Below are positions 1 to 64,000 of a DNA stretch of 64,000 nucleotides, piece by piece. The notes beneath the pieces were generated by a model. The model was not told where the DNA came from. It did no database searches and worked only from the letters and a program-made list of their open reading frames with translations. Position numbers and translations under genes: made by a program. Source of the DNA: Microbacterium lacus (GTDB lineage Bacteria > Actinomycetota > Actinomycetes > Actinomycetales > Microbacteriaceae). Position 1 is the first letter of the stretch; every line of letters begins with the position of its first letter. The stretch spans positions 2,976,001 through 3,040,000 of the forward strand of contig NZ_BAAAPK010000001.1 of the NCBI RefSeq assembly GCF_039531105.1. Reading direction: 5' to 3'.

Positions 1-427
1 CGGTCGAGTGACCGACCAGGACGAGACGGCGATCGGTGGACGACCCGTCGCCCGGGCGACCCATCGCGATCAGCGCGGCGGCGATGTCCTCGTCGTATGT
101 CGTCAGGTCGGCGATGTAGCCCGGAGTCTGCCCCGGGCGGATGCTGCGACCGTACTTGCGGAGATCGAGGGCGTAGAAGTCGGCTCCCCGATCGTTCCAG
201 TAGCGCGCAAGACTGCGCTGGAAGAAGTAGTCCGACCAGCCGTGGACGTACAGGACGTCGACGTCGTGCAGCGGCCTCCGGTCGCCGAGCAGGTTCGCGA
301 AGACCGAGTGGCGCGCGAGTGATCGCACGAGCGTCGCGACGACCGGTCCTTCCGAATCCTCGCCGAGGTCGAGGGTGAGCTGCTCGAACGGCTCGCCGAG
401 AACATCCGCGACCCAGTCATGCGCCAT
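1..427 (-). CDS. alpha/beta hydrolase, N-terminal part (runs off the window)
   Basis: The frame opens with ATG at 427 (MAHDWVADVL...) and stays open to the window edge, so about 142 N-terminal residues are seen. The order strand-helix, YVHGWSDYFFQ (HGW oxyanion-loop type), a DLRKYGRS turn and VLVGHST near the edge is that of an alpha/beta hydrolase, with the serine of GHS as the expected nucleophile. The acid and histidine lie outside the window. A TAGGCT box six bases before the ATG supports this start and a leaderless mRNA. Substrate unknown; a lysophospholipase-like esterase is one possibility. Confidence 0.8.
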   Translation of the reverse strand, partial: MAHDWVADVLGEPFEQLTLDLGEDSEGPVVATLVRSLARHSVFANLLGDRRPLHDVDVLYVHGWSDYFFQRSLARYWNDRGADFYALDLRKYGRSIRPGQTPGYIADLTTYDEDIAAALIAMGRPGDGSSTDRRLVLVGHST

Positions 428-433
428 CGCGCC

Positions 434-439
434 AGCCTA
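434..439 (-). promoter_or_regulatory. -10 box of the alpha/beta hydrolase
   Basis: TAGGCT on the minus strand ends six bases before the ATG at 427, the spacing expected for leaderless transcription. Confidence 0.55.
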
Positions 440-485
440 CCGGCGGCCCTCAGCACGGCATCCGTCCCGTCCCCGGCCGCGCGGG

Positions 486-1859
486 TCACTCTCCGCGCGA
501 GACCCGCACCATCTCGTCGCGCGGCACGACCTTGATGCGCGCACGCTCGTGCGGCGCACCGAGGGCGACCTCGTGCTCGTCGAGCCGGTGCCAGCCGTCG
601 AGGTCGGTCCAGCGCACGCCGCGCTCGGCGAGAAGTGCGGGGATCGCTTCCTCCGACGGATCCGCCGGCTGCCACCAGGATCCCTGGTCGTTGATGAGGT
701 GGCGCACCGTCTCCATCGCATCCGACTTCGTGTGCCCGATCAGGCCCACGGGCCCGCGCTTGATCCAGCCGGTCGCGTAGACGCCCGGCACGCGGTCGTT
801 CGAGTCCTTGCGCAACGCCTGGCCTTCGTGGTTCGGGATGACGCCGTGGCGCTTGTCGAACGGGATGCCGGGCAGCGGCGAACCGAAATAGCCGACGGCC
901 CGGTACAGGGCCTGGATCGGGACCTCACGGATCTCGCCGGTGCCGATCACCCCGCCCTCGCCGTCCGGCCGCGTGCGCTCCCAGCGGAACGCGGACACGC
1001 GGCCCTCGGCATCCGTGACGACCTCGAGCGGCTTCGCGTAGAAGTGCAGGTGCAGGCGACGGGATGCCGTCCCTCCGGCGTTGTTGACCGAATCGCGCTT
1101 GCGCCACGACTGCAGCACACGGTCGATCACCATGACCTGCTTGTTGCTCGCGATCGCGGCGCGCGACGCGTCGTCGTAGTCGAAGTCCTCGTCGTAGACG
1201 ACCATGTCGACATCACGCAGTTCGCCGAGCTCACGAAGCTCGAGCGGGGTGAACTTCACCTGCGCCGGACCGCGGCGCCCGAACACGTGCACATCGGTGA
1301 CCGGCGAGGCCTTGAGGCCCTCGTACACGTTCTCGGGGATCTCGGTGGGCAGCAGGTCCTCCGCGTGCTTGGCGAGCATGCGGGAGACATCCAGCGCGAC
1401 GTTGCCGTTGCCGATGACCGCGACGGATGCCGCCTCCAGAGGCCACTCGCGGGGCACGTCGGGGTGACCGTCGAACCAGCTGACGAAGTCCGCGGCCCCG
1501 TAGGACCCCGTCGCCTCGATGCCGGGGATGTCCAGCGAGGAGTCCTTGGTCGCGCCGGTCGCGAAGATCACGGCGTTGTAGTGGCGCTTGAGGTCTTCCA
1601 GCGTGATGTCCTCGCCGAATCGCACATTGCCGAACAGGCGGATGTCGCCGCGGTCGAGAACTTCGCGCAGCGCCGTGATGATCCCCTTGATGCGGGGGTG
1701 ATCGGGGGCGACGCCGTAGCGGACGAGGCCGTACGGAGCGGGGAGCTGCTCGAACAGGTCGATCGACACGTCGAACTTGCGTTCAGCCTTCAGCAGGATG
1801 TCGGCGGCATAGATGCCCGCCGGTCCTGCACCGACGATGGCCAGCCTGAGCTTGGTCAT
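486..1859 (-). CDS. fprA: ferredoxin--NADP+ reductase, FprA type
   Basis: A 457-residue adrenodoxin-reductase-like flavoprotein that moves electrons between NADPH and ferredoxin or similar carriers in the cytoplasm. The FAD-binding GAGPAG is at residues 10-15 and the family motif YGVAPDHP is near residue 68. A second Rossmann motif, GNGNVALD near residue 150, binds NADP. ATGWIKRGPVGLIGHTK near the C-terminus is the FAD/NADP closing motif of FprA proteins. Length matches mycobacterial FprA. The gene starts 11 bases after the polyprenyl synthase stop, with an AAAGGA ribosome site, so the two are probably cotranscribed. Confidence 0.93.
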   Translation of the reverse strand: MTKLRLAIVGAGPAGIYAADILLKAERKFDVSIDLFEQLPAPYGLVRYGVAPDHPRIKGIITALREVLDRGDIRLFGNVRFGEDITLEDLKRHYNAVIFATGATKDSSLDIPGIEATGSYGAADFVSWFDGHPDVPREWPLEAASVAVIGNGNVALDVSRMLAKHAEDLLPTEIPENVYEGLKASPVTDVHVFGRRGPAQVKFTPLELRELGELRDVDMVVYDEDFDYDDASRAAIASNKQVMVIDRVLQSWRKRDSVNNAGGTASRRLHLHFYAKPLEVVTDAEGRVSAFRWERTRPDGEGGVIGTGEIREVPIQALYRAVGYFGSPLPGIPFDKRHGVIPNHEGQALRKDSNDRVPGVYATGWIKRGPVGLIGHTKSDAMETVRHLINDQGSWWQPADPSEEAIPALLAERGVRWTDLDGWHRLDEHEVALGAPHERARIKVVPRDEMVRVSRGE

Positions 1860-1870
1860 GTGGTGTCCTT

Positions 1871-2926
1871 TCAGGAGGAGCGGTCTGCGACGGCCTGGGC
1901 GAAGCGTGTGAGCGCCTCGCGGACGGCCCCGTCCGGCAGGGGCGCGAGCGCCGCGATCGCCTCGTTCGACCAGGCGTGGGCGAGGTCGAGGGTCGCCTGC
2001 GTGGCGTCGTGCCGGCGGAGATCGGCCAGTTCGTCGTCGAGGATCGCGGGGTCCTCCCCCGCGGAAATGCGCTCGACGCCCTCGTCGATGCGCTCGCGGA
2101 GGGCGATGGAATCGGCATCCGTCCGCTGTCCGAGCACGAGGTACGGCATCGTCGGAACGCCCGCCCGCAGATCCGTGCCGGGCACCTTGCCGGTCTCGTC
2201 GGGATCGGCGGAGAGGTCGATCACGTCGTCCAGCAGCTGGAACGCGACACCCACCTTCTCGCCGAAGAGCACGAGCGGCTGCTCGAATTCCTCGGGGGCG
2301 TTCGAGAAGATGACGCCGGACTGGGCCGCCGCGGCGATGAGCGACCCGGTCTTGTCCGAGAGCACCTTGAGGTAGAACGCGGCGCGGTCCTCACCTTCCT
2401 GCGGGCCCACCGTCTCGTGCATCTGGCCCAGCACGAGGCGCTCGAACGTGTCGGCCTGCAGCCGGATCGCCCGGTCGCCCTGGCGCGCCATGATCTGGCT
2501 CGCGCGTGAGAACAGCAGGTCTCCGGTCAGGATCGCGACGCTGTTGCCCCATACGGCGTGGGCACTGGGAACACCGCGGCGCTTGTCCGCGGCATCCATC
2601 ACGTCGTCGTGATACAGCGTTCCGAGGTGGGTCATCTCCAGCGCCGTCGCGCCGAGGACGACGTTCTCGTTCGCCCCGTCGCCGAGCTGCGCGGTGATGA
2701 GGGCGAGCATCGGCCGGACGCGCTTGCCGCCCGCCTCGTAGAGGTAGCGACTCGCCGCGTCGGCGATCTGGTCGGTCATGCGCAGCTCTTCCGCGAGCAC
2801 GCGGTCGACCTCGATCAGGCCCGCATCGACGGCCTTGCGGAGCTTGCGGGAGCGGGGACCGGCGAATGTGCGGTCGGTGAGGCCCAGCTTGCCCGCTACG
2901 CGCGAGCCCTGCGCTGAGGGAGTCAC
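1871..2926 (-). CDS. polyprenyl diphosphate synthase (menaquinone side chain)
   Basis: A 351-residue trans-prenyltransferase of the heptaprenyl/octaprenyl synthase family, expected to make the long isoprenoid tail used by MenA. The first aspartate-rich motif DDVMD is at residues 107-111, followed by RRG. The second, DDVID, is at 233-237, and GGKRVRP near 67-72 is the usual substrate-binding motif. Overlap with menG by four bases (2923-2926) and the neighbouring men genes support the menaquinone role. The GTG start has its own TAGGCT box six bases upstream. Chain length cannot be read from sequence alone. Confidence 0.92.
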
Positions 2927-3678
2927 CCGCCCAGCCTATCGGGGGCCTTGGTGGCCCGGTGCAACGCGACGATCCCCATCGAGAGGTTGCGGTGCGCCAC
3001 ACCGATCCAGCCGACCTCGCGGATCCAGGTCGCGAGGGTGCGCTGGTCGGGCCAGTCGCGGATCGACTCGTTCAGATAGTCGTACGCGTCGGCGTTCGAG
3101 CTGACCGCTTTCGCGACGACGGGCAGGACGCGGTCGTTGTAGAAGCGGTACAGCCCCTCGAACGACCGCGACGGCGGGTGCGAGAACTCGCACACCACGA
3201 GCCGGCCGCCGGGCTTGGTGACCCGCAGCATCTCGGCGAGCGCCTTCTTCGGCTCGTTCACGTTGCGCAGCCCGAACGAGATCGTCACGGCGTCGAACTC
3301 GTCATCACCGAACGGCAGGGCGGTCGCGTCGGCTTCGACGAACGACAGATTGCGGATGCCGCCGCCCGCGGACCCCGCACCGTAGCGACGTCGGCCCTCC
3401 GCGATCATGCCCGGCGAGAAGTCGGCCGCGACGACCTCGGCGCCGCTGCGCGCGAGCGCGACAGAGCTCGCACCCGTCCCCGCTGCGAGGTCGAGGATCC
3501 GCTGGCCGGGCTTCGGAGCGACCGCACGCAGAGTCGCAGCCCGCCAGAAGCGGTCGTTGCCCATGCTCAGCACGGTGTTCGTGCGGTCGTAGTTCTTGGC
3601 GACCTGGTCGAACATGCCGCTCACGCGCGCAGGGTCCTTCTGCAGGTCGGCGCGGGTGTGCGGAGGTTCGGGGATCAC
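2923..3678 (-). CDS. menG: demethylmenaquinone methyltransferase
   Basis: A 251-residue class I SAM-dependent methyltransferase of the UbiE/MenG family that performs the last step of menaquinone synthesis. [19 protein letters not shown] near residues 22-40 is the UbiE N-terminal signature. [12 protein letters not shown] is SAM motif [25 protein letters not shown] is the second UbiE signature and continues into LVVCEFSHP. It overlaps the DUF402 gene by four bases and the polyprenyl synthase by four. A TAGACT box six bases before its GTG suggests its own promoter as well. Confidence 0.95.
2933..2938 (-). promoter_or_regulatory. -10 box of the polyprenyl synthase, inside the menG 3' end
   Basis: TAGGCT lies six bases before the GTG at 2926. 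It sits within the last codons of menG, so the downstream gene can be transcribed alone. Confidence 0.5.
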
Positions 3679-4253
3679 TCCCCAAGTCTACGGTCGGGCA
3701 GATCCAGAGCGGCCAGGCGCCGGAGCCATCCGTCGGCGGTCGCGTCGTCGAACGGCGGGGTGCCCGCCCGCACCTGTTGCTCCAGATCGATCGCGACGTC
3801 CTCGAGCTCGGTGACGATGTGCAGCGGGTAGCCGTAGGCGACGCGATGCTCGTCCCACTCGTCACGGTCATCGATCCAGATGCCGCGCCCATCGACGGCG
3901 CTGACGACGTCGAGATCCATGTCGATGCCGTAGGGACCGCGCTGTCCGTCGCGCTCCTCCCACCGCACGTCCCACCCGAGGTCGATGTAGATGCGGTACG
4001 TCGCCGGCGGCGCGACATTGACCGTGAGCGCGTACTGCCCGCTCGGCGGGATGAGCGTGACGTTGTCGCCGTCCACCTGGTAGTCGCGCTCCGGCCGGTG
4101 GCTGCGCCACCCCGCTCGCTGACCGACCCAGTCGCCCCAGCGGTCGCTGCCGAGGTAGACGCATTCGTGCACCCAGTGCGCGCTGCCGTCCCATTTGCGC
4201 CACCGGAAGAGCACGGGTGTGCCCGGGGCAGGACGGTCGGGTTCAGTGCTCAT
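3675..4253 (-). CDS. DUF402 family protein
   Basis: A 192-residue protein with the FomD-like/DUF402 layout: beta-rich N-terminal half, then [15 protein letters not shown], and an acidic metal-binding pattern with DMDLDVV near residues 115-121 and an aspartate-rich stretch around [10 protein letters not shown]. Related proteins hydrolyse nucleotide-linked phosphates, but no substrate is known here. I start at the ATG at 4253; GTG at 4256 is equally possible, and the TAAGCT box at 4262-4267 fits either. It overlaps menG by four bases and is divergent from menF. Confidence 0.8.
3685..3690 (-). promoter_or_regulatory. -10 box of menG, inside the DUF402 gene
   Basis: TAGACT six bases before the GTG at 3678; it lies in the last codons of the upstream gene. 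Confidence 0.5.
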
Positions 4254-4261
4254 CACGGTTC

Positions 4262-4267
4262 AGCTTA
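4262..4267 (-). promoter_or_regulatory. -10 box of the DUF402 gene
   Basis: TAAGCT, five bases before GTG 4256 and eight before ATG 4253, on the minus strand of the 97-bp divergent gap with menF. Confidence 0.4.
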
Positions 4268-4338
4268 TGACCGGCTCCGGACGCCGTGGTGGTCCGCGGC
4301 CGAACGCGGGGGCACACCCCGGACCGCCCCGCCGACCC

Positions 4339-4344
4339 TAGGCT
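4339..4344 (+). promoter_or_regulatory. -10 box of menF
   Basis: TAGGCT six bases before the GTG at 4351, on the plus side of the divergent gap. Confidence 0.55.
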
Positions 4345-4350
4345 GGAGCG

Positions 4351-5619
4351 GTGACCGACCCGCGCCTCCCGCCCGCACCGCGGCTTCGGGTGGTGACCCG
4401 GGAGATCGACCCGCTCGAGGACGTGCTCTCCTACACCTCCCCCTCGCACCCGACCTACTGGAACCGTCGCGGCGACGTCATGGCCGCACTCGGCGAGACG
4501 ACGAGCTTCATCGGCGCGGGTGGCCCCGCCGAGGCCGGCTTCGCGGACTGGTGGCGTGCTGTCGCGGCGGATGCCGAAATCGATGACCCGATCGGGCTCC
4601 CCGGCACCGGACTCATCGCCTTCGGCTCGTTCGCCTTCGATCCGCAGTCCTCGGCCCGCAGCATCCTGAGCGTGCCGTGGCTCGTGGTGGGTCGCCGCGG
4701 CGGGCGGTCCTGGGTGACCCGCATCACGCACGTCGGCGACGACCTCAGCGACATCTCCCCCGCGCGCACCGAGTACGGTCCACACTGGTCGGCGACGCTC
4801 GGCCCCGGCGCGCTCGACCCGAGCGGATACCAGGATGCCGTCCGCGGCGGCCTCGCCGCGATCGCGTCCGGCGAAGTCAGCAAGGTCGTCCTCGCCCGCG
4901 ACCTCGCAGGGTCGCTCCCGGCGGGGTCCGACCTGCGGCGTCTGGCGCGCGCGCTGGCCACCGGGTATCCCGACTGCTGGACGTTCGCGGTCGACGGACT
5001 CATCGGCGCGAGCCCTGAGACGCTCGTCACGGTCTCGGGGGGAACAGTGACCGCGCGCGTCCTGGCCGGAACGACCGCCCGGGGCGCGGATGCGGATGCC
5101 GACACCGAGGCCTCGCTCGCTCTCGCCACGAGCGCGAAGGACCAGGACGAACACCTGTACGCCGTGCAGAGCGTGCTTTCGGCGCTGCGTCCGCACACGA
5201 GCGCGCTCGCGGCGAGCGAGCAGCCGTTCCTCCTCAAGCTTCCGAACGTGTTCCACCTCGCCACCGACGTGGAAGGCGACCTGAGCGGAGGCGCGTCAGC
5301 CCTGGATCTCGTGGCGGCACTGCACCCGACGGCCGCGGTCGCGGGCACGCCGACGGATTCCGCCATCGCGGTGATCCGCCGGCTCGAGCCGTTCGACCGG
5401 GGTCGTTATGCCGGCCCGGTGGGGTGGGTCGGCGCGAACGGCGACGGCGAGTGGGCGATCGCCCTGCGCTGCGCGCAGTTCGACCTCGAGGGGTCGTCGG
5501 GCGACGGCATCCCACTGCGCGCCCACGCCGGCGCCGGCATCGTCGCCGGGAGCGACCCCGAGGCCGAGATGCTCGAGACCCGCGTGAAGTTCCGCCCGAT
5601 CGTGGACGCCCTCGCATGA
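4351..5619 (+). CDS. menF: isochorismate synthase
   Basis: A 422-residue chorismate-utilising enzyme that converts chorismate to isochorismate, the entry step of menaquinone synthesis. The C-terminal half carries the family core: SKVVLARDLAGSL near residue 177, ASPETLVTVSGG near residue 225, AGTTARG, then KDQDEHLYAV, and HPTAAVAGTPT near residue 325. The GPVGWVGANGDGEWAIALR block closes the active site. Length fits MenF/EntC. The menD, menA, menE, menB and menC genes nearby make a menaquinone role more likely than siderophore synthesis. Its stop overlaps the next ATG. Confidence 0.93.
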   Translation: MTDPRLPPAPRLRVVTREIDPLEDVLSYTSPSHPTYWNRRGDVMAALGETTSFIGAGGPAEAGFADWWRAVAADAEIDDPIGLPGTGLIAFGSFAFDPQSSARSILSVPWLVVGRRGGRSWVTRITHVGDDLSDISPARTEYGPHWSATLGPGALDPSGYQDAVRGGLAAIASGEVSKVVLARDLAGSLPAGSDLRRLARALATGYPDCWTFAVDGLIGASPETLVTVSGGTVTARVLAGTTARGADADADTEASLALATSAKDQDEHLYAVQSVLSALRPHTSALAASEQPFLLKLPNVFHLATDVEGDLSGGASALDLVAALHPTAAVAGTPTDSAIAVIRRLEPFDRGRYAGPVGWVGANGDGEWAIALRCAQFDLEGSSGDGIPLRAHAGAGIVAGSDPEAEMLETRVKFRPIVDALA

Positions 5620-6860
5620 GCGGAGCCGTGCCGTCCCTGCCGACCCGCGGTGATGCGGTGCTCGCGAACCTGCGCTTGATCGACGGCATCACGCCCGACG
5701 AGCAGGAGGGCCTCGCGATCGTGGTCCGCGACGGCCGCATCGCCGAGATCGTGCCGCAGGCGGACGCCGGTCCCGACGCGACCGACCTCGGCGGCGCGTA
5801 CGTCATGCCGGGTCTGATCAACATGCACACGCACTTCTCGCTCTCGCTTCCCGGGCCGGGCGGCGACGCGGTCAGCGCGCTGGAGCCGCACGAGCTCGCC
5901 CTTCACATGGCCGACGGCGCTCGCCGGACTCTGCTGTCGGGTGTGACCACCGTGCGGTGCGTGGCCGAGAAGGGCGGAGCGGACTTCGCGCTCCGCCGTG
6001 CGATCGAGGCGGGACATGTGCCGGGGCCGCGGATCTTCACCGCCGGCCGGGCGCTCTGCTGCACGGGCGGGCACGGCCACGACGCCGACGACACCGTGGA
6101 GTGCGACGGCGCGGACGCGTTCGCGCGCGGCGTGCGCAGTCAGGTCAAAGCCGGCGCCGACCTCATCAAGCTCATGATCTCGGGCGGCATCGCCGGCGAG
6201 CACGAGCAGATCACCACTCCCCAGCTCACACGGGACGAGATGGCCGCGGCGATCTCCACCGCACACGCGTGGGGACGCAAGGTCACCGCGCACGCCGGTC
6301 CCGCCGCGATCATCGCGGAGGCGATCGAGCTGGGCCTGGACTGCGTCGAGCACGGCTACGAGCTGACGCCCGAGGTCGCGGCGGTGATGGCCGCGCGCGG
6401 TGTGGCCCTCGTTCCGACGCTCGTCGTGACGCGCGCGGGCGCGTTCTTCGACGACCTCGGCGTGCCGCCGTGGATGCAGGAGCGCTCGCTCGGCGCGGGA
6501 CCTCGTCACCTCGCGTCCTACCGGTACGCACTCGAGGCCGGCGTCGACGTCCTGCTCGGCAGCGACATGCCGCCGTTCTGGGATTTCGAGGGCACGAGCG
6601 CCGTGGTGCGCGAACTCGAGCACATGCAGGCCGGCGGGCTGGCGGCATCCGGCGTCGTGCACGCGGCCACCGCCGCGCCTGCCCGATGGCTCGACGCGGA
6701 CGACCGGGTCGGCGTCCTCGCCCCGGGCCGCTTCGCCGACCTGATCGCGATGCCCGCCGATCCCTCCGCCGACATCGCGGCGCTGCGCGGGATCGACCTC
6801 GTGATGAAGGGTGGGGTCGTCGTCCGCGACGACGCCGGCCGGACAGGGGCACGGAGATGA
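5616..6860 (+). CDS. metal-dependent amidohydrolase
   Basis: A 414-residue amidohydrolase-superfamily enzyme, imidazolonepropionase/Xaa-Pro dipeptidase-like branch. HTHFSL near residue 72 is the metal-binding HxH. GADLIKLMISGG near residue 185 supplies the lysine that is usually carboxylated. TAHAGP and CVEHGYEL hold the other histidines, and LGSDMPP holds the catalytic aspartate. It starts at an ATG that overlaps the menF stop (ATGA), and its own stop overlaps the next start, so it is translationally coupled on both sides. Substrate unknown; the next two genes suggest a small catabolic or detoxifying pathway. Confidence 0.88.
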   Translation: MSGAVPSLPTRGDAVLANLRLIDGITPDEQEGLAIVVRDGRIAEIVPQADAGPDATDLGGAYVMPGLINMHTHFSLSLPGPGGDAVSALEPHELALHMADGARRTLLSGVTTVRCVAEKGGADFALRRAIEAGHVPGPRIFTAGRALCCTGGHGHDADDTVECDGADAFARGVRSQVKAGADLIKLMISGGIAGEHEQITTPQLTRDEMAAAISTAHAWGRKVTAHAGPAAIIAEAIELGLDCVEHGYELTPEVAAVMAARGVALVPTLVVTRAGAFFDDLGVPPWMQERSLGAGPRHLASYRYALEAGVDVLLGSDMPPFWDFEGTSAVVRELEHMQAGGLAASGVVHAATAAPARWLDADDRVGVLAPGRFADLIAMPADPSADIAALRGIDLVMKGGVVVRDDAGRTGARR

Positions 6861-7177
6861 CCGACGACCGGACCGAGCTGTACGACCTGAGCGTGATCGT
6901 CGAGCGCATCGAGGGGCGTTCGGTGTGCGGCATGAAGGTCGGCGACCACATCGACCTCGTCGAGAGCAGCCGCCTGTGTCTTCCGGACGGCGGGCACTTC
7001 TGCCTGTACGCGCTGCAGGCCGTCCTCCCCCTTCTTCCCGCGAAGCAGCGGAAGCTGCCCCCGGGCGACTGGCTCGAGCGCGACGACCTGGTCGCCTGCC
7101 CCGATCCAGAAGAGCGTCTGATCATGCGGATTGTGCGGACCGGCATCCGCTCGATCGCCACGGACGACCTCACGTGA
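6857..7177 (+). CDS. TIGR04076 family protein
   Basis: A 106-residue protein resembling the TIGR04076 family: an N-terminal beta-strand segment (YDLSVIVERI), CGMKVGDHIDL, then two close cysteines in CLPDGGHFCLYALQAVLPLLPA. No catalytic function is established for the family. It overlaps its neighbours by four bases on each side (ATGA at 6857, GTGA at 7174), so it is made together with the amidohydrolase and the LLM oxidoreductase. The cysteines could bind a metal; this is an inference. Confidence 0.75.
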   Translation: MTDDRTELYDLSVIVERIEGRSVCGMKVGDHIDLVESSRLCLPDGGHFCLYALQAVLPLLPAKQRKLPPGDWLERDDLVACPDPEERLIMRIVRTGIRSIATDDLT

Positions 7178-8175
7178 GCCGCGTCGAGGTCTCGCTCGGC
7201 CTGCAGACCGACAAGGTGCCCGGCTCGTACGCGCAGCTCGCCCGGCTCGCCGAGGACGTCGGCTTCGACGGCGTGAGCGTGTTCTCCGACCTGCTCTACC
7301 AGCCGCCGATCGGGGCGCTCCTGGAGATGGCGAGGGCGACCTCGCGGGTGCGGCTGGGGTGCGCGTGCTGGAACCCGTACACGCTGCATCCGTACGAGAT
7401 CGCGGGTCAGTTCGCCGCGGTGGATGCCGCGTCCGCCGGCCGCGCCTACCTCGGACTCGCGCGGGGGTCGTGGCTGTCGTCGATCGGGTTGGACGATCCG
7501 AAGCCGATCGCGCACCTGCGCGACGCGGTCGGCGTGATCCAGGCGCTGCTCTCGGGCGAGGGCGCGGGGTACGAGGGCGAGGTGTTCCGCGTCGAGCAGG
7601 GTGTGCGGCTGCGGTACCCGGTGGCGCGGTCGCGCGCGCCGATCCTGATCGGATCGTGGGGCCCGCTCGGCATGTCCCTCGCCGGCGAGGTCGCCGACGA
7701 GATCAAGATCGGCGGCAGCGCGAACCCGGCCATGGTCGCGGTCGTGCGCTCGCGGCTGGCACGCGGCCTGGCGCGCGCCGGCCGGCGGTCGGATGCCGTC
7801 GGCGTCGTGCTCGGCGCGGTGACCGTCGTCGATCGCGACGGGGATGCCGCGCGAGCGCTCGCCCGGCGCGAAGTGGCGATGTACCTGGATGTGATCGCCG
7901 CGCTCGATCCGACCGTGGAACTGCCCGAGGATCTGCTGCCGGCGATCCGCGCCCGACTCGCCGACGGCGATGACGCGGGAGCGGGCCGATTGATCCCGCG
8001 GGACGTGCTCGACCTGTTCTGCTTCGCGGGCACTCCGGCCGACATCGCCGCGCAGTGCCGGCTGCTGATCGATGCCGGCGTCGACCGCATCGAGTTCGGC
8101 ACGCCGCACGGCGCGGACTCCGCCGAGGGCATCGCGCTGCTCGGCCGCGAGGTGCTCCCGCAGTTGCGCGACTGA
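7174..8175 (+). CDS. LLM class flavin-dependent oxidoreductase (methylene-H4MPT reductase-like)
   Basis: A 333-residue luciferase-like TIM-barrel protein. The N-terminus VEVSLGLQTDKVPGSYAQLARLAEDVGFDGVSVFSD is typical of the F420-dependent methylenetetrahydromethanopterin reductase-like branch. GRAYLGLARGSW and PILIGSWGPLGMSLAGEVADEIKIGG are the usual cofactor-loop segments. Start taken at GTG 7174, which overlaps the TIGR04076 stop. The cofactor may be F420 or FMN and the substrate is unknown. It ends two bases before the convergent DUF885 gene. Confidence 0.87.
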   Translation: MSRVEVSLGLQTDKVPGSYAQLARLAEDVGFDGVSVFSDLLYQPPIGALLEMARATSRVRLGCACWNPYTLHPYEIAGQFAAVDAASAGRAYLGLARGSWLSSIGLDDPKPIAHLRDAVGVIQALLSGEGAGYEGEVFRVEQGVRLRYPVARSRAPILIGSWGPLGMSLAGEVADEIKIGGSANPAMVAVVRSRLARGLARAGRRSDAVGVVLGAVTVVDRDGDAARALARREVAMYLDVIAALDPTVELPEDLLPAIRARLADGDDAGAGRLIPRDVLDLFCFAGTPADIAAQCRLLIDAGVDRIEFGTPHGADSAEGIALLGREVLPQLRD

Positions 8176-8177
8176 GC

Positions 8178-9848
8178 TCAGGCGAGCAGTCGCGCCCGCA
8201 GCGGCTCGAGGCCCATGGGTCCGAGGGCAAGAGCCGCGCGGTGGAACTCGCGCAGGTCGAACGCATCGCCGTCCACCGCCGCGCGTGCGGCGCGGGCCTC
8301 GTTCCACAGCCGCGCGCCGACCTTGAACGCGAGCGCCTGGCCGGGCCAGCCGAGATAGCGGTCGACCTCGAAGCCCGCGAGGTGGGGCTCCACAAGAGCG
8401 AGATCGACCAGCATCCGCTGTGCCAACTCGGGCGTCCACGCGGCGTCGGGAACGAGCGTGTTCGGCGGGACCGGCAAGTCGGTGTGCAGGCCGATGTCGG
8501 CGACGATCCGCACCGAGCGCCAGATCTGTCCGAGCAGCAGCCCGAGACGCTCGGCCGGGTCGCGGATGAGCCCGAGCTCGTCGGAGAGCTGCTCGGCGTA
8601 GTGCGCCCACCCCTCCGCATAGCCGTGGATGTGGCACAAGTGTCGTTGCCAGGGGTGCAGGTCCGGATCGGACGCGGTCACGACGAACTGCAGGTGATGG
8701 CCCGGCAGCCCCTCGTGGTGGACGCTCGTCACCTCCTGCCACGTCGCCGCGACCGGCACACCGCTCGGGATCGTCCACACGATCCGGCTCGGCGCCGAGC
8801 CGTCGGGCGGTGCGGGCGTGTAGTACACGACGCCGCTCGAGGCCTCTGCCACCACGCACTCGACATGACGGATGCCGGACGGCAGGTCGAACGCGCCGGC
8901 GAGGGCGTCGGTCGTCTCGGTCACGCGCTGCTCCAGCCAGTCCCGGATCACCGCCACGCCGTCCAACCGATACCGGGGATCTTCATCGAGCTGCGCGGCG
9001 ACGCTGCGCACCGGGTCGTCACCCGTGCCGCCCAGATCGCGGGCGAGCGCGCGGGCTTCGGCGACCAGGCGCTCGAGCTCGCGCCAGCCGTACGCGTACG
9101 TGTCGGCGACGTCGATGCGGGCGCCGAGCATCGCGGCGGCGAGATCGGCGTAGACCTGCGCGCCCACGCCGTCTGTCGTCGGGGCGGCTGGCCGCAGCTC
9201 GCCGCGAAGCACGTCGACGAGATCGGCGAGCGCGCCGTTCGCCCGGTCGGCGGAGGCACGGACGCGCGCGCGGATGTCGGAGTCCACGCCCTCGGCGATC
9301 GGGACCGAGCCGAACCAGTCGGCCTCGATCCACAGGTCGATCTGCTCGGCGAGCGTGTCGAGCTGCCGCACCGGTGCGACGCCGGTCCCCGTGAAGCGGG
9401 TGGCGTGGTCGCGCGCCCAGCGCAACGCCGCGATGTACTGCGCGACCCCGTCCGGCACGGCCTCCAGACGCTGCACGAGGCTCTCGCCGGCGGCATCCGG
9501 CGTCACCGTCAGCCCCTCGACGGCGTAGCGGATCAGGTGCACGGGGGTCGCGAGCCCGGCGACGAGGCGGGGGGTGAATCCGGTGTCGAAGAGGAGACGC
9601 TCGCGCTCGAGCCGCTCGGTGAGCGCCGCGCGCAGAGTCTGGTCGCCGGCATCGGTCGGCAGCGCCGCGAGTTCGCCGAGGACCTCGCCCTGCAGGGCGT
9701 ACTTTCGCTGCAGCCAGTCCGGCCCGATGTCGGGGAGGGGCCGCGGATTCGGGAGGCCCGCCGCCTGCGCGGCGTCGGGTTCGTGCGTCGCGAGCTCCGC
9801 GACGTAGCGGTCGGCGATCTCACGGACGGCGTCGGTGCGGTGGCTCAC
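8178..9848 (-). CDS. DUF885 family protein, probable metallopeptidase
   Basis: A 556-residue DUF885 protein. The C-terminal half carries SVHHEGLPGHHLQF, an HExxH-like zinc motif typical of this family, then a helical region with HGYAEGWAHYAEQL. Family members resemble carboxypeptidases. The start is set at GTG 9848 (VSHRTDAVREIADRY) because a TATGGT box lies six bases upstream and because residues before it would come from the inverted-repeat gap. No signal peptide is seen, so the protein is probably cytoplasmic. Confidence 0.85.
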   Translation of the reverse strand: MSHRTDAVREIADRYVAELATHEPDAAQAAGLPNPRPLPDIGPDWLQRKYALQGEVLGELAALPTDAGDQTLRAALTERLERERLLFDTGFTPRLVAGLATPVHLIRYAVEGLTVTPDAAGESLVQRLEAVPDGVAQYIAALRWARDHATRFTGTGVAPVRQLDTLAEQIDLWIEADWFGSVPIAEGVDSDIRARVRASADRANGALADLVDVLRGELRPAAPTTDGVGAQVYADLAAAMLGARIDVADTYAYGWRELERLVAEARALARDLGGTGDDPVRSVAAQLDEDPRYRLDGVAVIRDWLEQRVTETTDALAGAFDLPSGIRHVECVVAEASSGVVYYTPAPPDGSAPSRIVWTIPSGVPVAATWQEVTSVHHEGLPGHHLQFVVTASDPDLHPWQRHLCHIHGYAEGWAHYAEQLSDELGLIRDPAERLGLLLGQIWRSVRIVADIGLHTDLPVPPNTLVPDAAWTPELAQRMLVDLALVEPHLAGFEVDRYLGWPGQALAFKVGARLWNEARAARAAVDGDAFDLREFHRAALALGPMGLEPLRARLLA

Positions 9849-9854
9849 CGACCC

Positions 9855-9860
9855 ACCATA
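9855..9860 (-). promoter_or_regulatory. -10 box of the DUF885 gene
   Basis: TATGGT six bases before the GTG at 9848; just downstream (minus strand) of the inverted repeat at 9868-9954. Confidence 0.45.
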
Positions 9861-9867
9861 GGCACGA

Positions 9868-9954
9868 CTGCAGAACTCCACGGAATCGCGTGAGGAATCG
9901 AGGTGTGCGCGGTTCCCGACGCCTCCGGGGTGGCCGATCCGTGGAGTTCTGCAG
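9868..9954. repeat. intergenic inverted repeat, arm core TGCAGAACTCC (copy 1)
   Basis: A perfect 17-bp inverted repeat, CTGCAGAACTCCACGGA at 9868-9884 and its complement at 9938-9954, separated by 53 bp of unrelated sequence. With one bulged base the stem extends three pairs further inward. It fills the gap between ppk2 and the DUF885 gene, which run in the same direction. A second copy of the arm lies at 15689-15772. No T-run follows, so it is not a classic terminator. Confidence 0.85.
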
Positions 9955-9966
9955 ACCCGCGCGCGC

Positions 9967-10830
9967 TCAGGTCGCCGCGAGCCGCGCCTTCTCGGCCGCG
10001 ATGTCGAACGTCGCGACGGGCCACTGTGGGTCGATGCCGCGCAGAGCGCCCAGCAGGAGGTGCTGCACCGCGAGACGCGCGTACCACTTGCGGTTCGCCG
10101 GCACGACGAACCACGGCGCGTGCGCGGTCGAGGTCCGCTCGAACACGGTCTGATACGCATCCATGTAGTGCGGCCACCGTGCGCGCTCGTCGACGTCGCC
10201 CGGATTGTATTTCCAGTGCTTGTCGGGGCGGTCCAGCCGCTCCATGAGCCGCTCGCCCTGCTCCTCGTACGAGATGTGCAGCATGACCTTGATGATCCGG
10301 GTCCCGCCGTCGGCGAGACGCTTCTCGAAGTCGTTGATCGCGCCGTAGCGCCGCTCGATCTCCTCGGGCGCGGCGAGGGCGCGCACCTTCCCGATCAACA
10401 CGTCCTCGTAGTGCGACCGGTCGAAGACGCCGATGAAGCCCGGCTGCGGGACCCGCTTCTCGATGCGCCACAGGAAATCGTGGGCGAGCTCTTCGGCGGT
10501 CGGCTTCTTGAACGCGGTCAGCAGCACGCCCTGCGGGTCCACCGAGCCGACGACGTGCCGAATGATCCCGCCCTTCCCCGCGGAGTCCATCGCCTGCAGC
10601 ACGAGCAGCACCGAGGCGTCGGAGACCTCGCTGCGGCTCTGGGCATACAGCCGCTCCTGCAGTTCGTCGAGGTCGCCCGCGCCCGCGGCGAGATCCTGCG
10701 CCGCGGCATCCTTGTCGTCTGCGTAGCCCGGCGTGGAGTCGGGGTCGACGCCGGACAGGACGAATCCCTCGCGCACGCGCAGCAGATCGGCGACCTCGCC
10801 GGTCCAGTTCTTCTCGCTGTTCTGGGTCAT
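9967..10830 (-). CDS. polyphosphate kinase 2 family protein
   Basis: A 287-residue PPK2 protein that transfers phosphate between polyphosphate and nucleotides. LQAMDSAGKGGIIRHV is the Walker A-like motif near residue 82. GVFDRSHYEDVLI near residue 135 is the Walker B/lid motif. HISYEEQGERL and the WKYNPGDVDER lid segment follow, and WFVVPANRKWYARL lies near the C-terminus. One domain of about 250 residues makes it a single-domain PPK2. I use ATG 10830 (MTQNSEKNW); ATG 10842 is also in frame. The gene ends before the convergence with the inverted repeat at 9868-9954. Confidence 0.9.
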   Translation of the reverse strand: MTQNSEKNWTGEVADLLRVREGFVLSGVDPDSTPGYADDKDAAAQDLAAGAGDLDELQERLYAQSRSEVSDASVLLVLQAMDSAGKGGIIRHVVGSVDPQGVLLTAFKKPTAEELAHDFLWRIEKRVPQPGFIGVFDRSHYEDVLIGKVRALAAPEEIERRYGAINDFEKRLADGGTRIIKVMLHISYEEQGERLMERLDRPDKHWKYNPGDVDERARWPHYMDAYQTVFERTSTAHAPWFVVPANRKWYARLAVQHLLLGALRGIDPQWPVATFDIAAEKARLAAT

Positions 10831-10837
10831 GAAGCCC

Positions 10838-10843
10838 ATCATG
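10838..10843 (-). promoter_or_regulatory. possible -10 box of ppk2
   Basis: CATGAT seven bases before ATG 10830. It would exclude the upstream ATG at 10842 as a start. Confidence 0.3.
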
Positions 10844-10856
10844 CCGAAAGCGAGGT

Positions 10857-12650
10857 TCAGCGCGGCAGGGGGACCTCGATGATCTGCCGCCCGCCGACGG
10901 GCGCCGTCAGCACCTGATCCAGTGCGGCACGGGTCGTCACGCGGGTGTACTCCCATCCGTACGCCAGAGCGAGCTGCTCCAGCCGCGCGGTGTGCGGTGT
11001 GTACAGCACGCGATCCATCGCCTCATCCGACGCGACATCGCGCACCTCGAGCGAGTCGAAGATCGTGCCGCCGCCGTCGTTGCCGACGATCACCTGGAGC
11101 CGCGGGTCGGCCTCGGTCGGCGGCAGCAGCAGCGCGCCGACGTCGTGCAGGAGCGCGAGGTCTCCGAGCAGCACGCGCGTCACGCCCGGTCCGTCCTGGG
11201 ACGCCAGCGCGATGCCGGTCGCGGTCGCGATCGTGCCGTCGATCCCCGCGAGCCCCCGATTGCTGTGAACCGGAACCTTCTTGCCGCCGAGCACAGTGTC
11301 GGCGACGCGCACGAGACGCGACGATCCGAAGAACAGCCGGTCGTGAGGCCACGTCGCCCGCCACACGGCATCCACGAGGGTCTGCCGGTCCAAGGGCGCG
11401 CGGATCGCCGCCATCTCGGCCTGGATCGCACCGAGCCGTTCGGCCGGGACGCCGGAGGCCAGGCCGTCGGCATCGGGCGCCGCCGGACTCAGATCGACGG
11501 ATGCCGCGCGCGACGCCTGCACCCACGCACCGAGCCATTCCCGGTCCGCCTCCCCCACCTGCACCGCGATCGCATCGAGTGCCGTCGTCGAGCCGTTGAG
11601 GTTCAGCGGCTCGCCGGGTCCGCGCATCGCGAAGACCTCGATCTCGGGATCGGAGAGGAGCGCGGTCACCTCGCGGCTGAGCGTGGGGTGCCCGAGTACG
11701 ACGGCGCGCTCGATGCGCCCGCCGAGCTGCGGATCCGCCAGCAGCCGCCGGTATCCGTGAACGAGGTTCCGCCCGAATCGCGAACCGCTCACGATCTCGG
11801 CGATCAGGGGCCAGCCGCCGGCGTGGGCGAGGGTCTCGGCATCCGGTCCCGCGTCGGCGCCGGCGACGACGACCGTGCGCGGTCCGCGCGGCAGCACGAA
11901 GGGCAGCTCGTCGGGCTCGGCGGGCAGGTCGGCCTCGCCGATGCCGCCGCCGCCCTGATACAGGGCACCGGAGGCCTCCTCGTCCGCCGGTTCGTCCACC
12001 GGTGCGGCGTCGGGGTCGACGGTCACGGCGGCGTCCAGCTCGGCGACGGGTGTCACGAGCCACCCCGGGATCACTCCCCCGAGCGGCTCGCGGAACGGCA
12101 GATTCAGGTGCACCGGGCCGGCCGCGCGCGTCCCCTCGCCGAGGGCCGCGGTGACGGCATCTGCGGCGACCTGGCGCAGCATGAGGCTCTGCTCGCCGTC
12201 GCCGTCCGGATCCACCGCCTCCGGAACGGGCAGGTCCGCTTCAAGCCGCGTACTGGGCGTGAACATCCCGAGCTGGCGCGTGGTCTGGTTCGCGCCGACG
12301 CCGCGCAGCTCGGGCGGGCGGTCCGCGGTCAGCAGCAGCAGCGGGACGCCGGAGTGGTGCGCCTCGAGCGCGGCGGGCAGCAGATTCGCCGCCGCCGTCC
12401 CCGACGTGCAGATCACCGCCGCCGGCATCCCCGTCTCGCGGCCGATGCCGAGCGCGGTGAACCCCGCGACCCGCTCGTCGATGCGGACGTGCAGACGCAC
12501 GGCGCCGAGCCTCTCGAGCTCGGCCGCGACGAGCGCGAGCGCCTGCGACCGCGAGCCGGGGCTCACCACGATGTGGCGGATACCGAGCTCGACGAACGCA
12601 CCCACCAGAGCGGCCGCAGCGTCGGTCGCCGGCGCGGAGCGGTCGTGCAC
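10857..12650 (-). CDS. menD: 2-succinyl-5-enolpyruvyl-6-hydroxy-3-cyclohexene-1-carboxylate synthase
   Basis: A 597-residue thiamine-diphosphate enzyme that joins isochorismate and 2-oxoglutarate. The N-terminus ALVGAFVELGIRHIVVSPGSRSQAL is the MenD signature. TSGTAAANLLPAALEAHHSGVPLLLLTADRPPELRGVGANQT follows the expected order. The ThDP-binding region near residue 500 reads LLGDLALLHD, then VGNDGGGTIFDSL. A poorly conserved insert (about residues 215-245) links the first two domains. It starts two bases after the stop of the small membrane protein upstream, so the two are probably cotranscribed. Confidence 0.95.
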   Translation of the reverse strand: MHDRSAPATDAAAALVGAFVELGIRHIVVSPGSRSQALALVAAELERLGAVRLHVRIDERVAGFTALGIGRETGMPAAVICTSGTAAANLLPAALEAHHSGVPLLLLTADRPPELRGVGANQTTRQLGMFTPSTRLEADLPVPEAVDPDGDGEQSLMLRQVAADAVTAALGEGTRAAGPVHLNLPFREPLGGVIPGWLVTPVAELDAAVTVDPDAAPVDEPADEEASGALYQGGGGIGEADLPAEPDELPFVLPRGPRTVVVAGADAGPDAETLAHAGGWPLIAEIVSGSRFGRNLVHGYRRLLADPQLGGRIERAVVLGHPTLSREVTALLSDPEIEVFAMRGPGEPLNLNGSTTALDAIAVQVGEADREWLGAWVQASRAASVDLSPAAPDADGLASGVPAERLGAIQAEMAAIRAPLDRQTLVDAVWRATWPHDRLFFGSSRLVRVADTVLGGKKVPVHSNRGLAGIDGTIATATGIALASQDGPGVTRVLLGDLALLHDVGALLLPPTEADPRLQVIVGNDGGGTIFDSLEVRDVASDEAMDRVLYTPHTARLEQLALAYGWEYTRVTTRAALDQVLTAPVGGRQIIEVPLPR

Positions 12651-12652
12651 GA

Positions 12653-13111
12653 TCAGCCGACGGCGCCGCGCTGGCCGCGGGTGTCGTCGTCGCCGTCCGT
12701 CGGGCGCTCGGCGGACTTCGGCGGAGTCTCGGCTGTCGCCGGCGGAGTCTCGGGCGTGGCGGTCGACGCGCCGGGGCTGTTCCAGCGCGGATCGTCGTCC
12801 TCGGCATCCAGCATCGCCAGCTCTTCCTCCAGGCGGCGGATGCGCTCGTCCTGGTCGCTCAGCGTGCCGATCTTCTCGAGGAACTCCGGATCGTCGTCGG
12901 GCGCGCGGCGCGCGGCGATCGTGGAGTTGCGGACGCGGCCCACGGCGAACCAGAGCAACCCGCCGAGGACGGGGACGAGGACCACGATGAGGATCCAGAT
13001 CGGCTTGCTCACGCCGCGGTGCCGGTTCGCGGGCTGCACACTGCAGTCGACGATGGTGTAGACCCAGAAAGCGGTCAGGACCAGCGCCAGAATGAGCAGC
13101 ACCCGAGTCAC
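12653..13111 (-). CDS. PLDc_N domain membrane protein
   Basis: About 152 residues. The N-terminus has two membrane helices: VLLILALVLTAFWVYTIVDC, then PIWILIVVLVPVLGGLLWFAVG. This is the phospholipase D nuclease N-terminal (PLDc_N) arrangement without any PLD catalytic domain. A coiled-coil-like acidic segment (DEDERIRRLEEELAMLD-like, near residue 95) and a disordered Thr/Pro tail follow. GTG at 13111 is preferred because a TAGGAT box ends seven bases upstream; ATG 13120 overlaps that box. It leads into menD. Function unknown. Confidence 0.78.
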   Translation of the reverse strand: MTRVLLILALVLTAFWVYTIVDCSVQPANRHRGVSKPIWILIVVLVPVLGGLLWFAVGRVRNSTIAARRAPDDDPEFLEKIGTLSDQDERIRRLEEELAMLDAEDDDPRWNSPGASTATPETPPATAETPPKSAERPTDGDDDTRGQRGAVG

Positions 13112-13118
13112 ATCTCCC

Positions 13119-13124
13119 ATCCTA
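13119..13124 (-). promoter_or_regulatory. -10 box of the PLDc_N gene and menD
   Basis: TAGGAT ends seven bases before GTG 13111 and overlaps the upstream ATG, which therefore would not be transcribed. Confidence 0.45.
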
Positions 13125-13206
13125 GGCGCGCTATGCCGACGCGGCCCCGTCCGGGCAGAAGGCTGTGACCGGACCGAGATGCGTTCGGCGTGAGTCTGCG
13201 CCGACC

Positions 13207-13212
13207 TACGAT
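13207..13212 (+). promoter_or_regulatory. -10 box of the DUF4229 gene
   Basis: TACGAT six bases before the GTG at 13219. Confidence 0.55.
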
Positions 13213-13218
13213 GGAACG

Positions 13219-13551
13219 GTGAAAGCCCGCTCCGCTCTCGTCTACACGGTGTTGAGGCTCCTGGCCTTCCTGGTGCCGTTCGGCATCCTGATGCTTTTCC
13301 CGGTGTTCCAGAGCCTGTACTGGCTCGCTGCGATCTTCGCGGCGCTGATCGGGTTGAGCCTTTCGCTGCTGTTCTTGCGCCGACCCTTGACGGAGGTCAC
13401 GACGAGCCTCGCCGAACGGCGCGCGAAAGACACGTCGGCATCGACCGACGAAGAGGACGAGGATGCCGCCGCGGACGCGGTCATCGACCCGGCTCCGCCG
13501 ACCGACTCAGCCGACGAACGCCCAGAGCAGGAACGCACCGTACGCGAGTGA
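13219..13551 (+). CDS. DUF4229 family membrane protein
   Basis: A 110-residue protein with two membrane helices, LVYTVLRLLAFLVPFGILMLF and YWLAAIFAALIGLSLSLLFL, then RRPLTEVTTSLAERRAKD and an acidic tail. This is the DUF4229 pattern seen next to men genes in actinobacteria. GTG 13219 is chosen over an upstream in-frame start at 13165 because TACGAT lies six bases before it. Its last 45 bases overlap the 3' end of the convergent menA gene. Function unknown. Confidence 0.8.
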   Translation: MKARSALVYTVLRLLAFLVPFGILMLFPVFQSLYWLAAIFAALIGLSLSLLFLRRPLTEVTTSLAERRAKDTSASTDEEDEDAAADAVIDPAPPTDSADERPEQERTVRE

Positions 13552-14487
13552 CGTGAGCGAGGTCACGCTCAGGGCCACGACGAGCTCGCGCGGCAGCCGG
13601 TAGGTCCAGACGATCAGGATCGCCGGAAGCGCTCCGAGCAGACCGAGCAATGCGAGCCACGCGATCGGGTAGAAGAGCCCGAGATACCCGGCGATCACGA
13701 ACGGCACGAGTACGAAGACCGTGAACAGCACACGCGTGCCGCGGCGGCCGATCAGCACCGTGAGCGTGCGCTTGCCTGCCGCGCGATCCTGGTCGATGTC
13801 GCGCAGGTTGTTGGCCAGCAGTACCGCGCACGCGAGGAGCCCCGCGCCGACGCCGCCGAACCACGCCTCCTGCGGGACGGACAGCACCTGCACGAACGTC
13901 GTCCCGACCGTGGCGACGAGCCCGAAGAAGACGAACACGAACAGTTCACCGAGGCCGTAGTAGCCGTAGGGGCGCTTGCCGCCGGTGTAGAACCATGCCG
14001 CCGCGATGCAGACCGCGCCGACGAGCAGCAGCCACCACTGGGCGCTGTGGATCACGAGCGCGAGGCCCGCCGCGGCGGCGATCGCGAAGAAGATCCCGGC
14101 CGCGGCGAGCACCGCGCGGGGAGACGCCTTCTTCGACGCCGTCAGGCGTGCGGGACCCACCCGATGGTCGTCCGTGCCGCGGATGCCGTCGCTGTAGTCG
14201 TTCGCGTAGTTCACCGCGATCTGCAGGCTCACCGAGACCACGAGGCACAGCAGCGCGAGCACCCAGTGGAACAGCCCGTCCACCAGGATCGCCGCGCCCG
14301 TGCCGATCAGAACCGGCGTGACCGCGAGCGGCAGCGTGCGCAGCCGGGCCGCGCCGATCCAGTCACCGACGGTCGCCTTCTCGACGTGCCGTGGATCGCG
14401 GGACACGTGGGCCTTCTGCGGATTACCGCGGGGCGTGTTCTTGCGGGGAGCCGGACGCTTGCGCTTCTTGCTGGGGGTGCCTGCCAC
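13507..14487 (-). CDS. menA: 1,4-dihydroxy-2-naphthoate polyprenyltransferase
   Basis: A 326-residue UbiA-family membrane enzyme that attaches the polyprenyl tail to dihydroxynaphthoate. A basic N-terminal tail of about 35 residues precedes ARLRTLPLAVTPVLIG. NYANDYSDGIRGTD near residue 93 is the first aspartate-rich prenyl-diphosphate motif. DIDQDRAAGKRTLTV near residue 230 is the second. Eight or nine membrane helices fill the rest. GTG 14487 has a TAGGAT box eight bases upstream. The 3' end overlaps DUF4229 tail to tail. Confidence 0.95.
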   Translation of the reverse strand: MAGTPSKKRKRPAPRKNTPRGNPQKAHVSRDPRHVEKATVGDWIGAARLRTLPLAVTPVLIGTGAAILVDGLFHWVLALLCLVVSVSLQIAVNYANDYSDGIRGTDDHRVGPARLTASKKASPRAVLAAAGIFFAIAAAAGLALVIHSAQWWLLLVGAVCIAAAWFYTGGKRPYGYYGLGELFVFVFFGLVATVGTTFVQVLSVPQEAWFGGVGAGLLACAVLLANNLRDIDQDRAAGKRTLTVLIGRRGTRVLFTVFVLVPFVIAGYLGLFYPIAWLALLGLLGALPAILIVWTYRLPRELVVALSVTSLTSLAYGAFLLWAFVG

Positions 14488-14495
14488 GAGCAGTC

Positions 14496-14501
14496 ATCCT
14501 A
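14496..14501 (-). promoter_or_regulatory. -10 box of menA
   Basis: TAGGAT eight bases before the GTG at 14487. Confidence 0.5.
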
Positions 14502-14528
14502 TGGCCTCGGTACCGGCGCGACCTGCGC

Positions 14529-15683
14529 TCAGTGGAACGCGGCGACCGCGGCCCTGACCGCCTCCCGGTCGGGCTTCCCGCTCGGGAGCGCGGGCACCTC
14601 GTCCACCAGAACGAGACGGGCCGGCCGCGCGTGCGCGCCGATCTCGGCGGCGACAGCGTTGCGGGCGGCCTCCAGCTGCGTGGACTCGCTGCGCCGGAGC
14701 GCCTCGCCGCGCGCCACGACGACCACGGACGCCTCGCCCCACTTCGGATCAGGCACCCCGACCACCACGGCGGACTGCAGACCCGGGATGCCGCGCACCA
14801 CGTTCTCGACGCGGTCCAGCGACACGTTGATGCCGCCGGAGACGATCACGTTGTCGATGCGCCCACGCACGCGCAGCACGTCGTGCTCGATCACTCCGAC
14901 GTCGCCGGTGCGGTACCACCGGGTGCCGTCGCCGTCGCGGACGAAGGCATCGGCCGTCCGCTCGGGAGCGCCGAGATACCCGTCCGCGAGCGTGGGCCCC
15001 GCGATCCGGACCTCGCCGTCCTCGATGCGCACGTTCACGCCGCGCAGCGGCACGCCGTCGTATACGCACCCGCCGCTGGTCTCCGTGGACCCGTACGTGC
15101 GGACCACCCGGGCTCCGGCATCCGTCGCCCGCTCGAGCATCGCCGCGGGGATCGCCTGCCCGCCCACGAGGATCGCCTCGAACGAGCGCAGTGCGGAGAG
15201 CACGGCGGAGTCGTCGGCGGCGGCATCCAGCAGCTTCGACAGCTGCGCGGGCACGAGCGACGTGAAGGCGGGCACGCGCTCACCCCGCACCGTCGAGACC
15301 ATGGTCGCCGCGACCGCGGCGAAACCCTGCGCGGTGAAGGCTCCGGTGAGCCAGGCGGGTTCGCGGTCGGCGACGACCGAGCGGACGAGCACCTGAAGGC
15401 CCGCGACGTACGTCGCCGGCAGCGCGAGCAGCCAGGTCCCGTCGCCGATGCGGTCGACGGTGGCCAACGCGCTCGCCGTGAGCGCGTCGCGACTGAGCAC
15501 CACGCTCTTCGGGACGCCGGTCGAGCCGGAGGTGGTGAGCACGACCGCCGTGCCGGCCGGCACTTCGGCGGGCGCGTCGCCGATGAGCCCGAGGCCGAGG
15601 GCGGGACCGGCGCCGTGCAGAGCGCCGCGCACGGCGCGCAGGATCTCGCGCGGGTTCTCTCCCGTGACCGGTTCGAGCCTCAT
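14529..15683 (-). CDS. menE: o-succinylbenzoate--CoA ligase
   Basis: A 384-residue acyl-adenylate-forming enzyme. The P-loop TTSGSTGVPKSVVLS is near residue 50. RTYGSTETSGG is the A5 motif. WYRTGDVG near residue 265 and GRIDNVIVSGGINVS carry the A7/A8 motifs, and PSGKPDREAV near the end holds the A10 lysine. It is shorter at the N-terminus than E. coli MenE, as is usual in this group. The start ATG at 15683 lies six bases from an inverted repeat whose arm, read on this strand, contains GAGGAG about 13 bases before the ATG. Confidence 0.92.
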   Translation of the reverse strand: MRLEPVTGENPREILRAVRGALHGAGPALGLGLIGDAPAEVPAGTAVVLTTSGSTGVPKSVVLSRDALTASALATVDRIGDGTWLLALPATYVAGLQVLVRSVVADREPAWLTGAFTAQGFAAVAATMVSTVRGERVPAFTSLVPAQLSKLLDAAADDSAVLSALRSFEAILVGGQAIPAAMLERATDAGARVVRTYGSTETSGGCVYDGVPLRGVNVRIEDGEVRIAGPTLADGYLGAPERTADAFVRDGDGTRWYRTGDVGVIEHDVLRVRGRIDNVIVSGGINVSLDRVENVVRGIPGLQSAVVVGVPDPKWGEASVVVVARGEALRRSESTQLEAARNAVAAEIGAHARPARLVLVDEVPALPSGKPDREAVRAAVAAFH

Positions 15684-15688
15684 GGGCG

Positions 15689-15772
15689 TGCAGAACTCCT
15701 CAGATCCATGCGGCGAGGCCGCCCTGCAGGCACGAATCGCGGCGCCGCTCCGCGAATCCGAGGAGTTGTGCA
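15689..15772. repeat. intergenic inverted repeat, arm core TGCAGAACTCC (copy 2)
   Basis: TGCAGAACTCCTCAGAT at 15689-15705 pairs with ATCCGAGGAGTTGTGCA at 15756-15772 (15 of 17 positions). The 50-bp GC-rich loop is unrelated to that of copy 1 at 9868-9954, while the arms share TGCAGAACTCC. It fills the gap between menB and menE, which are codirectional, and ends six bases before the menE start. Confidence 0.82.
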
Positions 15773-15786
15773 CACGGCGCCGCGCA

Positions 15787-16686
15787 TCAGTAGTGCCAGG
15801 GGTACGGCGACCAGTCCGGATCGCGCTTTTCGAGGAACGAATCCCGGCCCTCGACTGCCTCGTCGGTGCCGTACGCCAGCCGCGTGGCCTCGCCGGCGAA
15901 GACCTGCTGCCCGACCATCCCGTCGTCCACGGCGTTGAAGGCGAACTTGAGCATGCGAATCGCGGTCGGCGACTTGGTCAGGATCGTCCGGGCCATCGCG
16001 ATCGCCTCACGCTCGAGCTCGGCGTGCGGCACGACCCGGTTCACGGCACCCATCTCGTACGCGCGCTGGGCGGAGTACTCCTCGGCCAGGAAGAACACCT
16101 CCCGCGCGAACTTCTGCCCGATCTGCCGGGCGAAGTACGCCGAGCCGTATCCGGCGTCGAACGAGCCGACATCCGCATCGGTCTGCTTGAAGCGGCCGTG
16201 TTCGGCGGACGCGATCGACAGGTCGCACACGACGTGCAGTGAGTGCCCTCCCCCCGCCGCCCACCCCGGGATCACCGCGATCACGACCTTCGGCATGAAG
16301 CGGATGAGCCGCTGCACCTCGAGGATGTGCAGGCGTCCGAGCGCGGACTGCGACGGGTCGCGATCGTCGCCCGTGTACTGATAGCCCGAACGCCCGCGGA
16401 TGCGCTGGTCGCCGCCGGAGCAGAACGCCCAGCCCCCGTCCTTCGGACTCGGGCCGTTGCCGGTGAGCAGGACGACCCCGATCCGGGCGTCCTGGCGCGC
16501 GATGTCGAGCGCCCGGAAGAGCTCGTCGACGGTGTGCGGACGGAAGGCGTTGCGCACTTCGGGACGGTCGAAGGCGATTCTCGCGATCCGGCCGTCGCGC
16601 GAGACGTGCGCGGTGATGTCGGTGTACGCCTCGGACCCGGGGGCCGGCATCCATTCGTTCTCGTCGAACAGCTCGGAAACACTCAC
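15787..16686 (-). CDS. menB: 1,4-dihydroxy-2-naphthoyl-CoA synthase
   Basis: A 299-residue crotonase-fold enzyme that closes the naphthoquinone ring. AFCSGGDQRIRG near residue 87 forms the oxyanion-loop segment. WAAGGGHSLHVVCDLSIAS near residue 142 is the second crotonase motif. FKQTDADVGSFDAGYGSAYFARQIGQKFARE is the MenB signature. The TDADVGS version, with Asp where the E. coli type has Gly, is the bicarbonate-independent form known from M. tuberculosis. The C-terminus WSPYPWHY is typical. GTG start with a TAGGCT box six bases upstream. Confidence 0.96.
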   Translation of the reverse strand: MSVSELFDENEWMPAPGSEAYTDITAHVSRDGRIARIAFDRPEVRNAFRPHTVDELFRALDIARQDARIGVVLLTGNGPSPKDGGWAFCSGGDQRIRGRSGYQYTGDDRDPSQSALGRLHILEVQRLIRFMPKVVIAVIPGWAAGGGHSLHVVCDLSIASAEHGRFKQTDADVGSFDAGYGSAYFARQIGQKFAREVFFLAEEYSAQRAYEMGAVNRVVPHAELEREAIAMARTILTKSPTAIRMLKFAFNAVDDGMVGQQVFAGEATRLAYGTDEAVEGRDSFLEKRDPDWSPYPWHY

Positions 16687-16692
16687 GCGCCC

Positions 16693-16698
16693 AGCCTA
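16693..16698 (-). promoter_or_regulatory. -10 box of menB
   Basis: TAGGCT six bases before the GTG at 16686; shares a 70-bp divergent gap with the lipoprotein gene. Confidence 0.55.
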
Positions 16699-16744
16699 CG
16701 CGCGGGGGTTACGTCATCCGGCGGCGGCTCGGGGCGCGCTCGCC

Positions 16745-16750
16745 TACGCT
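16745..16750 (+). promoter_or_regulatory. -10 box of the lipoprotein-ECF operon
   Basis: TACGCT six bases before the GTG at 16757. With such a short leader there is no room for a cobalamin riboswitch. Confidence 0.55.
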
Positions 16751-16756
16751 GATCCG

Positions 16757-17299
16757 GTGACTTCCGTGCCTCGTCTGCTGTCCGTGACCGCCGCCGCGCT
16801 GCTGGTCGCGGCCCTCGCCGGATGCGCCGACGGAGGGACAGCAGCGCCGACCGCTTCCGCCGACATCGTGATCCCGGCGTTCGCGGGAACGTGCGAAGAC
16901 TCCGAAGGCGTCACGGTGATCGTCGACGCTGCTGCGCTCGGCGACGCGGACGAGGCGTCGGCGACCTGGTGCGTGCCGACCGAGGAGACGATCGTCGGCT
17001 CCGATGCGCTCGACCTCGCTCGCATCCCGGTCGAGGGGACCGATGAGTACGGTGATCAGGTCGTCTGCCGCGTGGACGGCGTCCCTGCCGCCGATCTCGT
17101 GCTGACCGCGGAAGACGGGTCGGACTATCGCGAGGAATGCGCGTCGATGCCGGCCGCGTTCGCCTATTGGGCGCTGTGGGTCAAGCCCGCCGGCGGCGAG
17201 TGGGACTACGCGCAGGAGGGCCTGTCGACCCTTGCGCTCGAGCCCGGCGACACGCTCGAGCTCCTGTTCACCCTGAACGGCGAGCCCGCCTCCCCCTGA
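16757..17299 (+). CDS. lipoprotein next to an ECF importer
   Basis: A 180-residue secreted lipoprotein: signal peptide LLSVTAAALLVAALAGC with the lipobox LAGC at the cleavage site, a Thr/Ala linker and then a compact domain with four cysteines. The end (YWALWVKPAGGEWDYAQEGLSTLALEPGDTLE in pieces) resembles the transcobalamin-like DUF4430 fold sometimes found beside ECF cobalamin transporters; this match is by eye only. GTG 16757 is chosen because of the -10 box. It sits two bases before the ECF fusion and probably supplies substrate binding at the outer membrane face. Confidence 0.75.
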   Translation: MTSVPRLLSVTAAALLVAALAGCADGGTAAPTASADIVIPAFAGTCEDSEGVTVIVDAAALGDADEASATWCVPTEETIVGSDALDLARIPVEGTDEYGDQVVCRVDGVPAADLVLTAEDGSDYREECASMPAAFAYWALWVKPAGGEWDYAQEGLSTLALEPGDTLELLFTLNGEPASP

Positions 17300-17301
17300 G
17301 C

Positions 17302-20064
17302 ATGACCTTCCGCCCCGCACCGCTGAAAGCGGCGGCCGTCCTCGCCGCCGGGTTCGTCGTGGTGCGGGTCGTGTACCGCGTGCTGTTCCACGGGGCGGAC
17401 GGGGCGGGACAGGTCGTGCTTCCGCTCCCCGAACTGCGTCTGCCTCCGCCGTTCGGGCATGTGGTGATGTTCGGGCCCGCCACGACGCAGGGCTTGGGGG
17501 ATGCCGCTGCGAGCGCGATCCCGATCGCGCTCGTGATCCTCGTCTTCGGCCTGCTGAACGCGATCGTGGACATCTCGCGCCTGTTCGGGCGGGGTGCACG
17601 CGGCGGCCCCCTCCGCGGCATCGCCCGGACGCTCGCGGTGGCATGGGCGACGCTTCCCGCTCTGGTCGACGGGGTGCGCGCGGTGCGCTCCGCCCAGCGG
17701 CTGCGCGGCGAGCGGGCCGGGGTGCGCATGCTCGCGCCGCTGCTGCAGCGCACGCTCGAACGCGCGACCGCGGTCGCCGCGGCGCTCGAGCTGCGGGGGC
17801 TGGCGGGCGTACCGCGTGAGGGCGATTGCGCGCGTCCCGTCGTGGTGCGGGATGCCGAGATCGGGCACCGCGGGCGCACGATCGTCCGTGCGTCGGACCT
17901 CCGGCTCGCGCCGGGGACGCTGACCGTGCTCACGGGACAGACGGGATCAGGGAAGACGACCCTTCTCCGCGCGCTCAGCGGAGTGCACCAGCACCTGGAC
18001 GGCGGAACCGCGGCCGGGCTCGTCACCGTCGCCGGACATGACCGCTCGAACGTGCCGCCGCGCGACATGGCGCGACTCGTCGGCGTCGTGCTGCAGCATC
18101 CGCGTGAGGCGTTCACGACCGAAGGGGTCTGCGATGAGATCGGTCTCTCGCTGAGCCTGCGCGGCGTCGCGCCGGAGATCATCCGCGCGCGGGTGGCGGA
18201 GGTCGCCGATCGCGTGGGGATCACCGCGCTGCTGGATCGGCGGCTGTCCGGGCTGTCGGCCGGCGAGGCGACGCTCGTCGCGGTCGCGGCCGCGATCGTC
18301 GAGCAGCCCGTCCTACTGCTCGTGGACGAGCCGCTCGCCGACCTCGACGTCGCCTCCCGGGCGCGGATCGTGGGTCTCCTCGCCGACCTTGCGCACCGGG
18401 CGGGCATGTGCGTCATGGTGGCGGAGCACCGCGGAGCAGAACTGGGTGGCGTGGCCGATCGATGGCTCACGATCACGGACGAAGGACTCGTGATCGACGG
18501 CGCACCTGTCGCTGCAGTGACCGACCCGGTGCGAACGCCCTCCCCGCCACTCGGAGACGTCGCCCTCCGGGCGGCGGAGCTGACCGTGCGGCACGGGGAT
18601 CGGGTGGCGGTGCAGGGCGCCGCGATCGACGTCGCAGCCGGCGAGATCGTTGCGGTGGTCGGGCCGAACGGAGCGGGGAAGTCGAGCCTCCTGACCGCGC
18701 TCGCCCTGCCGGGGCGCGCTGAGGTCCACGCCAAGGGCGTCGTCGCGCTCGTGCCGGACGCCTCGGATGACCTTTTCCTCTGCGACACCGTCCGCGACGA
18801 ATGCCGGCGCGCGGACCGGCGGGCGCACCTGCCGGTCGGGACGACCCTGGGCCGGTTCGCGCGGTTCCTCGACGCAGATGCCGGCAGCCGACCGCGGGCG
18901 GAGCGGCATCCGCGCGATCTCTCCGCCGGCGAGCGCCGCGTGCTCGCCGTCGCTCTGCAGCTCGCCCGCGCTCCCCGGGTGCTCATGGTGGACGAGCCGA
19001 CCCGCGGACTGGATGCGCGTGCCCGCGATCTTCTCGCCCGCACCCTCGCCGACCTCGCCGAGGGCGGCACCGCGGTCGTGATCGCCACGCACGACCGCGC
19101 CTTCGCCGACGCGATCGCGCACCGGCTCCTCCCGATCGCCGGCGGGCGGCTCGGCGACCCGATACACCCCACCCCTCGATGCGGGATCCATGCTGAGGGC
19201 ATTCCGGTCGGTGGGCCCCTGGGTTCCGCGAGCGATGACAGCCCGGTGCGGAACCGGCCTGAATTCGGCATCGGGGGGACGCCGGTCGACCGGTCGCGGC
19301 TGCCGGTGATCGGCCTGCTCGCGATGAACCTGGTCGCCCTGGCCGCGTTCGCATGGCCCCTCCTGGCTGCCGCGCTTCCCGCGCAGGCGCAGGCGGCTGC
19401 GCCGGTCATCGCGGTCGCGTTGGTTCCGGTCGCGGCGCTGCTGGTGCTCGCGCTGCTGGACGGCACGGTGCGCTCCGCGCACAGCCTCGCGCTGCTGGGC
19501 ACCCTGGCCGCGATCGGTGCCGCGATCCGGATCGCCGGCACGGGCGTCGGCGGCGTCGAGGCGGTGTTCATCCTGCTGATCCTCGCCGGGCGGGCCTTCG
19601 GGCCGCGCTTCGGACTGCTCCTCGGCATCCTCACGATCGGCCTGTCCTCCCTCATGTGGGGCGGGATCGGACCCTGGACGCCGTTCCAGATGTTCGCGTG
19701 CGCCTGGGTCGGCGCGGGCGCCGGACTCCTCCCACGGCTGCGCGGCAGGGCCGAGATCGGGATGCTGTGCCTCTACGGCATCGCCGCGTCGTATGCGTTC
19801 GGGCTCATCATGAACCTGTGGTTCTGGCCGTTCGCGGTCGGCGCAGGGGCAGGTATCTCGTACGAGGCCGGTGCACCGGTCGGGCAGAACCTCGCGAGCT
19901 TTCTGGTGTACACGCTCGTGACCTCGACGCTGACGTGGGACACCCTGCGCGCGCTGACGACCGTGCTCGGCATCCTGATCATCGGCCGTCCGGTGCTCAC
20001 GGCTCTGCGCCGCGCGAAGCCCGTCACCGCGCCGACCGCGATCCCCGTGCCCGCGCTGCGCTGA
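17302..20064 (+). CDS. four-part ECF transporter fusion (T-A-A-S)
   Basis: A 920-residue energy-coupling-factor importer in one chain. Residues 1-175 hold two membrane helices and a cytosolic coupling region ending AALELRGLAG, as in EcfT but shorter. ATPase 1 has GQTGSGKTT near 212, LSAGEA near 318 and LLLVDEPLADLD near 338. ATPase 2 has GPNGAGKSS near 453, LSAGERR near 540 and LMVDEPTRGLD near 560. From about 666 an S component with six hydrophobic helices follows. Mycobacterial Rv2326c has A-A-S fused with a separate T gene. Neighbouring metH and the lipoprotein favour cobalamin as substrate; this is inference. Confidence 0.87.
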   Translation: MTFRPAPLKAAAVLAAGFVVVRVVYRVLFHGADGAGQVVLPLPELRLPPPFGHVVMFGPATTQGLGDAAASAIPIALVILVFGLLNAIVDISRLFGRGARGGPLRGIARTLAVAWATLPALVDGVRAVRSAQRLRGERAGVRMLAPLLQRTLERATAVAAALELRGLAGVPREGDCARPVVVRDAEIGHRGRTIVRASDLRLAPGTLTVLTGQTGSGKTTLLRALSGVHQHLDGGTAAGLVTVAGHDRSNVPPRDMARLVGVVLQHPREAFTTEGVCDEIGLSLSLRGVAPEIIRARVAEVADRVGITALLDRRLSGLSAGEATLVAVAAAIVEQPVLLLVDEPLADLDVASRARIVGLLADLAHRAGMCVMVAEHRGAELGGVADRWLTITDEGLVIDGAPVAAVTDPVRTPSPPLGDVALRAAELTVRHGDRVAVQGAAIDVAAGEIVAVVGPNGAGKSSLLTALALPGRAEVHAKGVVALVPDASDDLFLCDTVRDECRRADRRAHLPVGTTLGRFARFLDADAGSRPRAERHPRDLSAGERRVLAVALQLARAPRVLMVDEPTRGLDARARDLLARTLADLAEGGTAVVIATHDRAFADAIAHRLLPIAGGRLGDPIHPTPRCGIHAEGIPVGGPLGSASDDSPVRNRPEFGIGGTPVDRSRLPVIGLLAMNLVALAAFAWPLLAAALPAQAQAAAPVIAVALVPVAALLVLALLDGTVRSAHSLALLGTLAAIGAAIRIAGTGVGGVEAVFILLILAGRAFGPRFGLLLGILTIGLSSLMWGGIGPWTPFQMFACAWVGAGAGLLPRLRGRAEIGMLCLYGIAASYAFGLIMNLWFWPFAVGAGAGISYEAGAPVGQNLASFLVYTLVTSTLTWDTLRALTTVLGILIIGRPVLTALRRAKPVTAPTAIPVPALR

Positions 20065-20072
20065 CCGCGATC

Positions 20073-23000
20073 TCAGACCGAGAAGTACTTCGCCTCGGGG
20101 TGGTGGAACACGAACGCGTCCGTGGACTGCTCGGGATGCAGCTGCAGCTCCTCACTGAGCTCGACCCCCATGCGCTCGGGCCGCAGCAGCTCGACGATCT
20201 TGCGCCGGTCCTCCATGTCGGGGCACGCGGGATACCCGAGCGAGAAGCGCGCACCCCGGTACTGCAGCTTGAACAGGCCCGCCGTGTCGGTCGGGTCCTC
20301 GCCCGCGAAGCCGAGCTCCGATCGGATGCGGGCATGCCAGAACTCCGCGAGGGCTTCGGTCAGCTGCATCACGAGTCCGTTCAGCTCGTAGTAGTCCCGG
20401 TAGCGGTCCGCCGCGAAGAGCCTGGCGGTCACGGTGTCGATGTGGGCACCCGCGGTCACGAGCTGCACGGGCAGAACGTCGATCTGGCCGGATCCGCGTG
20501 AGCGCACGAAATCCGACAGGCACAAGTGGCGGTCGCGGCGCTGCCGGGGGAACGTGAATCGCAGACGGTCGGCGCCGACCGCTCCGCCCGATCCGCCGTC
20601 CGGCGCGAGCAGCCCCGGCACGCCGAGCGCACCGGCGGGGTCGTCGCCGTGGTGCAGCACCACCAGATCCTCGCCCTCCGCCACGACGGGGAAGTACCCG
20701 TACGCGACCGACGCGTCCAGCATCCCCTCCGCGAGGATCCGGTCGAGCCAGTACCGCAGCCTCGGCCGACCCTCGTTCTGGACGAGCTGCTCGTACGTGA
20801 GACCGTCCTCCCCGCGACCGGGCTTGAGTCCCCACTGCCCCATGAACGTCGCCCGCTCGTCGAGGAACGCGGCGTAGTCGGCGAGCGCCACGCCGCGGAC
20901 GATCCGGGTTCCCCAGAACGGCGGCGCCGGCACGGCGTTGTCGGAGGCCACGTCCGAACGACCGGGCATGGCCTCCGGCTCGGTGAGCGTGAGTCGCGCC
21001 CCGGCGGCGTGGATCCGCTTCTTGAGGGCCGGCAGGCCGACCTCCGACGGCGATGCCCCACGCGCGATCTTCACGAGCGGCTCCATGAGCGCGAGCCCCT
21101 CGAACGCGTCGCGGGCGTAGCGCACCTCTCCGTCGAACAGCGAGGCGAGATCGTCCTCGACGTAGGCCCGAGTGAGCGCCGCACCGCCCAGGATCACCGG
21201 CCACCGTTTCGCCAGGCCGCGCGACTGCAGCTCCTGCAGGTTCTCCTTCATCACGACCGTGGACTTCACGAGCAGCCCCGACATGCCGATCACGTCGGCG
21301 TCGTGCTCCTCGGCCGCGGCGATGATGTCGGCGATCGGCTGCTTGATGCCGAGGTTGATCACGTCGTAGCCGTTGTTCGTGAGGATGATGTCGACGAGGT
21401 TCTTGCCGATGTCGTGCACGTCGCCCCGCACGGTGGCGAGCACGATCGTTCCCTTTCCGGCCGCGGAGGATTTCTCCATGTGCGGCTCCAGGAGCGCGAC
21501 CGCGGTCTTCATGACCTCGGCGGACTGCAGCACGAACGGCAGCTGCATCTCGCCCGATCCGAACCGCTCGCCGACGACCTTCATGCCCTCCAGGAGGTGG
21601 TCGTTGATGATCTGCAGCGCGCTGAGCCCGCCCTCGCGCGCGAGGTCGAGATCCTCCTCGAGACCCTTGGCCTCGCCGTCGATGATGCGCCGCTCGAGCC
21701 GCTCGTTCACCGGGAGCGCCGCGAGTTCGGCGGCACGCTGGTCCTTGAGCGCGGCGCTGTCGACGCCGTCGAACAGGTCGAGCATCGCCGCGAGCGGGTC
21801 ATAGGTGAGGGTCCCGTCCGCGTCGTACTCCCGGCGGTCCCAGACGAGATCGAGCGCGACCCTGCGCCGGTCGTCCGGGACCGAGGCGAGCGGCACGATC
21901 TTGGCGGCGTCGATGATGCCCGAGGTCAGCCCCGCCTCGGCGGCCTCGTGCAGGAACACCGAGTTCAGCACGCTCCGCGCGGCGGGGTTGAGCCCGAACG
22001 AGACGTTCGAGACACCGAGCGTCGTCTGGATCCCGGGGTACTTCGCCGAGATCTGCCGGATCGCTTCGATCGTCTCGATCGCGTCGCGCCGCGTCTCCTC
22101 CTGCCCGGTCGCGATCGGGAAGGTCAGGCAGTCCACGATGATGTCCTCGACCCGCATCCCCCACTCGCCGACGAGCGCGTCGACCAGGCGCGAGGCGATC
22201 CGCACCTTGTCGGCCGCGGTGCGCGCCTGGCCCTGTTCGTCGATCGTGAGCGCGATGACCGCGGTGCCGTGCTCTTTCACGAGCGGCATGATGCGTCCGA
22301 AGCGCGACGAGGGCCCGTCTCCGTCCTCGTAGTTCACCGAGTTCACCACCGGCCTGCCGCCGATCAGCTCGAGGCCCGCGCGGATCACGGCGGGCTCGGT
22401 CGAGTCGATCACGAGCGGAAGAGTGGATGCCGAGGCGAAGCGCGAGACGACCTCGCGGATGTCGGCCACGCCGTCGCGGCCGACGTAGTCCACGCAGACG
22501 TCCAGCAGGTGCGCGCCGACGCGGATCTGCCCGCGCGCGATCTCGACGCAGTCGTCCCACCGCCCCTCGAGCATGGCCTCGCGGAACGCCTTGGATCCGT
22601 TCGCGTTCGTCCGCTCGCCGATCGCGAGGTACGCGGCATCCTGCGCGAACGGCACGTGCTGATACAGCGACGCGACGCCCGGCTCGGCCGCGGGCGTGCG
22701 CGGAGACGGCGCACCGACCGGTCGCAGCCGATCGACCACGGCCTTCAGGTGCGCCGGGGTCGTGCCGCAGCATCCGCCGATCAGACCCAGCCCGAACTCC
22801 CGCACGAACTGCTCGTGCGCCGTCGCGAGCTCGTCGGGCGAAAGCGGGTAGTGCGCGCCGTCTGCGGTGAGCACGGGCAGCCCGGCGTTGGGCATGCACG
22901 CGACGGGCACGCTCGAGTGCTTCGACAGGTGCCGGAGGTGCTCGCTCATCTCGGCGGGTCCGGTCGCGCAGTTCAGGCCGATCGCGTCGACCCCGAGCGG

Positions 23001-23702
23001 CTCGAGGGCGGTCAGCGCCGCACCGATCTCGCTGCCCATGAGCATCGTGCCGGTGGTCTCGACGGTCACCTCGACGAAGATCGGCAGGCGGATGCCGCGC
23101 TCGACGATCGCCTGCTTGCAGCCGTTGACCGCGGCTTTGGTCTGCAGCAGATCCTGCGAGGTCTCCACGAGGAACGCATCCGCCCCGCCGTCGATGAGCC
23201 CGACCGCCTGCTCGGTGAAAGTGCGCTTCAGGTGGTCGTACGTCGTGTGCCCGAGGCTCGGCAGCTTGGTCCCCGGCCCCATCGACCCGAGCACCCACCG
23301 GACGCGTCCATCACGGCCCTCGGCCGCCTCGACCCGCTCGCGGGCGATGCGGGCGCCGGCTTCGGCGAGCTCGGTGATGCGGTCCTCGATGCCGTAGTCG
23401 CCGAGGTTCGACCAGTTCGCCCCGAACGTGTTCGTCTCGACCGCATCCACACCGACCGCGAGGTAGGCGTCGTGGATCGCCCCGATCATGTCGGGGCGGC
23501 TCACGTTCAGGATCTCGTTGCAGCCCTCGAGCTGCTGGTAGTCCTCCAGCGTCGGGTCGTGCTCCTGCAGCTGCGTGCCCATCGCGCCGTCGGCGATCAC
23601 GACGCGCTCGCGGAGGGTCTGCAGCAGCAGTTCGGCGCGCTCCGTCCGCGGAATCCCGTCGATGTCGAGATCGAAGCGGGGCGCAGCGGATCGGGCGGTC
23701 AC
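20073..23702 (-). CDS. metH: cobalamin-dependent methionine synthase
   Basis: A 1209-residue MetH with all modules. The homocysteine domain has DGAMGTQLQEHDP near residue 38 and zinc cysteines in GLNCATGP and GGCCGTTP (about 309). The folate domain has GERTNANGSKAF near residue 360. The B12-binding domain has DVHDIGKN near residue 760 with the cobalt-ligand histidine. The C-terminal reactivation domain has RYSLGYPACPD-like GARFSLGYPACPD near residue 1170. The GTG start has TAGAAT seven bases upstream, leaving no leader for a B12 riboswitch. It is convergent with the ECF fusion, eight bases apart. Confidence 0.97.
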   Translation of the reverse strand: MTARSAAPRFDLDIDGIPRTERAELLLQTLRERVVIADGAMGTQLQEHDPTLEDYQQLEGCNEILNVSRPDMIGAIHDAYLAVGVDAVETNTFGANWSNLGDYGIEDRITELAEAGARIARERVEAAEGRDGRVRWVLGSMGPGTKLPSLGHTTYDHLKRTFTEQAVGLIDGGADAFLVETSQDLLQTKAAVNGCKQAIVERGIRLPIFVEVTVETTGTMLMGSEIGAALTALEPLGVDAIGLNCATGPAEMSEHLRHLSKHSSVPVACMPNAGLPVLTADGAHYPLSPDELATAHEQFVREFGLGLIGGCCGTTPAHLKAVVDRLRPVGAPSPRTPAAEPGVASLYQHVPFAQDAAYLAIGERTNANGSKAFREAMLEGRWDDCVEIARGQIRVGAHLLDVCVDYVGRDGVADIREVVSRFASASTLPLVIDSTEPAVIRAGLELIGGRPVVNSVNYEDGDGPSSRFGRIMPLVKEHGTAVIALTIDEQGQARTAADKVRIASRLVDALVGEWGMRVEDIIVDCLTFPIATGQEETRRDAIETIEAIRQISAKYPGIQTTLGVSNVSFGLNPAARSVLNSVFLHEAAEAGLTSGIIDAAKIVPLASVPDDRRRVALDLVWDRREYDADGTLTYDPLAAMLDLFDGVDSAALKDQRAAELAALPVNERLERRIIDGEAKGLEEDLDLAREGGLSALQIINDHLLEGMKVVGERFGSGEMQLPFVLQSAEVMKTAVALLEPHMEKSSAAGKGTIVLATVRGDVHDIGKNLVDIILTNNGYDVINLGIKQPIADIIAAAEEHDADVIGMSGLLVKSTVVMKENLQELQSRGLAKRWPVILGGAALTRAYVEDDLASLFDGEVRYARDAFEGLALMEPLVKIARGASPSEVGLPALKKRIHAAGARLTLTEPEAMPGRSDVASDNAVPAPPFWGTRIVRGVALADYAAFLDERATFMGQWGLKPGRGEDGLTYEQLVQNEGRPRLRYWLDRILAEGMLDASVAYGYFPVVAEGEDLVVLHHGDDPAGALGVPGLLAPDGGSGGAVGADRLRFTFPRQRRDRHLCLSDFVRSRGSGQIDVLPVQLVTAGAHIDTVTARLFAADRYRDYYELNGLVMQLTEALAEFWHARIRSELGFAGEDPTDTAGLFKLQYRGARFSLGYPACPDMEDRRKIVELLRPERMGVELSEELQLHPEQSTDAFVFHHPEAKYFSV

Positions 23703-23709
23703 CCGCGCG

Positions 23710-23715
23710 ATTCTA
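23710..23715 (-). promoter_or_regulatory. -10 box of metH
   Basis: TAGAAT seven bases before the GTG at 23702. Confidence 0.5.
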
Positions 23716-23725
23716 TCGGCGCCGA

Positions 23726-23750
23726 TGACGCCGTCTCGGGGCCGGCGTCA
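23726..23750 (-). terminator. hairpin after the LLM oxidoreductase gene
   Basis: TGACGCCG and its complement CGGCGTCA enclose a 9-base loop, 16 bases past the stop of the minus-strand LLM gene. No T-run follows. Confidence 0.45.
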
Positions 23751-23765
23751 CACGGCGACCGCGTC

Positions 23766-24566
23766 TCAGCCGTTCTTCGCGTCCCGCCATGCGAGCCAGC
23801 GACGGATCGCGTCGTAGTCGAAGTCCGGCCCGGGGAAGCCGACCGTGAACAGGCGCACGCCACCGTCGAACAGTCGGTCGGCGAAAGCCTGGTCGCGGTC
23901 CTTCAGCTCGTTCGAGAGCACGAGGTCGGACGTGTCGCGGCCCTCCTGGTCGGCCCACTTCTGGATGACCGAGAGCTTGTGCGGGAGCTCTTCGGGAGTG
24001 ACGAAGCTGTGCCAGTAGTCCGCGTAGCGGGCGACGAGCCGCAGGGTCTTCTGCTCCCCCTTGCCGCCGATCAGCACCGGGATCTTGCGGGTCGGCGCGG
24101 GGTTCAGCACGTCCCAGCGGGCGTGCACGCGCTCGAGTCCTTCGGCGAGGTCGTTCAGGCGCGAGCCCGCGGTTCCGAACTCGTAGCCGTATTCCGCGTA
24201 GTCCTTCTCGAACCATCCGGACCCGGTCCCGAAGATGAACCGGCCTTCACCGCCGTCCTTCGCGCTGATGTGGTCGATCGTGCGGGCCATGTCGGCCTGC
24301 AGGTCGGGGTTGCGGTAGCTGTTGCAGTTGACCAGCGCACCGAACTCGACGCGCTCGGTCTGCTCCGCCCACGCGGCGAGCATCGTCCACGACTCGAAGT
24401 GCAGGCCGTCGGGGTCGCCGTACAGCGGGTAGAAGTGGTCCCAGTTGAAGAGGATGTCCACCCCCATCTCCTCCAGACGCAGAACCGCGTCGCGGATCTG
24501 CGGATAGGTGACGTGCTGTGGCTGGATCTGGACGCCGAGGCGCACCGGAGTGTCGAGAAGGGGCAT
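23766..24566 (-). CDS. LLM class F420-dependent oxidoreductase
   Basis: A 266-residue luciferase-like monooxygenase-fold protein, shorter than most and similar to the TIGR03560 type. VRLGVQIQPQHVTYPQIRDAVLRLEEMGVDILFNWDHFYPLYGDP is the N-terminal signature. FIFGTGSGWFEKDYAEYGYEFG follows near residue 110, and PVLIGGKGEQKTLRLVARYAD near residue 165. The cofactor is likely F420. The ATG has a TAGGCT box six bases upstream. It is a single gene between metH and the HAAS/PadR pair; the substrate is unknown. Confidence 0.88.
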   Translation of the reverse strand: MPLLDTPVRLGVQIQPQHVTYPQIRDAVLRLEEMGVDILFNWDHFYPLYGDPDGLHFESWTMLAAWAEQTERVEFGALVNCNSYRNPDLQADMARTIDHISAKDGGEGRFIFGTGSGWFEKDYAEYGYEFGTAGSRLNDLAEGLERVHARWDVLNPAPTRKIPVLIGGKGEQKTLRLVARYADYWHSFVTPEELPHKLSVIQKWADQEGRDTSDLVLSNELKDRDQAFADRLFDGGVRLFTVGFPGPDFDYDAIRRWLAWRDAKNG

Positions 24567-24572
24567 TGCTCC

Positions 24573-24578
24573 AGCCTA
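24573..24578 (-). promoter_or_regulatory. -10 box of the LLM oxidoreductase gene
   Basis: TAGGCT six bases before the ATG at 24566; it overlaps the last codon of the HAAS gene. Confidence 0.5.
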
Positions 24579-25610
24579 GGAGCCGGCGCGGCGGCCTCGG
24601 CGCCCGGACGGCGAATCGGATGCCGTGATCCGGCGCGACCGCCAGGCCTTGAAGCCACCGTCGACGATGTCCCACCCGGCGATGCCGATGATCGCGCAGC
24701 CCGTGACGACCGCGGTCACCCGGAACACTTCAGCCGACGAATCCGCCGGGATGACCTCGTCGAAGAACGCCGGGTTGAGCAGTTCGCCCTGCAGGAGCAG
24801 CAGCAGCGCGGGAGCCGCGAAGGCCAGCGCGAGCACGGCGTTCGTGACCGCGAGGGCGAAGGTCCAGCGCCGCGCACGGTGCAGAACGACCGCGAAGATC
24901 GCCTCGGCCGCGATCAGCACCAACAGGAACGCGATGCCCCACGGCCAGAGGTCGGGGTTGAGAACGGGCAGCGGCGCGCTGTCCGTGCGGACGAAGCCCA
25001 CCAGCTGGTCCCAGACCGCCGCGATCGCGGCGATCCCGAGGAAGACCAGCGAGGCCACGAGGTCACCGACGCCGAGGCCCGCCGGACGGGGGTCGGGCAG
25101 CTGCTCGAGCGTCCACTGCGGCCACGGCGTGCCACGTACGCCACGGTCTGCCCGTGCGGCGGCATCCGGGCTGCGCTCGAGGATCGCGAAGACGAGGGTC
25201 GTCCAGAAGCAGACGTGCAGCGCCACCGCGAGCGCGCCGACAGTCGCGCCGGCGAAGATGTCGCCCACGCCGGCGCCACTCAGCACCTGCCCGAGCGCGA
25301 TACCGAGGGCGGCGATCGGCACGACGACCCAGAGCAGGAGCTTGAGCAGTCGCCACCATTCGAAGTAGTACCGCGGTCCGATCAGGTACGCGGGACGGTC
25401 GCTGAACCCGGCCGCCAGCTTGTCGGGGTCGCCGAGTTCGAGGAGGACGGCGCGCTCGGCCGTGCGCAGATCCTCGCCGGAGGCGGCACGATCGTCGATC
25501 TGGTCGTGGATCGAGGCGCGCAGCTCGTCGGCGACGTCGCGGCGCTGACGCTCGGGCACGCTCCGGGTTGCGGCGTAGACGTAGCGGTCGATCAGGTCGG
25601 TGTCGTTCAT
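24576..25610 (-). CDS. HAAS/permease-prefix domain membrane protein
   Basis: A 344-residue protein. The first 85 residues (IDRYVYAATRSVPERQRRDVADELRASIHDQI, then LLELGDPDKLAAGFSDRP) form the HAAS or permease-prefix helical domain. About six membrane helices follow, and the tail is basic. The ATG is preceded by GGAGGA that lies inside the end of padR, two bases away, so the two genes form an operon. Such PadR/HAAS pairs usually control cell-envelope or transporter functions; the exact role here is unknown. Confidence 0.83.
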   Translation of the reverse strand: MNDTDLIDRYVYAATRSVPERQRRDVADELRASIHDQIDDRAASGEDLRTAERAVLLELGDPDKLAAGFSDRPAYLIGPRYYFEWWRLLKLLLWVVVPIAALGIALGQVLSGAGVGDIFAGATVGALAVALHVCFWTTLVFAILERSPDAAARADRGVRGTPWPQWTLEQLPDPRPAGLGVGDLVASLVFLGIAAIAAVWDQLVGFVRTDSAPLPVLNPDLWPWGIAFLLVLIAAEAIFAVVLHRARRWTFALAVTNAVLALAFAAPALLLLLQGELLNPAFFDEVIPADSSAEVFRVTAVVTGCAIIGIAGWDIVDGGFKAWRSRRITASDSPSGRRGRRAGS

Positions 25611-25611
25611 G

Positions 25612-25944
25612 TCAGTCCTCCGGAAGGTCATCGATCGCCGCGGCGATCGCGTGGAAGTCGGTGGCGAGGGCTGCGGCAAGGCGCGCTCCCGCCTCACTCG
25701 TGCGGTAGAACTTGCGCGGTCGCGCGTCCTCGGTGTTCCACTCGCTGGTGAGATGCCCCTGCTTCTCGAGGCGACGCAACAGGGGGTAGAGCGTGTTGGC
25801 GTCCGTCTCGAAGCCACGGGTGCTCAGCTCCTCGAGGAGCCCGTACCCGTATCCGGGCACGTGCAGCAGCCGCAGGCAGGCCAGCACGACGGTCCCCCGC
25901 CGCAGCTCCTGCAGATGCGTTTCGAGTGCCTCGGTTTCGCTCAT
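25612..25944 (-). CDS. PadR family transcriptional regulator
   Basis: A 110-residue winged-helix regulator. LRRGTVVLACLRLLHVPGYGYGLLEELSTRGFETDANTLYPLLRRLEKQGHL is the PadR domain with its GYGYxLxExL recognition region, followed by the wing EARPRKFYRTSEAG-like EDARPRKFYRTSEAGAR. The C-terminal dimer helix is short, as in PadR subfamily 2. ATG 25944 is chosen because TACCGT lies seven bases upstream; GTG 25968 is in frame but upstream of the likely transcript start. It probably represses its own operon with the HAAS gene. Confidence 0.9.
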   Translation of the reverse strand: MSETEALETHLQELRRGTVVLACLRLLHVPGYGYGLLEELSTRGFETDANTLYPLLRRLEKQGHLTSEWNTEDARPRKFYRTSEAGARLAAALATDFHAIAAAIDDLPED

Positions 25945-25951
25945 GCCCCAC

Positions 25952-25957
25952 ACGGTA
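25952..25957 (-). promoter_or_regulatory. -10 box of padR
   Basis: TACCGT seven bases before the ATG at 25944. TGTGCGTCACACA at 25960-25972, just upstream on the minus strand, is an imperfect palindrome and a candidate PadR site. Confidence 0.4.
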
Positions 25958-26001
25958 CTGTGCGTCACACACTATCGTCAACCACACACTTCACCCGGCA
26001 G

Positions 26002-26074
26002 CCGTGAGACGCCATCTGCACGTCAAGACCGTGGGGTTCACCCACCCTCTCGACGTGCAGTTGTCGTCTCACGG
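26002..26074. repeat. intergenic inverted repeat, 23-bp arms
   Basis: Arms at 26002-26024 and 26052-26074 match at 21 of 23 positions (CCGTGAGACGCCATCTGCAC begins the first). The 27-base loop holds a second small stem, GTGGG-gttca-CCCAC at 26031-26045. It lies between the divergent padR and menC genes, where a terminator would have no gene to stop. Confidence 0.85.
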
Positions 26075-26094
26075 TCAAAGGGACCGGCGCAGGG

Positions 26095-26100
26095 CATGAT
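26095..26100 (+). promoter_or_regulatory. -10 box of menC
   Basis: CATGAT six bases before the GTG at 26107. Confidence 0.4.
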
Positions 26101-26106
26101 GGTCGG

Positions 26107-27123
26107 GTGAGCACCGACGCCGCCCTCCCTCCGCTTTCGGACCTGCTCCAGACGGCGCGAGTGGTGTCCCTCCCGCTCGTCACCCGATTCCGCGGCATCC
26201 TCGAGCGCGAGGCCGTGCTGATCGAGGGACCCGAGGGGTGGACGGAGTTCTCGCCGTTCGTCGAGTACGACGACGCCGAGGCCGCGACCTGGCTCGCCGG
26301 CGCGATCGATTACGGGTGGATGCCGACCCCCACCGCGCGGCGGACGTCCATCGCGGTGAACGCCACGGTGCCGGCGGTCGACGCGGCCGCGGTGGCCGAG
26401 ATCCTCGGCCGCTTCGACGGCTGCCGGACCGCGAAGATCAAGGTCGCCGAGCCCGGCCAGCGCCTGTCCGACGACGTCGCCCGCGTGCGCGAGGTCCGCA
26501 CCCTCATGGGCCCCGAGTGCCGCATCCGCATCGATGCGAACGGCGCGTGGAACCTCGACGAGGCCGAGCACGCGATCCACGCGCTCACCGAGTTCGATCT
26601 GGAGTACGTCGAGCAGCCGTGCGGCACGATCGACGAGCTCGCCGAACTGCGCCGCCGCGTGAAGTACCTCGGCATCCCGATCGCGGCGGACGAGAGCATC
26701 CGCAAGGCGAGTGACCCGCTGGCGGTGGCCCGCGCCGGCGCCGCGGACATCGTGATCATCAAGGCCCAGCCCTTGGGCGGCATCCGGCGCGCCCTGCGGA
26801 TCGTGGCGGAGGCGGGCCTGCCGGCCGTCGTCTCCAGCGCGCTGGACACCTCGATCGGCCTGGCGATGGGCGCGACGCTCGCCGCCGCCCTCCCCGATCT
26901 CGACTACGACTGCGGGCTCGGCACGGCGGCGCTCCTGGCTGCGGACGTCACCGACCCCGCACTCCTGCCGCGGAACGGCGCCCTGCCGGTCGGGCGGGTG
27001 ACACCCGACCTCGCCCTCCTCGAGCGCCACGCGGCCCCGGACGAGCGGCGCGAGTGGTGGCACGCGCGAATCGCGCGCTGTCATTCCGAGCTCGCGCGCG
27101 CCGCAGACGATGCCGTGCAGTGA
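26107..27123 (+). CDS. menC: o-succinylbenzoate synthase
   Basis: A 338-residue enolase-superfamily dehydratase. The catalytic Lys pair appears in KIKVAEPG near residue 115. The metal ligands are the Asp of IRIDANGAW near 142, the Glu of YVEQPCG near 168 and the Asp of IAADESI near 197. IIKAQPLGG holds the other lysine. Length fits actinobacterial MenC. It stands about 9 kb from menB, separated from the other men genes by B12 and LLM genes, and has its own promoter. Confidence 0.94.
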   Translation: MSTDAALPPLSDLLQTARVVSLPLVTRFRGILEREAVLIEGPEGWTEFSPFVEYDDAEAATWLAGAIDYGWMPTPTARRTSIAVNATVPAVDAAAVAEILGRFDGCRTAKIKVAEPGQRLSDDVARVREVRTLMGPECRIRIDANGAWNLDEAEHAIHALTEFDLEYVEQPCGTIDELAELRRRVKYLGIPIAADESIRKASDPLAVARAGAADIVIIKAQPLGGIRRALRIVAEAGLPAVVSSALDTSIGLAMGATLAAALPDLDYDCGLGTAALLAADVTDPALLPRNGALPVGRVTPDLALLERHAAPDERREWWHARIARCHSELARAADDAVQ

Positions 27124-27160
27124 CCACCCTTCCTGCGTCTGATTCGCCGATGCCGACGTG

Positions 27161-27240
27161 CCGAGATACTGCAGTAAGTGACCGGTGAGCACTCCGCGGC
27201 ACGCGGCGCCCGCCACCCGTCGCACCCAGCAGTATCCGGG
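27161..27240. repeat. intergenic inverted repeat in the menC-tetR gap
   Basis: GATACTGC at 27165-27172 pairs with GCAGTATC at 27229-27236, with partial pairing on both sides (CCG..., ...CGG). The octamer GACCGGTG occurs directly repeated at 27179 and 27240. The 199-bp gap between the convergent menC and tetR genes holds nothing else I can identify. Confidence 0.55.
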
Positions 27241-27322
27241 ACCGGTGGAACTCGGTGAAGCCGAAGGTCGGGGGCGGGCGGGCAGGCCTTGGCTGCGTGG
27301 GCCGCTCGCGCGGCGCTGAGCG

Positions 27323-27982
27323 TCAGACCTCGATGACGAGCGGGGCGACGCGGGCGAGCTCTTCGCCCGTGCGCCGGCAGACCGCGGCATAGTCGAGCCC
27401 GGCCATCGTCGCACGCACCGATTCGCTCTCCCAGACGGTCAGCATCAGGCGGGCGACCTCGTCCGCGGGGAGCCGGAACCGAATGAGCTTCGCTTCGGCG
27501 ATGTCGGTGATGATCTGCGCGACGCTCTCCCGCATCTCCGCGTCCTGCGCGAGATAGGCCGCCCCCAGGCGCGGGTCGCGCAGAGCGTGGATGCGGATCT
27601 CGCTCATCAGCAGGATCGCGAGCCGGTCATCGCCCGAGACATCCAGCACCTGCTGCACGACCGCGAGCGCATCGGTCGCCACATCCGTGAGACGCCCGTC
27701 ACGTTCGAGCATCGCGACCCGCTCGCGGACGGACTGCACGCGCGCCCGGGCGACGCGCCCGGCGAGTTCGAGGAACAGCTCGTCCTTGGTCTCGAAGTTC
27801 GAGTAGAACGCACCGCGCGTGAAGCCGGCGCGCTCGCAGATCGCCTCGACGGATGCCGCATCCAGGCCCTCCTCGGCGAAGACCTGGGCGGCGGCATCCA
27901 GAAGCTTCTGCCTCGTCGCCTCGCGGCGGCGCGACGTCGCCGGGGCGGTGCCGGCGGGGTCCATGTCGACGGTGTCGGTCAT
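27323..27982 (-). CDS. TetR family transcriptional regulator
   Basis: A 219-residue repressor. TRQKLLDAAAQVFAEEGLDAASVEAICERAGFTRGAFYSNFETKDELFLEL (residues about 22-75) is the TetR helix-turn-helix. The C-terminal ligand domain is helical. ATG 27982 has a good GAGGAGA ribosome site seven bases upstream. The gene is divergent from the MMPL exporter, and the gap holds a symmetric array of GATACA/TGTATC half-sites, so it very likely represses both genes until a ligand binds. Confidence 0.92.
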   Translation of the reverse strand: MTDTVDMDPAGTAPATSRRREATRQKLLDAAAQVFAEEGLDAASVEAICERAGFTRGAFYSNFETKDELFLELAGRVARARVQSVRERVAMLERDGRLTDVATDALAVVQQVLDVSGDDRLAILLMSEIRIHALRDPRLGAAYLAQDAEMRESVAQIITDIAEAKLIRFRLPADEVARLMLTVWESESVRATMAGLDYAAVCRRTGEELARVAPLVIEV

Positions 27983-28042
27983 GCGTCTCCTCGCCTCATC
28001 TTCACATCTAGTCCCCAGGTTGGCCCGGGCGGCTCGCCCTAC

Positions 28043-28075
28043 GATACACTCATGTATCCGATACAACGCTGTATC
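28043..28075. promoter_or_regulatory. TetR operator array GATACA-n4-TGTATC-n1-GATACA-n4-TGTATC
   Basis: Four half-sites at 28043-28048, 28053-28058, 28060-28065 and 28070-28075 form a perfect 33-bp symmetric pattern centred on base 28059. The inner pair is the perfect palindrome TGTATCCGATACA at 28053-28065. It sits between the divergent tetR and MMPL genes. TetR proteins often bind as two dimers to such nested sites. Confidence 0.8.
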
Positions 28076-28108
28076 CGATCTGTCTGAATCCTGGCATCCG
28101 GAGGCGCT

Positions 28109-31000
28109 GTGTCCACTCTTCTGTACGCGCTCGGGCGCTGGTCGTACCGTCACTCCTGGCGTGTGCTCATCGCGTGGCTGCTCCTCTTGGGCATCGCCGG
28201 CGGCAGCGCCGCGGTGTTCATGAAGGGAACCGACAACTCGTTCTCGATCCCGGGGACCGAAGCTCAGGCAGGCCTCGAACAGCTCAGCCGCTCGTTCCCT
28301 CAGGCCAGCGGCACGAGTGCGCAGCTCGTGATCGTCGCCGATGACGGCGGACGCGTGGATCAGGCCCCGTACTCCACCGCGATCGAGGATGCGATCGGGC
28401 AGCTGGAGAACCTTGACGGCGTCCTGGCGGTCACCGATCCGTTCGACGAGATGGTGACGGGGCTCGTGTCCGAGGACGACGACGCCGCGATCGTGCGCCT
28501 GCAGTTCGACGGCCAGGCGACCGACGTGTCGGCCGAGACGAAGGACCAGCTGCGCGACATCAGCGCCGAGCTCGAAGACTCCCTCCCGGCGGGCGCCCAG
28601 GTCGCAATCGGCGGCGATCTGTTCTCGCAGTCCGTCCCCGCCGTCTCGCTCATCGAGGCGGTCGGCGTGCTCGTGGCGCTGTTCGTCCTCATCATCACGT
28701 TCCGCTCGATCGCCGTCGCCTGGTTCCCGCTGATCAGCGCGATCATCGGCGTCGGACTGGCGATCTCGCTCATTCTCGTCTCGACCGCCTTCGCGTCGAT
28801 CTCCTCCACGACGCCGCTGCTGGCGATCATGCTCGGGCTCGCAGTCGGCATCGACTACGCGCTATTCATCGTCGCGCGACATCAGGATCAGGTCCGCGAC
28901 GGCGTGGATCCCGAGGAGTCGGTCGCTCGCGCGACCGGCACGGCAGGCTCGGCCGTGGTCTTCGCCGGCGTGACCGTGCTCATCGCCCTCATCGGGCTCT
29001 CCTTCGCCGGCATCCCGTTCCTGACGACCATGGGGATCGCCGCCTCCGTCGCCGTGGCGATCGCGGTGCTCGTGGCCGTCTCGCTCACCCCCGCCCTCCT
29101 CGGGTTCTCGAAGGGCCGTGTCGTCGGGTGGAAGCGCCGGCCGCGGCGCGCCGCCCGCCGATCGGATGCCGCCCCCGACGCGACCGAGGGGACTCCGGCG
29201 CGCGTGCGCCGCGGCTTCGCCGACCGGTGGGTCACCGGCGTCACCCGTCATCCCGTCATCACGACGGTCGCGGTGGTGGCGGGCCTCGGCGCACTGGCGC
29301 TCCCGGCGACCACGCTCACCTTGGCCCTGCCGAACGCCGGCATGCAGCCGACCTCCAGCGAAGCCCGCCAGGCGTACGACCTGACGTCGGAGTACTTCGG
29401 CCCGGGCTTCAACGGACCGCTCATCCTCACCGGCACGATCGTCACCTCGACCGATCCCCTCGGACTCATGCAGGACCTCGCCGACGAGGTCGAGAGCATC
29501 CCCGGTGTCGAGGAGGTGGCCCTCGCGACCCCGAACGAGACCGCCGACACCGGAATCGTGCAGCTCATCCCGACGACCGCGCCGGATGACCCGGCAACGG
29601 CCGACCTCGTGCGCGAACTGCGCTCGCACCATGACGAGTGGCTCGAGCAGTACGGCGTCGACCTGAAGGTCACCGGCTTCACCGCCGTCGCGATCGACAT
29701 CTCCGACCGACTCGGCGAAGCGCTCGTCCCGTTCGCGATCTTCGTCGTTGGGCTCTCGCTCATCCTTCTCATGGTCGTCTTCCGGTCGATCTGGGTGCCG
29801 ATCAAGGCGGCCGTGGGCTATCTGCTCTCGGTGGCCGCCGCGTTCGGGGTGATCGCACTCGTCTTCGAGCAGGGCGTCGGTGCGGACCTGCTGCACGTGG
29901 CGAAGACCGGGCCGATCATCAGCTTCATGCCGATCATCCTGATGGGCGTGCTGTTCGGACTCGCGATGGACTACGAGGTGTTCCTCGTCTCCCGGATGCG
30001 CGAGGACTACGTGCACAAGGTGCGCGCGCTCGGCGGCCTGCACGACCGCGAGATCGCCGTCGGCGCGGTGCGCTCCGGCTTCACGGCGTCGGCGCGCGTC
30101 GTCACGGCCGCCGCGGTCATCATGTTCTCGGTGTTCGCCGCGTTCATCCCCGAAGGAGACACCGCGATCAAGCCGATCGCCCTAGGGCTCGCGGTCGGCA
30201 TCGCGATCGACGCGTTCGTGGTCCGCATGACGCTCGTCCCGGCCGTCATGGCGCTCCTCGGCGACAAGGCGTGGTGGATGCCGCGCTGGCTCGACCGGAT
30301 CCTCCCCCACTTCGACATCGAGGGCGAAGCGGTCGAGCGCGAGCTCGCGCTCACCGACTGGCCCGAGCCGAACTCGACCGCAGCGGTCGTCGCGGAGGGT
30401 GTGCGGGTGAGCGCCGGCCCGACGACGCTCGTCGAGGACGCCGCCGTGCGCGTCGAGCCGGGAGGTGCGCTCATCGTGACCTCCGAGGACCCGCGCAGCG
30501 CCCGCGCACTGCTGCTCGCGCTCGCCGGCCGCGCGCCGCTCGAGGGCGCCGCCCGCGTGGGGGGCCATCTGCTTCCCGGACGTGAAGCGTGGGTCCGCGC
30601 GCACGTCGGAGTCGCGCTGCTCGACGGGTCGACGCAGCCGCTGCGCGACCTGCGCCGCGCGCTCTCCGGGCGCCCGCGCATCGTGGTGGTCGAGGGTCTC
30701 GACGCCCTCACCCCGGGCTCCGCGCTCGAGGGCGCATCGGTCGCCCTGCGGGACGCGGCCGCGAACGCGCCGGGTCTGGTGGTCCTCGTGTCCACGACGA
30801 GACCGGATGCCGCGCGGGCGCTCCTGGTCGACGCCGGCTGGACCGAGATCGGGGAGGTCGACGTGACGGTTCCCGAAGCCGCACCGTCGGAACCCGAACC
30901 TGCCGGATCGACCGCGGACACGGATGATCCCGAGTCCCTCCTCTTCCCGCGGCGTGACGCCGCACCCACCGATGCTTCTGCAACCGAGGTGCACGCATGA
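28109..31000 (+). CDS. MMPL/RND exporter with a degenerate ABC-ATPase-like tail
   Basis: A 963-residue inner-membrane protein. Residues 1-735 are an MMPL exporter with 12 helices in two halves: each half has one helix, a large outer loop and five helices. GIDYALFIVARHQDQ and AMDYEVFLVSRMREDY hold the charged residues expected to carry protons. Residues about 757-910 resemble an ABC ATPase without its catalytic residues: TSEDPRSARALLLALAG stands where Walker A should be and RIVVVEGLDAL where Walker B should be. GTG 28109 has a GGAGG ribosome site. It is controlled with the next gene by TetR. Confidence 0.9.
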   Translation: MSTLLYALGRWSYRHSWRVLIAWLLLLGIAGGSAAVFMKGTDNSFSIPGTEAQAGLEQLSRSFPQASGTSAQLVIVADDGGRVDQAPYSTAIEDAIGQLENLDGVLAVTDPFDEMVTGLVSEDDDAAIVRLQFDGQATDVSAETKDQLRDISAELEDSLPAGAQVAIGGDLFSQSVPAVSLIEAVGVLVALFVLIITFRSIAVAWFPLISAIIGVGLAISLILVSTAFASISSTTPLLAIMLGLAVGIDYALFIVARHQDQVRDGVDPEESVARATGTAGSAVVFAGVTVLIALIGLSFAGIPFLTTMGIAASVAVAIAVLVAVSLTPALLGFSKGRVVGWKRRPRRAARRSDAAPDATEGTPARVRRGFADRWVTGVTRHPVITTVAVVAGLGALALPATTLTLALPNAGMQPTSSEARQAYDLTSEYFGPGFNGPLILTGTIVTSTDPLGLMQDLADEVESIPGVEEVALATPNETADTGIVQLIPTTAPDDPATADLVRELRSHHDEWLEQYGVDLKVTGFTAVAIDISDRLGEALVPFAIFVVGLSLILLMVVFRSIWVPIKAAVGYLLSVAAAFGVIALVFEQGVGADLLHVAKTGPIISFMPIILMGVLFGLAMDYEVFLVSRMREDYVHKVRALGGLHDREIAVGAVRSGFTASARVVTAAAVIMFSVFAAFIPEGDTAIKPIALGLAVGIAIDAFVVRMTLVPAVMALLGDKAWWMPRWLDRILPHFDIEGEAVERELALTDWPEPNSTAAVVAEGVRVSAGPTTLVEDAAVRVEPGGALIVTSEDPRSARALLLALAGRAPLEGAARVGGHLLPGREAWVRAHVGVALLDGSTQPLRDLRRALSGRPRIVVVEGLDALTPGSALEGASVALRDAAANAPGLVVLVSTTRPDAARALLVDAGWTEIGEVDVTVPEAAPSEPEPAGSTADTDDPESLLFPRRDAAPTDASATEVHA

Positions 31001-32985
31001 CCCTCCACATCGAGCGCGCGCGATCGCGGCGCCCCGTCACCTGGCTCACCCTCATCGGAGTGCTGCTTCTGCCGGTACTGATCGGCGGCATCCTCGTCGC
31101 GGCCCTGTACAACCCGGCCGAGCGCCTCGACAACATGAACGCGGCGATCGTGAACCAGGACGAGCCGGTCACGATCGACGATCAGCTCGTGCCGCTCGGC
31201 CGCCAGCTGACGGCCGGTCTTGTCGAGGGCTCTGATGAGATCGCCAGCAACCTGAACTGGACCCTCTCCAACCCGGATGACGCGGCCGCCGGCCTCGCGG
31301 ACGGCACGTACCAGGCGGTCGTGACGATCCCGGAGAATTTCTCCGCGGCGGCGACGTCGACCGCCCCCGGCGGCACTCCCGAGCGGGCGACCATCGAGGT
31401 CACGACCCCGCCCGACTCGAAGGTCGTGGACGATGCGATCACCGCCCAGGTGACCTCGGCCGCGGCATCCATCCTCGGCCGCCAGCTCTCGGAGGTGTAC
31501 CTGGAGAACGTCTTCCTCGGGTTCACGACGCTCGGCGACCAGCTCGGCACCGCTGCGGACGGCGCGCGCCAACTCGCCGACGGCGCATCGAGCGCCGCGG
31601 ACGGCGCGGCCCAGCTGCCGGGCGGCATCACGCAGCTCGGCGACGGCGCATCTCAACTCGCATCCGGCGCGGGCACGCTGGCGGGCGGTCTCGACCAGAT
31701 CGCGAGCGGCATCGGCGGGGCGCAGTCCGGCGCGACCCAGCTCGCCGCCGGTCTCGACACTGCAGCGTCGCAGGTGAACAACCAGCAGCTCGTCGGCGCC
31801 GCGCAGTTGAGTGCGTCCAACGCCGCGACGGCCGCGTCGCAGACCGCTGCGCTCGCCGCCGGCGTCGGTGGTCTTGCGCAGACGCTGGGCGGACTCTCGG
31901 CCGAGTGCATCGCCCAGGGCGGATCAGCGGACTTCTGCACCCGGCTGGGCCTCGCTGCAGGCTCCGCCGGTACATCCGCGACCGCCGCTGTCGCCGCCGC
32001 GACGAGCACCGGCACGGCGAGCGGCTACGCTGCTCCGACGGCAGCCGGCATCGCACAGCTGACCTCGGAGACGAGCGCCGGACTGACGGAGGCGGCGAAC
32101 CAAACCCGGACCCTCGCCTCCGGCCTCGGCCAGCTCGCGAGCGGCACGACCCAGTCGGCCGACGGCGCGCGCGAACTGCAGTCCGGCGCCGCCCAGCTCG
32201 CCGACGGCGCGACGCAGGCCGCCGACGGCGCGACCTCGCTCGCGGACGGCGTCGCCCAGCTCTCGACCGGCACGTCGAGCCTCGCCGACGGCCTGGCCAC
32301 GGCATCCGACTCTCTTCCGAGCTACACCGACAGTGAGGCGACGAGCCTCGCGAACGTCGTGTCCGACCCGGTGACGACGGACGGCCTCGGCTCGTCGCTG
32401 TTCGGAGCCTCCGCCGTGCCGCTGCTGGCGAGTCTCGCCCTGTGGTTCGGAGGGCTCGGGACGTTCATCGCCCTGCAGGCCGCGTCCCGGCGCGCGCTGA
32501 CGTCGCGATCGCCGTCCGCGGCGCTCGCGCTGCGCGGCTTCGCCCCGGCGGCGGCGATCGGCGCGATCCAGGGTCTGCTCGTGGCGGGCGTCGTGCAGCT
32601 CGCCGCCACGTACGACCTCGGGCAGTGGTCGCTGTTCGCGCTGCTGTGCGTGATCGCCGGCGTCGCCTTCGCCGCGGTCAACCAGGCGCTGGTGGCCGTG
32701 TTCGGGGGTGCCGGTCGCTGGCTCGCCGCGTTGGTCGGCGTGCTGACCGTCGCCACCGGGGTGGTCTCCACCGTGCCGGGGGTTCTCTCGCAAGCGGCCT
32801 CGCTGCTCCCGACGTCGCCCGCCTACACCGGCATGCTGGCGGCGCTGACGGATGCCGGCGGATTCGGATCCGCGATCGCCGGGCTCCTGATCTGGGCGGG
32901 GCTCGCGTTCATCTCGACGACGATCGCCGTGGCCAGACGCCGTGTCGCCCGCCCGCGCGATCTGCTGGTGGTCTCCCCCGCCTGA
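30997..32985 (+). CDS. YhgE/Pip-like membrane protein
   Basis: A 662-residue protein. A first membrane helix (WLTLIGVLLLPVLIGGILVAAL) precedes the YhgE signature AAIVNQDEPV. The long outer region repeats LADGA/LASGA/AADGA units about every 7-14 residues (about residues 185-445), probably a helical stalk. A five-helix ABC-2-type membrane domain forms the end. ATG overlaps the exporter stop by four bases, so the two are coupled. In the same family Pip is a phage receptor and other members support ESX-type or envelope export. Here it likely works with the MMPL exporter. Confidence 0.88.
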   Translation: MTLHIERARSRRPVTWLTLIGVLLLPVLIGGILVAALYNPAERLDNMNAAIVNQDEPVTIDDQLVPLGRQLTAGLVEGSDEIASNLNWTLSNPDDAAAGLADGTYQAVVTIPENFSAAATSTAPGGTPERATIEVTTPPDSKVVDDAITAQVTSAAASILGRQLSEVYLENVFLGFTTLGDQLGTAADGARQLADGASSAADGAAQLPGGITQLGDGASQLASGAGTLAGGLDQIASGIGGAQSGATQLAAGLDTAASQVNNQQLVGAAQLSASNAATAASQTAALAAGVGGLAQTLGGLSAECIAQGGSADFCTRLGLAAGSAGTSATAAVAAATSTGTASGYAAPTAAGIAQLTSETSAGLTEAANQTRTLASGLGQLASGTTQSADGARELQSGAAQLADGATQAADGATSLADGVAQLSTGTSSLADGLATASDSLPSYTDSEATSLANVVSDPVTTDGLGSSLFGASAVPLLASLALWFGGLGTFIALQAASRRALTSRSPSAALALRGFAPAAAIGAIQGLLVAGVVQLAATYDLGQWSLFALLCVIAGVAFAAVNQALVAVFGGAGRWLAALVGVLTVATGVVSTVPGVLSQAASLLPTSPAYTGMLAALTDAGGFGSAIAGLLIWAGLAFISTTIAVARRRVARPRDLLVVSPA

Positions 32986-32991
32986 TGTGGC

Positions 32992-33023
32992 GTTGCCGAG
33001 GGCGCCCCAACACCCTCGGCAAC
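32992..33023 (+). terminator. terminator-like hairpin after the MMPL-YhgE operon
   Basis: GTTGCCGAGGG and its complement CCCTCGGCAAC form a perfect 11-bp stem with a 10-base loop, beginning seven bases past the stop. No T-run follows. Confidence 0.65.
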
Positions 33024-33384
33024 AGGCTCAGTCCGGTGGACGGCGCGCACCTTCTCGTGGCCGAACGGCGAGGATTCCACGCCGGCGCGGCGCTTCGCGG
33101 GCGAGCCGAAGATCGGGGTTCGGGCGGGGCGCGCGGACGCCGTGAGCGGCGCTGCCCAAGCACTCACCTGCATCTGCCTCGACCATCGCGCCTTCTTCGG
33201 ATCGACACCGTACAAAGCGCCGGCACATCCTCGTCCCGCGGCTGCGGCTCCCCCGAACCGGCCCTGCTTTGCGTGGACCCCCAAGTCGACGCTTCATCCG
33301 CGGGTCACGCTAGACCTCTGGCGGGGCCGGGTCAAGGCCCGGAGCGACGGGGGTCGCGCATCGCGTCGACTCCTCCCCAACGAT

Positions 33385-33445
33385 CCCGGCTGACCAGAAG
33401 TGCACCGCTCGGTCGTCGACAGCATCTGGTCTCGTCGATGCCGGG
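33385..33445. repeat. nested inverted repeat before the DUF559 gene
   Basis: GACCAGA at 33392-33398 pairs with TCTGGTC at 33425-33431. Outside these, CCCGGC at 33385-33390 pairs with GCCGGG at 33440-33445. It ends 13 bases before the DUF559 start. Confidence 0.5.
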
Positions 33446-33458
33446 TGAGATGGGACGC

Positions 33459-34358
33459 ATGCAGCGGCGGCCCCTTCCCGACGAGCTGCGGGGCCGTCCG
33501 TTCGTCGCGGACGAGGCGCGAATCGCGGGCGTGCCCTCTCGTCGTCTCCGCGCGAACGACCTCACTCGCCCCTACGCCGGTGTCCGCGCACCCGAAGCCC
33601 TGCCGATCGAGTCGACTGAGCAGCGCTGTCTTGCCTACCTGCCGCGATTGACGGCTGCCCAGTTCTTCTGCGGACTCACAGCGGCCGAACTCTGGGGCTT
33701 CCCCCTCCCCCGCCGCAGCGACGGGCTGATCCATGTCGGGGCGATCGCGCCCGAGCGCGAGCCGCGCACGCCGGGCGTCGTCGGACACCGCCTGAGCCTG
33801 ACGTGGGATGACCTGACGTTGCGCGGGTCGCTTCCCGTGCCGCACCCCGCCGAGGTGTGGGCCCAGCTCGGCGCCGTCCTGCACCGCGATGGACTCACCG
33901 TGGCGGCCGATCATCTCCTGCACCAGCACCTCGCCGACCACGAGATGCTGCGCACGGCGGTCGACCGCCTGCGCCGACGAGGCGCGGTCGACCTGCGCGA
34001 GGCGATCGAGCAGGCGCGGGCGGGCGCGGAGTCACCGAAGGAGACGGAGACCCGGCTACTGCTCGTGAGGGGCGGGCTGCCCGAGCCCGAACTGAACTGG
34101 AACCTCCGCGACGCATCCGGACGGCTGCTCGCCCGCCTCGACATGGCTTACCCGCGTTACCGCGTCGCGGTCGAGTACGACGGTCGTCAGCACGCCGAAC
34201 ACCGTCAGTTCGAACGGGACGCCGACCGCTGGGCGGACATCGAAGCGAGCGGCTGGATCCTCATCCGCGTGCTCTCGCACCATCTCGCGGATCCCGGCCT
34301 GGTCGTGGCCCGTACTCGTCGCGCCCTCAGCTCGCGCGGCTGGATGCCGTCCCGTTGA
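33459..34358 (+). CDS. DUF559 domain protein with AbiEi-like N-terminus
   Basis: About 299 residues. The N-terminal half (RGRPFVADEARIAGVPSRRLRAND..., LTAAQFFCGLTAAELWGFPLP) resembles the AbiEi/transcription-regulator type found in front of DUF559. The C-terminal part has LDMAYPRYRVAVEYDGRQHAEHRQFERDADRWADIEASGW, the DUF559 restriction-endonuclease-like core with the EYDGRQH and acidic residues. Such proteins are common orphans in this family; toxin or repair roles are only suggestions. ATG 33459 is used; ATGs at 33438 and 33450 are in frame. Its stop lies inside the next inverted repeat. Confidence 0.75.
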   Translation: MQRRPLPDELRGRPFVADEARIAGVPSRRLRANDLTRPYAGVRAPEALPIESTEQRCLAYLPRLTAAQFFCGLTAAELWGFPLPRRSDGLIHVGAIAPEREPRTPGVVGHRLSLTWDDLTLRGSLPVPHPAEVWAQLGAVLHRDGLTVAADHLLHQHLADHEMLRTAVDRLRRRGAVDLREAIEQARAGAESPKETETRLLLVRGGLPEPELNWNLRDASGRLLARLDMAYPRYRVAVEYDGRQHAEHRQFERDADRWADIEASGWILIRVLSHHLADPGLVVARTRRALSSRGWMPSR

Positions 34359-34414
34359 GTGTCCAAGACGCGCCGTGTCCGCGCGCGCCAAGACGGCGTG
34401 TCTTGGACACTCAA
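34355..34414. terminator. bidirectional terminator-like inverted repeat
   Basis: TTGAGTGTCCAAGAC at 34355-34369 pairs perfectly with GTCTTGGACACTCAA at 34400-34414. CGCCGT and ACGGCG extend the stem across one mismatch to about 21 pairs. It lies between the convergent DUF559 and ccsB genes and even contains the DUF559 stop codon. Confidence 0.78.
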
Positions 34415-34425
34415 ACGGGGGCGGC

Positions 34426-35502
34426 TCAGCTCAGGCCGCTGTAGGCGTGCAGGCCCTTGAAGAACATGTTGACGATCGTGAAGTTGAACATCACGGCGCT
34501 GAAGCCGATGATCGACAGCCACGCCGAGCGCGAGCCGCGCCATCCGCGCGTCGCGCGCGCATGGATGTAGCCGGCGTAGAGCACCCAGATCACGAAGGTC
34601 CAGACTTCCTTCGTGTCGAAGCCCCAGTAGCGTCCCCATGCGTCGTTGGCCCAGATCGATCCTGCGATCAAAGTGAACGTCCAGAAGATGAAGCCGATGA
34701 TCGCGAACCGGTACGCGATCGACTCGAGGGCGTCGCTGCTGGGCAGGGTGCGGAGGAATCGGGGACCGGTCTTCGCGGCGGCGACCGCCTCGGCTGACGC
34801 GTCCGCCAGTGCAGCCGTCTTGCGCTCGCGCCGGGCCTGCATGAGCTGCAGCACCGACAGGCCGAACGCGAGCGCGAAGATCGCCGTGGCGAGCGAGGCC
34901 ACGAAAACGTGGATCACGAGCCAGATGCTCTTGAGGGGATCCATCAGCGGGGAGATCTCGACGTAGAACGCGAGCGCGGCACCGCCGAGGAGGAGGACGA
35001 CCATGCCGGTGATGAATGCCCCGAGGAAGCGCAGGTCGTACTTGATGAGCGAGAAGAGGTAGACCGCGACGATGAGCATCGTCCCCGTGAGGGCGAACTC
35101 GTACATGTTCGACCAGGGCACACGCCCGGCGGCGATGCCGCGCGTGACGTCGCCGGCGATGTGGAACAGCAGCCCGAGCACGGTGAGCGACGTGCCGATC
35201 CGCGCCCAGACCAGGCGCGGCCGGTCCGCGGGACGCGCGGAGAAGGAGATCTCGGCGTCGCGTTCCTCCGCGCGCAGACGGTCGTTCGCCGACCGACCCG
35301 CCGAGACCGGAGCGCCGTCCGCCGATGCGGCGGCTGCGCCGACCGTCACGAGTTCGCGGGCGGCGGCATCCTGCTTCTCCACTGCACTCGCCCCGCGGCG
35401 AGCGAGATCGACCGTGTAGGCGATGAAGGCCAGTGCGTAGATCGAGATCGCGGTCCAGACCAGGAGCACGGAAACCGCGTCGAGCGTGAGGGCTTCGGGC
35501 AT
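34426..35502 (-). CDS. ccsB: cytochrome c maturation protein CcsB
   Basis: A 358-residue membrane protein of the CcmC/CcsA family that presents heme for cytochrome c assembly. One N-terminal helix is followed by a variable linker (about residues 35-90), then seven helices. VPWSNMYEFALTG near residue 128 and the family tryptophan motif GSIWANDAWGRYWGFDTKEVWTFVIW near residue 285 are diagnostic; conserved histidines lie in HIAGDV, HVFVAS and YIHAR. It follows resB by four bases and also has a TAGACT box six bases before its ATG. Confidence 0.95.
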   Translation of the reverse strand: MPEALTLDAVSVLLVWTAISIYALAFIAYTVDLARRGASAVEKQDAAARELVTVGAAAASADGAPVSAGRSANDRLRAEERDAEISFSARPADRPRLVWARIGTSLTVLGLLFHIAGDVTRGIAAGRVPWSNMYEFALTGTMLIVAVYLFSLIKYDLRFLGAFITGMVVLLLGGAALAFYVEISPLMDPLKSIWLVIHVFVASLATAIFALAFGLSVLQLMQARRERKTAALADASAEAVAAAKTGPRFLRTLPSSDALESIAYRFAIIGFIFWTFTLIAGSIWANDAWGRYWGFDTKEVWTFVIWVLYAGYIHARATRGWRGSRSAWLSIIGFSAVMFNFTIVNMFFKGLHAYSGLS

Positions 35503-35506
35503 GGTC

Positions 35507-37279
35507 TCAGTCTACGCGCGGCGCGTCGGGCGAGCCCTGCCGCGAGCCGGCCGGATCAGCCGGCTGCGCGTCCTTCAGAAGCGGCTCGAGTGCATCCCCG
35601 TGACGGCGGACGAACTGGTCCAGCGCCGTCGCGATCGTCGGATCCTCACCGCGCGCGAGGCCGGCGTACTCGAGCCGCAGGGTGTGCCCGTCGACGGTCG
35701 CCTTGACCCAGAGCCGGCGCCGCGGGACGAACAGCGCGGCGAGCAGGCCTACGACGGCGAGGGAGGCGAACAGCAGCACCCAGCTCGCGGCGGCGTCGCG
35801 GTGGATCGAGAGCGAGACGAAGCGCTTGACGGACTCTTCGGATCTCCGGGCACCCGGGGGCGAGACGTCCTCGAACGTGATCGTGCCGAGCCCGTTCGGC
35901 AGATCGACGGTGTCCCCCGGCTCGAGCTCGAGCGAGGGCACGTCGATCTTGCGGCCGGTGAGCTGGGTCATGTCCGAGGTGTCCAGCGCGTACACCGAAC
36001 GCGGCGTGCCGTCGTCGATGCCGAGGTCGCCCTCGTAGACGTCGAGAGTGAGCACGGGCAGGGTGAGTGAGGGGTACGCCGATGTGAACGCCCCGGACGC
36101 GAGCGGCGCCTGGGTCGGGTAGAAGAAGCCGACGAGCCCGAGCTGCTCGGGCATGCCGTCGGGAACCTTGACCACACCGAGAGAGGTCATGTTGGTGTCC
36201 TGGGCGAGGAACGGCACCGACTCGGAGAACACGACGTCGCCCGCGGCGTTGCGGATCGTGATCGTGGGTGCGTAGCCGTTGCCCATCAGGTAGACGCGGT
36301 CGCCGGCGATCTCCAGCGGATGGTTGACCCGGACGTCGCCCTCCTGCGGCTCCTGCCCGGCGAGCTGCGTGGTCAGGTGCGCGACGAAGTCGCCGGCCTG
36401 GCCGGATCCCTGCGAGCCGAGCGGCTGGTAGGTCACGTCGAACTCGTCGAGGGTCAGGGAGTACGGCTCGAGCGTCCCCTCGTCGACGAAGCGCCCCGGG
36501 TTGAACGATGTGTAGTCCAGCAGCGTGTTGACGAACGTGCCGCCCTCGATGATCACGCCCTGCCCGGTGTACGTGTAGCCGCCTCCGACGCCGACCGCGA
36601 CGAGGACGCCGATCAGTGCGGTGTGGAAGACGAGGTTCCCGGTCTCGCGCACGTAGCCGCGCTCGGCCGAGACCGACAGCGTGCCGCGACTGTCGTACCG
36701 CTCGACGCGGTAGCCGCCGCGCTTCAGCTGCTGCGCAGCAGCCTCGATCGCGGTCACCGCCGCGTCTTCGGCAGAGGCGCCGGGAGCCAGCTCGACGAGC
36801 GACTCACGGTGGTCGGCCAGACGCTCCAGCCGCGCCGGAGTGCGCGGCGGGCGGGCACGCAGCGCCTTCCAGTGGTGCTTCGTGCGCGGGATCACGCAGC
36901 CGATGAGCGAGATGAACAGCAGGATGTAGATCGCCGAGAACCACGCCGACGTGTACACGTCGAACAGCTGGAGGTTGTCCAGGACCGGCGCGAGGTCGGG
37001 GTTGTCGGTGAAGTACTGCGTCACGCCGTTCGGGTCGGCGCTGCGTTGCGGCACGAGCGACCCCGGCACCGCGGCGATCGCGAGGAGCAGGAGGAGCACG
37101 AGTGCCGTGCGCATGCTCGTGAGCTGCCGCCAGCCCCACCGCAGCCAGCCGACGAACCCGAGCGCGGGCTGGGCGATGTCGCCGTCGGATGCCGCGCCGG
37201 AGTCGGCGTGATCGGCCGGGCGCAGCATCCCCTCGGTGGGCGCCGCGTCGCCGGGTGCGTCAGAGCGGGAGCGGGACAT
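35507..37279 (-). CDS. resB: cytochrome c biogenesis protein ResB
   Basis: A 590-residue membrane protein that works with CcsB in the system II cytochrome c synthase. A cytosolic N-terminus precedes TSMRTALVLLLLLAIAAVPGSLVPQRS, the ResB signature. Two more helices follow, then a large extracytoplasmic domain (about residues 220-510) and a last helix AASWVLLFASLAVVGLLAALFVPRRRLWV. It overlaps the ccdA end by 20 bases and precedes ccsB by four, so resA-ccdA-resB-ccsB is one operon. Confidence 0.95.
   Translation of the reverse strand: MSRSRSDAPGDAAPTEGMLRPADHADSGAASDGDIAQPALGFVGWLRWGWRQLTSMRTALVLLLLLAIAAVPGSLVPQRSADPNGVTQYFTDNPDLAPVLDNLQLFDVYTSAWFSAIYILLFISLIGCVIPRTKHHWKALRARPPRTPARLERLADHRESLVELAPGASAEDAAVTAIEAAAQQLKRGGYRVERYDSRGTLSVSAERGYVRETGNLVFHTALIGVLVAVGVGGGYTYTGQGVIIEGGTFVNTLLDYTSFNPGRFVDEGTLEPYSLTLDEFDVTYQPLGSQGSGQAGDFVAHLTTQLAGQEPQEGDVRVNHPLEIAGDRVYLMGNGYAPTITIRNAAGDVVFSESVPFLAQDTNMTSLGVVKVPDGMPEQLGLVGFFYPTQAPLASGAFTSAYPSLTLPVLTLDVYEGDLGIDDGTPRSVYALDTSDMTQLTGRKIDVPSLELEPGDTVDLPNGLGTITFEDVSPPGARRSEESVKRFVSLSIHRDAAASWVLLFASLAVVGLLAALFVPRRRLWVKATVDGHTLRLEYAGLARGEDPTIATALDQFVRRHGDALEPLLKDAQPADPAGSRQGSPDAPRVD
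35509..35514 (-). promoter_or_regulatory. -10 box of ccsB, inside the resB 3' end
   Basis: TAGACT six bases before the ATG at 35502. Confidence 0.5.
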
Positions 37280-38048
37280 TCAGGAACACCCCCTGCAGCT
37301 GAGCCATGAGCGCGGTCCAGACACCCGTGACCATCAGGACACCGAGGATCACGAGGAGGACGCCGCCGATGATGTTCACCGTGCGGATGTGACGGCGGAG
37401 GAAGCCGACGGATCGCGTCGCCCAGCCGAAGCCGAGGGCGAGGAGGACGAACGGGATGCCGAGACCGAGCGAATACGCGAGCCCGAGCAGCCCCGCCCGC
37501 AGCGGATCGCCGAAGTTCCACGACATCGCGAGGATCGCGCCCAGGGTCGGGCCGATGCAGGGAGCCCAGCCGATACCGAGCGCCAGGCCGAGGAGCGGCG
37601 CCCCGACGAGACCGAGATTGCCGCGCACCTGCGGCTTGAACGTGCGCTGGGCGAACCCGAACAGCCCGATGAACACGAGCCCCAGCAGGATGATCACGAC
37701 GCCCATCACACGCGTGATCGGCTCGGCGTATTCGAGGAAGAACAGCCCGACCGCGCCGCCGAGGATGTTCATCGCCATGAAGACGACGGTGAAACCGGCG
37801 ATGAACAGCAGCACGCCGCCCAGCAGACGGCCGCGCCCCGTCTCGGTGACCGTCGCGGTCGCGGCGGGAGCGGCATCCGTCGGCGCGCCGCTCGGCGTGC
37901 GGGGCGCGACGGCGCCGCCGAGGAAGCCCAGGTAGCCGGGGACCAGCGGAAGGACGCAGGGCGAGAGGAAGGACACGAGCCCGGCGAGCAGTGCGATCGG
38001 CAGCGCGAGCCACAGCGCGCCGTCGGCGATCACGGCGCCCGGGTTCAC
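37260..38048 (-). CDS. ccdA: cytochrome c biogenesis protein CcdA
   Basis: A 262-residue DsbD-like membrane protein that passes reducing power outward to ResA. FLSPCVLPLVPGYLGFLGG near residue 28 holds the first redox cysteine. GIGWAPCIGPTLGAILA near residue 150 holds the second. A variable Thr/Ala loop separates the first two helices. GTG 38048 overlaps the resA stop by four bases, which sets the start. It then overlaps resB by 20 bases. Confidence 0.95.
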   Translation of the reverse strand: MNPGAVIADGALWLALPIALLAGLVSFLSPCVLPLVPGYLGFLGGAVAPRTPSGAPTDAAPAATATVTETGRGRLLGGVLLFIAGFTVVFMAMNILGGAVGLFFLEYAEPITRVMGVVIILLGLVFIGLFGFAQRTFKPQVRGNLGLVGAPLLGLALGIGWAPCIGPTLGAILAMSWNFGDPLRAGLLGLAYSLGLGIPFVLLALGFGWATRSVGFLRRHIRTVNIIGGVLLVILGVLMVTGVWTALMAQLQGVFLNVPLPL

Positions 38049-38656
38049 GAGGTCTCCGCGAGCTTGTCCTGCACGAGGGTCTTCAGGATCGACGGGTCGA
38101 TCGGGCCGATGATGCGGGCGGCGACCCGGCCCTGCGCATCGAGGACGAGAGTGGTCGGCGTGGCCTGGATCGGCGTCTTCTCCGCGAACGCGAGTTTGAT
38201 CGCGGGCGTCTCGGCGGCGATCGCGCTCGGGTAGGTGATGCCGTAGTTCTCCGCGAACGCGGTCGCGGCCGCCGGCGAGTCCAGCGTGTTCACCCCGAGG
38301 AAGTCGACGTTTTCGCCGGCGAACTCCTGGTAGACGGCCTCGAGATCCTTCGCCTCCGCGCGGCACGGTCCGCACGCGGCGTACCAGAAGTTCACGACCA
38401 GCACGTCTCCGGCGTAGTCCGCACTGGACACCGGGTCGCCGTTCTCGGTCGTGGCGGCGAACTCGACAGGCTCTCCCCGCTGATCCTCCGCGATCTCCTG
38501 CACGGCACCGTCGCCGGCGATGAAACCCTTGTTGTCGCCCTGACGGTACTGGTCCGCGAGCGGGTCGTTCGCGCAGGCCGCGAGAGAGAAGACGAGCGCG
38601 CCGCTGACGGCGAGCGCCGCGATGCGACGGGTCGAAGACGAACGGATGCCGCGCAT
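38045..38656 (-). CDS. resA: thiol-disulfide oxidoreductase lipoprotein (ResA/TlpA type)
   Basis: A 203-residue thioredoxin-fold lipoprotein. A basic start and hydrophobic segment end in the lipobox LAAC near residue 25. NFWYAACGPCRAEAKDLEAVYQEF near residue 105 holds the CGPC redox pair, and TPTTLVLDAQG holds the cis-proline. It probably reduces apocytochrome c cysteines outside the membrane, with electrons from CcdA. The ATG overlaps the phosphatase stop by one base (TGATG) and the stop overlaps the ccdA GTG. Confidence 0.93.
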   Translation of the reverse strand: MRGIRSSSTRRIAALAVSGALVFSLAACANDPLADQYRQGDNKGFIAGDGAVQEIAEDQRGEPVEFAATTENGDPVSSADYAGDVLVVNFWYAACGPCRAEAKDLEAVYQEFAGENVDFLGVNTLDSPAAATAFAENYGITYPSAIAAETPAIKLAFAEKTPIQATPTTLVLDAQGRVAARIIGPIDPSILKTLVQDKLAETS

Positions 38657-39285
38657 CACACCGCCCCCACATCCACCGCACCGGCGGTCGACGCCGGTTC
38701 GACGTAACCCACTTCGCGCCACACATCTCCCGAGAGCTCGAAGCTCGTGACGCTGGAGAGGGCGCAGCGCCGGCGGCGCGGATCGTGACGGGTGGGCAGG
38801 CCGGCGACGAAAAGATGGGTGACCCAGATCGGCAGCTGGTGGCTCACGATCACGACGTCGCCGGATCCGGTGTCGTGCCACGCGTCGGACATCGCGGCCT
38901 GCATCCGGTCGACGACCTGCGCGTAAGGCTCGCCCCACGACGGGATCTCGGGGCGGGAGAGGTGTCGCCAGCTCAACGGGTTCATCATCGCCCGGCTCAT
39001 CCGGCGTCCCTCGAACACGTTGGTCGGCTCGATCACCCGGTCATCGATCACGGGTTCGATGCCGAGGAGTTCGGTGAAGGCCTCCGCCGATTCGCGCGTG
39101 CGCTGCAGCGGGGACGCGATCAGGCTTCCGACGGGGCGGCCGAGACCGTGGACGTACTCGGCCGCCTGGCGCGCCATGCGGCGGCCGTCGCCACTGAGTC
39201 CGTAGCCCGGGAGCCGTCCGTACAGCACGCGGCGGGGGTTGTGGACCTCTCCGTGGCGCACGAGATGGAGGCGATCGGCGGGCAC
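38656..39285 (-). CDS. histidine phosphatase family protein
   Basis: A 209-residue protein. LHLVRHGEVHNP near residue 6 is the RHG phosphohistidine motif. SPLQRTRESAEAF near residue 58 and VSHQLPIWV near residue 150 carry the other catalytic Arg and His. These fit the phosphoglycerate-mutase-like branch, with many possible substrates. It heads the resA-ccdA-resB-ccsB operon, an arrangement seen in other actinobacteria. GTG 39285 has a TAGACT box six bases upstream. Confidence 0.9.
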   Translation of the reverse strand: MPADRLHLVRHGEVHNPRRVLYGRLPGYGLSGDGRRMARQAAEYVHGLGRPVGSLIASPLQRTRESAEAFTELLGIEPVIDDRVIEPTNVFEGRRMSRAMMNPLSWRHLSRPEIPSWGEPYAQVVDRMQAAMSDAWHDTGSGDVVIVSHQLPIWVTHLFVAGLPTRHDPRRRRCALSSVTSFELSGDVWREVGYVEPASTAGAVDVGAV

Positions 39286-39291
39286 CCTGCC

Positions 39292-39297
39292 AGTCTA
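39292..39297 (-). promoter_or_regulatory. -10 box of the phosphatase-res operon
   Basis: TAGACT six bases before the GTG at 39285. Confidence 0.55.
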
Positions 39298-39321
39298 CGT
39301 GGGCGAAGATATGGGCAGTCT

Positions 39322-39375
39322 GGATGCCGGCCGAGAGCCAGGAGCCCGGGATGCCGGCCGAGAGCTAGGAGCCCG
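39322..39375. repeat. 27-bp tandem duplication across a stop codon
   Basis: Two adjacent 27-bp copies (39322-39348 and 39349-39375) begin GGATGCCGGCCGAGAGC and differ at one base, C at 39339 against T at 39366. The T creates the TAG stop of the next gene on the minus strand. Confidence 0.9.
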
Positions 39376-39733
39376 GGACACCCGCCGCGGCGATGAACGC
39401 GCCGATGAACCACGACGCGATGATGAGCACGCCGCCCACGAGCGGAACCCAGAACGCGAGCCGCCGCTTGACCAGCAGGACGATCGCGACAACGGCGGTG
39501 ATGATGAGGAACAGCCAGGGCAGCCCGACGGCGACGAACATGCCGGTCGTGATCAGGTCGAAGCTGCAGTCGCGGACGCCGCAGGGGTCCGAGGCCATCG
39601 CGAGGAAGAAGCCGAAGAACGACATGATCGCCGCGAGGACGCCGGCCAGGACGAGCAGGATGATCGTCAGGACGAGGTCCCACGTCCGCAGCGGACGCTT
39701 GGCGGGCGAGGGGAGGGCGGGCGGCTGCGTCAC
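39365..39733 (-). CDS. small membrane protein of unknown function
   Basis: A 122-residue protein with three hydrophobic helices: TIILLVLAGVLAAIMSFFGFFLAMA, GMFVAVGLPWLFLIITAVVAIVLLV and FWVPLVGGVLIIASWFIGAFIAAA. DPCGVRDCSFD lies between the first two, and its two cysteines could form a disulfide outside. I do not recognise the family. GTG 39733 has a TAGGAT box six bases upstream. The stop codon lies in a tandem duplication; without the single-base difference the protein would run on. Confidence 0.7.
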   Translation of the reverse strand: MTQPPALPSPAKRPLRTWDLVLTIILLVLAGVLAAIMSFFGFFLAMASDPCGVRDCSFDLITTGMFVAVGLPWLFLIITAVVAIVLLVKRRLAFWVPLVGGVLIIASWFIGAFIAAAGVPGS

Positions 39734-39739
39734 GCGCCC

Positions 39740-39745
39740 ATCCTA
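39740..39745 (-). promoter_or_regulatory. -10 box of the small membrane protein gene
   Basis: TAGGAT six bases before the GTG at 39733. Confidence 0.5.
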
Positions 39746-39759
39746 GGAGGCGTGGCTTC

Positions 39760-40431
39760 TCAGGACGCGCCGTCCTCCACGGCTCCGTTGCGTCGATGCT
39801 CCAGCAGGGAGCGCACGCGGCGGTGGATGAAGAACGCCACACCGCCGACGGCCCCGATGATCACGATGTACTGCAGGATCTCGGCGTACTGCTCCACGAC
39901 GTGCCAGGACTCCCCGAGGAAGAATCCGGAGAGAACGAAGATGCTGTTCCAGATGAGGCTGCCGGCGGCGGTGAGCAGACCGAACTTCAGCAGCGGCATC
40001 CGCGTGATCCCCGCGGGGATCGAGATGAGGCTGCGGAACACCGGCAGCATGCGTCCGAAGAAGATCGCCTTGACACCGTGCCGCTGGAACCACGCGACCG
40101 TGCGGTCGATGTCCTCGGGGTGCAGGAGCGGGATGTGCGCGGCGAGGCGCCGCAGGCGGTCCGCGCCGAGCCACGCGCCGAGCCCGTACAGAGCGAACGC
40201 GCCGACGATCGAGCCGGCGGTCGTCCAGGCGAGCGCCTCGATGAGCGTGAAGGAGCCGCGGCTCGCGGCCAGACCCGCCAGCGGCAGGATGACCTCGCTG
40301 GGCAGCGGCGGGAAGAGGTTCTCGAGCGCGATCGCGAGGCCGGCCCCGATCGGGCCGATCACGTCCATGAGGGAGACGGCCCAGTCGCTCAGGGCGGTCA
40401 GCCAGGATCCGTCGGCGGGGCTTGCGGTCAT
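39760..40431 (-). CDS. DedA family membrane protein
   Basis: A 223-residue DedA/VTT-domain protein. ENLFPPLPSEVILPLAGLAASRG near residue 38 carries the family's membrane-embedded acidic residue. FFGRMLPVFRSLISIPAGITRMPLLKF near residue 125 is the G-R-x-x-P-x-x-R motif thought to be needed for proton coupling, and NSIFVLSGFFLG follows. DedA proteins help recycle undecaprenyl or other phospholipid carriers; the exact substrate here is unknown. ATG has an AGGAG ribosome site seven bases upstream. Confidence 0.93.
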   Translation of the reverse strand: MTASPADGSWLTALSDWAVSLMDVIGPIGAGLAIALENLFPPLPSEVILPLAGLAASRGSFTLIEALAWTTAGSIVGAFALYGLGAWLGADRLRRLAAHIPLLHPEDIDRTVAWFQRHGVKAIFFGRMLPVFRSLISIPAGITRMPLLKFGLLTAAGSLIWNSIFVLSGFFLGESWHVVEQYAEILQYIVIIGAVGGVAFFIHRRVRSLLEHRRNGAVEDGAS

Positions 40432-40565
40432 CGTGCGGCTCCTGCGAGTCGTCGGGCGGTGATCGGATGCCGTCGCCCAGACGGACGAGACCTCTCCAGG
40501 CTACGGGGCGAAGGTGACCGAAGCCTGGGTGTGGGCGACTCGCGGGGAGCGGCATCCGCCCCGCG

Positions 40566-40571
40566 TAGACT
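40566..40571 (+). promoter_or_regulatory. -10 box of aspS
   Basis: TAGACT eight bases before the ATG at 40580. Confidence 0.5.
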
Positions 40572-40579
40572 GATCCGTC

Positions 40580-41920
40580 ATGACCGAACGCACTCTCGTC
40601 TCCCAGCTGCACGCCCGCGAGGACGGACCGGTCACGGTCTCCGGTTGGGTCGAGACCGTGCGCGATCAGAAGAAGGTGCAGTTCGTCATCCTGCGGGACG
40701 AGACCGGCGCCGTGCAGCTCGTGAACCCCGCCACGCGCCCGGCCGAGGACGGCACGGAGCAGGACGCCGCGGCCCTCGCGCTCACCGACGTGATCTCCGC
40801 GCTCGCGACCGGCACCTTCCTCACCGTGCGGGGCGAGCTCAAGCACGACGAGCGCGTCAAGCTCGGCGGCGTCGAGATCAAGGTCGGCACGCTCGAGATC
40901 GCCGCGGCGGCGAACCCGGAGACGCCCATCGCGGCCGACAGCAGCCCGGACAAGCGCATGGACTGGCGCTTCCTCGACCTCCGGCAGCGGCGCAACAACC
41001 TGATCTTCCGCGTGCAGACGACGTTCGAACACGCGCTGCGCACGTACTGGATCGAGCGCGACTACATCGAGGTCCACTCGCCGAAGCTCATGGCGAGCCC
41101 GTCGGAGTCCAACGCGGAACTGTTCGCCCTGGAGTACTTCAACGACCAGACCGCTTATCTCGCGCAGTCGCCCCAGTTCTTCAAGCAGATGGCCCAGGTC
41201 GCCGGCTTCGGCAAGATCTTCGAGATCGCCCCGGCGTTCCGCGCCGACCCCTCCTTCACGAGCCGGCACGCGACCGAGTTCACCTCGATCGACGCCGAGA
41301 TCAGCTGGATCGACTCGCACGAGGATGTCGCCCGGATGCAGGAGGAGCTGCTGCAGTTCGCCTTCCAGGCGGTCAAGGACAAGCACGGCGAAGAGATCGC
41401 GCAGCTGTTCGAGGTCGAGGTGCAGGTTCCCACGGTCCCGTTCCCGCGCATCCCGCTCGCCGAGGCCCTCGAGATCGTGAAGTCGCGCGGCTACGAAGTG
41501 CCGCGCACCGACGGCGATCTCGACCCGGAGGGCGAGCGCCAGATCGCCGCCTATGTGCAGGAGACGTACGGTCACCAGTTCGTCTTCATCACCGACTACC
41601 ACCCTGCGATCCGCGCGTTCTACCACATGCGCGACGAGGAGACCGGGCTCACCAAGAGCTACGACCTCCTGTTCAACGGGGTCGAGATCACGACGGGCGC
41701 GCAGCGCGAGCACCGCGTCGACGTCCTGATCGAGCAGGCCAAGGAGAAGGGGCTCGATCCCGAGCACCTGGACTTCTACCTCGACTTCTTCCGCTTCGGC
41801 GCTCCGCCGCACGGCGGGTTCGGGATGGGTCTCGCGCGCGTCCTCATGCTCCTGCTCGGCGAATCGTCGATCCGCGAGGTGACCTACCTGTTCCGCGGCC
41901 CGACGCGCCTGGCTCCCTGA
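40580..41920 (+). CDS. aspS: aspartate--tRNA ligase, archaeal-type
   Basis: A 446-residue class IIb synthetase. The OB-fold anticodon domain fills residues 1-105. ESNAELFALEYFNDQTAYLAQSPQFFKQM is the motif 1-2 region. EIAPAFRADPSFTSRHATEFTSIDAEIS is motif 2, and GFGMGLARVLMLLLGESSIREVTYLFRGPTRL is motif 3. The bacterial GAD insertion is missing, so length and motifs match the archaeal/eukaryotic AspRS2 form, which often also charges tRNA-Asn. A second bacterial-type AspRS elsewhere in the genome cannot be excluded. Confidence 0.93.
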   Translation: MTERTLVSQLHAREDGPVTVSGWVETVRDQKKVQFVILRDETGAVQLVNPATRPAEDGTEQDAAALALTDVISALATGTFLTVRGELKHDERVKLGGVEIKVGTLEIAAAANPETPIAADSSPDKRMDWRFLDLRQRRNNLIFRVQTTFEHALRTYWIERDYIEVHSPKLMASPSESNAELFALEYFNDQTAYLAQSPQFFKQMAQVAGFGKIFEIAPAFRADPSFTSRHATEFTSIDAEISWIDSHEDVARMQEELLQFAFQAVKDKHGEEIAQLFEVEVQVPTVPFPRIPLAEALEIVKSRGYEVPRTDGDLDPEGERQIAAYVQETYGHQFVFITDYHPAIRAFYHMRDEETGLTKSYDLLFNGVEITTGAQREHRVDVLIEQAKEKGLDPEHLDFYLDFFRFGAPPHGGFGMGLARVLMLLLGESSIREVTYLFRGPTRLAP

Positions 41921-41925
41921 GCGCG

Positions 41926-42732
41926 ATGGCAGCGGGACACGGGGCGCCGGAGGGCACCGTCAACTTCCGCGATGTCGGCGGGATGCCGCTCATCGGCGGC
42001 GGCGCCGTCCGGGCGGGTGTGCTCTTCCGCTCGGATGCGCTGAGCGGACTGACCCCGGAGGGCGGGCGCCGGCTCGCAGACACGGGCATCGGCGTGATCG
42101 TCGACTTCCGGACGCCGATGGAGCGGCAACTCTCCCCCGACCGCCTGCCCGCCGAGACCGAGTTCCGCGTCGTGCATCTCGAGCTGCTCGAGGGCGCGTT
42201 GAACGGACTGGCCGATCAGGCACTCTCCGCGCCGGGCGCTCACGCCGAGGCGGCCGTCGAGCAGGCCCTCGCGCAACTGCCGCAGCTGAGCGCGCTCTAC
42301 ACATCGATGCTTGCGCACGGAGCCGGCGTCTTTGCCGAGTTCACGCGCGTCGTGGCGGACCCTCCGGCGCCGGACGCCGATCGCGAGGCTGTTCTCGTAC
42401 ACTGCACGGCGGGTAAGGACCGGACGGGCGTGAGCGTCGCGCTGGTCCTGGACGCGGTGGGGGTGCAGCGTGAGGCCCTGATCGCCGACTACGCGTCGTC
42501 GGAGGCGAATCTGGCGGGCGCGTGGGCGGACCGGATGTTCGGGATGATCGCCGCCATGGGGATCCCGCGGACACCGGCCCTCGAGGAGCTCATCGCGCAG
42601 ACGCCCGCGTCGGCGATCATGACGGCACTCGAGTGGGTCGACCGGGAGCACGGCGGCTCTGACGCCTATCTGCGCAGCGGCGGAGCGACCGAGGAGGACC
42701 TCGGACGTCTGCGTCAGCGACTCGTCGGCTGA
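41926..42732 (+). CDS. tyrosine-protein phosphatase (MptpB-like)
   Basis: A 268-residue phosphatase. NFRDVGGMPLIGGGAVRAGVLFRSDAL is the N-terminal signature of the Y_phosphatase3 family. The P-loop VHCTAGKDRTGVSVALVLDAVGV near residue 160 has the HCxxGKDRTG form of MptpB, which allows tyrosine, serine or lipid phosphate substrates. It starts five bases after the aspS stop and is probably cotranscribed. Its last 19 bases overlap the convergent glutaredoxin gene. Confidence 0.9.
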   Translation: MAAGHGAPEGTVNFRDVGGMPLIGGGAVRAGVLFRSDALSGLTPEGGRRLADTGIGVIVDFRTPMERQLSPDRLPAETEFRVVHLELLEGALNGLADQALSAPGAHAEAAVEQALAQLPQLSALYTSMLAHGAGVFAEFTRVVADPPAPDADREAVLVHCTAGKDRTGVSVALVLDAVGVQREALIADYASSEANLAGAWADRMFGMIAAMGIPRTPALEELIAQTPASAIMTALEWVDREHGGSDAYLRSGGATEEDLGRLRQRLVG

Positions 42733-42989
42733 GCCGCGTCCGTGAGCGCCGCTCGAAGACGATCGGCTGAGACTCGCCAGTGCGCGTGCAGCCGGCCGTC
42801 GATCAGGATGACCGGGATCTTCTCCCACCACAGTTCGTACAGAGCGGGGTCGTCGGCGATCGACGCCTCGCGAAGCTCGATGCGGTCGGCCACCTCGTCG
42901 GGCAGTTCAGCGAGGACCGAACCGACGATCTCCTCCGCCACATCGCACAAGTGGCAGTCGGGCTTGCCGATCAGCGTGATCTCGGTCAT
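42714..42989 (-). CDS. glutaredoxin-like protein
   Basis: A 91-residue thioredoxin-fold protein. TLIGKPDCHLCDVAEEIV near residue 5 has a CHLC redox pair, and IPVILIDGR holds the cis-proline. This is the DUF836/glutaredoxin-like type common in actinobacteria. ATG 42989 overlaps the rhodanese stop by four bases, so the two form an operon for thiol or sulfur transfer. Confidence 0.87.
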   Translation of the reverse strand: MTEITLIGKPDCHLCDVAEEIVGSVLAELPDEVADRIELREASIADDPALYELWWEKIPVILIDGRLHAHWRVSADRLRAALTDAAQPTSR

Positions 42990-43279
42990 CGCTCGACGGG
43001 GTAGCCCGCGTCGATCCATCCGTTCGTGCCGCCCTCGACGTTGACCGCGTCGTATCCGCGCGCCTCCAGCGCCTCGACCACACGACCCGACCGCCCACCG
43101 AGAGCGCAGATGACATCGAACTCGCCGTCGGGCAGCTGATCCAGCAGTTCGCCGATGCGGGACATCGGAAGGTTCACGGCTCCGGGCACGCGCCCGGCGG
43201 CGAACTCGTCGGGCTCGCGGACATCGATGAGAGGGACGCCCTCACGGGCACGGCGCTGCTCGACGGTGATCGACTTCAT
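42986..43279 (-). CDS. rhodanese-like sulfurtransferase
   Basis: A 97-residue single-domain rhodanese. REGVPLIDVREPDEFAAGRVPGAVNLPM near residue 13 is the CDC25-like core. The active cysteine is in VICALGGRSGRVVEAL near residue 65, with the loop ALGGRS, and GGTNGWIDAGYPVE closes the domain. ATG 43279 has CAGAAT six bases upstream; an in-frame start at 43318 is less likely. It is coupled with the glutaredoxin gene by a four-base overlap. Confidence 0.88.
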   Translation of the reverse strand: MKSITVEQRRAREGVPLIDVREPDEFAAGRVPGAVNLPMSRIGELLDQLPDGEFDVICALGGRSGRVVEALEARGYDAVNVEGGTNGWIDAGYPVER

Positions 43280-43337
43280 GGTTCCATTCTGGTGCTGCCC
43301 AGACCAGGTGAGCGCCACCGCGGTGCCGACAACACGA

Positions 43338-43361
43338 AGCGCCCGTCCTCGGACAGGCGCT
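43338..43361 (-). terminator. hairpin terminator of the bS22 gene
   Basis: AGCGCC-c-GTCC-tc-GGAC-a-GGCGCT: ten pairs with one internal mismatch, 31 bases past the bS22 stop on the minus strand. Confidence 0.65.
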
Positions 43362-43392
43362 CGGTGTGCGCGGGCGATGCCCGCGGCCGCTG

Positions 43393-43491
43393 CTACTTCT
43401 TGTTGCGGCGCTGGTGGCGAGTCTTGCGAAGCAGCTTGCGGTGCTTCTTCTTCGCCATGCGCTTGCGGCGCTTCTTGATGACTGAACCCAC
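43393..43491 (-). CDS. small ribosomal protein bS22 (AURKAIP1/COX24 type)
   Basis: A 32-residue, extremely basic peptide: VGSVIKKRRKRMAKKKHRK followed by LLRKTRHQRRNKK. This matches the actinobacterial bS22 protein that sits in the 30S subunit near the decoding centre in Mycobacterium. GTG 43491 has TGAGG seven bases upstream. It is codirectional with the excisionase-type regulator gene upstream, the same pairing as Rv0500A/Rv0500B. Confidence 0.92.
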   Translation of the reverse strand: MGSVIKKRRKRMAKKKHRKLLRKTRHQRRNKK

Positions 43492-43614
43492 GGAAAACCT
43501 CACTAAGTCGGGGTCTGGGCTACCTGCACTTTCGTGCAGTCGTGCCCGGGAACGGCAAGAACGGAAAAATGCCTTGGCAAAGTCTATCAGGCGCGTCGAC
43601 CTGAGAAACCTCGC

Positions 43615-43806
43615 TCAGCCGACGTCGGCGATCGGGCGCTGCAGCGCGTCGGTGACGGCGGACTCGGGAACGCGGTAACTGCGCCCGAACCGGACGGCGG
43701 GCAACTCGCCCGCGTGAACGAGCCGGTACACGGTCATCTTCGACACGCGCATGATGTCGGCGACCTCCGCGACGGTCAGGAAGCGCACATCAGGCAGTTC
43801 CGCCAT
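43615..43806 (-). CDS. excisionase-type helix-turn-helix protein (BldC-like)
   Basis: A 63-residue MerR-like DNA-binding domain: FLTVAEVADIMRVSKMTVYRLVHAGELPAVRFGRSYRVPESAV contains the helix-turn-helix and the wing. It has the size and layout of BldC, and in actinobacteria a gene of this type commonly precedes bS22. ATG 43806 has AGGGGAGA just upstream. Probably a chromosomal regulator and not a phage excisionase, since no integrase is nearby. Confidence 0.87.
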   Translation of the reverse strand: MAELPDVRFLTVAEVADIMRVSKMTVYRLVHAGELPAVRFGRSYRVPESAVTDALQRPIADVG

Positions 43807-43964
43807 GATCTCCCCTTCCCCAGGATCGTGCACAGCACACTCTATGGGGTGCGTGCGACGCCTGTAAACCCGTGTGACCACTGGGATCGAAGCGTGTGCC
43901 GTTCCCAGCCGACCCATACCCGCCGCAGAGGTCGCACCTCAGCGCTCGCGCGAGCATCGGACGC

Positions 43965-44354
43965 ATGTCCCGCGACGATTCCGAACCCACTGCACCCGCT
44001 CCCACCGCGCCCGCCGAGCAGCCGACCGCCGTCCTTCCCGAAGCGCCGCCCGCCGGAGCGTCGCCTGCCACGCCGGAGCCCACAGCCCCACCGACGCGCC
44101 CCTCGTCCCGCGGCTGGCTCATCGGCGGGATCGCCGCGGGAGGCGCGCTTCTGCTGGCACTCGCTTTCGGCGGTGGCGTGGCGACCGGCTTCGCCCTCGA
44201 TTCGGGTCGAGGCGGGCCCGCCGCTGAGTTCGGAGACCGCGGCTTCCCGGGTGGCGATCCCGGTCAGGGCTGGGGGGACCGCGACGGCGACCGTCCCGCT
44301 CCGGGTGCGCCGCAGCAGGACCAGGACCAGGACTCCACGGCGCCGAACTCCTGA
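43965..44354 (+). CDS. small proline-rich membrane protein
   Basis: A 129-residue protein. A Pro/Ala/Thr-rich cytosolic segment (residues 1-48) precedes one membrane helix, WLIGGIAAGGALLLALAFGGGVATGFAL. An outer Gly/Asp/Gln-rich tail ends QDQDQDSTAPNS. No domain is recognised. Base composition and third-position GC fit real coding. It ends seven bases before the convergent arsR gene, with a small palindrome between. Confidence 0.6.
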   Translation: MSRDDSEPTAPAPTAPAEQPTAVLPEAPPAGASPATPEPTAPPTRPSSRGWLIGGIAAGGALLLALAFGGGVATGFALDSGRGGPAAEFGDRGFPGGDPGQGWGDRDGDRPAPGAPQQDQDQDSTAPNS

Positions 44355-44365
44355 GCCCGGCTCAG
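44351..44365. terminator. small palindrome at a convergent gene junction
   Basis: CTGAGC-ccg-GCTCAG spans the stops of the membrane-protein and arsR genes. Confidence 0.45.
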
Positions 44366-44769
44366 CGGCCCGGCAGCTTCTTCAGCGCGCTCTCGAACGC
44401 GTGCTTGGCCGACGCCGCCGCACGCCCCAGGGTGTCCGCCGCGTGCGCCGCCGAGTCCGGAAGCGTGGAAGAGCCGCCGAGCTCGGCATCCGCCCCGTCG
44501 TCGAGGAAGGGGATGAGCCAGTCGTCGACTTCGTCCAGCGGCGCGGCCGACAGGCTGTAGTAGCGGTGCTGGCCCTCTTCGCGAACCGACACCAGCTGCG
44601 CCTCGCGCAGCACTTTAAGGTGCTTGGAGACCGTCGGCTGGCTGACACCGAGCTGCTGCACGATGTGCGACACGCTCGTCCCGCGCTCTCCGGCGGATGA
44701 CCGATCCAGGAGGAGCTGCAGGATGTCGCGGCGGGTGCCGTCCGCGATCACGTCGAAGATGTCCGCCAT
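44362..44769 (-). CDS. ArsR family transcriptional regulator
   Basis: A 135-residue winged-helix repressor. IFDVIADGTRRDILQLLLDRSS precedes the helix-turn-helix VSHIVQQLGVSQPTVSKHLKVLREAQLVSVREEGQHRYYSLSAAPLDEV. No metal-binding cysteine pair is visible, so the signal is probably not a metal. The C-terminal 50 residues are an Ala-rich helix. ATG has TAACCT six bases upstream. It is divergent from the trkH-type K+ transporter and could regulate it; this is inference from position. Confidence 0.9.
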   Translation of the reverse strand: MADIFDVIADGTRRDILQLLLDRSSAGERGTSVSHIVQQLGVSQPTVSKHLKVLREAQLVSVREEGQHRYYSLSAAPLDEVDDWLIPFLDDGADAELGGSSTLPDSAAHAADTLGRAAASAKHAFESALKKLPGR

Positions 44770-44775
44770 GTGCTT

Positions 44776-44781
44776 AGGTTA
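44776..44781 (-). promoter_or_regulatory. -10 box of arsR
   Basis: TAACCT six bases before the ATG at 44769. Confidence 0.5.
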
Positions 44782-44834
44782 GTCGGGCATCTGCCGGAGT
44801 ACCATGACTGAGGTTTCGAGCGAGGGGGCCGCGC

Positions 44835-46274
44835 ATGGCGACTGACCCGAAGGGGTCCTTCGTGACGCGGATGAGAGCCTCCCTGCGCCTGGCCTGGGAT
44901 CGCCTGCAGGACCTCACCACCGCTTCGCCCGCCAGGTTCGCGGTCCTCGTCTTCGCCGCACTCATCCTGCTGTTCACCGGCTTCCTGTCCCTCCCCGCCG
45001 CGACCGCCACCGGCACGCGGGCCCCGTTCGCGGACGCCCTGTTCACCGCGGTCTCCACGATCTGCGTCACCGGATTGACCACGGTGAACATGGGAACGTA
45101 CTGGTCGCCGTTCGGCCAGGTCATCATCTTCATCGGCGTGAACGTCGGCGCGATGGGCGTCCTCACGCTCGCGTCGATCCTCGGGCTCGTGATCTCCAAA
45201 AGACTGGGTCTGCGCGCCAAACTCATCGCGGCGGGCGACACGAATCCGATGCGCGCGCACGGCGGCGTCGTGAACGAAGGACAGACGGTCCGACTCGGCG
45301 AAGTCGGTGTTCTGCTGCGCACCGTCGCGCTGTCCACCCTCGTGATCGAGGCCGTGATCGCGGTCCTCCTGTACCCCTCCCTCCTCGTGGGCGGCGTCGA
45401 TCCTCTCACCGCGCTCTGGGAGGCGCCGTACTACGCCGCGATGGCGTTCACGAACACCGGGTTCTCCCCCAACCCGGACGGCATCCTGCCGTTCCAGTAC
45501 GACTACTTCTTCCTCACCGTCATGATGGCGGGTGTCTTCCTCGGCTCGATCGGCTTCCCGGTCATCTACACGCTGTGGCGCCACCAGTGGCACGTGCGGC
45601 ACTGGACCCTGCACGCGAAGCTCACGCTCATCACGACCGTCCTGCTGTTCTTCCTCGGCGCAGCCGCGTTCCTCGCCCTCGAGTTCGACAACCCCGAGAC
45701 CTTCGGCAGCCGCGATGCGTGGGACACCGTGTTCCAGTCGTTCTTCCTGTCGGCGATGACCCGCTCCGGCGGATTCTCGGTCGTGGACATCGGCGAGCTC
45801 AACGGCTCGTCGCTCCTGGTCGGGTCGATGCTCATGTTCGTCGGCGGAGGATCGGCGTCCACCGCGGGCGGCATCAAGGTGACCACCCTCGCCGTCCTCG
45901 CACTCGCGGTGTGGTCCGAGGCGAAGGGTCGCCCCTCGGTGCAGGCCTTCGGGCGCCGCATCCCGAGCGACGTGCAGCGCGTCGCGCTGTCCGTCGTCGC
46001 GTGGGGCGCGACGATCGTCGCCCTGTCGACCATCACGATCGCGCACATCACCAAGTCGCCGGTCGAGATGGTGCTGTTCGATGTGATCTCGGGGTTCGCC
46101 ACCGTCGGCCTGTCCACGGGGCTCACCGAATCCCTGCCCGACGCCGGCGTCTACGTCATGGCGCTGACGATGTTCATGGGACGCATTGGTACAGTGACTC
46201 TCGCCGCGGCCGTGGCCGCGTCATCCCGTTCGCAGCTGTTCGCGCTGCCGGTGGAAAGGCCGATCGTTGGTTGA
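44835..46274 (+). CDS. TrkH/KtrB family K+ transporter (system 1)
   Basis: A 479-residue membrane protein with four repeated helix-loop-helix units. Filter loops read ICVTGLTTV near residue 75, AFTNTGFSPN near 212, TRSGGFSVVD near 312 and SGFATVGLSTG near 420, each with the conserved glycine. LMFVGGGSASTAGGIKVTT precedes the fourth helix pair. The N-terminus has about 40 cytosolic residues, then ARFAVLVFAALILLFTGFLSLP. It overlaps the TrkA-type gene by eight bases and probably forms a Ktr-like, Na+- or H+-coupled complex. Confidence 0.93.
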   Translation: MATDPKGSFVTRMRASLRLAWDRLQDLTTASPARFAVLVFAALILLFTGFLSLPAATATGTRAPFADALFTAVSTICVTGLTTVNMGTYWSPFGQVIIFIGVNVGAMGVLTLASILGLVISKRLGLRAKLIAAGDTNPMRAHGGVVNEGQTVRLGEVGVLLRTVALSTLVIEAVIAVLLYPSLLVGGVDPLTALWEAPYYAAMAFTNTGFSPNPDGILPFQYDYFFLTVMMAGVFLGSIGFPVIYTLWRHQWHVRHWTLHAKLTLITTVLLFFLGAAAFLALEFDNPETFGSRDAWDTVFQSFFLSAMTRSGGFSVVDIGELNGSSLLVGSMLMFVGGGSASTAGGIKVTTLAVLALAVWSEAKGRPSVQAFGRRIPSDVQRVALSVVAWGATIVALSTITIAHITKSPVEMVLFDVISGFATVGLSTGLTESLPDAGVYVMALTMFMGRIGTVTLAAAVAASSRSQLFALPVERPIVG

Positions 46275-46938
46275 GCGCATCAGGGGCGATGCTCCTGTCC
46301 TGGTGATCGGACTCGGACGCTTCGGCGCCGCCTGTGCGGGCGAGCTGGATCGCCTGGACCGCGAAGTGCTCGCGATCGATGAGAGCCTGGATCTGGTCCA
46401 GAAGTGGTCCGAACGTGTCACGCACGCCGTGCAGGCCGATGCCCGCAACGTCGACGCGCTCAAGCAGATCGGCGCGCAGGACTTCCAGGTGGCCGTCGTC
46501 GCCGTCGGATCCTCGATCGAGGCCTCGGTCCTGATCACCGCGAACCTCGTCGACCTGAAGGTGCCGCAGATCTGGGCGAAGGCGGTGTCGCAGTCGCACG
46601 GCAAGATCCTCGCCCGCGTGGGCGCGAACCACGTCATCTACCCCGAGCGCGAGGCCGGTGAGCGCGTCGCCCATCTCGTGAGCGGGCGGATGCTGGACTT
46701 CATCCGGTTCGACGACGACTTCGCGATCGCGAAGATGTACCCGCCGAAGTTCATCCGCGGAGTCGGGCTGAACGAATCGGGCGTGCGGTCCAAGTACAAC
46801 GTGACCGTGGTCGGGGTGAAGAGCCCGGGCAAGCCGTTCCGCTACGCGGAGGCGAACACGATCGTCACGAACCACGACCTGATCATCGTGTCGGGTACGA
46901 ACGGCGACATCGAGCGGTTCGCGGCTCTCGACCGCTGA
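46267..46938 (+). CDS. TrkA/KtrA regulatory subunit (system 1)
   Basis: A 223-residue RCK protein. VLVIGLGRFGAACAGELDRL near residue 12 is the Rossmann NAD/ATP-binding motif, and the acid is in LAIDES. A TrkA_C domain follows near residue 145. It gates the TrkH partner in response to nucleotides or c-di-AMP. The start is the TTG at 46267, eight bases inside trkH: the Rossmann strand begins right after, and GGAAAGG stands seven bases upstream. No ATG or GTG would retain the fold. Confidence 0.9.
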   Translation: MVERIRGDAPVLVIGLGRFGAACAGELDRLDREVLAIDESLDLVQKWSERVTHAVQADARNVDALKQIGAQDFQVAVVAVGSSIEASVLITANLVDLKVPQIWAKAVSQSHGKILARVGANHVIYPEREAGERVAHLVSGRMLDFIRFDDDFAIAKMYPPKFIRGVGLNESGVRSKYNVTVVGVKSPGKPFRYAEANTIVTNHDLIIVSGTNGDIERFAALDR

Positions 46939-46950
46939 GGCATCGTCCGG

Positions 46951-47646
46951 TCAGCGCAGCTGAGCGAAGGCCTCGGCTCTCGACGTCGGCCCGACGATCA
47001 AGACCGCCGCGCCGGGAGCGAGCACCGTCGCGTTGTCGGCGTTCTGCCATGATCCGCTGTCGTCGCGGTAGGCCGCGATGGTGACACCATGCTGCTGGCG
47101 AAGGCGCGTCTGACCCAACGGCACGCCGACGAAAGAGGCGGGAACGGTGGCTTTGACCAGCGAATAGCCCCGGTCGATCTCGAGGTAGTCGATCGCGGCA
47201 CCGCGCACGAGGTGCGCCACGCGCCGACCCATGTCCTTCTCGGGATACACGACGTGATGCACACCCAGCTGGGCGAGGATCGTGCCGTGCTGTTCGCTGA
47301 TCGCCTTGGCCCAGACGACGGGAACCTTCAACTGGAGCAGAAGCGACGCTGTGAGGATGGAGGCCTGCACGTCGTCGCCGATCGCGACCACGACGCGGTC
47401 GAACTCGTCCACGGCGAGTTGACGCAGCGCCTCCTCCTTGGTCGAATCCGCCCGGACGACCTGCGTGAGCTGACCGTTGTGCGACTGCACGATCTCTTCG
47501 TCGCTGTCGATGCCGAGCACCTCCGTCCCCGACGCCATGAGCTCCAGCGCGAGGCTGCTGCCGAAGCGGCCGAGCCCGATCACCGCAACCGAATCGGCCT
47601 CCGCGATCCGGCGGGATGTGTCTGAGAAGAGCGAGAACTTAGCCAA
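46951..47646 (-). CDS. TrkA/KtrA regulatory subunit (system 2)
   Basis: A 231-residue RCK protein similar in plan to that of system 1. SVAVIGLGRFGSSLALELMASGTEVLGIDSDEEIV carries the nucleotide-binding glycines and acid. YPEKDMGRRVAHLVRGAAIDYLEI leads to the TrkA_C domain. It begins at TTG 47646, again eight bases before the trkH stop, the same junction as in system 1. Its 3' end faces the system 1 trkA gene 12 bases away. Confidence 0.9.
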   Translation of the reverse strand: MAKFSLFSDTSRRIAEADSVAVIGLGRFGSSLALELMASGTEVLGIDSDEEIVQSHNGQLTQVVRADSTKEEALRQLAVDEFDRVVVAIGDDVQASILTASLLLQLKVPVVWAKAISEQHGTILAQLGVHHVVYPEKDMGRRVAHLVRGAAIDYLEIDRGYSLVKATVPASFVGVPLGQTRLRQQHGVTIAAYRDDSGSWQNADNATVLAPGAAVLIVGPTSRAEAFAQLR

Positions 47647-49006
47647 TGGCGGGCCTCTCCTTGGGGTATTCGTACAGGATGCGACGTTGTCGCAGCGCGA
47701 TGGCGCTGCCGAGCGTCAGCGGACCGAGCCGGCCGAGGAACATCAAGAGCACCAAGACGATCTCGGCCGCGTCGGGCAGGTCACCGGTGATGCCCGTCGA
47801 CAGCCCTACCGTGCCGAATGCCGACACCGCCTCGAAGAACACACGATCGAACGACAAGCCCGTGATGACCATGAGCGAGATCGTCGCCACCATGACGGCC
47901 GCGACCGCCATCAGCACCACGGTGATCGCCTGCCGGTGGACCGCGCGAGACAGTCGCTTGCCGAAGATGTTCACGGCGCCCTCACCCCGCAGCTCGGTGG
48001 CCATGATGAAGAACAGCACGGCGAACGTGGTCACCTTGATACCGCCGGCTGTTCCCGCGGGCCCACCGCCGATGAACATCAGCACGTCCATGCCCAGCCA
48101 CGTCTCGTCGTGCATCAGTCCGATGTCGACCGAGTTGAACCCCGCCGTACGGGTCTGCACCGAATGGAAGAAGCCGATGAGCAGCCTCGTCGCAGGATCG
48201 TAGGCGCCGAGTGTCTCGGCGTTGGACCACTCGAACACCGTGATGTAGACCGTGCCACCCACGAGGAGGGTTGCGGTGGCCCACAGCACGATCTTGGTGT
48301 TCATGCTCCAGTGCAGTGGGCGCCGGAACTCCTTGCGCAGCTGCATGATCACCGGGAATCCGAGCCCGCCGAGGATGATCGCCCCGCACAGGGGCAGGCA
48401 GATCCAGGGGTCGGCGGCGAACCCGATCAGGTTGTCGCTGTAGAGCGCGAATCCGGCGTTGTTGAACGACGAGACGCTGTGGAACAGCGCGTACCACGCC
48501 GCCTCCGCCGGACCATAGCCATAGGCGAGCATGAAGCGCGGTGCGAGGAAGCAGAATGTGACCGCCTCGATGATGAGCGAGATGAGCAGGATGCCGCGTA
48601 CGAGCCCGCGGACATCGTCGTAGCCGACGGCTTTCGCCTCGGCGGCGGTGTTCAGGCGCGAACGGACTGTGAGTTTCCGCGCCAAGGCGAGTCCGACCAG
48701 CGACGCGAAGATCATGATCCCCAAGCCGCCGAGCTGGATGAGGACGAGGATCACGACCAGCCCGAACGGGCTCCAGTGCGTCGCCGTGTCCAGCACGGTG
48801 AGGCCGGTGACGCACACTGCGGAGGTCGCCGTGAACAGCGCGTCGACGAAGCCGGTCCATTCGCCCGAGCGCGACGAGATCGGGAGACTGAGCAGCGCGG
48901 TGCCGATCAGGTTGGTCGCGGCGAAGCCGGCCACGACAGCCTGAGCGGGGTGCAGGCGTATTCCACGGCGCGACCTTGTCGCCACGGGGGCGGCACGGGT
49001 GGACAC
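47639..49006 (-). CDS. TrkH/KtrB family K+ transporter (system 2)
   Basis: A 455-residue K+ transporter. Filter loops are VCVTGLTVL, SSFNNAGFAL, TRTAGFNSVD and AFGTVGLSTG, each with the glycine. LMFIGGGPAGTAGGIKVTT precedes the last pair. The start is set at GTG 49006 because a TAGAGT box ends eight bases upstream; a longer frame from 49045 would begin upstream of the promoter. The start codon and box lie in a perfect 14-bp inverted repeat, so expression is probably controlled here. Confidence 0.92.
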   Translation of the reverse strand: MSTRAAPVATRSRRGIRLHPAQAVVAGFAATNLIGTALLSLPISSRSGEWTGFVDALFTATSAVCVTGLTVLDTATHWSPFGLVVILVLIQLGGLGIMIFASLVGLALARKLTVRSRLNTAAEAKAVGYDDVRGLVRGILLISLIIEAVTFCFLAPRFMLAYGYGPAEAAWYALFHSVSSFNNAGFALYSDNLIGFAADPWICLPLCGAIILGGLGFPVIMQLRKEFRRPLHWSMNTKIVLWATATLLVGGTVYITVFEWSNAETLGAYDPATRLLIGFFHSVQTRTAGFNSVDIGLMHDETWLGMDVLMFIGGGPAGTAGGIKVTTFAVLFFIMATELRGEGAVNIFGKRLSRAVHRQAITVVLMAVAAVMVATISLMVITGLSFDRVFFEAVSAFGTVGLSTGITGDLPDAAEIVLVLLMFLGRLGPLTLGSAIALRQRRILYEYPKERPAIG

Positions 49007-49036
49007 GGAGAGCGACTCTAGCCGCTCTCCGTGTCC
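49001..49036. promoter_or_regulatory. perfect inverted repeat around the trkH-2 start and -10 box
   Basis: GGACACGGAGAGCG at 49001-49014 and CGCTCTCCGTGTCC at 49023-49036 form perfect 14-bp arms. The 8-base loop contains most of the -10 box TAGAGT (49015-49020, minus strand) and the left arm contains the GTG start at 49004-49006. It may be an operator, or an RNA hairpin when transcription comes from upstream. Confidence 0.8.
49015..49020 (-). promoter_or_regulatory. -10 box of trkH-2
   Basis: TAGAGT eight bases before GTG 49006, in the loop of the inverted repeat. Confidence 0.5.
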
Positions 49037-49094
49037 GCACACCACCGCACCCGAATTCGCGCGATCGGCAGGGAGCCGGCGGCTCCCCTCGGCA

Positions 49095-49925
49095 TCAGGG
49101 CTTGACGGCGCGCTCGGTCAAGCTCACGGTCTCGGCGTGCGAGCGCTCCTGCTGGGCGAAGGATGGATCCTCGATCCACGACTTCGTCTTCGCGACCTGG
49201 TAGATGATGATGCCGTACACCGCCTTGGCGACGATGTCGGCGATCGAATAGCCGACCTGCTTCCACACCCACCCGTCGGCTCCGACATCCAGCGACGGCA
49301 GGAGGTAGGCGATCGGGTACACGCCCCAGCTCAGCAAGAGGAGGTAGCGCAGGCGGCTGATGGTGCCGCGCACGGCTTCCGGCTGGGTCTTCAGGGACTT
49401 GCTGAGCTCGACGAACAGCACCCACAGGATGAACAGGAAGGGGATCGTGGACAGGATGCCGAAGATCGTCCGCACGCCGACGTCCTCGCTGATCTCACCG
49501 GGGTAGCCCAGGACGATCATCAGGATCGATGCGGGAACGAGCTGCATGAGCAGCTTGTTCTGCATCGCGCGCGCCAACGCGAGCACGGCGACGAGTTCCA
49601 CGAGCAGCAGCGGAACGGTCAGCAGCCAGTCGACGTAGCGGTAGCCCTCGTTGAAGGCGGCTCCCTCTGCGAGCGTGTAGTCGCCGGCGCCGCCGATCGC
49701 GGTCGTCGTGTACGCCGCGTTGAACGAGTCGAAGATGCGGAAGTAGTGGTAGGCGGCGATTCCGCAGACGATCAGCGCGATCGTGATCGCGGGTCGATAG
49801 CGCGGGAGAACCCTCGGCAGCGAGATGAGCAGGAAGATCGCGGTGAACAGCTGAGCAGCGATCACGAGGGAGAGCGAGTTGTAGACCGTCGAGTGCTGCG
49901 CGGCGGTCAAGAGATCGGGTATCAC
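49095..49925 (-). CDS. microbial rhodopsin, xanthorhodopsin/actinorhodopsin-like proton pump
   Basis: A 276-residue seven-helix retinal protein. In helix C, YRYVDWLLTVPLLLVE holds Asp99, Thr103 and Glu110, the DTE motif of outward proton pumps. Helix B has His60 (AYHYFRI), which pairs with the counter-ion in related pumps. Helix G holds the retinal Schiff-base lysine Lys234 in ADIVAKAVYG. MIVLGYPGEISED between helices D and E is typical of the xanthorhodopsin/actinorhodopsin group. The start is GTG 49925, seven bases after AAGGAGG; the longer frame from 49949 would translate through the ribosome site. Divergent from a MarR gene. No retinal-synthesis gene lies in the window. Confidence 0.95.
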   Translation of the reverse strand: MIPDLLTAAQHSTVYNSLSLVIAAQLFTAIFLLISLPRVLPRYRPAITIALIVCGIAAYHYFRIFDSFNAAYTTTAIGGAGDYTLAEGAAFNEGYRYVDWLLTVPLLLVELVAVLALARAMQNKLLMQLVPASILMIVLGYPGEISEDVGVRTIFGILSTIPFLFILWVLFVELSKSLKTQPEAVRGTISRLRYLLLLSWGVYPIAYLLPSLDVGADGWVWKQVGYSIADIVAKAVYGIIIYQVAKTKSWIEDPSFAQQERSHAETVSLTERAVKP

Positions 49926-49937
49926 GATGACTCCTCC

Positions 49938-49949
49938 TTGTTTAAGCAA
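49938..49949. promoter_or_regulatory. candidate MarR operator overlapping the rhodopsin ribosome site
   Basis: TTGTTTAAGCAA is a near-perfect palindrome (10 of 12) of the form bound by many MarR proteins. It touches the rhodopsin Shine-Dalgarno sequence. The rest of the 94-bp gap is unusually AT-rich for this window, with further half-site-like CAAG and CTTG words (49955, 50002). Confidence 0.5.
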
Positions 49950-50007
49950 CTATTCAAGTTACTGTCTAAGTACGTTTATTACACAGCATGTCAACAAGGC
50001 GCTTGAG

Positions 50008-50013
50008 TACCAT
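50008..50013 (+). promoter_or_regulatory. -10 box of marR
   Basis: TACCAT six bases before the GTG at 50020. Confidence 0.5.
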
Positions 50014-50019
50014 GAGTGC

Positions 50020-50520
50020 GTGACGAGAGACGAGGACGCGGATCAGGACGGCCGTTCGTACAAGCTCAGCGCCTTTCCCGCCGCGGCAGTCCGGTTCTCC
50101 CGGGCGCTGGATCGAAACCGGGAGCGGATCGCTGAGGAAGAGGGCCTGTCTGCCAGCGAGCTGCGCGCGCTGTTCTACATCGGCGAACACGTGGCCGTGA
50201 CGCCCAAGCGCCTCGCCGCCCATATGCACATGACGACCGCGGCCATCACGCTCATCTCGCGCCGACTGGTCGAAATCGACCTGCTGCAGCGCCTCGACAA
50301 CCCCGATGACCGCCGAAGCGTCATGCTCTCGCTCACACCGCGTGCGCACGTCGCCATGGAACGCATGCACAGCGACTTCGCCGAGATGATCACTGGCGCA
50401 ACCGCCCACCTCAGCTCCGCCGAGCTCGCGGCGTTCACCACCCAGCTCGAGTCCGTGGCGACCGCGATCGCCGACCACACCGCGCGGCTGGACCGCGAAC
50501 GCAGCATCGCGGCGCTCTGA
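50020..50520 (+). CDS. MarR family transcriptional regulator
   Basis: A 166-residue winged-helix regulator. LSASELRALFYIGEHVAVTPKRLAAHMHMTTAAITLISRRLVEIDLLQRLDNPDDRRSVMLSLTPRA contains the helix-turn-helix and the wing with the DDRR motif of MarR proteins. GTG 50020 is used because a TACCAT box stands six bases upstream; the longer in-frame start at 49927 would lie upstream of the transcript. Divergent placement suggests control of the rhodopsin gene and of itself. The ligand is unknown. Confidence 0.9.
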   Translation: MTRDEDADQDGRSYKLSAFPAAAVRFSRALDRNRERIAEEEGLSASELRALFYIGEHVAVTPKRLAAHMHMTTAAITLISRRLVEIDLLQRLDNPDDRRSVMLSLTPRAHVAMERMHSDFAEMITGATAHLSSAELAAFTTQLESVATAIADHTARLDRERSIAAL

Positions 50521-50550
50521 GCGCCGCGGCTCCCCCGGCTGCTCTTCCCG

Positions 50551-51396
50551 TTACGCGCCGGCCGCGAGTTCGCGCGCGCGCTCGAGCGCGGCATCCGTCG
50601 CCCGGACGAAGACGTCGTCGAGGTGCGCGTCCTGCAGGACCGCCACCGCGCGCTCGGTCGTGCCCTTCGGGCTCGTCACCTGCCGCCGCAGCTCGGCGGG
50701 GTCGACATCGGATGCCGCCAGCAGCGCCGTCGCGCCGATGAAGGTCTGCTCGGCCATCGTGCGGGCGTCCGCCTCGCTGAAGCCCTTACCGATCGCGGCC
50801 TTCAGGAACTCCTCGATCAGGAGGAACACATAGGCGGGGCCCGAGCCGGAGATCGTCGACAGCGCGTCGATCTGGGATTCCGGCACCTCGATCACGGTGC
50901 CGACCGTCTCGAACAGCGCCCGCACGAGGGCGGTGTCCTCAGGCGTCGCGGCCGTCCCCGCGGACAGGCCGGTCACCGCGAGGCCGACGACGGCCGGGGT
51001 GTTCGGCATCGATCGCAGCACCGAGGTGCCGGCGGGGAGGATCGACTCGAACGTCGCGATCGTCACTCCCGCCGCGAGGCTGACGACGACGGCGTCGGGA
51101 CCGAGGTGCGGCGTGATCTCGCTCAGCAGCTCCGGGACCATCGCCGGCTTCACGCCGATGAGCACGATGCGCGCCGATGCGACGGCCCGGGAGTTCCCGT
51201 CCGGCTGGTCTTCGAGGGCGATGCTCGTGACGCCGGGCTGACCGGCGAGCGGCTCAGCCTTCGCACGCGTGCGATTGGTCACCGTCACCCCACCCACGGC
51301 GAGCCCCGAGCGGACGAGCCCCTGCAGGATCGCCCCTCCCATCGAGCCCGCGCCGATGATCGCGATGGGGGGCAGGGCAGGGGTCTGTGCAGGCAT
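50551..51396 (-). CDS. proC: pyrroline-5-carboxylate reductase
   Basis: A 281-residue enzyme that makes proline from pyrroline-5-carboxylate with NAD(P)H. IAIIGAGSMGGAILQGLVRSG near residue 10 is the nucleotide-binding motif. VLIGVKPAMVPELL and VVSLAAGVTI follow. MPNTPAVVGLAVTGLSAG near residue 115 and LSTISGSGPAYVFLLIEEFLKAAIGKG near residue 165 are the ProC signatures. ATG 51396 is favoured by a TAGGAT box seven bases upstream; ATG 51405 overlaps that box. Confidence 0.95.
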   Translation of the reverse strand: MPAQTPALPPIAIIGAGSMGGAILQGLVRSGLAVGGVTVTNRTRAKAEPLAGQPGVTSIALEDQPDGNSRAVASARIVLIGVKPAMVPELLSEITPHLGPDAVVVSLAAGVTIATFESILPAGTSVLRSMPNTPAVVGLAVTGLSAGTAATPEDTALVRALFETVGTVIEVPESQIDALSTISGSGPAYVFLLIEEFLKAAIGKGFSEADARTMAEQTFIGATALLAASDVDPAELRRQVTSPKGTTERAVAVLQDAHLDDVFVRATDAALERARELAAGA

Positions 51397-51403
51397 GCCG
51401 ATC

Positions 51404-51409
51404 ATCCTA
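51404..51409 (-). promoter_or_regulatory. -10 box of proC
   Basis: TAGGAT seven bases before the ATG at 51396. Confidence 0.45.
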
Positions 51410-51442
51410 ACCAGGCTGCGAGGATGCGAACCTGAAACCCCG

Positions 51443-51471
51443 TTCACCGGCGTGCGGGGCGGGGCTATAGT
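51443..51471 (+). promoter_or_regulatory. promoter of the alpha/beta hydrolase gene (TTCACC-17-TATAGT)
   Basis: TTCACC at 51443-51448 and TATAGT at 51466-51471 with a 17-base spacer. It leaves a leader of about 40 bases that contains the palindrome GAAGGATCCTTC at 51507-51518, whose left half is the likely ribosome site. Confidence 0.5.
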
Positions 51472-51520
51472 CGAGGAAACAGCGGCGAAAGACCCCCGCG
51501 CACAACGAAGGATCCTTCCC

Positions 51521-52633
51521 ATGAGCCTCTTCGACGGCATCCGTTCCCGCATCGTGGAAACCCCGGATCTGAACGTGGGCGTCCTCGAGAGAGAAGGCGA
51601 CGATCCGGCGACACCTCCGGATCGGACCGTCGTGCTGATCCACGGCAACGTGTCGTCGTCGCTGTTCTGGCAGGAGGTCATGCAGGACCTGCCGAGCGAC
51701 CTGCGGGTCATCGCGATCGACCTGCGCGGCTTCGGCGCGACCGAGCACGCGCCGGTGGATGCGACCCGGGGCGTCCGCGACTTCAGCGACGACGTGTTCG
51801 CGACGCTCGAGGCGCTCGGGATCCCGACGGCGCACCTGGTCGGCTGGTCGATGGGCGGCGGCGTCGTGATGCAGTATGCGTTGGATCACCCGGTGCTGAG
51901 CCTGACGCTGCAGTCGCCCGTCTCGCCGTACGGGTTCGGGGGTACGCGCCGCGACGGCACCCGGCTCACGGATGACGATGCCGGGACCGGCGGCGGCGGT
52001 GCGAACCCCGACTTCGTGCAGCGCCTCATCGACCGCGACACGACGGCGGACGCGCCCACCTCACCCCGGAGCGTCTTCCGGTCGGGCTATGTCGCGGCCG
52101 GGTACACGACCGAGCACGAGGACACCTGGGTCGAGTCGATGCTCGCGACCTCGACGGCCACGGGCAACTATCCGGGCGACGGCGCGGCGAGCGCGAACTG
52201 GCCCGGATTCGCCGCGGGCACGATCGGCGTCCTGAACACCATGACGCCGCGGTACTTCGACGTCTCGGGCATCGTCGAGCTCGACCCGAAGCCGCCGATC
52301 GCGTGGATCCACGGCACCGCCGACGCGATCGTCTCGGACACGTCGTTCTACGACCTCAACTACCTCGGACAGCTCGGGATCGTGCCCGGCTGGCCCGGCG
52401 CGGACGTCGCCCCCGCCCAGGAGATGGTCGCGCAGACCCGCGACGTGCTCGACGCGTACGCCGCCGCGGGCGGTGAGGTCACCGAGGTGGCGCTGGAGGG
52501 CGTCGGGCATTCGGCGCACCTGGAGGCGCCCGCGGAGTTCCGTCACGCGCTGCTGTCGGTGATCGGCTACGTCGGGGCTCCCGCCGATCCCTCACCCCCG
52601 ACCGAGACGATCATCCTCAAGTCCGCCGACTGA
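51521..52633 (+). CDS. alpha/beta hydrolase
   Basis: A 370-residue hydrolase. VVLIHGNVSSSLFWQEVM near residue 38 is the HGN oxyanion loop. LVGWSMGGGVVMQYAL near residue 107 is the nucleophile elbow GWSMG. IHGTADAIVSD near residue 263 carries the acid, and GVGHSAHLEAP near residue 328 the histidine. A large cap (about 130-245) differs from common epoxide or haloalkane enzymes; substrate unknown. The C-terminus TETIILKSAD resembles that of the next gene product (TEQIVIRSAD), which is unexpected because the folds differ. Confidence 0.9.
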   Translation: MSLFDGIRSRIVETPDLNVGVLEREGDDPATPPDRTVVLIHGNVSSSLFWQEVMQDLPSDLRVIAIDLRGFGATEHAPVDATRGVRDFSDDVFATLEALGIPTAHLVGWSMGGGVVMQYALDHPVLSLTLQSPVSPYGFGGTRRDGTRLTDDDAGTGGGGANPDFVQRLIDRDTTADAPTSPRSVFRSGYVAAGYTTEHEDTWVESMLATSTATGNYPGDGAASANWPGFAAGTIGVLNTMTPRYFDVSGIVELDPKPPIAWIHGTADAIVSDTSFYDLNYLGQLGIVPGWPGADVAPAQEMVAQTRDVLDAYAAAGGEVTEVALEGVGHSAHLEAPAEFRHALLSVIGYVGAPADPSPPTETIILKSAD

Positions 52634-52665
52634 CGCGGGCGCGGACGCGGGCGGGTCCGGGAACC

Positions 52666-52671
52666 TAGACT
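52666..52671 (+). promoter_or_regulatory. -10 box of the CDF gene
   Basis: TAGACT eight bases before the ATG at 52680. Confidence 0.5.
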
Positions 52672-52679
52672 CGTCACTC

Positions 52680-53660
52680 ATGAGTGCATCGGGTGGCGGC
52701 AAGGCGATCATCGCCGCGTTCTTGGCGAACATGGGCATCGCCCTGGCGAAGTTCATCGCGTGGTTTTTCTCGGGCTCAGCCTCGATGCTCGCCGAGGGCA
52801 TCCACTCGGTCGCCGACTCCGGCAACCAGCTGCTGCTCCTGCTGGGCGGCCGCAAGGCCAAGAAGCGCGCCGACAGCGAGCACCCGTTCGGATACGGCCG
52901 CGAGCGCTACGTGTACGCGTTCGTCGTCTCGATCATCCTGTTCTCCGTCGGTGGTCTGTTCTCGATCTACGAGGGCGTCGACAAGCTCACGCACCCGCAC
53001 GAGCTCGAGAACGTGTGGGTTCCGCTCACGGTGCTGCTGATCGCGATCGGACTGGAATCGTTCTCGCTGCGCACCGCGATCCGTGAGAGCAACCTCGTCC
53101 GCAAGAAGGGCGAGTCGTGGGTCGGCTTCATCCGGCACGCGAAGGCACCCGAGCTGCCCGTCGTGCTCCTCGAGGACGTGGCGGCCCTCATCGGACTCGT
53201 CTTCGCCCTCCTCGGCGTCGGGCTCACCACGATCACCGGCAACTCGGTGTTCGACGCGATCGGCACGCTCATGATCGGCACGCTCCTGATCGTGGTCGCG
53301 ATCACGCTCGGCATCGAGACGAAGAGCCTGCTCGTGGGCGAGGGGGCGACGGATGCCGATCACCGCAAGATCGTGAAGGCGATCACCTCCGGCCCCGAGG
53401 TGGAGCACCTGATCCACGTGAAGACCCTCTACCTGGGCCCCGACGAGCTCCTCGTGGCGGCGAAGCTGGGGTTCGCGGCGGACAAGCTGTTCGCCGACGT
53501 CGCGGCCGAGATCGACATCGTCGAGGCGCGCGTGCGCGCGGCGGTGCCGATCGCGCGGGCGATCTACTTCGAGCCCGACGTGTACGCCGGCCCCGACGAC
53601 TCGGGTTCGCTCGCCGCGCAGCCGGCCACCGAGCAGATCGTCATCCGTTCCGCCGACTGA
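52680..53660 (+). CDS. cation diffusion facilitator family transporter
   Basis: A 326-residue CDF exporter. Helix 2 has SMLAEGIHSVADSGNQLLLLLG near residue 33, with the metal-site His and Asp of HSVAD. HPFGYGRERYVYAFVVSI near residue 67 is the family signature. Helix 5 has PVVLLEDVAALIGLVFALLG near residue 160, with the ED pair in place of the usual HxxxD. The cytosolic domain follows from about residue 215. The metal (Zn, Fe or Mn) cannot be told from the sequence. It is followed by the repeat array. Confidence 0.9.
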   Translation: MSASGGGKAIIAAFLANMGIALAKFIAWFFSGSASMLAEGIHSVADSGNQLLLLLGGRKAKKRADSEHPFGYGRERYVYAFVVSIILFSVGGLFSIYEGVDKLTHPHELENVWVPLTVLLIAIGLESFSLRTAIRESNLVRKKGESWVGFIRHAKAPELPVVLLEDVAALIGLVFALLGVGLTTITGNSVFDAIGTLMIGTLLIVVAITLGIETKSLLVGEGATDADHRKIVKAITSGPEVEHLIHVKTLYLGPDELLVAAKLGFAADKLFADVAAEIDIVEARVRAAVPIARAIYFEPDVYAGPDDSGSLAAQPATEQIVIRSAD

Positions 53661-53977
53661 CGCGCGGCATCCACTCTCCGTCGCGCTCTCCCGCCGAGAT
53701 GGTGGGTTTCTGACCGAGGTGGTGGGTTTCCCGCCGAAATGGTGGGTTCTCCCCCGAGATGGTGGTTCCTCCCCCGAGCTGGTGGGTTCTCCGCCGAGAT
53801 GGTGGGTTCTCCCCCGACATGGTGGGTTCTCCCCCGAGGCGGTGGACACCATCTCGACGGGGAAGGGACCATCTCGAAAGGAAAGGGACCATCTCGACGC
53901 GAGAGGGACCATCTCGGGGGGAGAGGGACCACCTCGGCGGCAGAGGGATCGGCGCGCGGGGCGAAGGGGGCGAGGGG
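53661..53977. other. intergenic region between convergent genes, filled by a repeat array
   Basis: The 317-bp gap between the CDF and tadA stops contains the 20-bp repeat array at 53694-53953. Open frames across it exist only because the repeats lack stop codons in most frames; the 20-bp period shifts frame at each unit, so it does not encode a repeated peptide. Confidence 0.8.
53694..53953. repeat. convergent array of 20-bp repeats with core CGAGATGGT
   Basis: Seven direct units start at 53694, 53714, 53734, 53754, 53774, 53794 and 53814, typical form CCGAGATGGTGGGTTCTCCC. A hybrid unit at 53834 contains the dyad centre near 53845. Then ACCATCTCG, the complement of the same core, recurs at 53848, 53868, 53888, 53908 and 53928 (the last ACCACCTCG), again every 20 bp. 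The two arms share the 9-bp core but differ beside it: GGGTTCTCCCC on the left, CCCTYTC on the right. Confidence 0.95.
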
Positions 53978-54439
53978 CTAGCGGCGGGCGGTGAAGAACG
54001 TGTGCAGGAGGGATGCCGCCTCCTCGGCGTACACGCCGGCGATCACCTCCGCGCGCTGCGGCAGCCGTCGGTCGCGGACGACGTCGTACACCGATCCCAC
54101 GGCGCCGGCCTTGTCGTCCCACGCGCCGTAGACGAGGCGCGAGACGTGCGCCTGCAGCATCGCTCCGGCGCACATCACGCACGGCTCCAACGTGACCACG
54201 AGCGTGCATCCGTCGAGGTTCCAGCCGCCGCGCGCGACCGCGGCCTGGCGCAGCGCCACGATCTCGGCGTGCGCCGTCGGATCGTGGGTCTCCTCGCGCC
54301 GGTTGCGGCCCTCGCCGATCACCGCGCCCTCGGCATCCGTCACCACCGCACCGACGGGCACGTCGCCGTCCGCGGCGGCCTCCTGGGCGAGCGCCAGGGC
54401 ACGTCGCATCGCCGCGGCGTCGGAGGGGGCGGCGATCAC
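53978..54439 (-). CDS. tadA: tRNA-adenosine deaminase
   Basis: A 153-residue zinc deaminase that converts A34 to inosine in tRNA-Arg. [16 protein letters not shown] near residue 52 gives the HAE motif with the proton-shuttling Glu. [35 protein letters not shown] near residue 85 gives the PCxxC zinc ligands. Residues [11 protein letters not shown] are typical of TadA and not of cytosine deaminases. GTG 54439 has TACGCT six bases upstream. It converges on the repeat array. Confidence 0.93.
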
Positions 54440-54445
54440 CCTCAG

Positions 54446-54451
54446 AGCGTA
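54446..54451 (-). promoter_or_regulatory. -10 box of tadA
   Basis: TACGCT six bases before the GTG at 54439. Confidence 0.5.
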
Positions 54452-54482
54452 CGCCCCACCACGCCGGGGAGCCCCGGTGCCA

Positions 54483-54488
54483 TACCCT
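54483..54488 (+). promoter_or_regulatory. -10 box of upp
   Basis: TACCCT six bases before the ATG at 54495. Confidence 0.45.
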
Positions 54489-54494
54489 GAACGT

Positions 54495-55127
54495 ATGCGC
54501 CTGCACGTCGCGGATCACCCGCTCATCACCCACAAGCTCACGGTCCTGCGCGACCAGACCACCCCGTCGCCGGTGTTCCGCCAGCTCACCGAAGAACTGG
54601 TCACCCTCCTCGCCTACGAGGCCACGCGCAACGTCCGCGTGAGCCCGCACGAGATCCAGACTCCGGTCACCACGACGGTGGGTGTGCGCATCAGCGACCC
54701 GCGTCCGCTCGTGGTGCCGATCCTCCGCGCCGGCCTCGGGATGCTGGACGGCATGGTCAAGCTCCTGCCGAGTGCCGAAGTGGGGTTCCTCGGCATGGCG
54801 CGCAACGAAGTGACGCTCGAGCCGACGACGTACGCCGAGCGCCTCCCCGAGGACCTGAGCGACCGGCAGTGCTTCGTGCTCGATCCGATGCTCGCCACGG
54901 GCGGATCGCTCGGCGCCGCGATGGAGTTCCTCTTCGCCCGCGGCGCCCGCGACGTCACGGCGATCTGCCTGCTGGGCGCGCCGGAGGGCGTCGCGGCGAT
55001 CGAGAAGCAGGTCGAGGGCCACGACGTGACACTCGTGCTCGGCGCGCTCGACGAGCGGCTCAACGAGAAGGGCTACATCGTGCCCGGACTCGGTGACGCC
55101 GGCGACCGCCTCTACGGCACGGTCTGA
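54495..55127 (+). CDS. upp: uracil phosphoribosyltransferase
   Basis: A 210-residue enzyme that makes UMP from uracil and [20 protein letters not shown] near residue 73 and [20 protein letters not shown] near residue 127 (PRPP loop DPMLATGGS) are diagnostic. [17 protein letters not shown] at the C-terminus binds uracil. Divergent tadA and upp are frequent neighbours in this family. Confidence 0.97.
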
Positions 55128-55133
55128 GTCGGG

Positions 55134-56381
55134 TCACGCCAGCGCAGCCAGGGCCGGCTCGCGTTCCACGGCGCCGACCCGCGCGACCTCGACGGCGTCC
55201 AGCACGGCGATCGTCGTCACGGGTCGGCCGTTGAAGCGGCTGGCCGTCACGACGGTGTACGCGCCCATCGCCGGACTCACGAGCAGGTCGCCGACCTCGA
55301 GCTCGGGCATGAGCGCCTCCCGGGCGATCACGTCGCTCGAGTCGCACGTCGGCCCGGCGAGCGTCGCCCAACGGTGCGCAGACGTGTCCGCGGCCTCCAG
55401 CTCGCGCTCGGCGAAGATCAGCGGATGCACGTCCTCGGTGAGCACGTTCGAGTACGCCCCGTAGAGGCCGTCGTCCAGGTAGTACCACCGCCCGTCATCA
55501 CGTTCAGCGACCCCCACGACGCTCGTGACGAGCATCATCGACTCCGCGACCATCGCCCGTCCGGGTTCGGCGAGGATCTCCAGGTCGCCCGCGCGCGCCG
55601 CCAGCACGGGGCCGATCACGGCCGCGAGCTCTTCGATCGACCGCACCGCACTGTCGTACGCGATCGGGAAGCCCCCGCCGATGTCTAGCACGTCCAGGTG
55701 CACGCCGAGCTCGGCGCGGACGCGATCGATCAGCGCGACCGTCTCCGTGATCGCCGCGGCGAATCGGGCCGGGTCATCGAGCTGGCTGCCGACGTGGAAG
55801 CTGAAGCCGGCGACGCGGATGCCGCGCTCGCGCGCCGCGACGATCAGGTGCATGGCCTCGAACGGGCCCACCCCGAACTTGCTGGACAGGTCGCTCTTCG
55901 CGTGCGGGCTGCGGTACGCGAGCCGCACCAGGAGCCGGACATCCGACGGAGCTCCGATGAACTTCGCCAGTTCGATCTCGTTGTCGATCACGAACGTCCG
56001 TACGCCGGCGTCGATCGCCTCCGCGATCTCAGCGGGCTTCTTGATCGGGTGCGTGTGGATGATGCGTCCGCGCGGCACGCGATCGAGAAGCGCGAGCTCT
56101 TCGCCGGTCGCCACGTCGAAGCCGCACCCCTCCTCCGCGAGCGTCTCCAGGACCCCCTCGTGAGCGAGGGCCTTCACCGCGAAGTGGAAGTCGACGAACG
56201 GCAGCGCGGCCCGCAGGCGGCGGTACTGGGCGCGGACGCGCTCGGTCTGCAGCAGCAGAACCGGTGTGCCGTGCAGCGCGATCGCCGCGCGAGCGGCATC
56301 CGATCGCATCAGGGAGGCGGCCTCTTCGCGACGCGCGTCGCGGAAGGCCTCCTCCGCGCGGCGGGTGGTGGCGATGCTCAC
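55134..56381 (-). CDS. PLP-dependent amino-acid decarboxylase, fold III
   Basis: A 415-residue ornithine/lysine-type decarboxylase of the alanine-racemase fold. FHFAVKALAHEGVLETLAEEGCGFDVATGEE near residue 72 has the PLP lysine. FSFHVGSQLDDPARF near residue 195 and LDIGGGFPIAY near residue 230 bind phosphate. ILAEPGRAMVAES near residue 270 and GPTCDSSDVIA near residue 335 (catalytic Cys) complete the site. The CDSSD form points to ornithine or lysine more than diaminopimelate. GTG 56381 has AAGGAG upstream and overlaps the membrane protein by four bases. Confidence 0.88.
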   Translation of the reverse strand: MSIATTRRAEEAFRDARREEAASLMRSDAARAAIALHGTPVLLLQTERVRAQYRRLRAALPFVDFHFAVKALAHEGVLETLAEEGCGFDVATGEELALLDRVPRGRIIHTHPIKKPAEIAEAIDAGVRTFVIDNEIELAKFIGAPSDVRLLVRLAYRSPHAKSDLSSKFGVGPFEAMHLIVAARERGIRVAGFSFHVGSQLDDPARFAAAITETVALIDRVRAELGVHLDVLDIGGGFPIAYDSAVRSIEELAAVIGPVLAARAGDLEILAEPGRAMVAESMMLVTSVVGVAERDDGRWYYLDDGLYGAYSNVLTEDVHPLIFAERELEAADTSAHRWATLAGPTCDSSDVIAREALMPELEVGDLLVSPAMGAYTVVTASRFNGRPVTTIAVLDAVEVARVGAVEREPALAALA

Positions 56382-56899
56382 GAGTCCTGCTCCTTGGCGC
56401 GTCGTTCGCGCAGACCCGTCTTCGCGGTGATCATGAACGATCCGGCGGCCACCGCGTAGAAGATGATGTCCGCGACCACCTTGCCCGCCAGCAGACCCCA
56501 CACCGGATCGGGGATGAGCCAGACACCGAGTGTGAGCGCTGCGGGGCGCACGAGCAGCGTGTCCAGAAGCTCGGCCGGCCCGAACTCGGCGACCAGCAGC
56601 ATGAACGTGCGCACGACGGCGTTGCGGCCGTTCGCCGACACCGCGGACTGCTCGGCGTAGATCGTGATCGCCAGGACGGCGTAGAAGCCGAGGCTCTCCC
56701 CCACGATGGCTGCAAGCGCGATGAGTGCAGGGACATCGGTCCAGGCCGTGACGGCCAGCCCCGCCACGATCATCGCCGCGGTGCCCACGATCTCGGCGGG
56801 CAGGTAACGGATGACCCAGAAGAGCAGTCCGCGCCGCTTGGGCGCGTCCGCGGTGGCGGTTTCCAGACGGACGGTGGATCCGGCGTCGATGGCAGTCAT
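56378..56899 (-). CDS. membrane protein coupled to the decarboxylase
   Basis: A 173-residue protein with four hydrophobic helices: LPAEIVGTAAMIVAGLAVTAW, LIALAAIVGESLGFYAVLAITI, AVVRTFMLLVAEFGPAELLDTLLV and GKVVADIIFYAVAAGSFMI. I do not recognise the family. Glutamates inside the helices (GESLGFY, AEFGPAE) could bind a cationic substrate such as an amine, which would fit the coupled polyamine-type decarboxylase. ATG 56899 has GGGGGAGA just upstream. The 186-bp gap before it holds no clear feature apart from a possible antisense promoter. Confidence 0.7.
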   Translation of the reverse strand: MTAIDAGSTVRLETATADAPKRRGLLFWVIRYLPAEIVGTAAMIVAGLAVTAWTDVPALIALAAIVGESLGFYAVLAITIYAEQSAVSANGRNAVVRTFMLLVAEFGPAELLDTLLVRPAALTLGVWLIPDPVWGLLAGKVVADIIFYAVAAGSFMITAKTGLRERRAKEQDS

Positions 56900-57062
56900 G
56901 TTCTCCCCCTCGTTGAAAGGGAGAGCGCCCCGGGCACGCGGTGATACGTCGGCGCAAGACAGAGATGGCCGCAGCATCCACCCCTCGCCGAACGGATGCC
57001 GCGGCCTGCGTCCCGAAAGACGCCTGGATAGCGTACGAACTCCGGGTTCCGGAACGGACGGG

Positions 57063-57091
57063 GTTGACAGTCGCGCCCGAGCCGTCTAATG
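57063..57091 (+). promoter_or_regulatory. possible sigma-70-type promoter pointing antisense to the helicase end
   Basis: TTGACA at 57063-57068 and TAATGG at 57086-57091 with a 17-base spacer. It would transcribe antisense to the minus-strand nuclease-helicase gene. It may be chance, because its -10 overlaps the helicase stop codon. Confidence 0.3.
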
Positions 57092-60000
57092 GGCCTCGAG
57101 CACCGTCACCGGCTCGCGCGCGTCCACCGACGCATCGGCGGACTGCGTCAGCCGGACGAACCCGCTGAGCCGCGCCACTCCGTCCGGCGTGCGCGGGAGG
57201 TCGTCCAGCAGGCCCGGTGACGAGACCAGATACGCCGTATGCATCGCGCGGGAGATCGCCACGTTCAGCCGGTTGCGCAGCAGGAGGAACTCGAGTCCGC
57301 GCGGTGCGTCGCGCCCGGACGACGCGGCGAGCGACACGATCGCCACCGCGGCCTCCTGACCTTGGAAGCGATCGACCGTCCCGACCGGCACGTCGGGGAA
57401 TCCGGCATCCGTCAGGGCCCGCTCGACGGCCACCTGCTGCGCGTTGTACGGCGTGACGACGATGATGTCGCGCTCGCCCAGCGGGCGGGGCGGCAGCGTT
57501 TCGGCGTCGCCGTCCTCGCCGATGCGGATGCCGGTCCACTCGCGCCCGACGAGGTCGCGGACGAGCGCGGCGACGACGGCCGCCTCCTCGGGAGACTGCG
57601 TCGCGTTGCCGTGATGGCGCACCGGGATCGGAAGGAGACCCGGACGGATGCCGTCCAGGACGCGCCGCGCCGTCGCCGGATGCGCGGCGAGCTCGCCACC
57701 GTAGGACAGCCGGGAGACGGGCGCCGCGACCTCGGGCCTCATGCGCCACGTGCGCGCCAGGAAGTACCCGTACTCGGCGGGGATCACATCGGCCCCGTCG
57801 ATCACCCACCCGAGCGCGGATCTGTCCACAGGTGCGGGATGGGTCCCCTGGCTGACCTGCGGCAGCTGCTGCGGGTCGCCCAGCAGAAGCAGCCGCGGCG
57901 CCGCGAGGGAGACCGCGATCGTCGAGGCGAGGGAGAACTGTCCGGCCTCGTCGATCACGAGCAGGTCGAGGCTGCCCCGGGGTACGCGCCCCTCGTGCGC
58001 GAAGTCCCACGCGGTGCCGCCGACGACGAACCCGGTCGCAGCGTGCTCCGCGGTGAATGCGGTCATGCCGTTCTTCGGGATCGCCGTGTACGGGATGCCG
58101 GGGGCGGAGGCGTCCTTGGGCGCCTTGCCGACGATGCCCGGCTCGACGCCCGCCGCGACGACGCGTCCGAGCATGTGCTCGACGACGTTGTGCGACTGCG
58201 CGACGACTCCGACCCGGAAGCCGTGCTCGCGCACGAGCCGCGCGATGACGTGCGAGCCGACGAACGTCTTGCCGGTCCCGGGCGGTCCCTGCACCGCGAG
58301 GTAGCTCTGATCGAGGTCGAGCACCGCGCGGACGATCGCGTCGACGTCGTCGCCGGTCGATGCCGGGAGAGACCCGCCGCGGGTGCGCGGGGGTCGGCGC
58401 AGCAGGATGTCAGTCGCTGGATGGCCGGGCAGATCGGGCGCGGCGGCGAGGAGACCATCGGCCCAGTCGTCGATCGCCGCCTGCTGACGGCCGGCACTCG
58501 GCGGCGCCTGGGGTGTCAGTGCGATCGGCAGCTCGTCCCACGTGTTCCCGTCCACCGCGAGCTCTTCGACGATCGCCCCGTCATCGAGCACCTCGACGAC
58601 CGTGACCGTTCGGACGCCGTGGATCCACCGCGGCTTCGCATCGAACGGGAACGGCGCGGGCAGCTCGTAGATCGCGAACGGCGAGGAGCCCCCACTGAGC
58701 CGCGTTCCGGGTGCGAGCTCGCCCCGAAGCTCGACGCGTCGGCGCTCGCTCTTGCCCTCGGGGTGGTGCCAGTCCTCGATGACGCGTGACCGGGTGGCGT
58801 CGACGACCGTGACGTCGCGGGTCTCCTCCCACAGCGACAGCGGCTCGCGCAGGCGGAGGAAGTGCGTGGCCCAGAACGATTTGGCCTCGCGCGGGTAGTA
58901 GTCGATCGCCGCGGCGCCCAGCTGCAGGGCGGCGGACTCGGGTGATTCGTCGGGCAGGTCTGCGGCGAGCGCCGTGAGGGCGACCGCGCGCGGAGACGGC
59001 TCGTACGACCGCTCGTCCGGGTCCTGGTTCGGCGTCGGGCGGAGCCCCGCCTCCCGCGCATGGTCGACGAGCCAGTCCCGCAGACGCCTCGTCGAGACGC
59101 AGTCGTAGCGGTTGTAATCGGCGAGGTCGTCGAAGATCGCCTGCGCCGCCGCATCCGCCCCCTCGTCCTGCAGCGCGCGCGCCTCGACGTAGCGGACGAT
59201 CGAGTCGTCGCCCTTCTGCACGTCGCTCGTGCGGACGTCGGCGCCCATGTAGAGCGGCTCGAGCTTCTTGATCGAGTACGACCGCGACCCGACCCGCAGC
59301 GCCTGCCGGACGATCGGGTACAGGTCGACGAACACGCCGTCGCGCAACAGGCGGTCGACCTCGGCCTCGCGCGTCCCATAGCGCGCCGCCATCGTCAGCA
59401 GGTGCGTCGGCTCGTACGGGGCGTAGTGGTAGATGTGGAAATCCGGATGCCGGGCCCGGTGCACCTCGAGAAGATCCAGGAAGCGCTGCAGAGCCGCCTT
59501 CTCGTCGGCGAACGAATGCGCCCACAGCGCGCTGTACTGCTCGCGGACGTCCACCCACCCGAACAGGTAGTCGATGCCCCACACCGTCGCATCGCCCTCG
59601 GTGTAGAGCGGATCGCCCTCGAAGTCGAAGAACAGGTCTCCGAGGTCGGGCCGCGGGAGGGCACCGAGCGCCTTCGGCGCGACGACTTCGTACGGCGGCG
59701 GGGCGCCGGTCGGGTCGGCCCCGCCCGTGCCCGCCGGCGCGCTCAGCTGCAGCCGCGCCTGCGTGCGCAGCATCGCGAATGTGTCCGGATTCATGCCCGC
59801 GGGCCCGGTCGGAGCCGCGGCGAGAGCGTCGATCGTCTCGACGCCGGCGGCGCGCAGCCGCTCGCGCTGCACCGGGCGCATTCCCGCCACGAGCAGGAGG
59901 TCGCGATTCGCGATCACTTCGAGGTCGCACGTCGCGCACCGCCCACACGCGATGACCCCGAGCTCGCCGCGGGGGTCGCCCCATGCGATCGCCGGCGCGT

Positions 60001-60631
60001 CGGCGCCGCGGTCGAGCGCGCGGTCGGCGATCAGGGCGCGCAGGCGGGCGCGGCGGAGATCGAACACGGGGAGCAGATCGTCGACGAGATGCTCGCTCGT
60101 CGACCCGTCGCCCAGCAGCAGCTCGACGCGATCGGAGCGCGGGATGCCGAGCCGGTCGAGCTGATCGGCGTAAGCGGCCAGCTGCATGAGTGCGGTCACC
60201 CGGGCGCGGCGCGCGAGTTTGCTGTCCTGCACCATCCACCGGCCGCCCTCGTCGCGGACGAGGAAGTCGGCAAAGCCCACGAACTCGTCCGTCGCGAAAG
60301 CCGCCTGGTAGATCACGTCTGCGTCCGAGGCGAGGGCGGTGTTCGTGTGGGCGACGGCGGCGGCCAGCGCGTCGGCATCCGATGATCTCGCCGCGGCGAT
60401 CTCGATCACGCCCTCACCGAACCGGCGTCGGTAGTCGGCGAGCACCCGCAGCTCGTGCTCGCCGCCGAGGCGGCCGGCGCGCTCGAGGGTGGCGTCTTCG
60501 GGCTCGTCGACCGCCGCGATGCGCCCGAGCTTCGCGTCGATCGCCCGCAGCCAGGCGAACTCGCACTCGGCGGCCGCCTTGAGGTCGCTCGCGCTCCAGA
60601 CGACGCGCGCCTCAGCCGGGATGTATCGCAC
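57086..60631 (-). CDS. TM0106-family RecB-like nuclease with SF1 helicase domain
   Basis: An 1181-residue protein. Residues about 95-210 hold a RecB-like nuclease: WMVQDSKLARRARVTALMQLAAYADQL has the D-x-K motif and the following Gln. An RNase-H-like region opens with DLFFDFEGDPLYTEGDATVWGIDYLFGW. The C-terminal SF1 helicase has QGPPGTGKTFVGSHVI (Walker A), LLVIDEAGQFSL (Walker B), LLLLGDPQQLPQVSQG (motif III) and GTVDRFQGQEAAVAIVSL with NRLNVAISRAM (V-VI). GTG 60631 has AAAGGG upstream. Role in DNA repair or defence is open. Confidence 0.9.
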   Translation of the reverse strand: MRYIPAEARVVWSASDLKAAAECEFAWLRAIDAKLGRIAAVDEPEDATLERAGRLGGEHELRVLADYRRRFGEGVIEIAAARSSDADALAAAVAHTNTALASDADVIYQAAFATDEFVGFADFLVRDEGGRWMVQDSKLARRARVTALMQLAAYADQLDRLGIPRSDRVELLLGDGSTSEHLVDDLLPVFDLRRARLRALIADRALDRGADAPAIAWGDPRGELGVIACGRCATCDLEVIANRDLLLVAGMRPVQRERLRAAGVETIDALAAAPTGPAGMNPDTFAMLRTQARLQLSAPAGTGGADPTGAPPPYEVVAPKALGALPRPDLGDLFFDFEGDPLYTEGDATVWGIDYLFGWVDVREQYSALWAHSFADEKAALQRFLDLLEVHRARHPDFHIYHYAPYEPTHLLTMAARYGTREAEVDRLLRDGVFVDLYPIVRQALRVGSRSYSIKKLEPLYMGADVRTSDVQKGDDSIVRYVEARALQDEGADAAAQAIFDDLADYNRYDCVSTRRLRDWLVDHAREAGLRPTPNQDPDERSYEPSPRAVALTALAADLPDESPESAALQLGAAAIDYYPREAKSFWATHFLRLREPLSLWEETRDVTVVDATRSRVIEDWHHPEGKSERRRVELRGELAPGTRLSGGSSPFAIYELPAPFPFDAKPRWIHGVRTVTVVEVLDDGAIVEELAVDGNTWDELPIALTPQAPPSAGRQQAAIDDWADGLLAAAPDLPGHPATDILLRRPPRTRGGSLPASTGDDVDAIVRAVLDLDQSYLAVQGPPGTGKTFVGSHVIARLVREHGFRVGVVAQSHNVVEHMLGRVVAAGVEPGIVGKAPKDASAPGIPYTAIPKNGMTAFTAEHAATGFVVGGTAWDFAHEGRVPRGSLDLLVIDEAGQFSLASTIAVSLAAPRLLLLGDPQQLPQVSQGTHPAPVDRSALGWVIDGADVIPAEYGYFLARTWRMRPEVAAPVSRLSYGGELAAHPATARRVLDGIRPGLLPIPVRHHGNATQSPEEAAVVAALVRDLVGREWTGIRIGEDGDAETLPPRPLGERDIIVVTPYNAQQVAVERALTDAGFPDVPVGTVDRFQGQEAAVAIVSLAASSGRDAPRGLEFLLLRNRLNVAISRAMHTAYLVSSPGLLDDLPRTPDGVARLSGFVRLTQSADASVDAREPVTVLEAH

Positions 60632-60686
60632 AGGGTCCCTTTCGTCCCCCCGATCGTACGTGCGTCCCCCGACACCGCCTGCCGCT

Positions 60687-60748
60687 CGCGAGAGGGCACA
60701 CATGCACCCTGGACACGGCGTGTCGCCCTGCACATCTGCCCTCTCGCG
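60687..60748. repeat. intergenic inverted repeat before the nuclease-helicase gene
   Basis: CGCGAGAGGGCA at 60687-60698 pairs with TGCCCTCTCGCG at 60737-60748. The loop contains an inner stem, ACAC-ggc-GTGT, flanked by TGCA on both sides. It lies in the divergent gap between the helicase and DUF1905 genes. Confidence 0.75.
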
Positions 60749-60764
60749 GGGAGCAGGGCGGCTG

Positions 60765-60770
60765 TACGCT
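60765..60770 (+). promoter_or_regulatory. -10 box of the DUF1905 gene
   Basis: TACGCT seven bases before the ATG at 60778. Confidence 0.45.
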
Positions 60771-60777
60771 CGCGGAT

Positions 60778-61206
60778 ATGCGGTTCGAGACGACGCTTCT
60801 GCAACAGGGCAACAACACGGGCATCGAGGTCCCGCCCGACCTCGTCTCCGAGCTGGGCGGGGGAAAGCGCGCCGCGGTGCTCGTGACCGTGAACGGCTTC
60901 CGCTATCCGAGCACGCTCGCGGTCATGGGCGGGCGCCACCTGATCCCGTTCTCCTCCGACAAGCGCGCCGCCACGGGGTTGACGGGCGGAGATCCGATCA
61001 CGGTCGACCTCGAGCTCGACACGACCCCGCGCACCGTGGAGGTGCCCACGGATCTGGGTGCCGCGCTCGATGCCGCAGGAGCGCGGCAGGCGTTCGACGC
61101 CCTCGCCCCGAGCGCGCGCAAGGCGCACGTCACGAATGTCGAAGGCGCGAAGACCGCGGACACCCGCGACCGCCGGATCGCGGCGATCGTGGCGAAACTC
61201 GGCTGA
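60778..61206 (+). CDS. DUF1905/YdeI-like protein
   Basis: A 142-residue protein. The first 90 residues (RFETTLLQQGNNTGIEVPPDLVSELGGGKRAAVLVTVNGFRYPSTLAVMGGRHLIPFSSDKR in pieces) are the DUF1905 beta-barrel. The rest, LDAAGARQAFDALAPSARKAHVTNVEGAKTADTRDRRIAAIVAKL, is the YdeI/OmdA helical domain. Function unknown. It lies 36 bases before nadE. Confidence 0.85.
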   Translation: MRFETTLLQQGNNTGIEVPPDLVSELGGGKRAAVLVTVNGFRYPSTLAVMGGRHLIPFSSDKRAATGLTGGDPITVDLELDTTPRTVEVPTDLGAALDAAGARQAFDALAPSARKAHVTNVEGAKTADTRDRRIAAIVAKLG

Positions 61207-61230
61207 CGCGACGAAGCGCCGCCCTCCTGA

Positions 61231-61236
61231 CAGACT
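61231..61236 (+). promoter_or_regulatory. -10 box of nadE
   Basis: CAGACT six bases before the ATG at 61243. Confidence 0.4.
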
Positions 61237-61242
61237 GGGCGG

Positions 61243-63312
61243 ATGAGCCTCGACTTCGAGAGTGCCTACCGCCACGGCTTCGCCCGCATCGCCGCGTGCA
61301 CGATCCCCGTCGCGATCGCCGACCCGGCGCGCAACGCCGAAACCGTGCTCGCGACCGCACGCGCGTGCGACGCCGATGCCGTCGCCGTCGCCGTCTTCCC
61401 CGAGCTGTGCCTGACCGGGTATGCGATCGACGACCTCGTGATGCAGGATGCCGTGCTCGATGCGACCGAGCACGCCATCGCGACGCTCGTGGCGGCATCC
61501 GAGGATCTTCTGCCGATGCTCGTGGTGGGTGCGCCGCTGCGGCACCGCAACCGCCTCTACAACTGCGCCGTCGTGATCCACCGCGGCGAGCTGCTCGGCG
61601 TGGCCCCGAAGTCGTACCTGCCGACGTACCGCGAGTTCTACGAGCGCCGCTGGTACGCCCCCGGCGACGATCAGGCGGGGCAGGACATCCGGATCGGCGA
61701 GCTGCAGGCGCCGTTCGGACCCGACCTGCTGTTCGAAGCCCTCGACGTGCCGGGCCTCGTCGTCCACGCCGAGGTCTGCGAAGACGTCTGGGTGCCGATC
61801 CCGCCGTCCTCCTCCGCGGCGCTGGCGGGGGCCACCGTCCTGCTGAACCTCTCCGGCAGCCCGATCACGATCGCCCGCGCCGAGGACCGCAAGATCCTCT
61901 GCCGGTCGCAGTCGCTGCGGTGCCTCGCGGCGTACGCGTACGCCGCTGCCGGGCAGGGCGAATCGACGAACGACGTCTCGTGGGACGGTCAGACCCTGAT
62001 CTACGAGGGCGGCACCCTGCTGGCCGAGACCGAGCGCTTCCCCGACGGCCCGCGCCGCGCGATCGCCGATGTTGACCTCGACCGCCTCCGCCAGGACCGC
62101 CTCCGCCAGGGCACGTTCGACGACAACCGCCGCGCCGAGCACGCCGACGCGATGTTCCGCACGGTGCATTTCGAACTCAGCCCGCCGACCGGCGACATCG
62201 GCCTGCACCGCGCGCTGGACCGCTTCCCGTTCGTGCCGGATGACCCCGCGCGTCTCGCGCTGGACTGCTACGAGGCCTTCAACATCCAGGTGTCGGGTCT
62301 CGTGCAGCGCCTCCAGGCGATCGGCGGACCCAAGCCCGTGATCGGCGTGAGCGGCGGCCTCGATTCCACCCACGCGCTCCTGGTGATCGCCCGGGCGATG
62401 GATCGCATGGGGCGCCCCCGCAGCGACATCCTCGCCTTCACGATGCCGGGGTTCGCGACCTCGGATCACACCAAGTCCAACGCGATCGCCCTCGCCGAGG
62501 CGATCGGCGCATCGATCGAGACGATCGACATCCGGGATGCCGCCACCGAGCTGCTCGGCCGGATCGGGCATCCGTTTGCCGACGGCGAGCCCGTGCACGA
62601 CGTGACGTTCGAGAACGTGCAGGCGGGACTGCGCACGGACTACCTGTTCCGGCTGGCGAACCAGCGGGGCGGGCTCGTGATCGGCACGTCCGACCTGTCC
62701 GAGCTCGCGCTCGGCTGGGCGACGTACGGCGTGGGCGACCAGATGAGCCACTACGCCGTGAACACCGGAGTTCCGAAGACCCTCATCCAGCACGTCATCC
62801 GCTGGGTGATCGCCGATGACACGACCGGGCTGAGCGCCGAGGCCAAGCGGGTCCTGCAGTCGGTGCTCGACACCGAGATCAGCCCCGAACTCGTCCCGGC
62901 GGGACAGGACGGCAAGCTGCAGTCCACCGAGGACCGCATCGGCCCCTACGCGCTGCACGACTTCGCGCTCTTCCACATCCTCCGCTACGGCATGCGGCCG
63001 TCCAAGATCGCCTTCCTCGCCGAGCGCGCGTGGCGCGATGCGGATGCCGGGGCGTGGCCGCCGGGCTTCCCCGCCGAGGACCGGTACGCCTACGACCTGC
63101 CCACGGTGGCGAAGTGGCTCCGGGTCTTCCTGCAGCGCTACTTCGCGTTCGCGCAGTTCAAGCGCTCGGCGATCCCCAACGGCCCGAAGGTGTCGCCGGC
63201 AGGATCCCTCTCCCCGCGCGGCGACTGGCGCGCGCCGTCGGACGGGAACGCGGCGGTCTGGCTCGCCGAATTGGATGCCGCCCTCCCCGAATCCGCCCGC
63301 GCGGACGACTGA
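61243..63312 (+). CDS. nadE: glutamine-hydrolysing NAD+ synthase
   Basis: A 689-residue two-domain enzyme. The N-terminal nitrilase-like glutaminase has Glu in VFPELCLTGY (about 50), Lys in PKSYLPTYREFYE (about 124) and Cys in VHAEVCEDVWVP (about 176). The C-terminal synthetase has the P-loop GVSGGLDSTHALLV near residue 368. LVIGTSDLSELALGWATYGVGDQMSHY near residue 478 is diagnostic. It makes NAD+ from nicotinate adenine dinucleotide with ammonia channelled from glutamine, as in M. tuberculosis NadE. Last step of NAD+ synthesis. Confidence 0.96.
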   Translation: MSLDFESAYRHGFARIAACTIPVAIADPARNAETVLATARACDADAVAVAVFPELCLTGYAIDDLVMQDAVLDATEHAIATLVAASEDLLPMLVVGAPLRHRNRLYNCAVVIHRGELLGVAPKSYLPTYREFYERRWYAPGDDQAGQDIRIGELQAPFGPDLLFEALDVPGLVVHAEVCEDVWVPIPPSSSAALAGATVLLNLSGSPITIARAEDRKILCRSQSLRCLAAYAYAAAGQGESTNDVSWDGQTLIYEGGTLLAETERFPDGPRRAIADVDLDRLRQDRLRQGTFDDNRRAEHADAMFRTVHFELSPPTGDIGLHRALDRFPFVPDDPARLALDCYEAFNIQVSGLVQRLQAIGGPKPVIGVSGGLDSTHALLVIARAMDRMGRPRSDILAFTMPGFATSDHTKSNAIALAEAIGASIETIDIRDAATELLGRIGHPFADGEPVHDVTFENVQAGLRTDYLFRLANQRGGLVIGTSDLSELALGWATYGVGDQMSHYAVNTGVPKTLIQHVIRWVIADDTTGLSAEAKRVLQSVLDTEISPELVPAGQDGKLQSTEDRIGPYALHDFALFHILRYGMRPSKIAFLAERAWRDADAGAWPPGFPAEDRYAYDLPTVAKWLRVFLQRYFAFAQFKRSAIPNGPKVSPAGSLSPRGDWRAPSDGNAAVWLAELDAALPESARADD

Positions 63313-63315
63313 TCC

Positions 63316-64000
63316 ATGGGCAAGCGCGCCACGGTCGTCGGCAGCGGGCCCAACGGACTCACGGCCGCCGTCGCGCTCGCGCGGGCCGGCTACTCGGTGC
63401 GCGTGCTCGAAGCGTCCGCGCAGGCCGGTGGCGGTCTGCGCACTGCCGAGCTCACGCTCCCGGGCTTCCGCCACGACATCGGATCCGCGGTGCATCCCGC
63501 CGCGCTCAGCTCCCCGTTCTTCCGCGCTTTCCGGCTGCGCAGCCGGATCGACTGGGTCACCCCCGACATCTCCTACGCCCAACCGCTCGACGGCGGACGG
63601 GCGGCGATCGCGTGGCGCGACATCGACCGGACCGCCGAGGCACTGGGAGCAGACGCCCGCGCGTGGCGCGCAGCGCTGCGGCCGCTGAGCTCGCACCTGG
63701 ACGCCGTGGTGGATTTCACCGGCTCGCAGCTGCTGCGCGTGCCGCGGCATCCGCTCACCACCGCGAGATTCGGTCTGCGCGTCCTGCAGCTCGGAACGGC
63801 GCTCGGCCGCGGGACCTTCTCGACGAAGGAGGCAGCGGCCCTGCTGTCCGGGGTCTTCGCGCACGCGAACACCCGCCTGCCCTCGCTCGGCGCCGCCGCG
63901 TCGGGGCTCTTCCTCGCCGCACACGGCCACACCGGCGACGGGTGGGCCTACCCCCGAGGCGGCGCGCAACGCATCGCGGACGCACTGATCGCCGACGTGC
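63316..64000 (+). CDS. FAD-dependent oxidoreductase, phytoene-desaturase-like (runs off the window)
   Basis: The first 228 residues of a flavoprotein. ATVVGSGPNGLTAAVALARAGYSVRVLEASAQAGGGLRT is the FAD Rossmann motif plus the GGG-x-R element of the CrtI/NAD(P)-FAD oxidoreductase family. PGFRHDIGSAVHPAAL and, near the edge, WAYPRGGAQRIADAL fit the same group. It starts three bases after the nadE stop and is probably cotranscribed. It is closer to the general CrtI-like oxidoreductases than to known carotenoid desaturases, so no carotenoid role is claimed. Confidence 0.85.
   Translation, partial: MGKRATVVGSGPNGLTAAVALARAGYSVRVLEASAQAGGGLRTAELTLPGFRHDIGSAVHPAALSSPFFRAFRLRSRIDWVTPDISYAQPLDGGRAAIAWRDIDRTAEALGADARAWRAALRPLSSHLDAVVDFTGSQLLRVPRHPLTTARFGLRVLQLGTALGRGTFSTKEAAALLSGVFAHANTRLPSLGAAASGLFLAAHGHTGDGWAYPRGGAQRIADALIADV

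Follow-up and report, generated by a model that had tools for sequence, protein, structure and literature searches.

Tandem repeats of the VNTR/MIRU type vary in unit number between strains, as do the arrays described in this work, but the latter also have a core shared throughout the genome, opposed arms and clade-specific dialects. Bidirectional intrinsic terminators place a dyad between convergent genes, as does the array of the window (the whole 64,000-nucleotide stretch of Microbacterium lacus DNA that was analysed); however, arrays of this kind have no T-tract and their arms are not kept complementary. The REP, BIME and REPIN elements, with RAYT, resemble the arrays in their many copies, their location in convergent and tandem gaps, their inverted arrangement and the limitation of each family to a species or clade; placement and family limits of REPs are as in these arrays in the accessible part of PMC3733652. 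The differences lie in the unit, which is here a direct repeat of 20 bp, not palindromic and built on a 9-bp core, and in the fact that sister species differ in the core of nearly all copies at shared sites.

The DUS dialects of Neisseriaceae also consist of a short clade-specific word found as inverted pairs near gene ends (accessible part of PMC3630211), but in the present case the cores sit in arrays and single copies are not in excess. Direct 20-bp repeats also form parC of plasmid pSK41, where they are bound by ParR (accessible part of PMC9426499); no membership is claimed. The arrays, by contrast with parC, occupy about 40 chromosomal places, mostly with opposed arms. No report of these arrays was found in the open-access literature searched, as judged from titles and abstracts and with subscription journals mostly outside its reach.

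Results

The array of the window

The features of the locus are collected in Table 1. An earlier note on this DNA had described seven direct units, a hybrid unit and five complementary cores in a 20-bp register, and this was confirmed by the core positions, by TRF, which called both arms at period 20, and by shuffling: the gap contained 10 neighbouring core pairs at exactly 20 bp, whereas none of its 5,000 letter-shuffled versions contained more than 1. The array fills a 317-bp gap (53660/53978) between two convergent genes, also as described. The span proposed for it (53694..53953) runs 17 bp past the last core, which ends at 53936. The flanks of the core were indeed unlike between arms: with each arm read along its own strand, the spacer has GGG (GGT in one case) on the left and CCC on the right. 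By their sequences, the neighbouring genes are presumably not parMR. The plasmid and phage collections gave no match to the window array, and a plasmid or phage origin was rejected on these grounds. The Rfam search gave two matches, both far under the families' own cut-offs.

Table 1. Features of the array and its neighbouring genes (positions in the window)
Feature	Position	Strand	Description
Left convergent gene	52680..53660	+	326 aa; by its sequence, presumably a cation-efflux-type transporter; 34 bp from stop to first core
Left arm	53695..53834	+	Seven 20-bp units; core CGAGATGGT with 0-1 mismatch (core starts 53695 to 53815, n=7, at most one mismatch); spacer GGGTTYYCC-like
Dyad centre	53835..53856	.	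Core, 4 nt and reverse-complement core: hybrid + core CGAGGCGGT (53835-53843, 2 mismatches), GGAC, perfect - core (53848-53856)
Right arm	53848..53936	-	Five - cores CGAGATGGT (core starts from 53848, n=5), outermost CGAGGTGGT, in 20-bp steps; spacer CCCTYYC-like (own direction)
Right convergent gene	53978..54439	-	153 aa; by its sequence, taken to be a TadA-type deaminase; array at its 3' side also in four CGAGTGAGT-clade species

The array family in the genome

A search of the whole genome, proposed in the earlier note, revealed that arrays recur. The genome of the window (G000; 3.54 Mb, 8 contigs, completeness 99.99%) carried arrays at about 40 places (at least 40 among the matches listed), that of the window being one of them; the list of 40 was compiled by hand from the pattern matches listed, and some places may be missing from it. 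Arms ran in both directions at 38 of the 40, with a regular centre in 34 and a shifted or weaker centre in 4; the two single-armed places were C1:96.2 kb and C2:141.7 kb. Core pairs with an 11-nt spacer (at most one mismatch) numbered 82 + 94, against 0 + 0 for a reversed pattern used as control, and the dyad centre (core, 4 nt, reverse core) was found at 42 places with up to three mismatches and at 30 with up to two (control, 1). The loop was of 4 nt at 33 of 39 centres, and the 34 regular elements contained 261 non-central units. Neighbouring cores kept the 20-bp step in 247 of 258 pairs, and in 345 of 359 pairs from loci of other species; the loci had been picked by a 20-bp pattern, which favours the step for at least one pair per locus. 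Because the arrays recur, mostly with two arms, and their placement is non-random (see below), a real feature is favoured over the slippage noise to which the earlier note would have ascribed a strain-specific or randomly placed array.

A DNA-uptake type of signal with dialects, as in Neisseriaceae, would agree with dialects that follow the phylogeny and with inverted pairs at gene ends, which resemble DUS as described in the accessible part of PMC3630211. However, single cores were not enriched (12 in 343 kb of G000 sequence, 13 in 243 kb of gene-selected genus loci), and this makes such a signal hardly credible; membership in DUS was rejected for lack of a single-copy excess in the 343 kb.

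The main rival to the explanation favoured below is a disseminating repeat of the REP/BIME kind: an enzyme recognising the core would copy the element to gene ends, the host would tolerate it where no promoter is hurt, and the conservation of the core would reflect the copying enzyme. Such dispersal is conceivable, though on the unlikely side. Similar unit subfamilies turned up at many G000 loci, as copying would produce. On the other hand, the consensus unit CGAGATGGTGGGTTTTCCGC is not a palindrome of 20-40 nt like the REP unit, the dyad centre alone being palindromic, and the GTAG or CGTC tag of REPs is absent from it (CGTC is present at the junction of some variant units, where CCGT is followed by CGAG). 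The Y1 tyrosine transposase (PF01797) gave no match in G000 and matches in 5 of 14 control genomes, and membership in the REP/RAYT system was rejected on this result.

Position relative to genes

According to a purpose-written codon-score gene caller (checked by eye on the window), the 40 arrays were divided among convergent (17), tandem (21) and divergent (2) gaps, and a tie to convergent genes only, which the window had suggested, was not supported. The other neighbouring gene pairs in the same DNA were 30 convergent, 186 tandem and 46 divergent, corresponding to an excess of convergent arrays (p = 8e-6) and a deficit of divergent ones (p = 0.06). Compared with the other gaps of at least 100 bp (5 convergent, 37 tandem, 34 divergent), the divergent deficit reached p = 5e-6, array gaps being long because of the array itself. 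The upstream stop was nearer than the downstream start for 17 of the 21 arrays in tandem gaps (p = 0.007). The arrays therefore lie mainly downstream of genes, as REPs do, and their convergent and tandem placement is that given for REPs in the accessible part of PMC3733652, a point in favour of the REP/BIME-like alternative.

The origin-proximal half of contig C1 (46% of the contig; dnaA at C1:345.6 kb) held 26 of 35 arrays (p = 0.001, on the assumption that the circle is closed by the small contigs).

Conservation and variation between strains

Core positions 1 and 8 were identical in 260 of the 261 G000 units (counted when the core had up to three mismatches). The spacer was looser than the core, yet partly conserved: T/C-rich and ending in CCGC. 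Across nine species, identity between loci was 0.92-1.0 for cores, a value high by construction since arms were chosen by their core at up to one mismatch, versus 0.52-0.80 for spacers. In six of the nine species, spacers of the same arm resembled each other more closely than did spacers of different loci; the two comparisons came out about equal in G220, and G171 and G031 showed the reverse. In G003 and G013 the spacers were largely locus-specific, which argues against REP-like copying. A less biased check made use of 59 loci fetched by their genes: TRF detected 20 repeats of at least 2.8 copies, nine of them with period 20, and each of the nine bore the core that other loci of its genome carry, or in G025 a single-base variant of it.

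Two strains of one species were compared, G000 and G172 (the latter represented by L172 and by the loci of MAG BWSM_6 within L069-L101, taken as G172). The unit number differed at 21 of 23 comparable arrays, which settles in the affirmative whether copy number varies. Divergence of the aligned units was 3.4% for the core, 8.8% for the spacer and 1.5% for the flank (p = 9e-10), the core value being biased low because units are recognised through the core. Twenty-four of the 34 G000 elements had both flanks in G172 loci, and the array was present at 24 of 24 (the unit finder failed at one), array loss being invisible in this comparison because all loci but L172 were fetched for containing arrays. 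The window locus was outside these 24, its right-hand gene not having been found in G172.

The unit number thus varies in 20-bp steps, as the slippage amplification suggested in the earlier note would give. Neutral slippage acting on chance seeds, with neither function nor dispersal, agrees with this hypervariability but is largely contradicted by the remaining evidence, as it explains the unit number and not the rest: the same core recurs at about 40 loci, it diverges less than the spacer, the sites are non-random, and the 20-bp step is kept in different dialects. This alternative is very improbable. Spacing suited to a cooperatively bound protein had also been proposed; from the sequences, the conserved core, the looser spacer and the 20-bp step would suit such a candidate.

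Arms and RNA folding

Two unit types amplified separately had been suspected from the window, and the genome-wide comparison agreed: of 34 elements, 28 combined a GG/GT arm with an arm of another type, 5 had two GG/GT arms and 1 had none (permutation p = 0.00015). At spacer positions 10-12, mismatches were more frequent between opposite arms of one element (0.61/0.86/0.84) than between arms of different elements (0.43/0.52/0.65); at the remaining spacer positions, opposite-arm and cross-element differences were about equal. Because opposite arms differ in the spacer, most hairpins would be interrupted every 20 bp; compensating changes that keep the arms paired were not seen at positions 10-12, where arms differ more within elements. 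Moreover, TTTT occurred within 25 nt of none of the 68 ends of the 34 G000 elements, and no terminator-like site was found in 53000-55000. The giant hairpin that the transcribed window arms would form does not, on these data, look like a selected feature, and selection on a hairpin RNA as the main constraint was rejected by the comparison of arms at spacer positions 10-12.

An RNA element, whose arms would fold once transcribed and serve the mRNA as a terminator or 3' stabiliser, is for these reasons unlikely, despite several features in its favour. The 317-nt gap as RNA had a folding energy of -173.5 kcal/mol (z -3.0; of 100 dinucleotide shuffles, 1 equalled or bettered it), and at one site (L052) a plain hairpin replaced the array, by eye, in several array-free relatives. 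Among 26 CGAGTGAGT-clade arms for which the finder (minimum 3 units) saw no partner, 22 were sense with the upstream gene, and 19 of these 22 were within 25 bp of its stop or overlapped it; in several loci of this clade the arm was seen in the sequence to begin at -6, so that the upstream gene ends on the TGA of its first core. Since many arrays of the CGAGTGAGT clade show a single arm, the dyad is not general and models requiring it are limited.

This use of a core TGA as a stop codon was noted at six CGAGTGAGT-clade loci (L126, L134, L136, L137, L138 and L157).

Core dialects in related species

In a first sample of 119 genomes of the genus, G000 included, the G000 core was matched in 3. Looser patterns matched 12 of 366 genus genomes, and CGANNNNGT three times at 20-bp steps matched 32 of 366, some of them by chance or at a single locus. 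Defining carriers by at least seven matches of the CGANNNNGT-step pattern, or by the looser patterns in the case of G013, arrays were genome-wide in 12 of the 366: with core CGAGATGGT in G000, G172 and G220; CGAGAAGGT in G003; CGAGATGGC/CGAGGTGGC in G013; CGAGGTCGT in G094; CGAGRTTGT in G091; CGAGCATGT/CGACCATGT in G284; and CGAGTGAGT in G171, G067, G031 and G025. The core word varied among carrier species and the 20-bp step was constant; the search pattern fixed CGA and GT, so that other dialects would escape it.

A tree of 31 genomes built from two proteins united the CGAGTGAGT species in one clade (support 0.998), made G094 and G091 sisters (0.999) and placed G003 as sister to G000/G172 (0.988). 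Dialects therefore largely follow clades, and one family per clade is also what the REP/BIME-like alternative leads one to expect. The exceptions were G000 and G220, which share a core without being sisters, and likewise G284 and the single G242 locus. Array counts in draft genomes are too low, because arrays of the G003 draft reach contig ends or contain runs of N (L152, L154, L155, L243, L244).

A variable-gap scan of the genus was discarded for lack of selectivity: it hit 343 of 366 genomes, and the matches listed included much noise of a coding-like kind. Other steps added few matches in some carriers (G171: 72/76 fixed, 76/76 variable; G094: 44/41 and 46/45), a rough comparison since the patterns differ in one core position. 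In the family-wide search, 69 of 398 genomes matched, many of the matches listed looking coding or due to chance, and the reversed control also matched in several family genomes (e.g. 9/10 in G717, which matched solely this control).

Other genera of the family contain 20-bp arrays with other words, e.g. around GGCGCCACTCGATCGCG in G537, and also in G585; the 20-bp step may extend beyond arrays of the CGA..GT shape. CGARRTGGT-like 20-bp units were seen in Cognatishimia, Streptomyces, an Actinomycetes MAG, Paenibacillus and an archaeal MAG (L077, L079, L082, L088, L096, L099); these single-strand matches outside the genus may be coincidence, given the whole range of 20-bp tandem repeats. Scanned with a pattern, viral contigs yielded 12 stretches, whose units were other words or single tandem repeats.

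Sites shared between species

Eleven of 65 repeat-selected loci from other species shared a gap with a G000 array (at least one flanking gene, on the same side), against a chance expectation of about 1 if there is about one gene per kb: 5 of 9 in G003, 2 of 4 in G013, 2 of 7 in G031, 1 of 4 in G091, 1 of 6 in G220 and 0 of 35 in the rest. That species with different cores share sites counts against REP-like dispersal. At the five sites shared with G003, CGAGAAGGT made up 27 of 31 full cores, A was at position 6 in 30 of 31, one central core was CGAGATGGT, and the spacers were unrelated between the two species. As CGAGAAGGT is already a minor form in G000 (L042, L052, L064), the core change between G000 and G003 may be a shift in frequency.

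The shared gap L052 contained arrays in 3 of 30 genomes searched (G172, G003, G013) and elsewhere hairpins or other sequence, one locus ending too early to tell. At the window site, arrays were present in 4 of 29 genomes (G067, G171, G031, G025), all of the CGAGTGAGT clade, and the other 25 had no array of this kind. The sister species G003 is empty at this site, with 15 bp between the two stops. The simplest account of the window array is therefore that the G000 lineage gained it, at a site that arrays occupy in other species too, and REP-like copying explains this gain better than does an array of binding sites.

Tandem repeats of 106 bp (L178, G028) and 112 bp (L192, G242) were observed behind a gene that has 20-bp arrays in G000, G003 and G013.

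An AbiEi-like gene between arrays

Two arrays flank a 323-aa gene of G000 (C1:805504-806475; L044:4160-5131), which is followed by a cluster that we take to be the S10 operon. Its relatives lie beside or between arrays in G013 (L164, the second flanking array read by eye), G025 (L157), G162 (L162) and, broken, G091 (L121). AbiEi models match the N-terminal half of the protein, and the C-terminal half has an E...D...EFDGxxK pattern that we read as a PD-(D/E)XK nuclease; the protein had no Pfam or NCBIfam match. Its predicted fold (mean pLDDT 62) matched nothing in the PDB at E 0.001 (best E 0.38), and a profile search of PDB sequences was likewise negative (best E 0.53). Relatives were absent from the 59 gene-selected loci (243 kb) and from the window, a difference from the repeat-selected 613 kb that is not significant alone. 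Independent cases are few because three of the species share one site, and the link to the arrays is a lead only. A nuclease-looking gene between arrays in G000, G025, G013 and, broken, G091 would also agree with the REP/BIME-like alternative.

Discussion

The explanation that we favour, tentatively and from sequence comparisons, is that the arrays may be arrays of sites for a sequence-specific factor, with slippage changing the unit number. A DNA-binding protein fits because the 20-bp step is kept across dialects, the core diverges less than the spacer, the core is shared over the genome, and sites at gene ends are shared between species. The 20-bp step would also suit a DNA-binding assembly, since ParR of pSK41 binds 20-bp repeats (accessible part of PMC9426499). 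No protein binding the arrays was found in this work. Further points against the explanation are the partly conserved spacer, the behaviour of spacers in G171 and G031, the core common to the non-sister species G000 and G220, the minor presence in G000 of the G003 core base, the 25 of 29 relatives with no such array at the window site, and the one-armed arrays of the CGAGTGAGT clade.

The 9-bp core is the probable recognition site of the candidate protein, and the step of two DNA turns would place many copies side by side on one face of the DNA, in a filament that could extend from the dyad to either side. Located at a gene end, the filament might act as a two-way barrier: a transcription roadblock or insulator, possibly a nucleoid anchor. 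The arms would grow and shrink, probably by slippage or unequal exchange, and the spacers of opposite arms perhaps differ because a perfect 200-bp palindrome would be unstable. The sequences themselves show the dispersal, the register, the stronger conservation of the core, the placement, the dialects that largely follow clades, the sites common to several species and the change of unit number in 20-bp steps; from these we infer protein binding, its co-evolution with the core, and an effect on transcription or folding.

A more specific version, which we regard as rather doubtful, is that a lineage-specific DNA-reading factor and its approximately 40 arrays co-evolve, the arrays serving as gene-end barriers or anchors with dialects and the AbiEi-like protein being a possible link. 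A change in the specificity of the factor would then be followed by a change in nearly every core, with many of the places kept.

That sister species differ almost throughout in one base of a 9-bp word, at several shared and dispersed loci, would hardly be expected unless a reader or writer acts in trans. If a reader exists, the arrays would be a natural dialect series for the study of DNA-binding specificity and its co-evolution with sites, and would test whether actinobacterial gene ends are guarded by protein arrays or by RNA hairpins. If there is no reader, they would represent a REP-like repeat without a known transposase. In either case, the arrays are ready typing markers, given the proportion that differs between the two strains.
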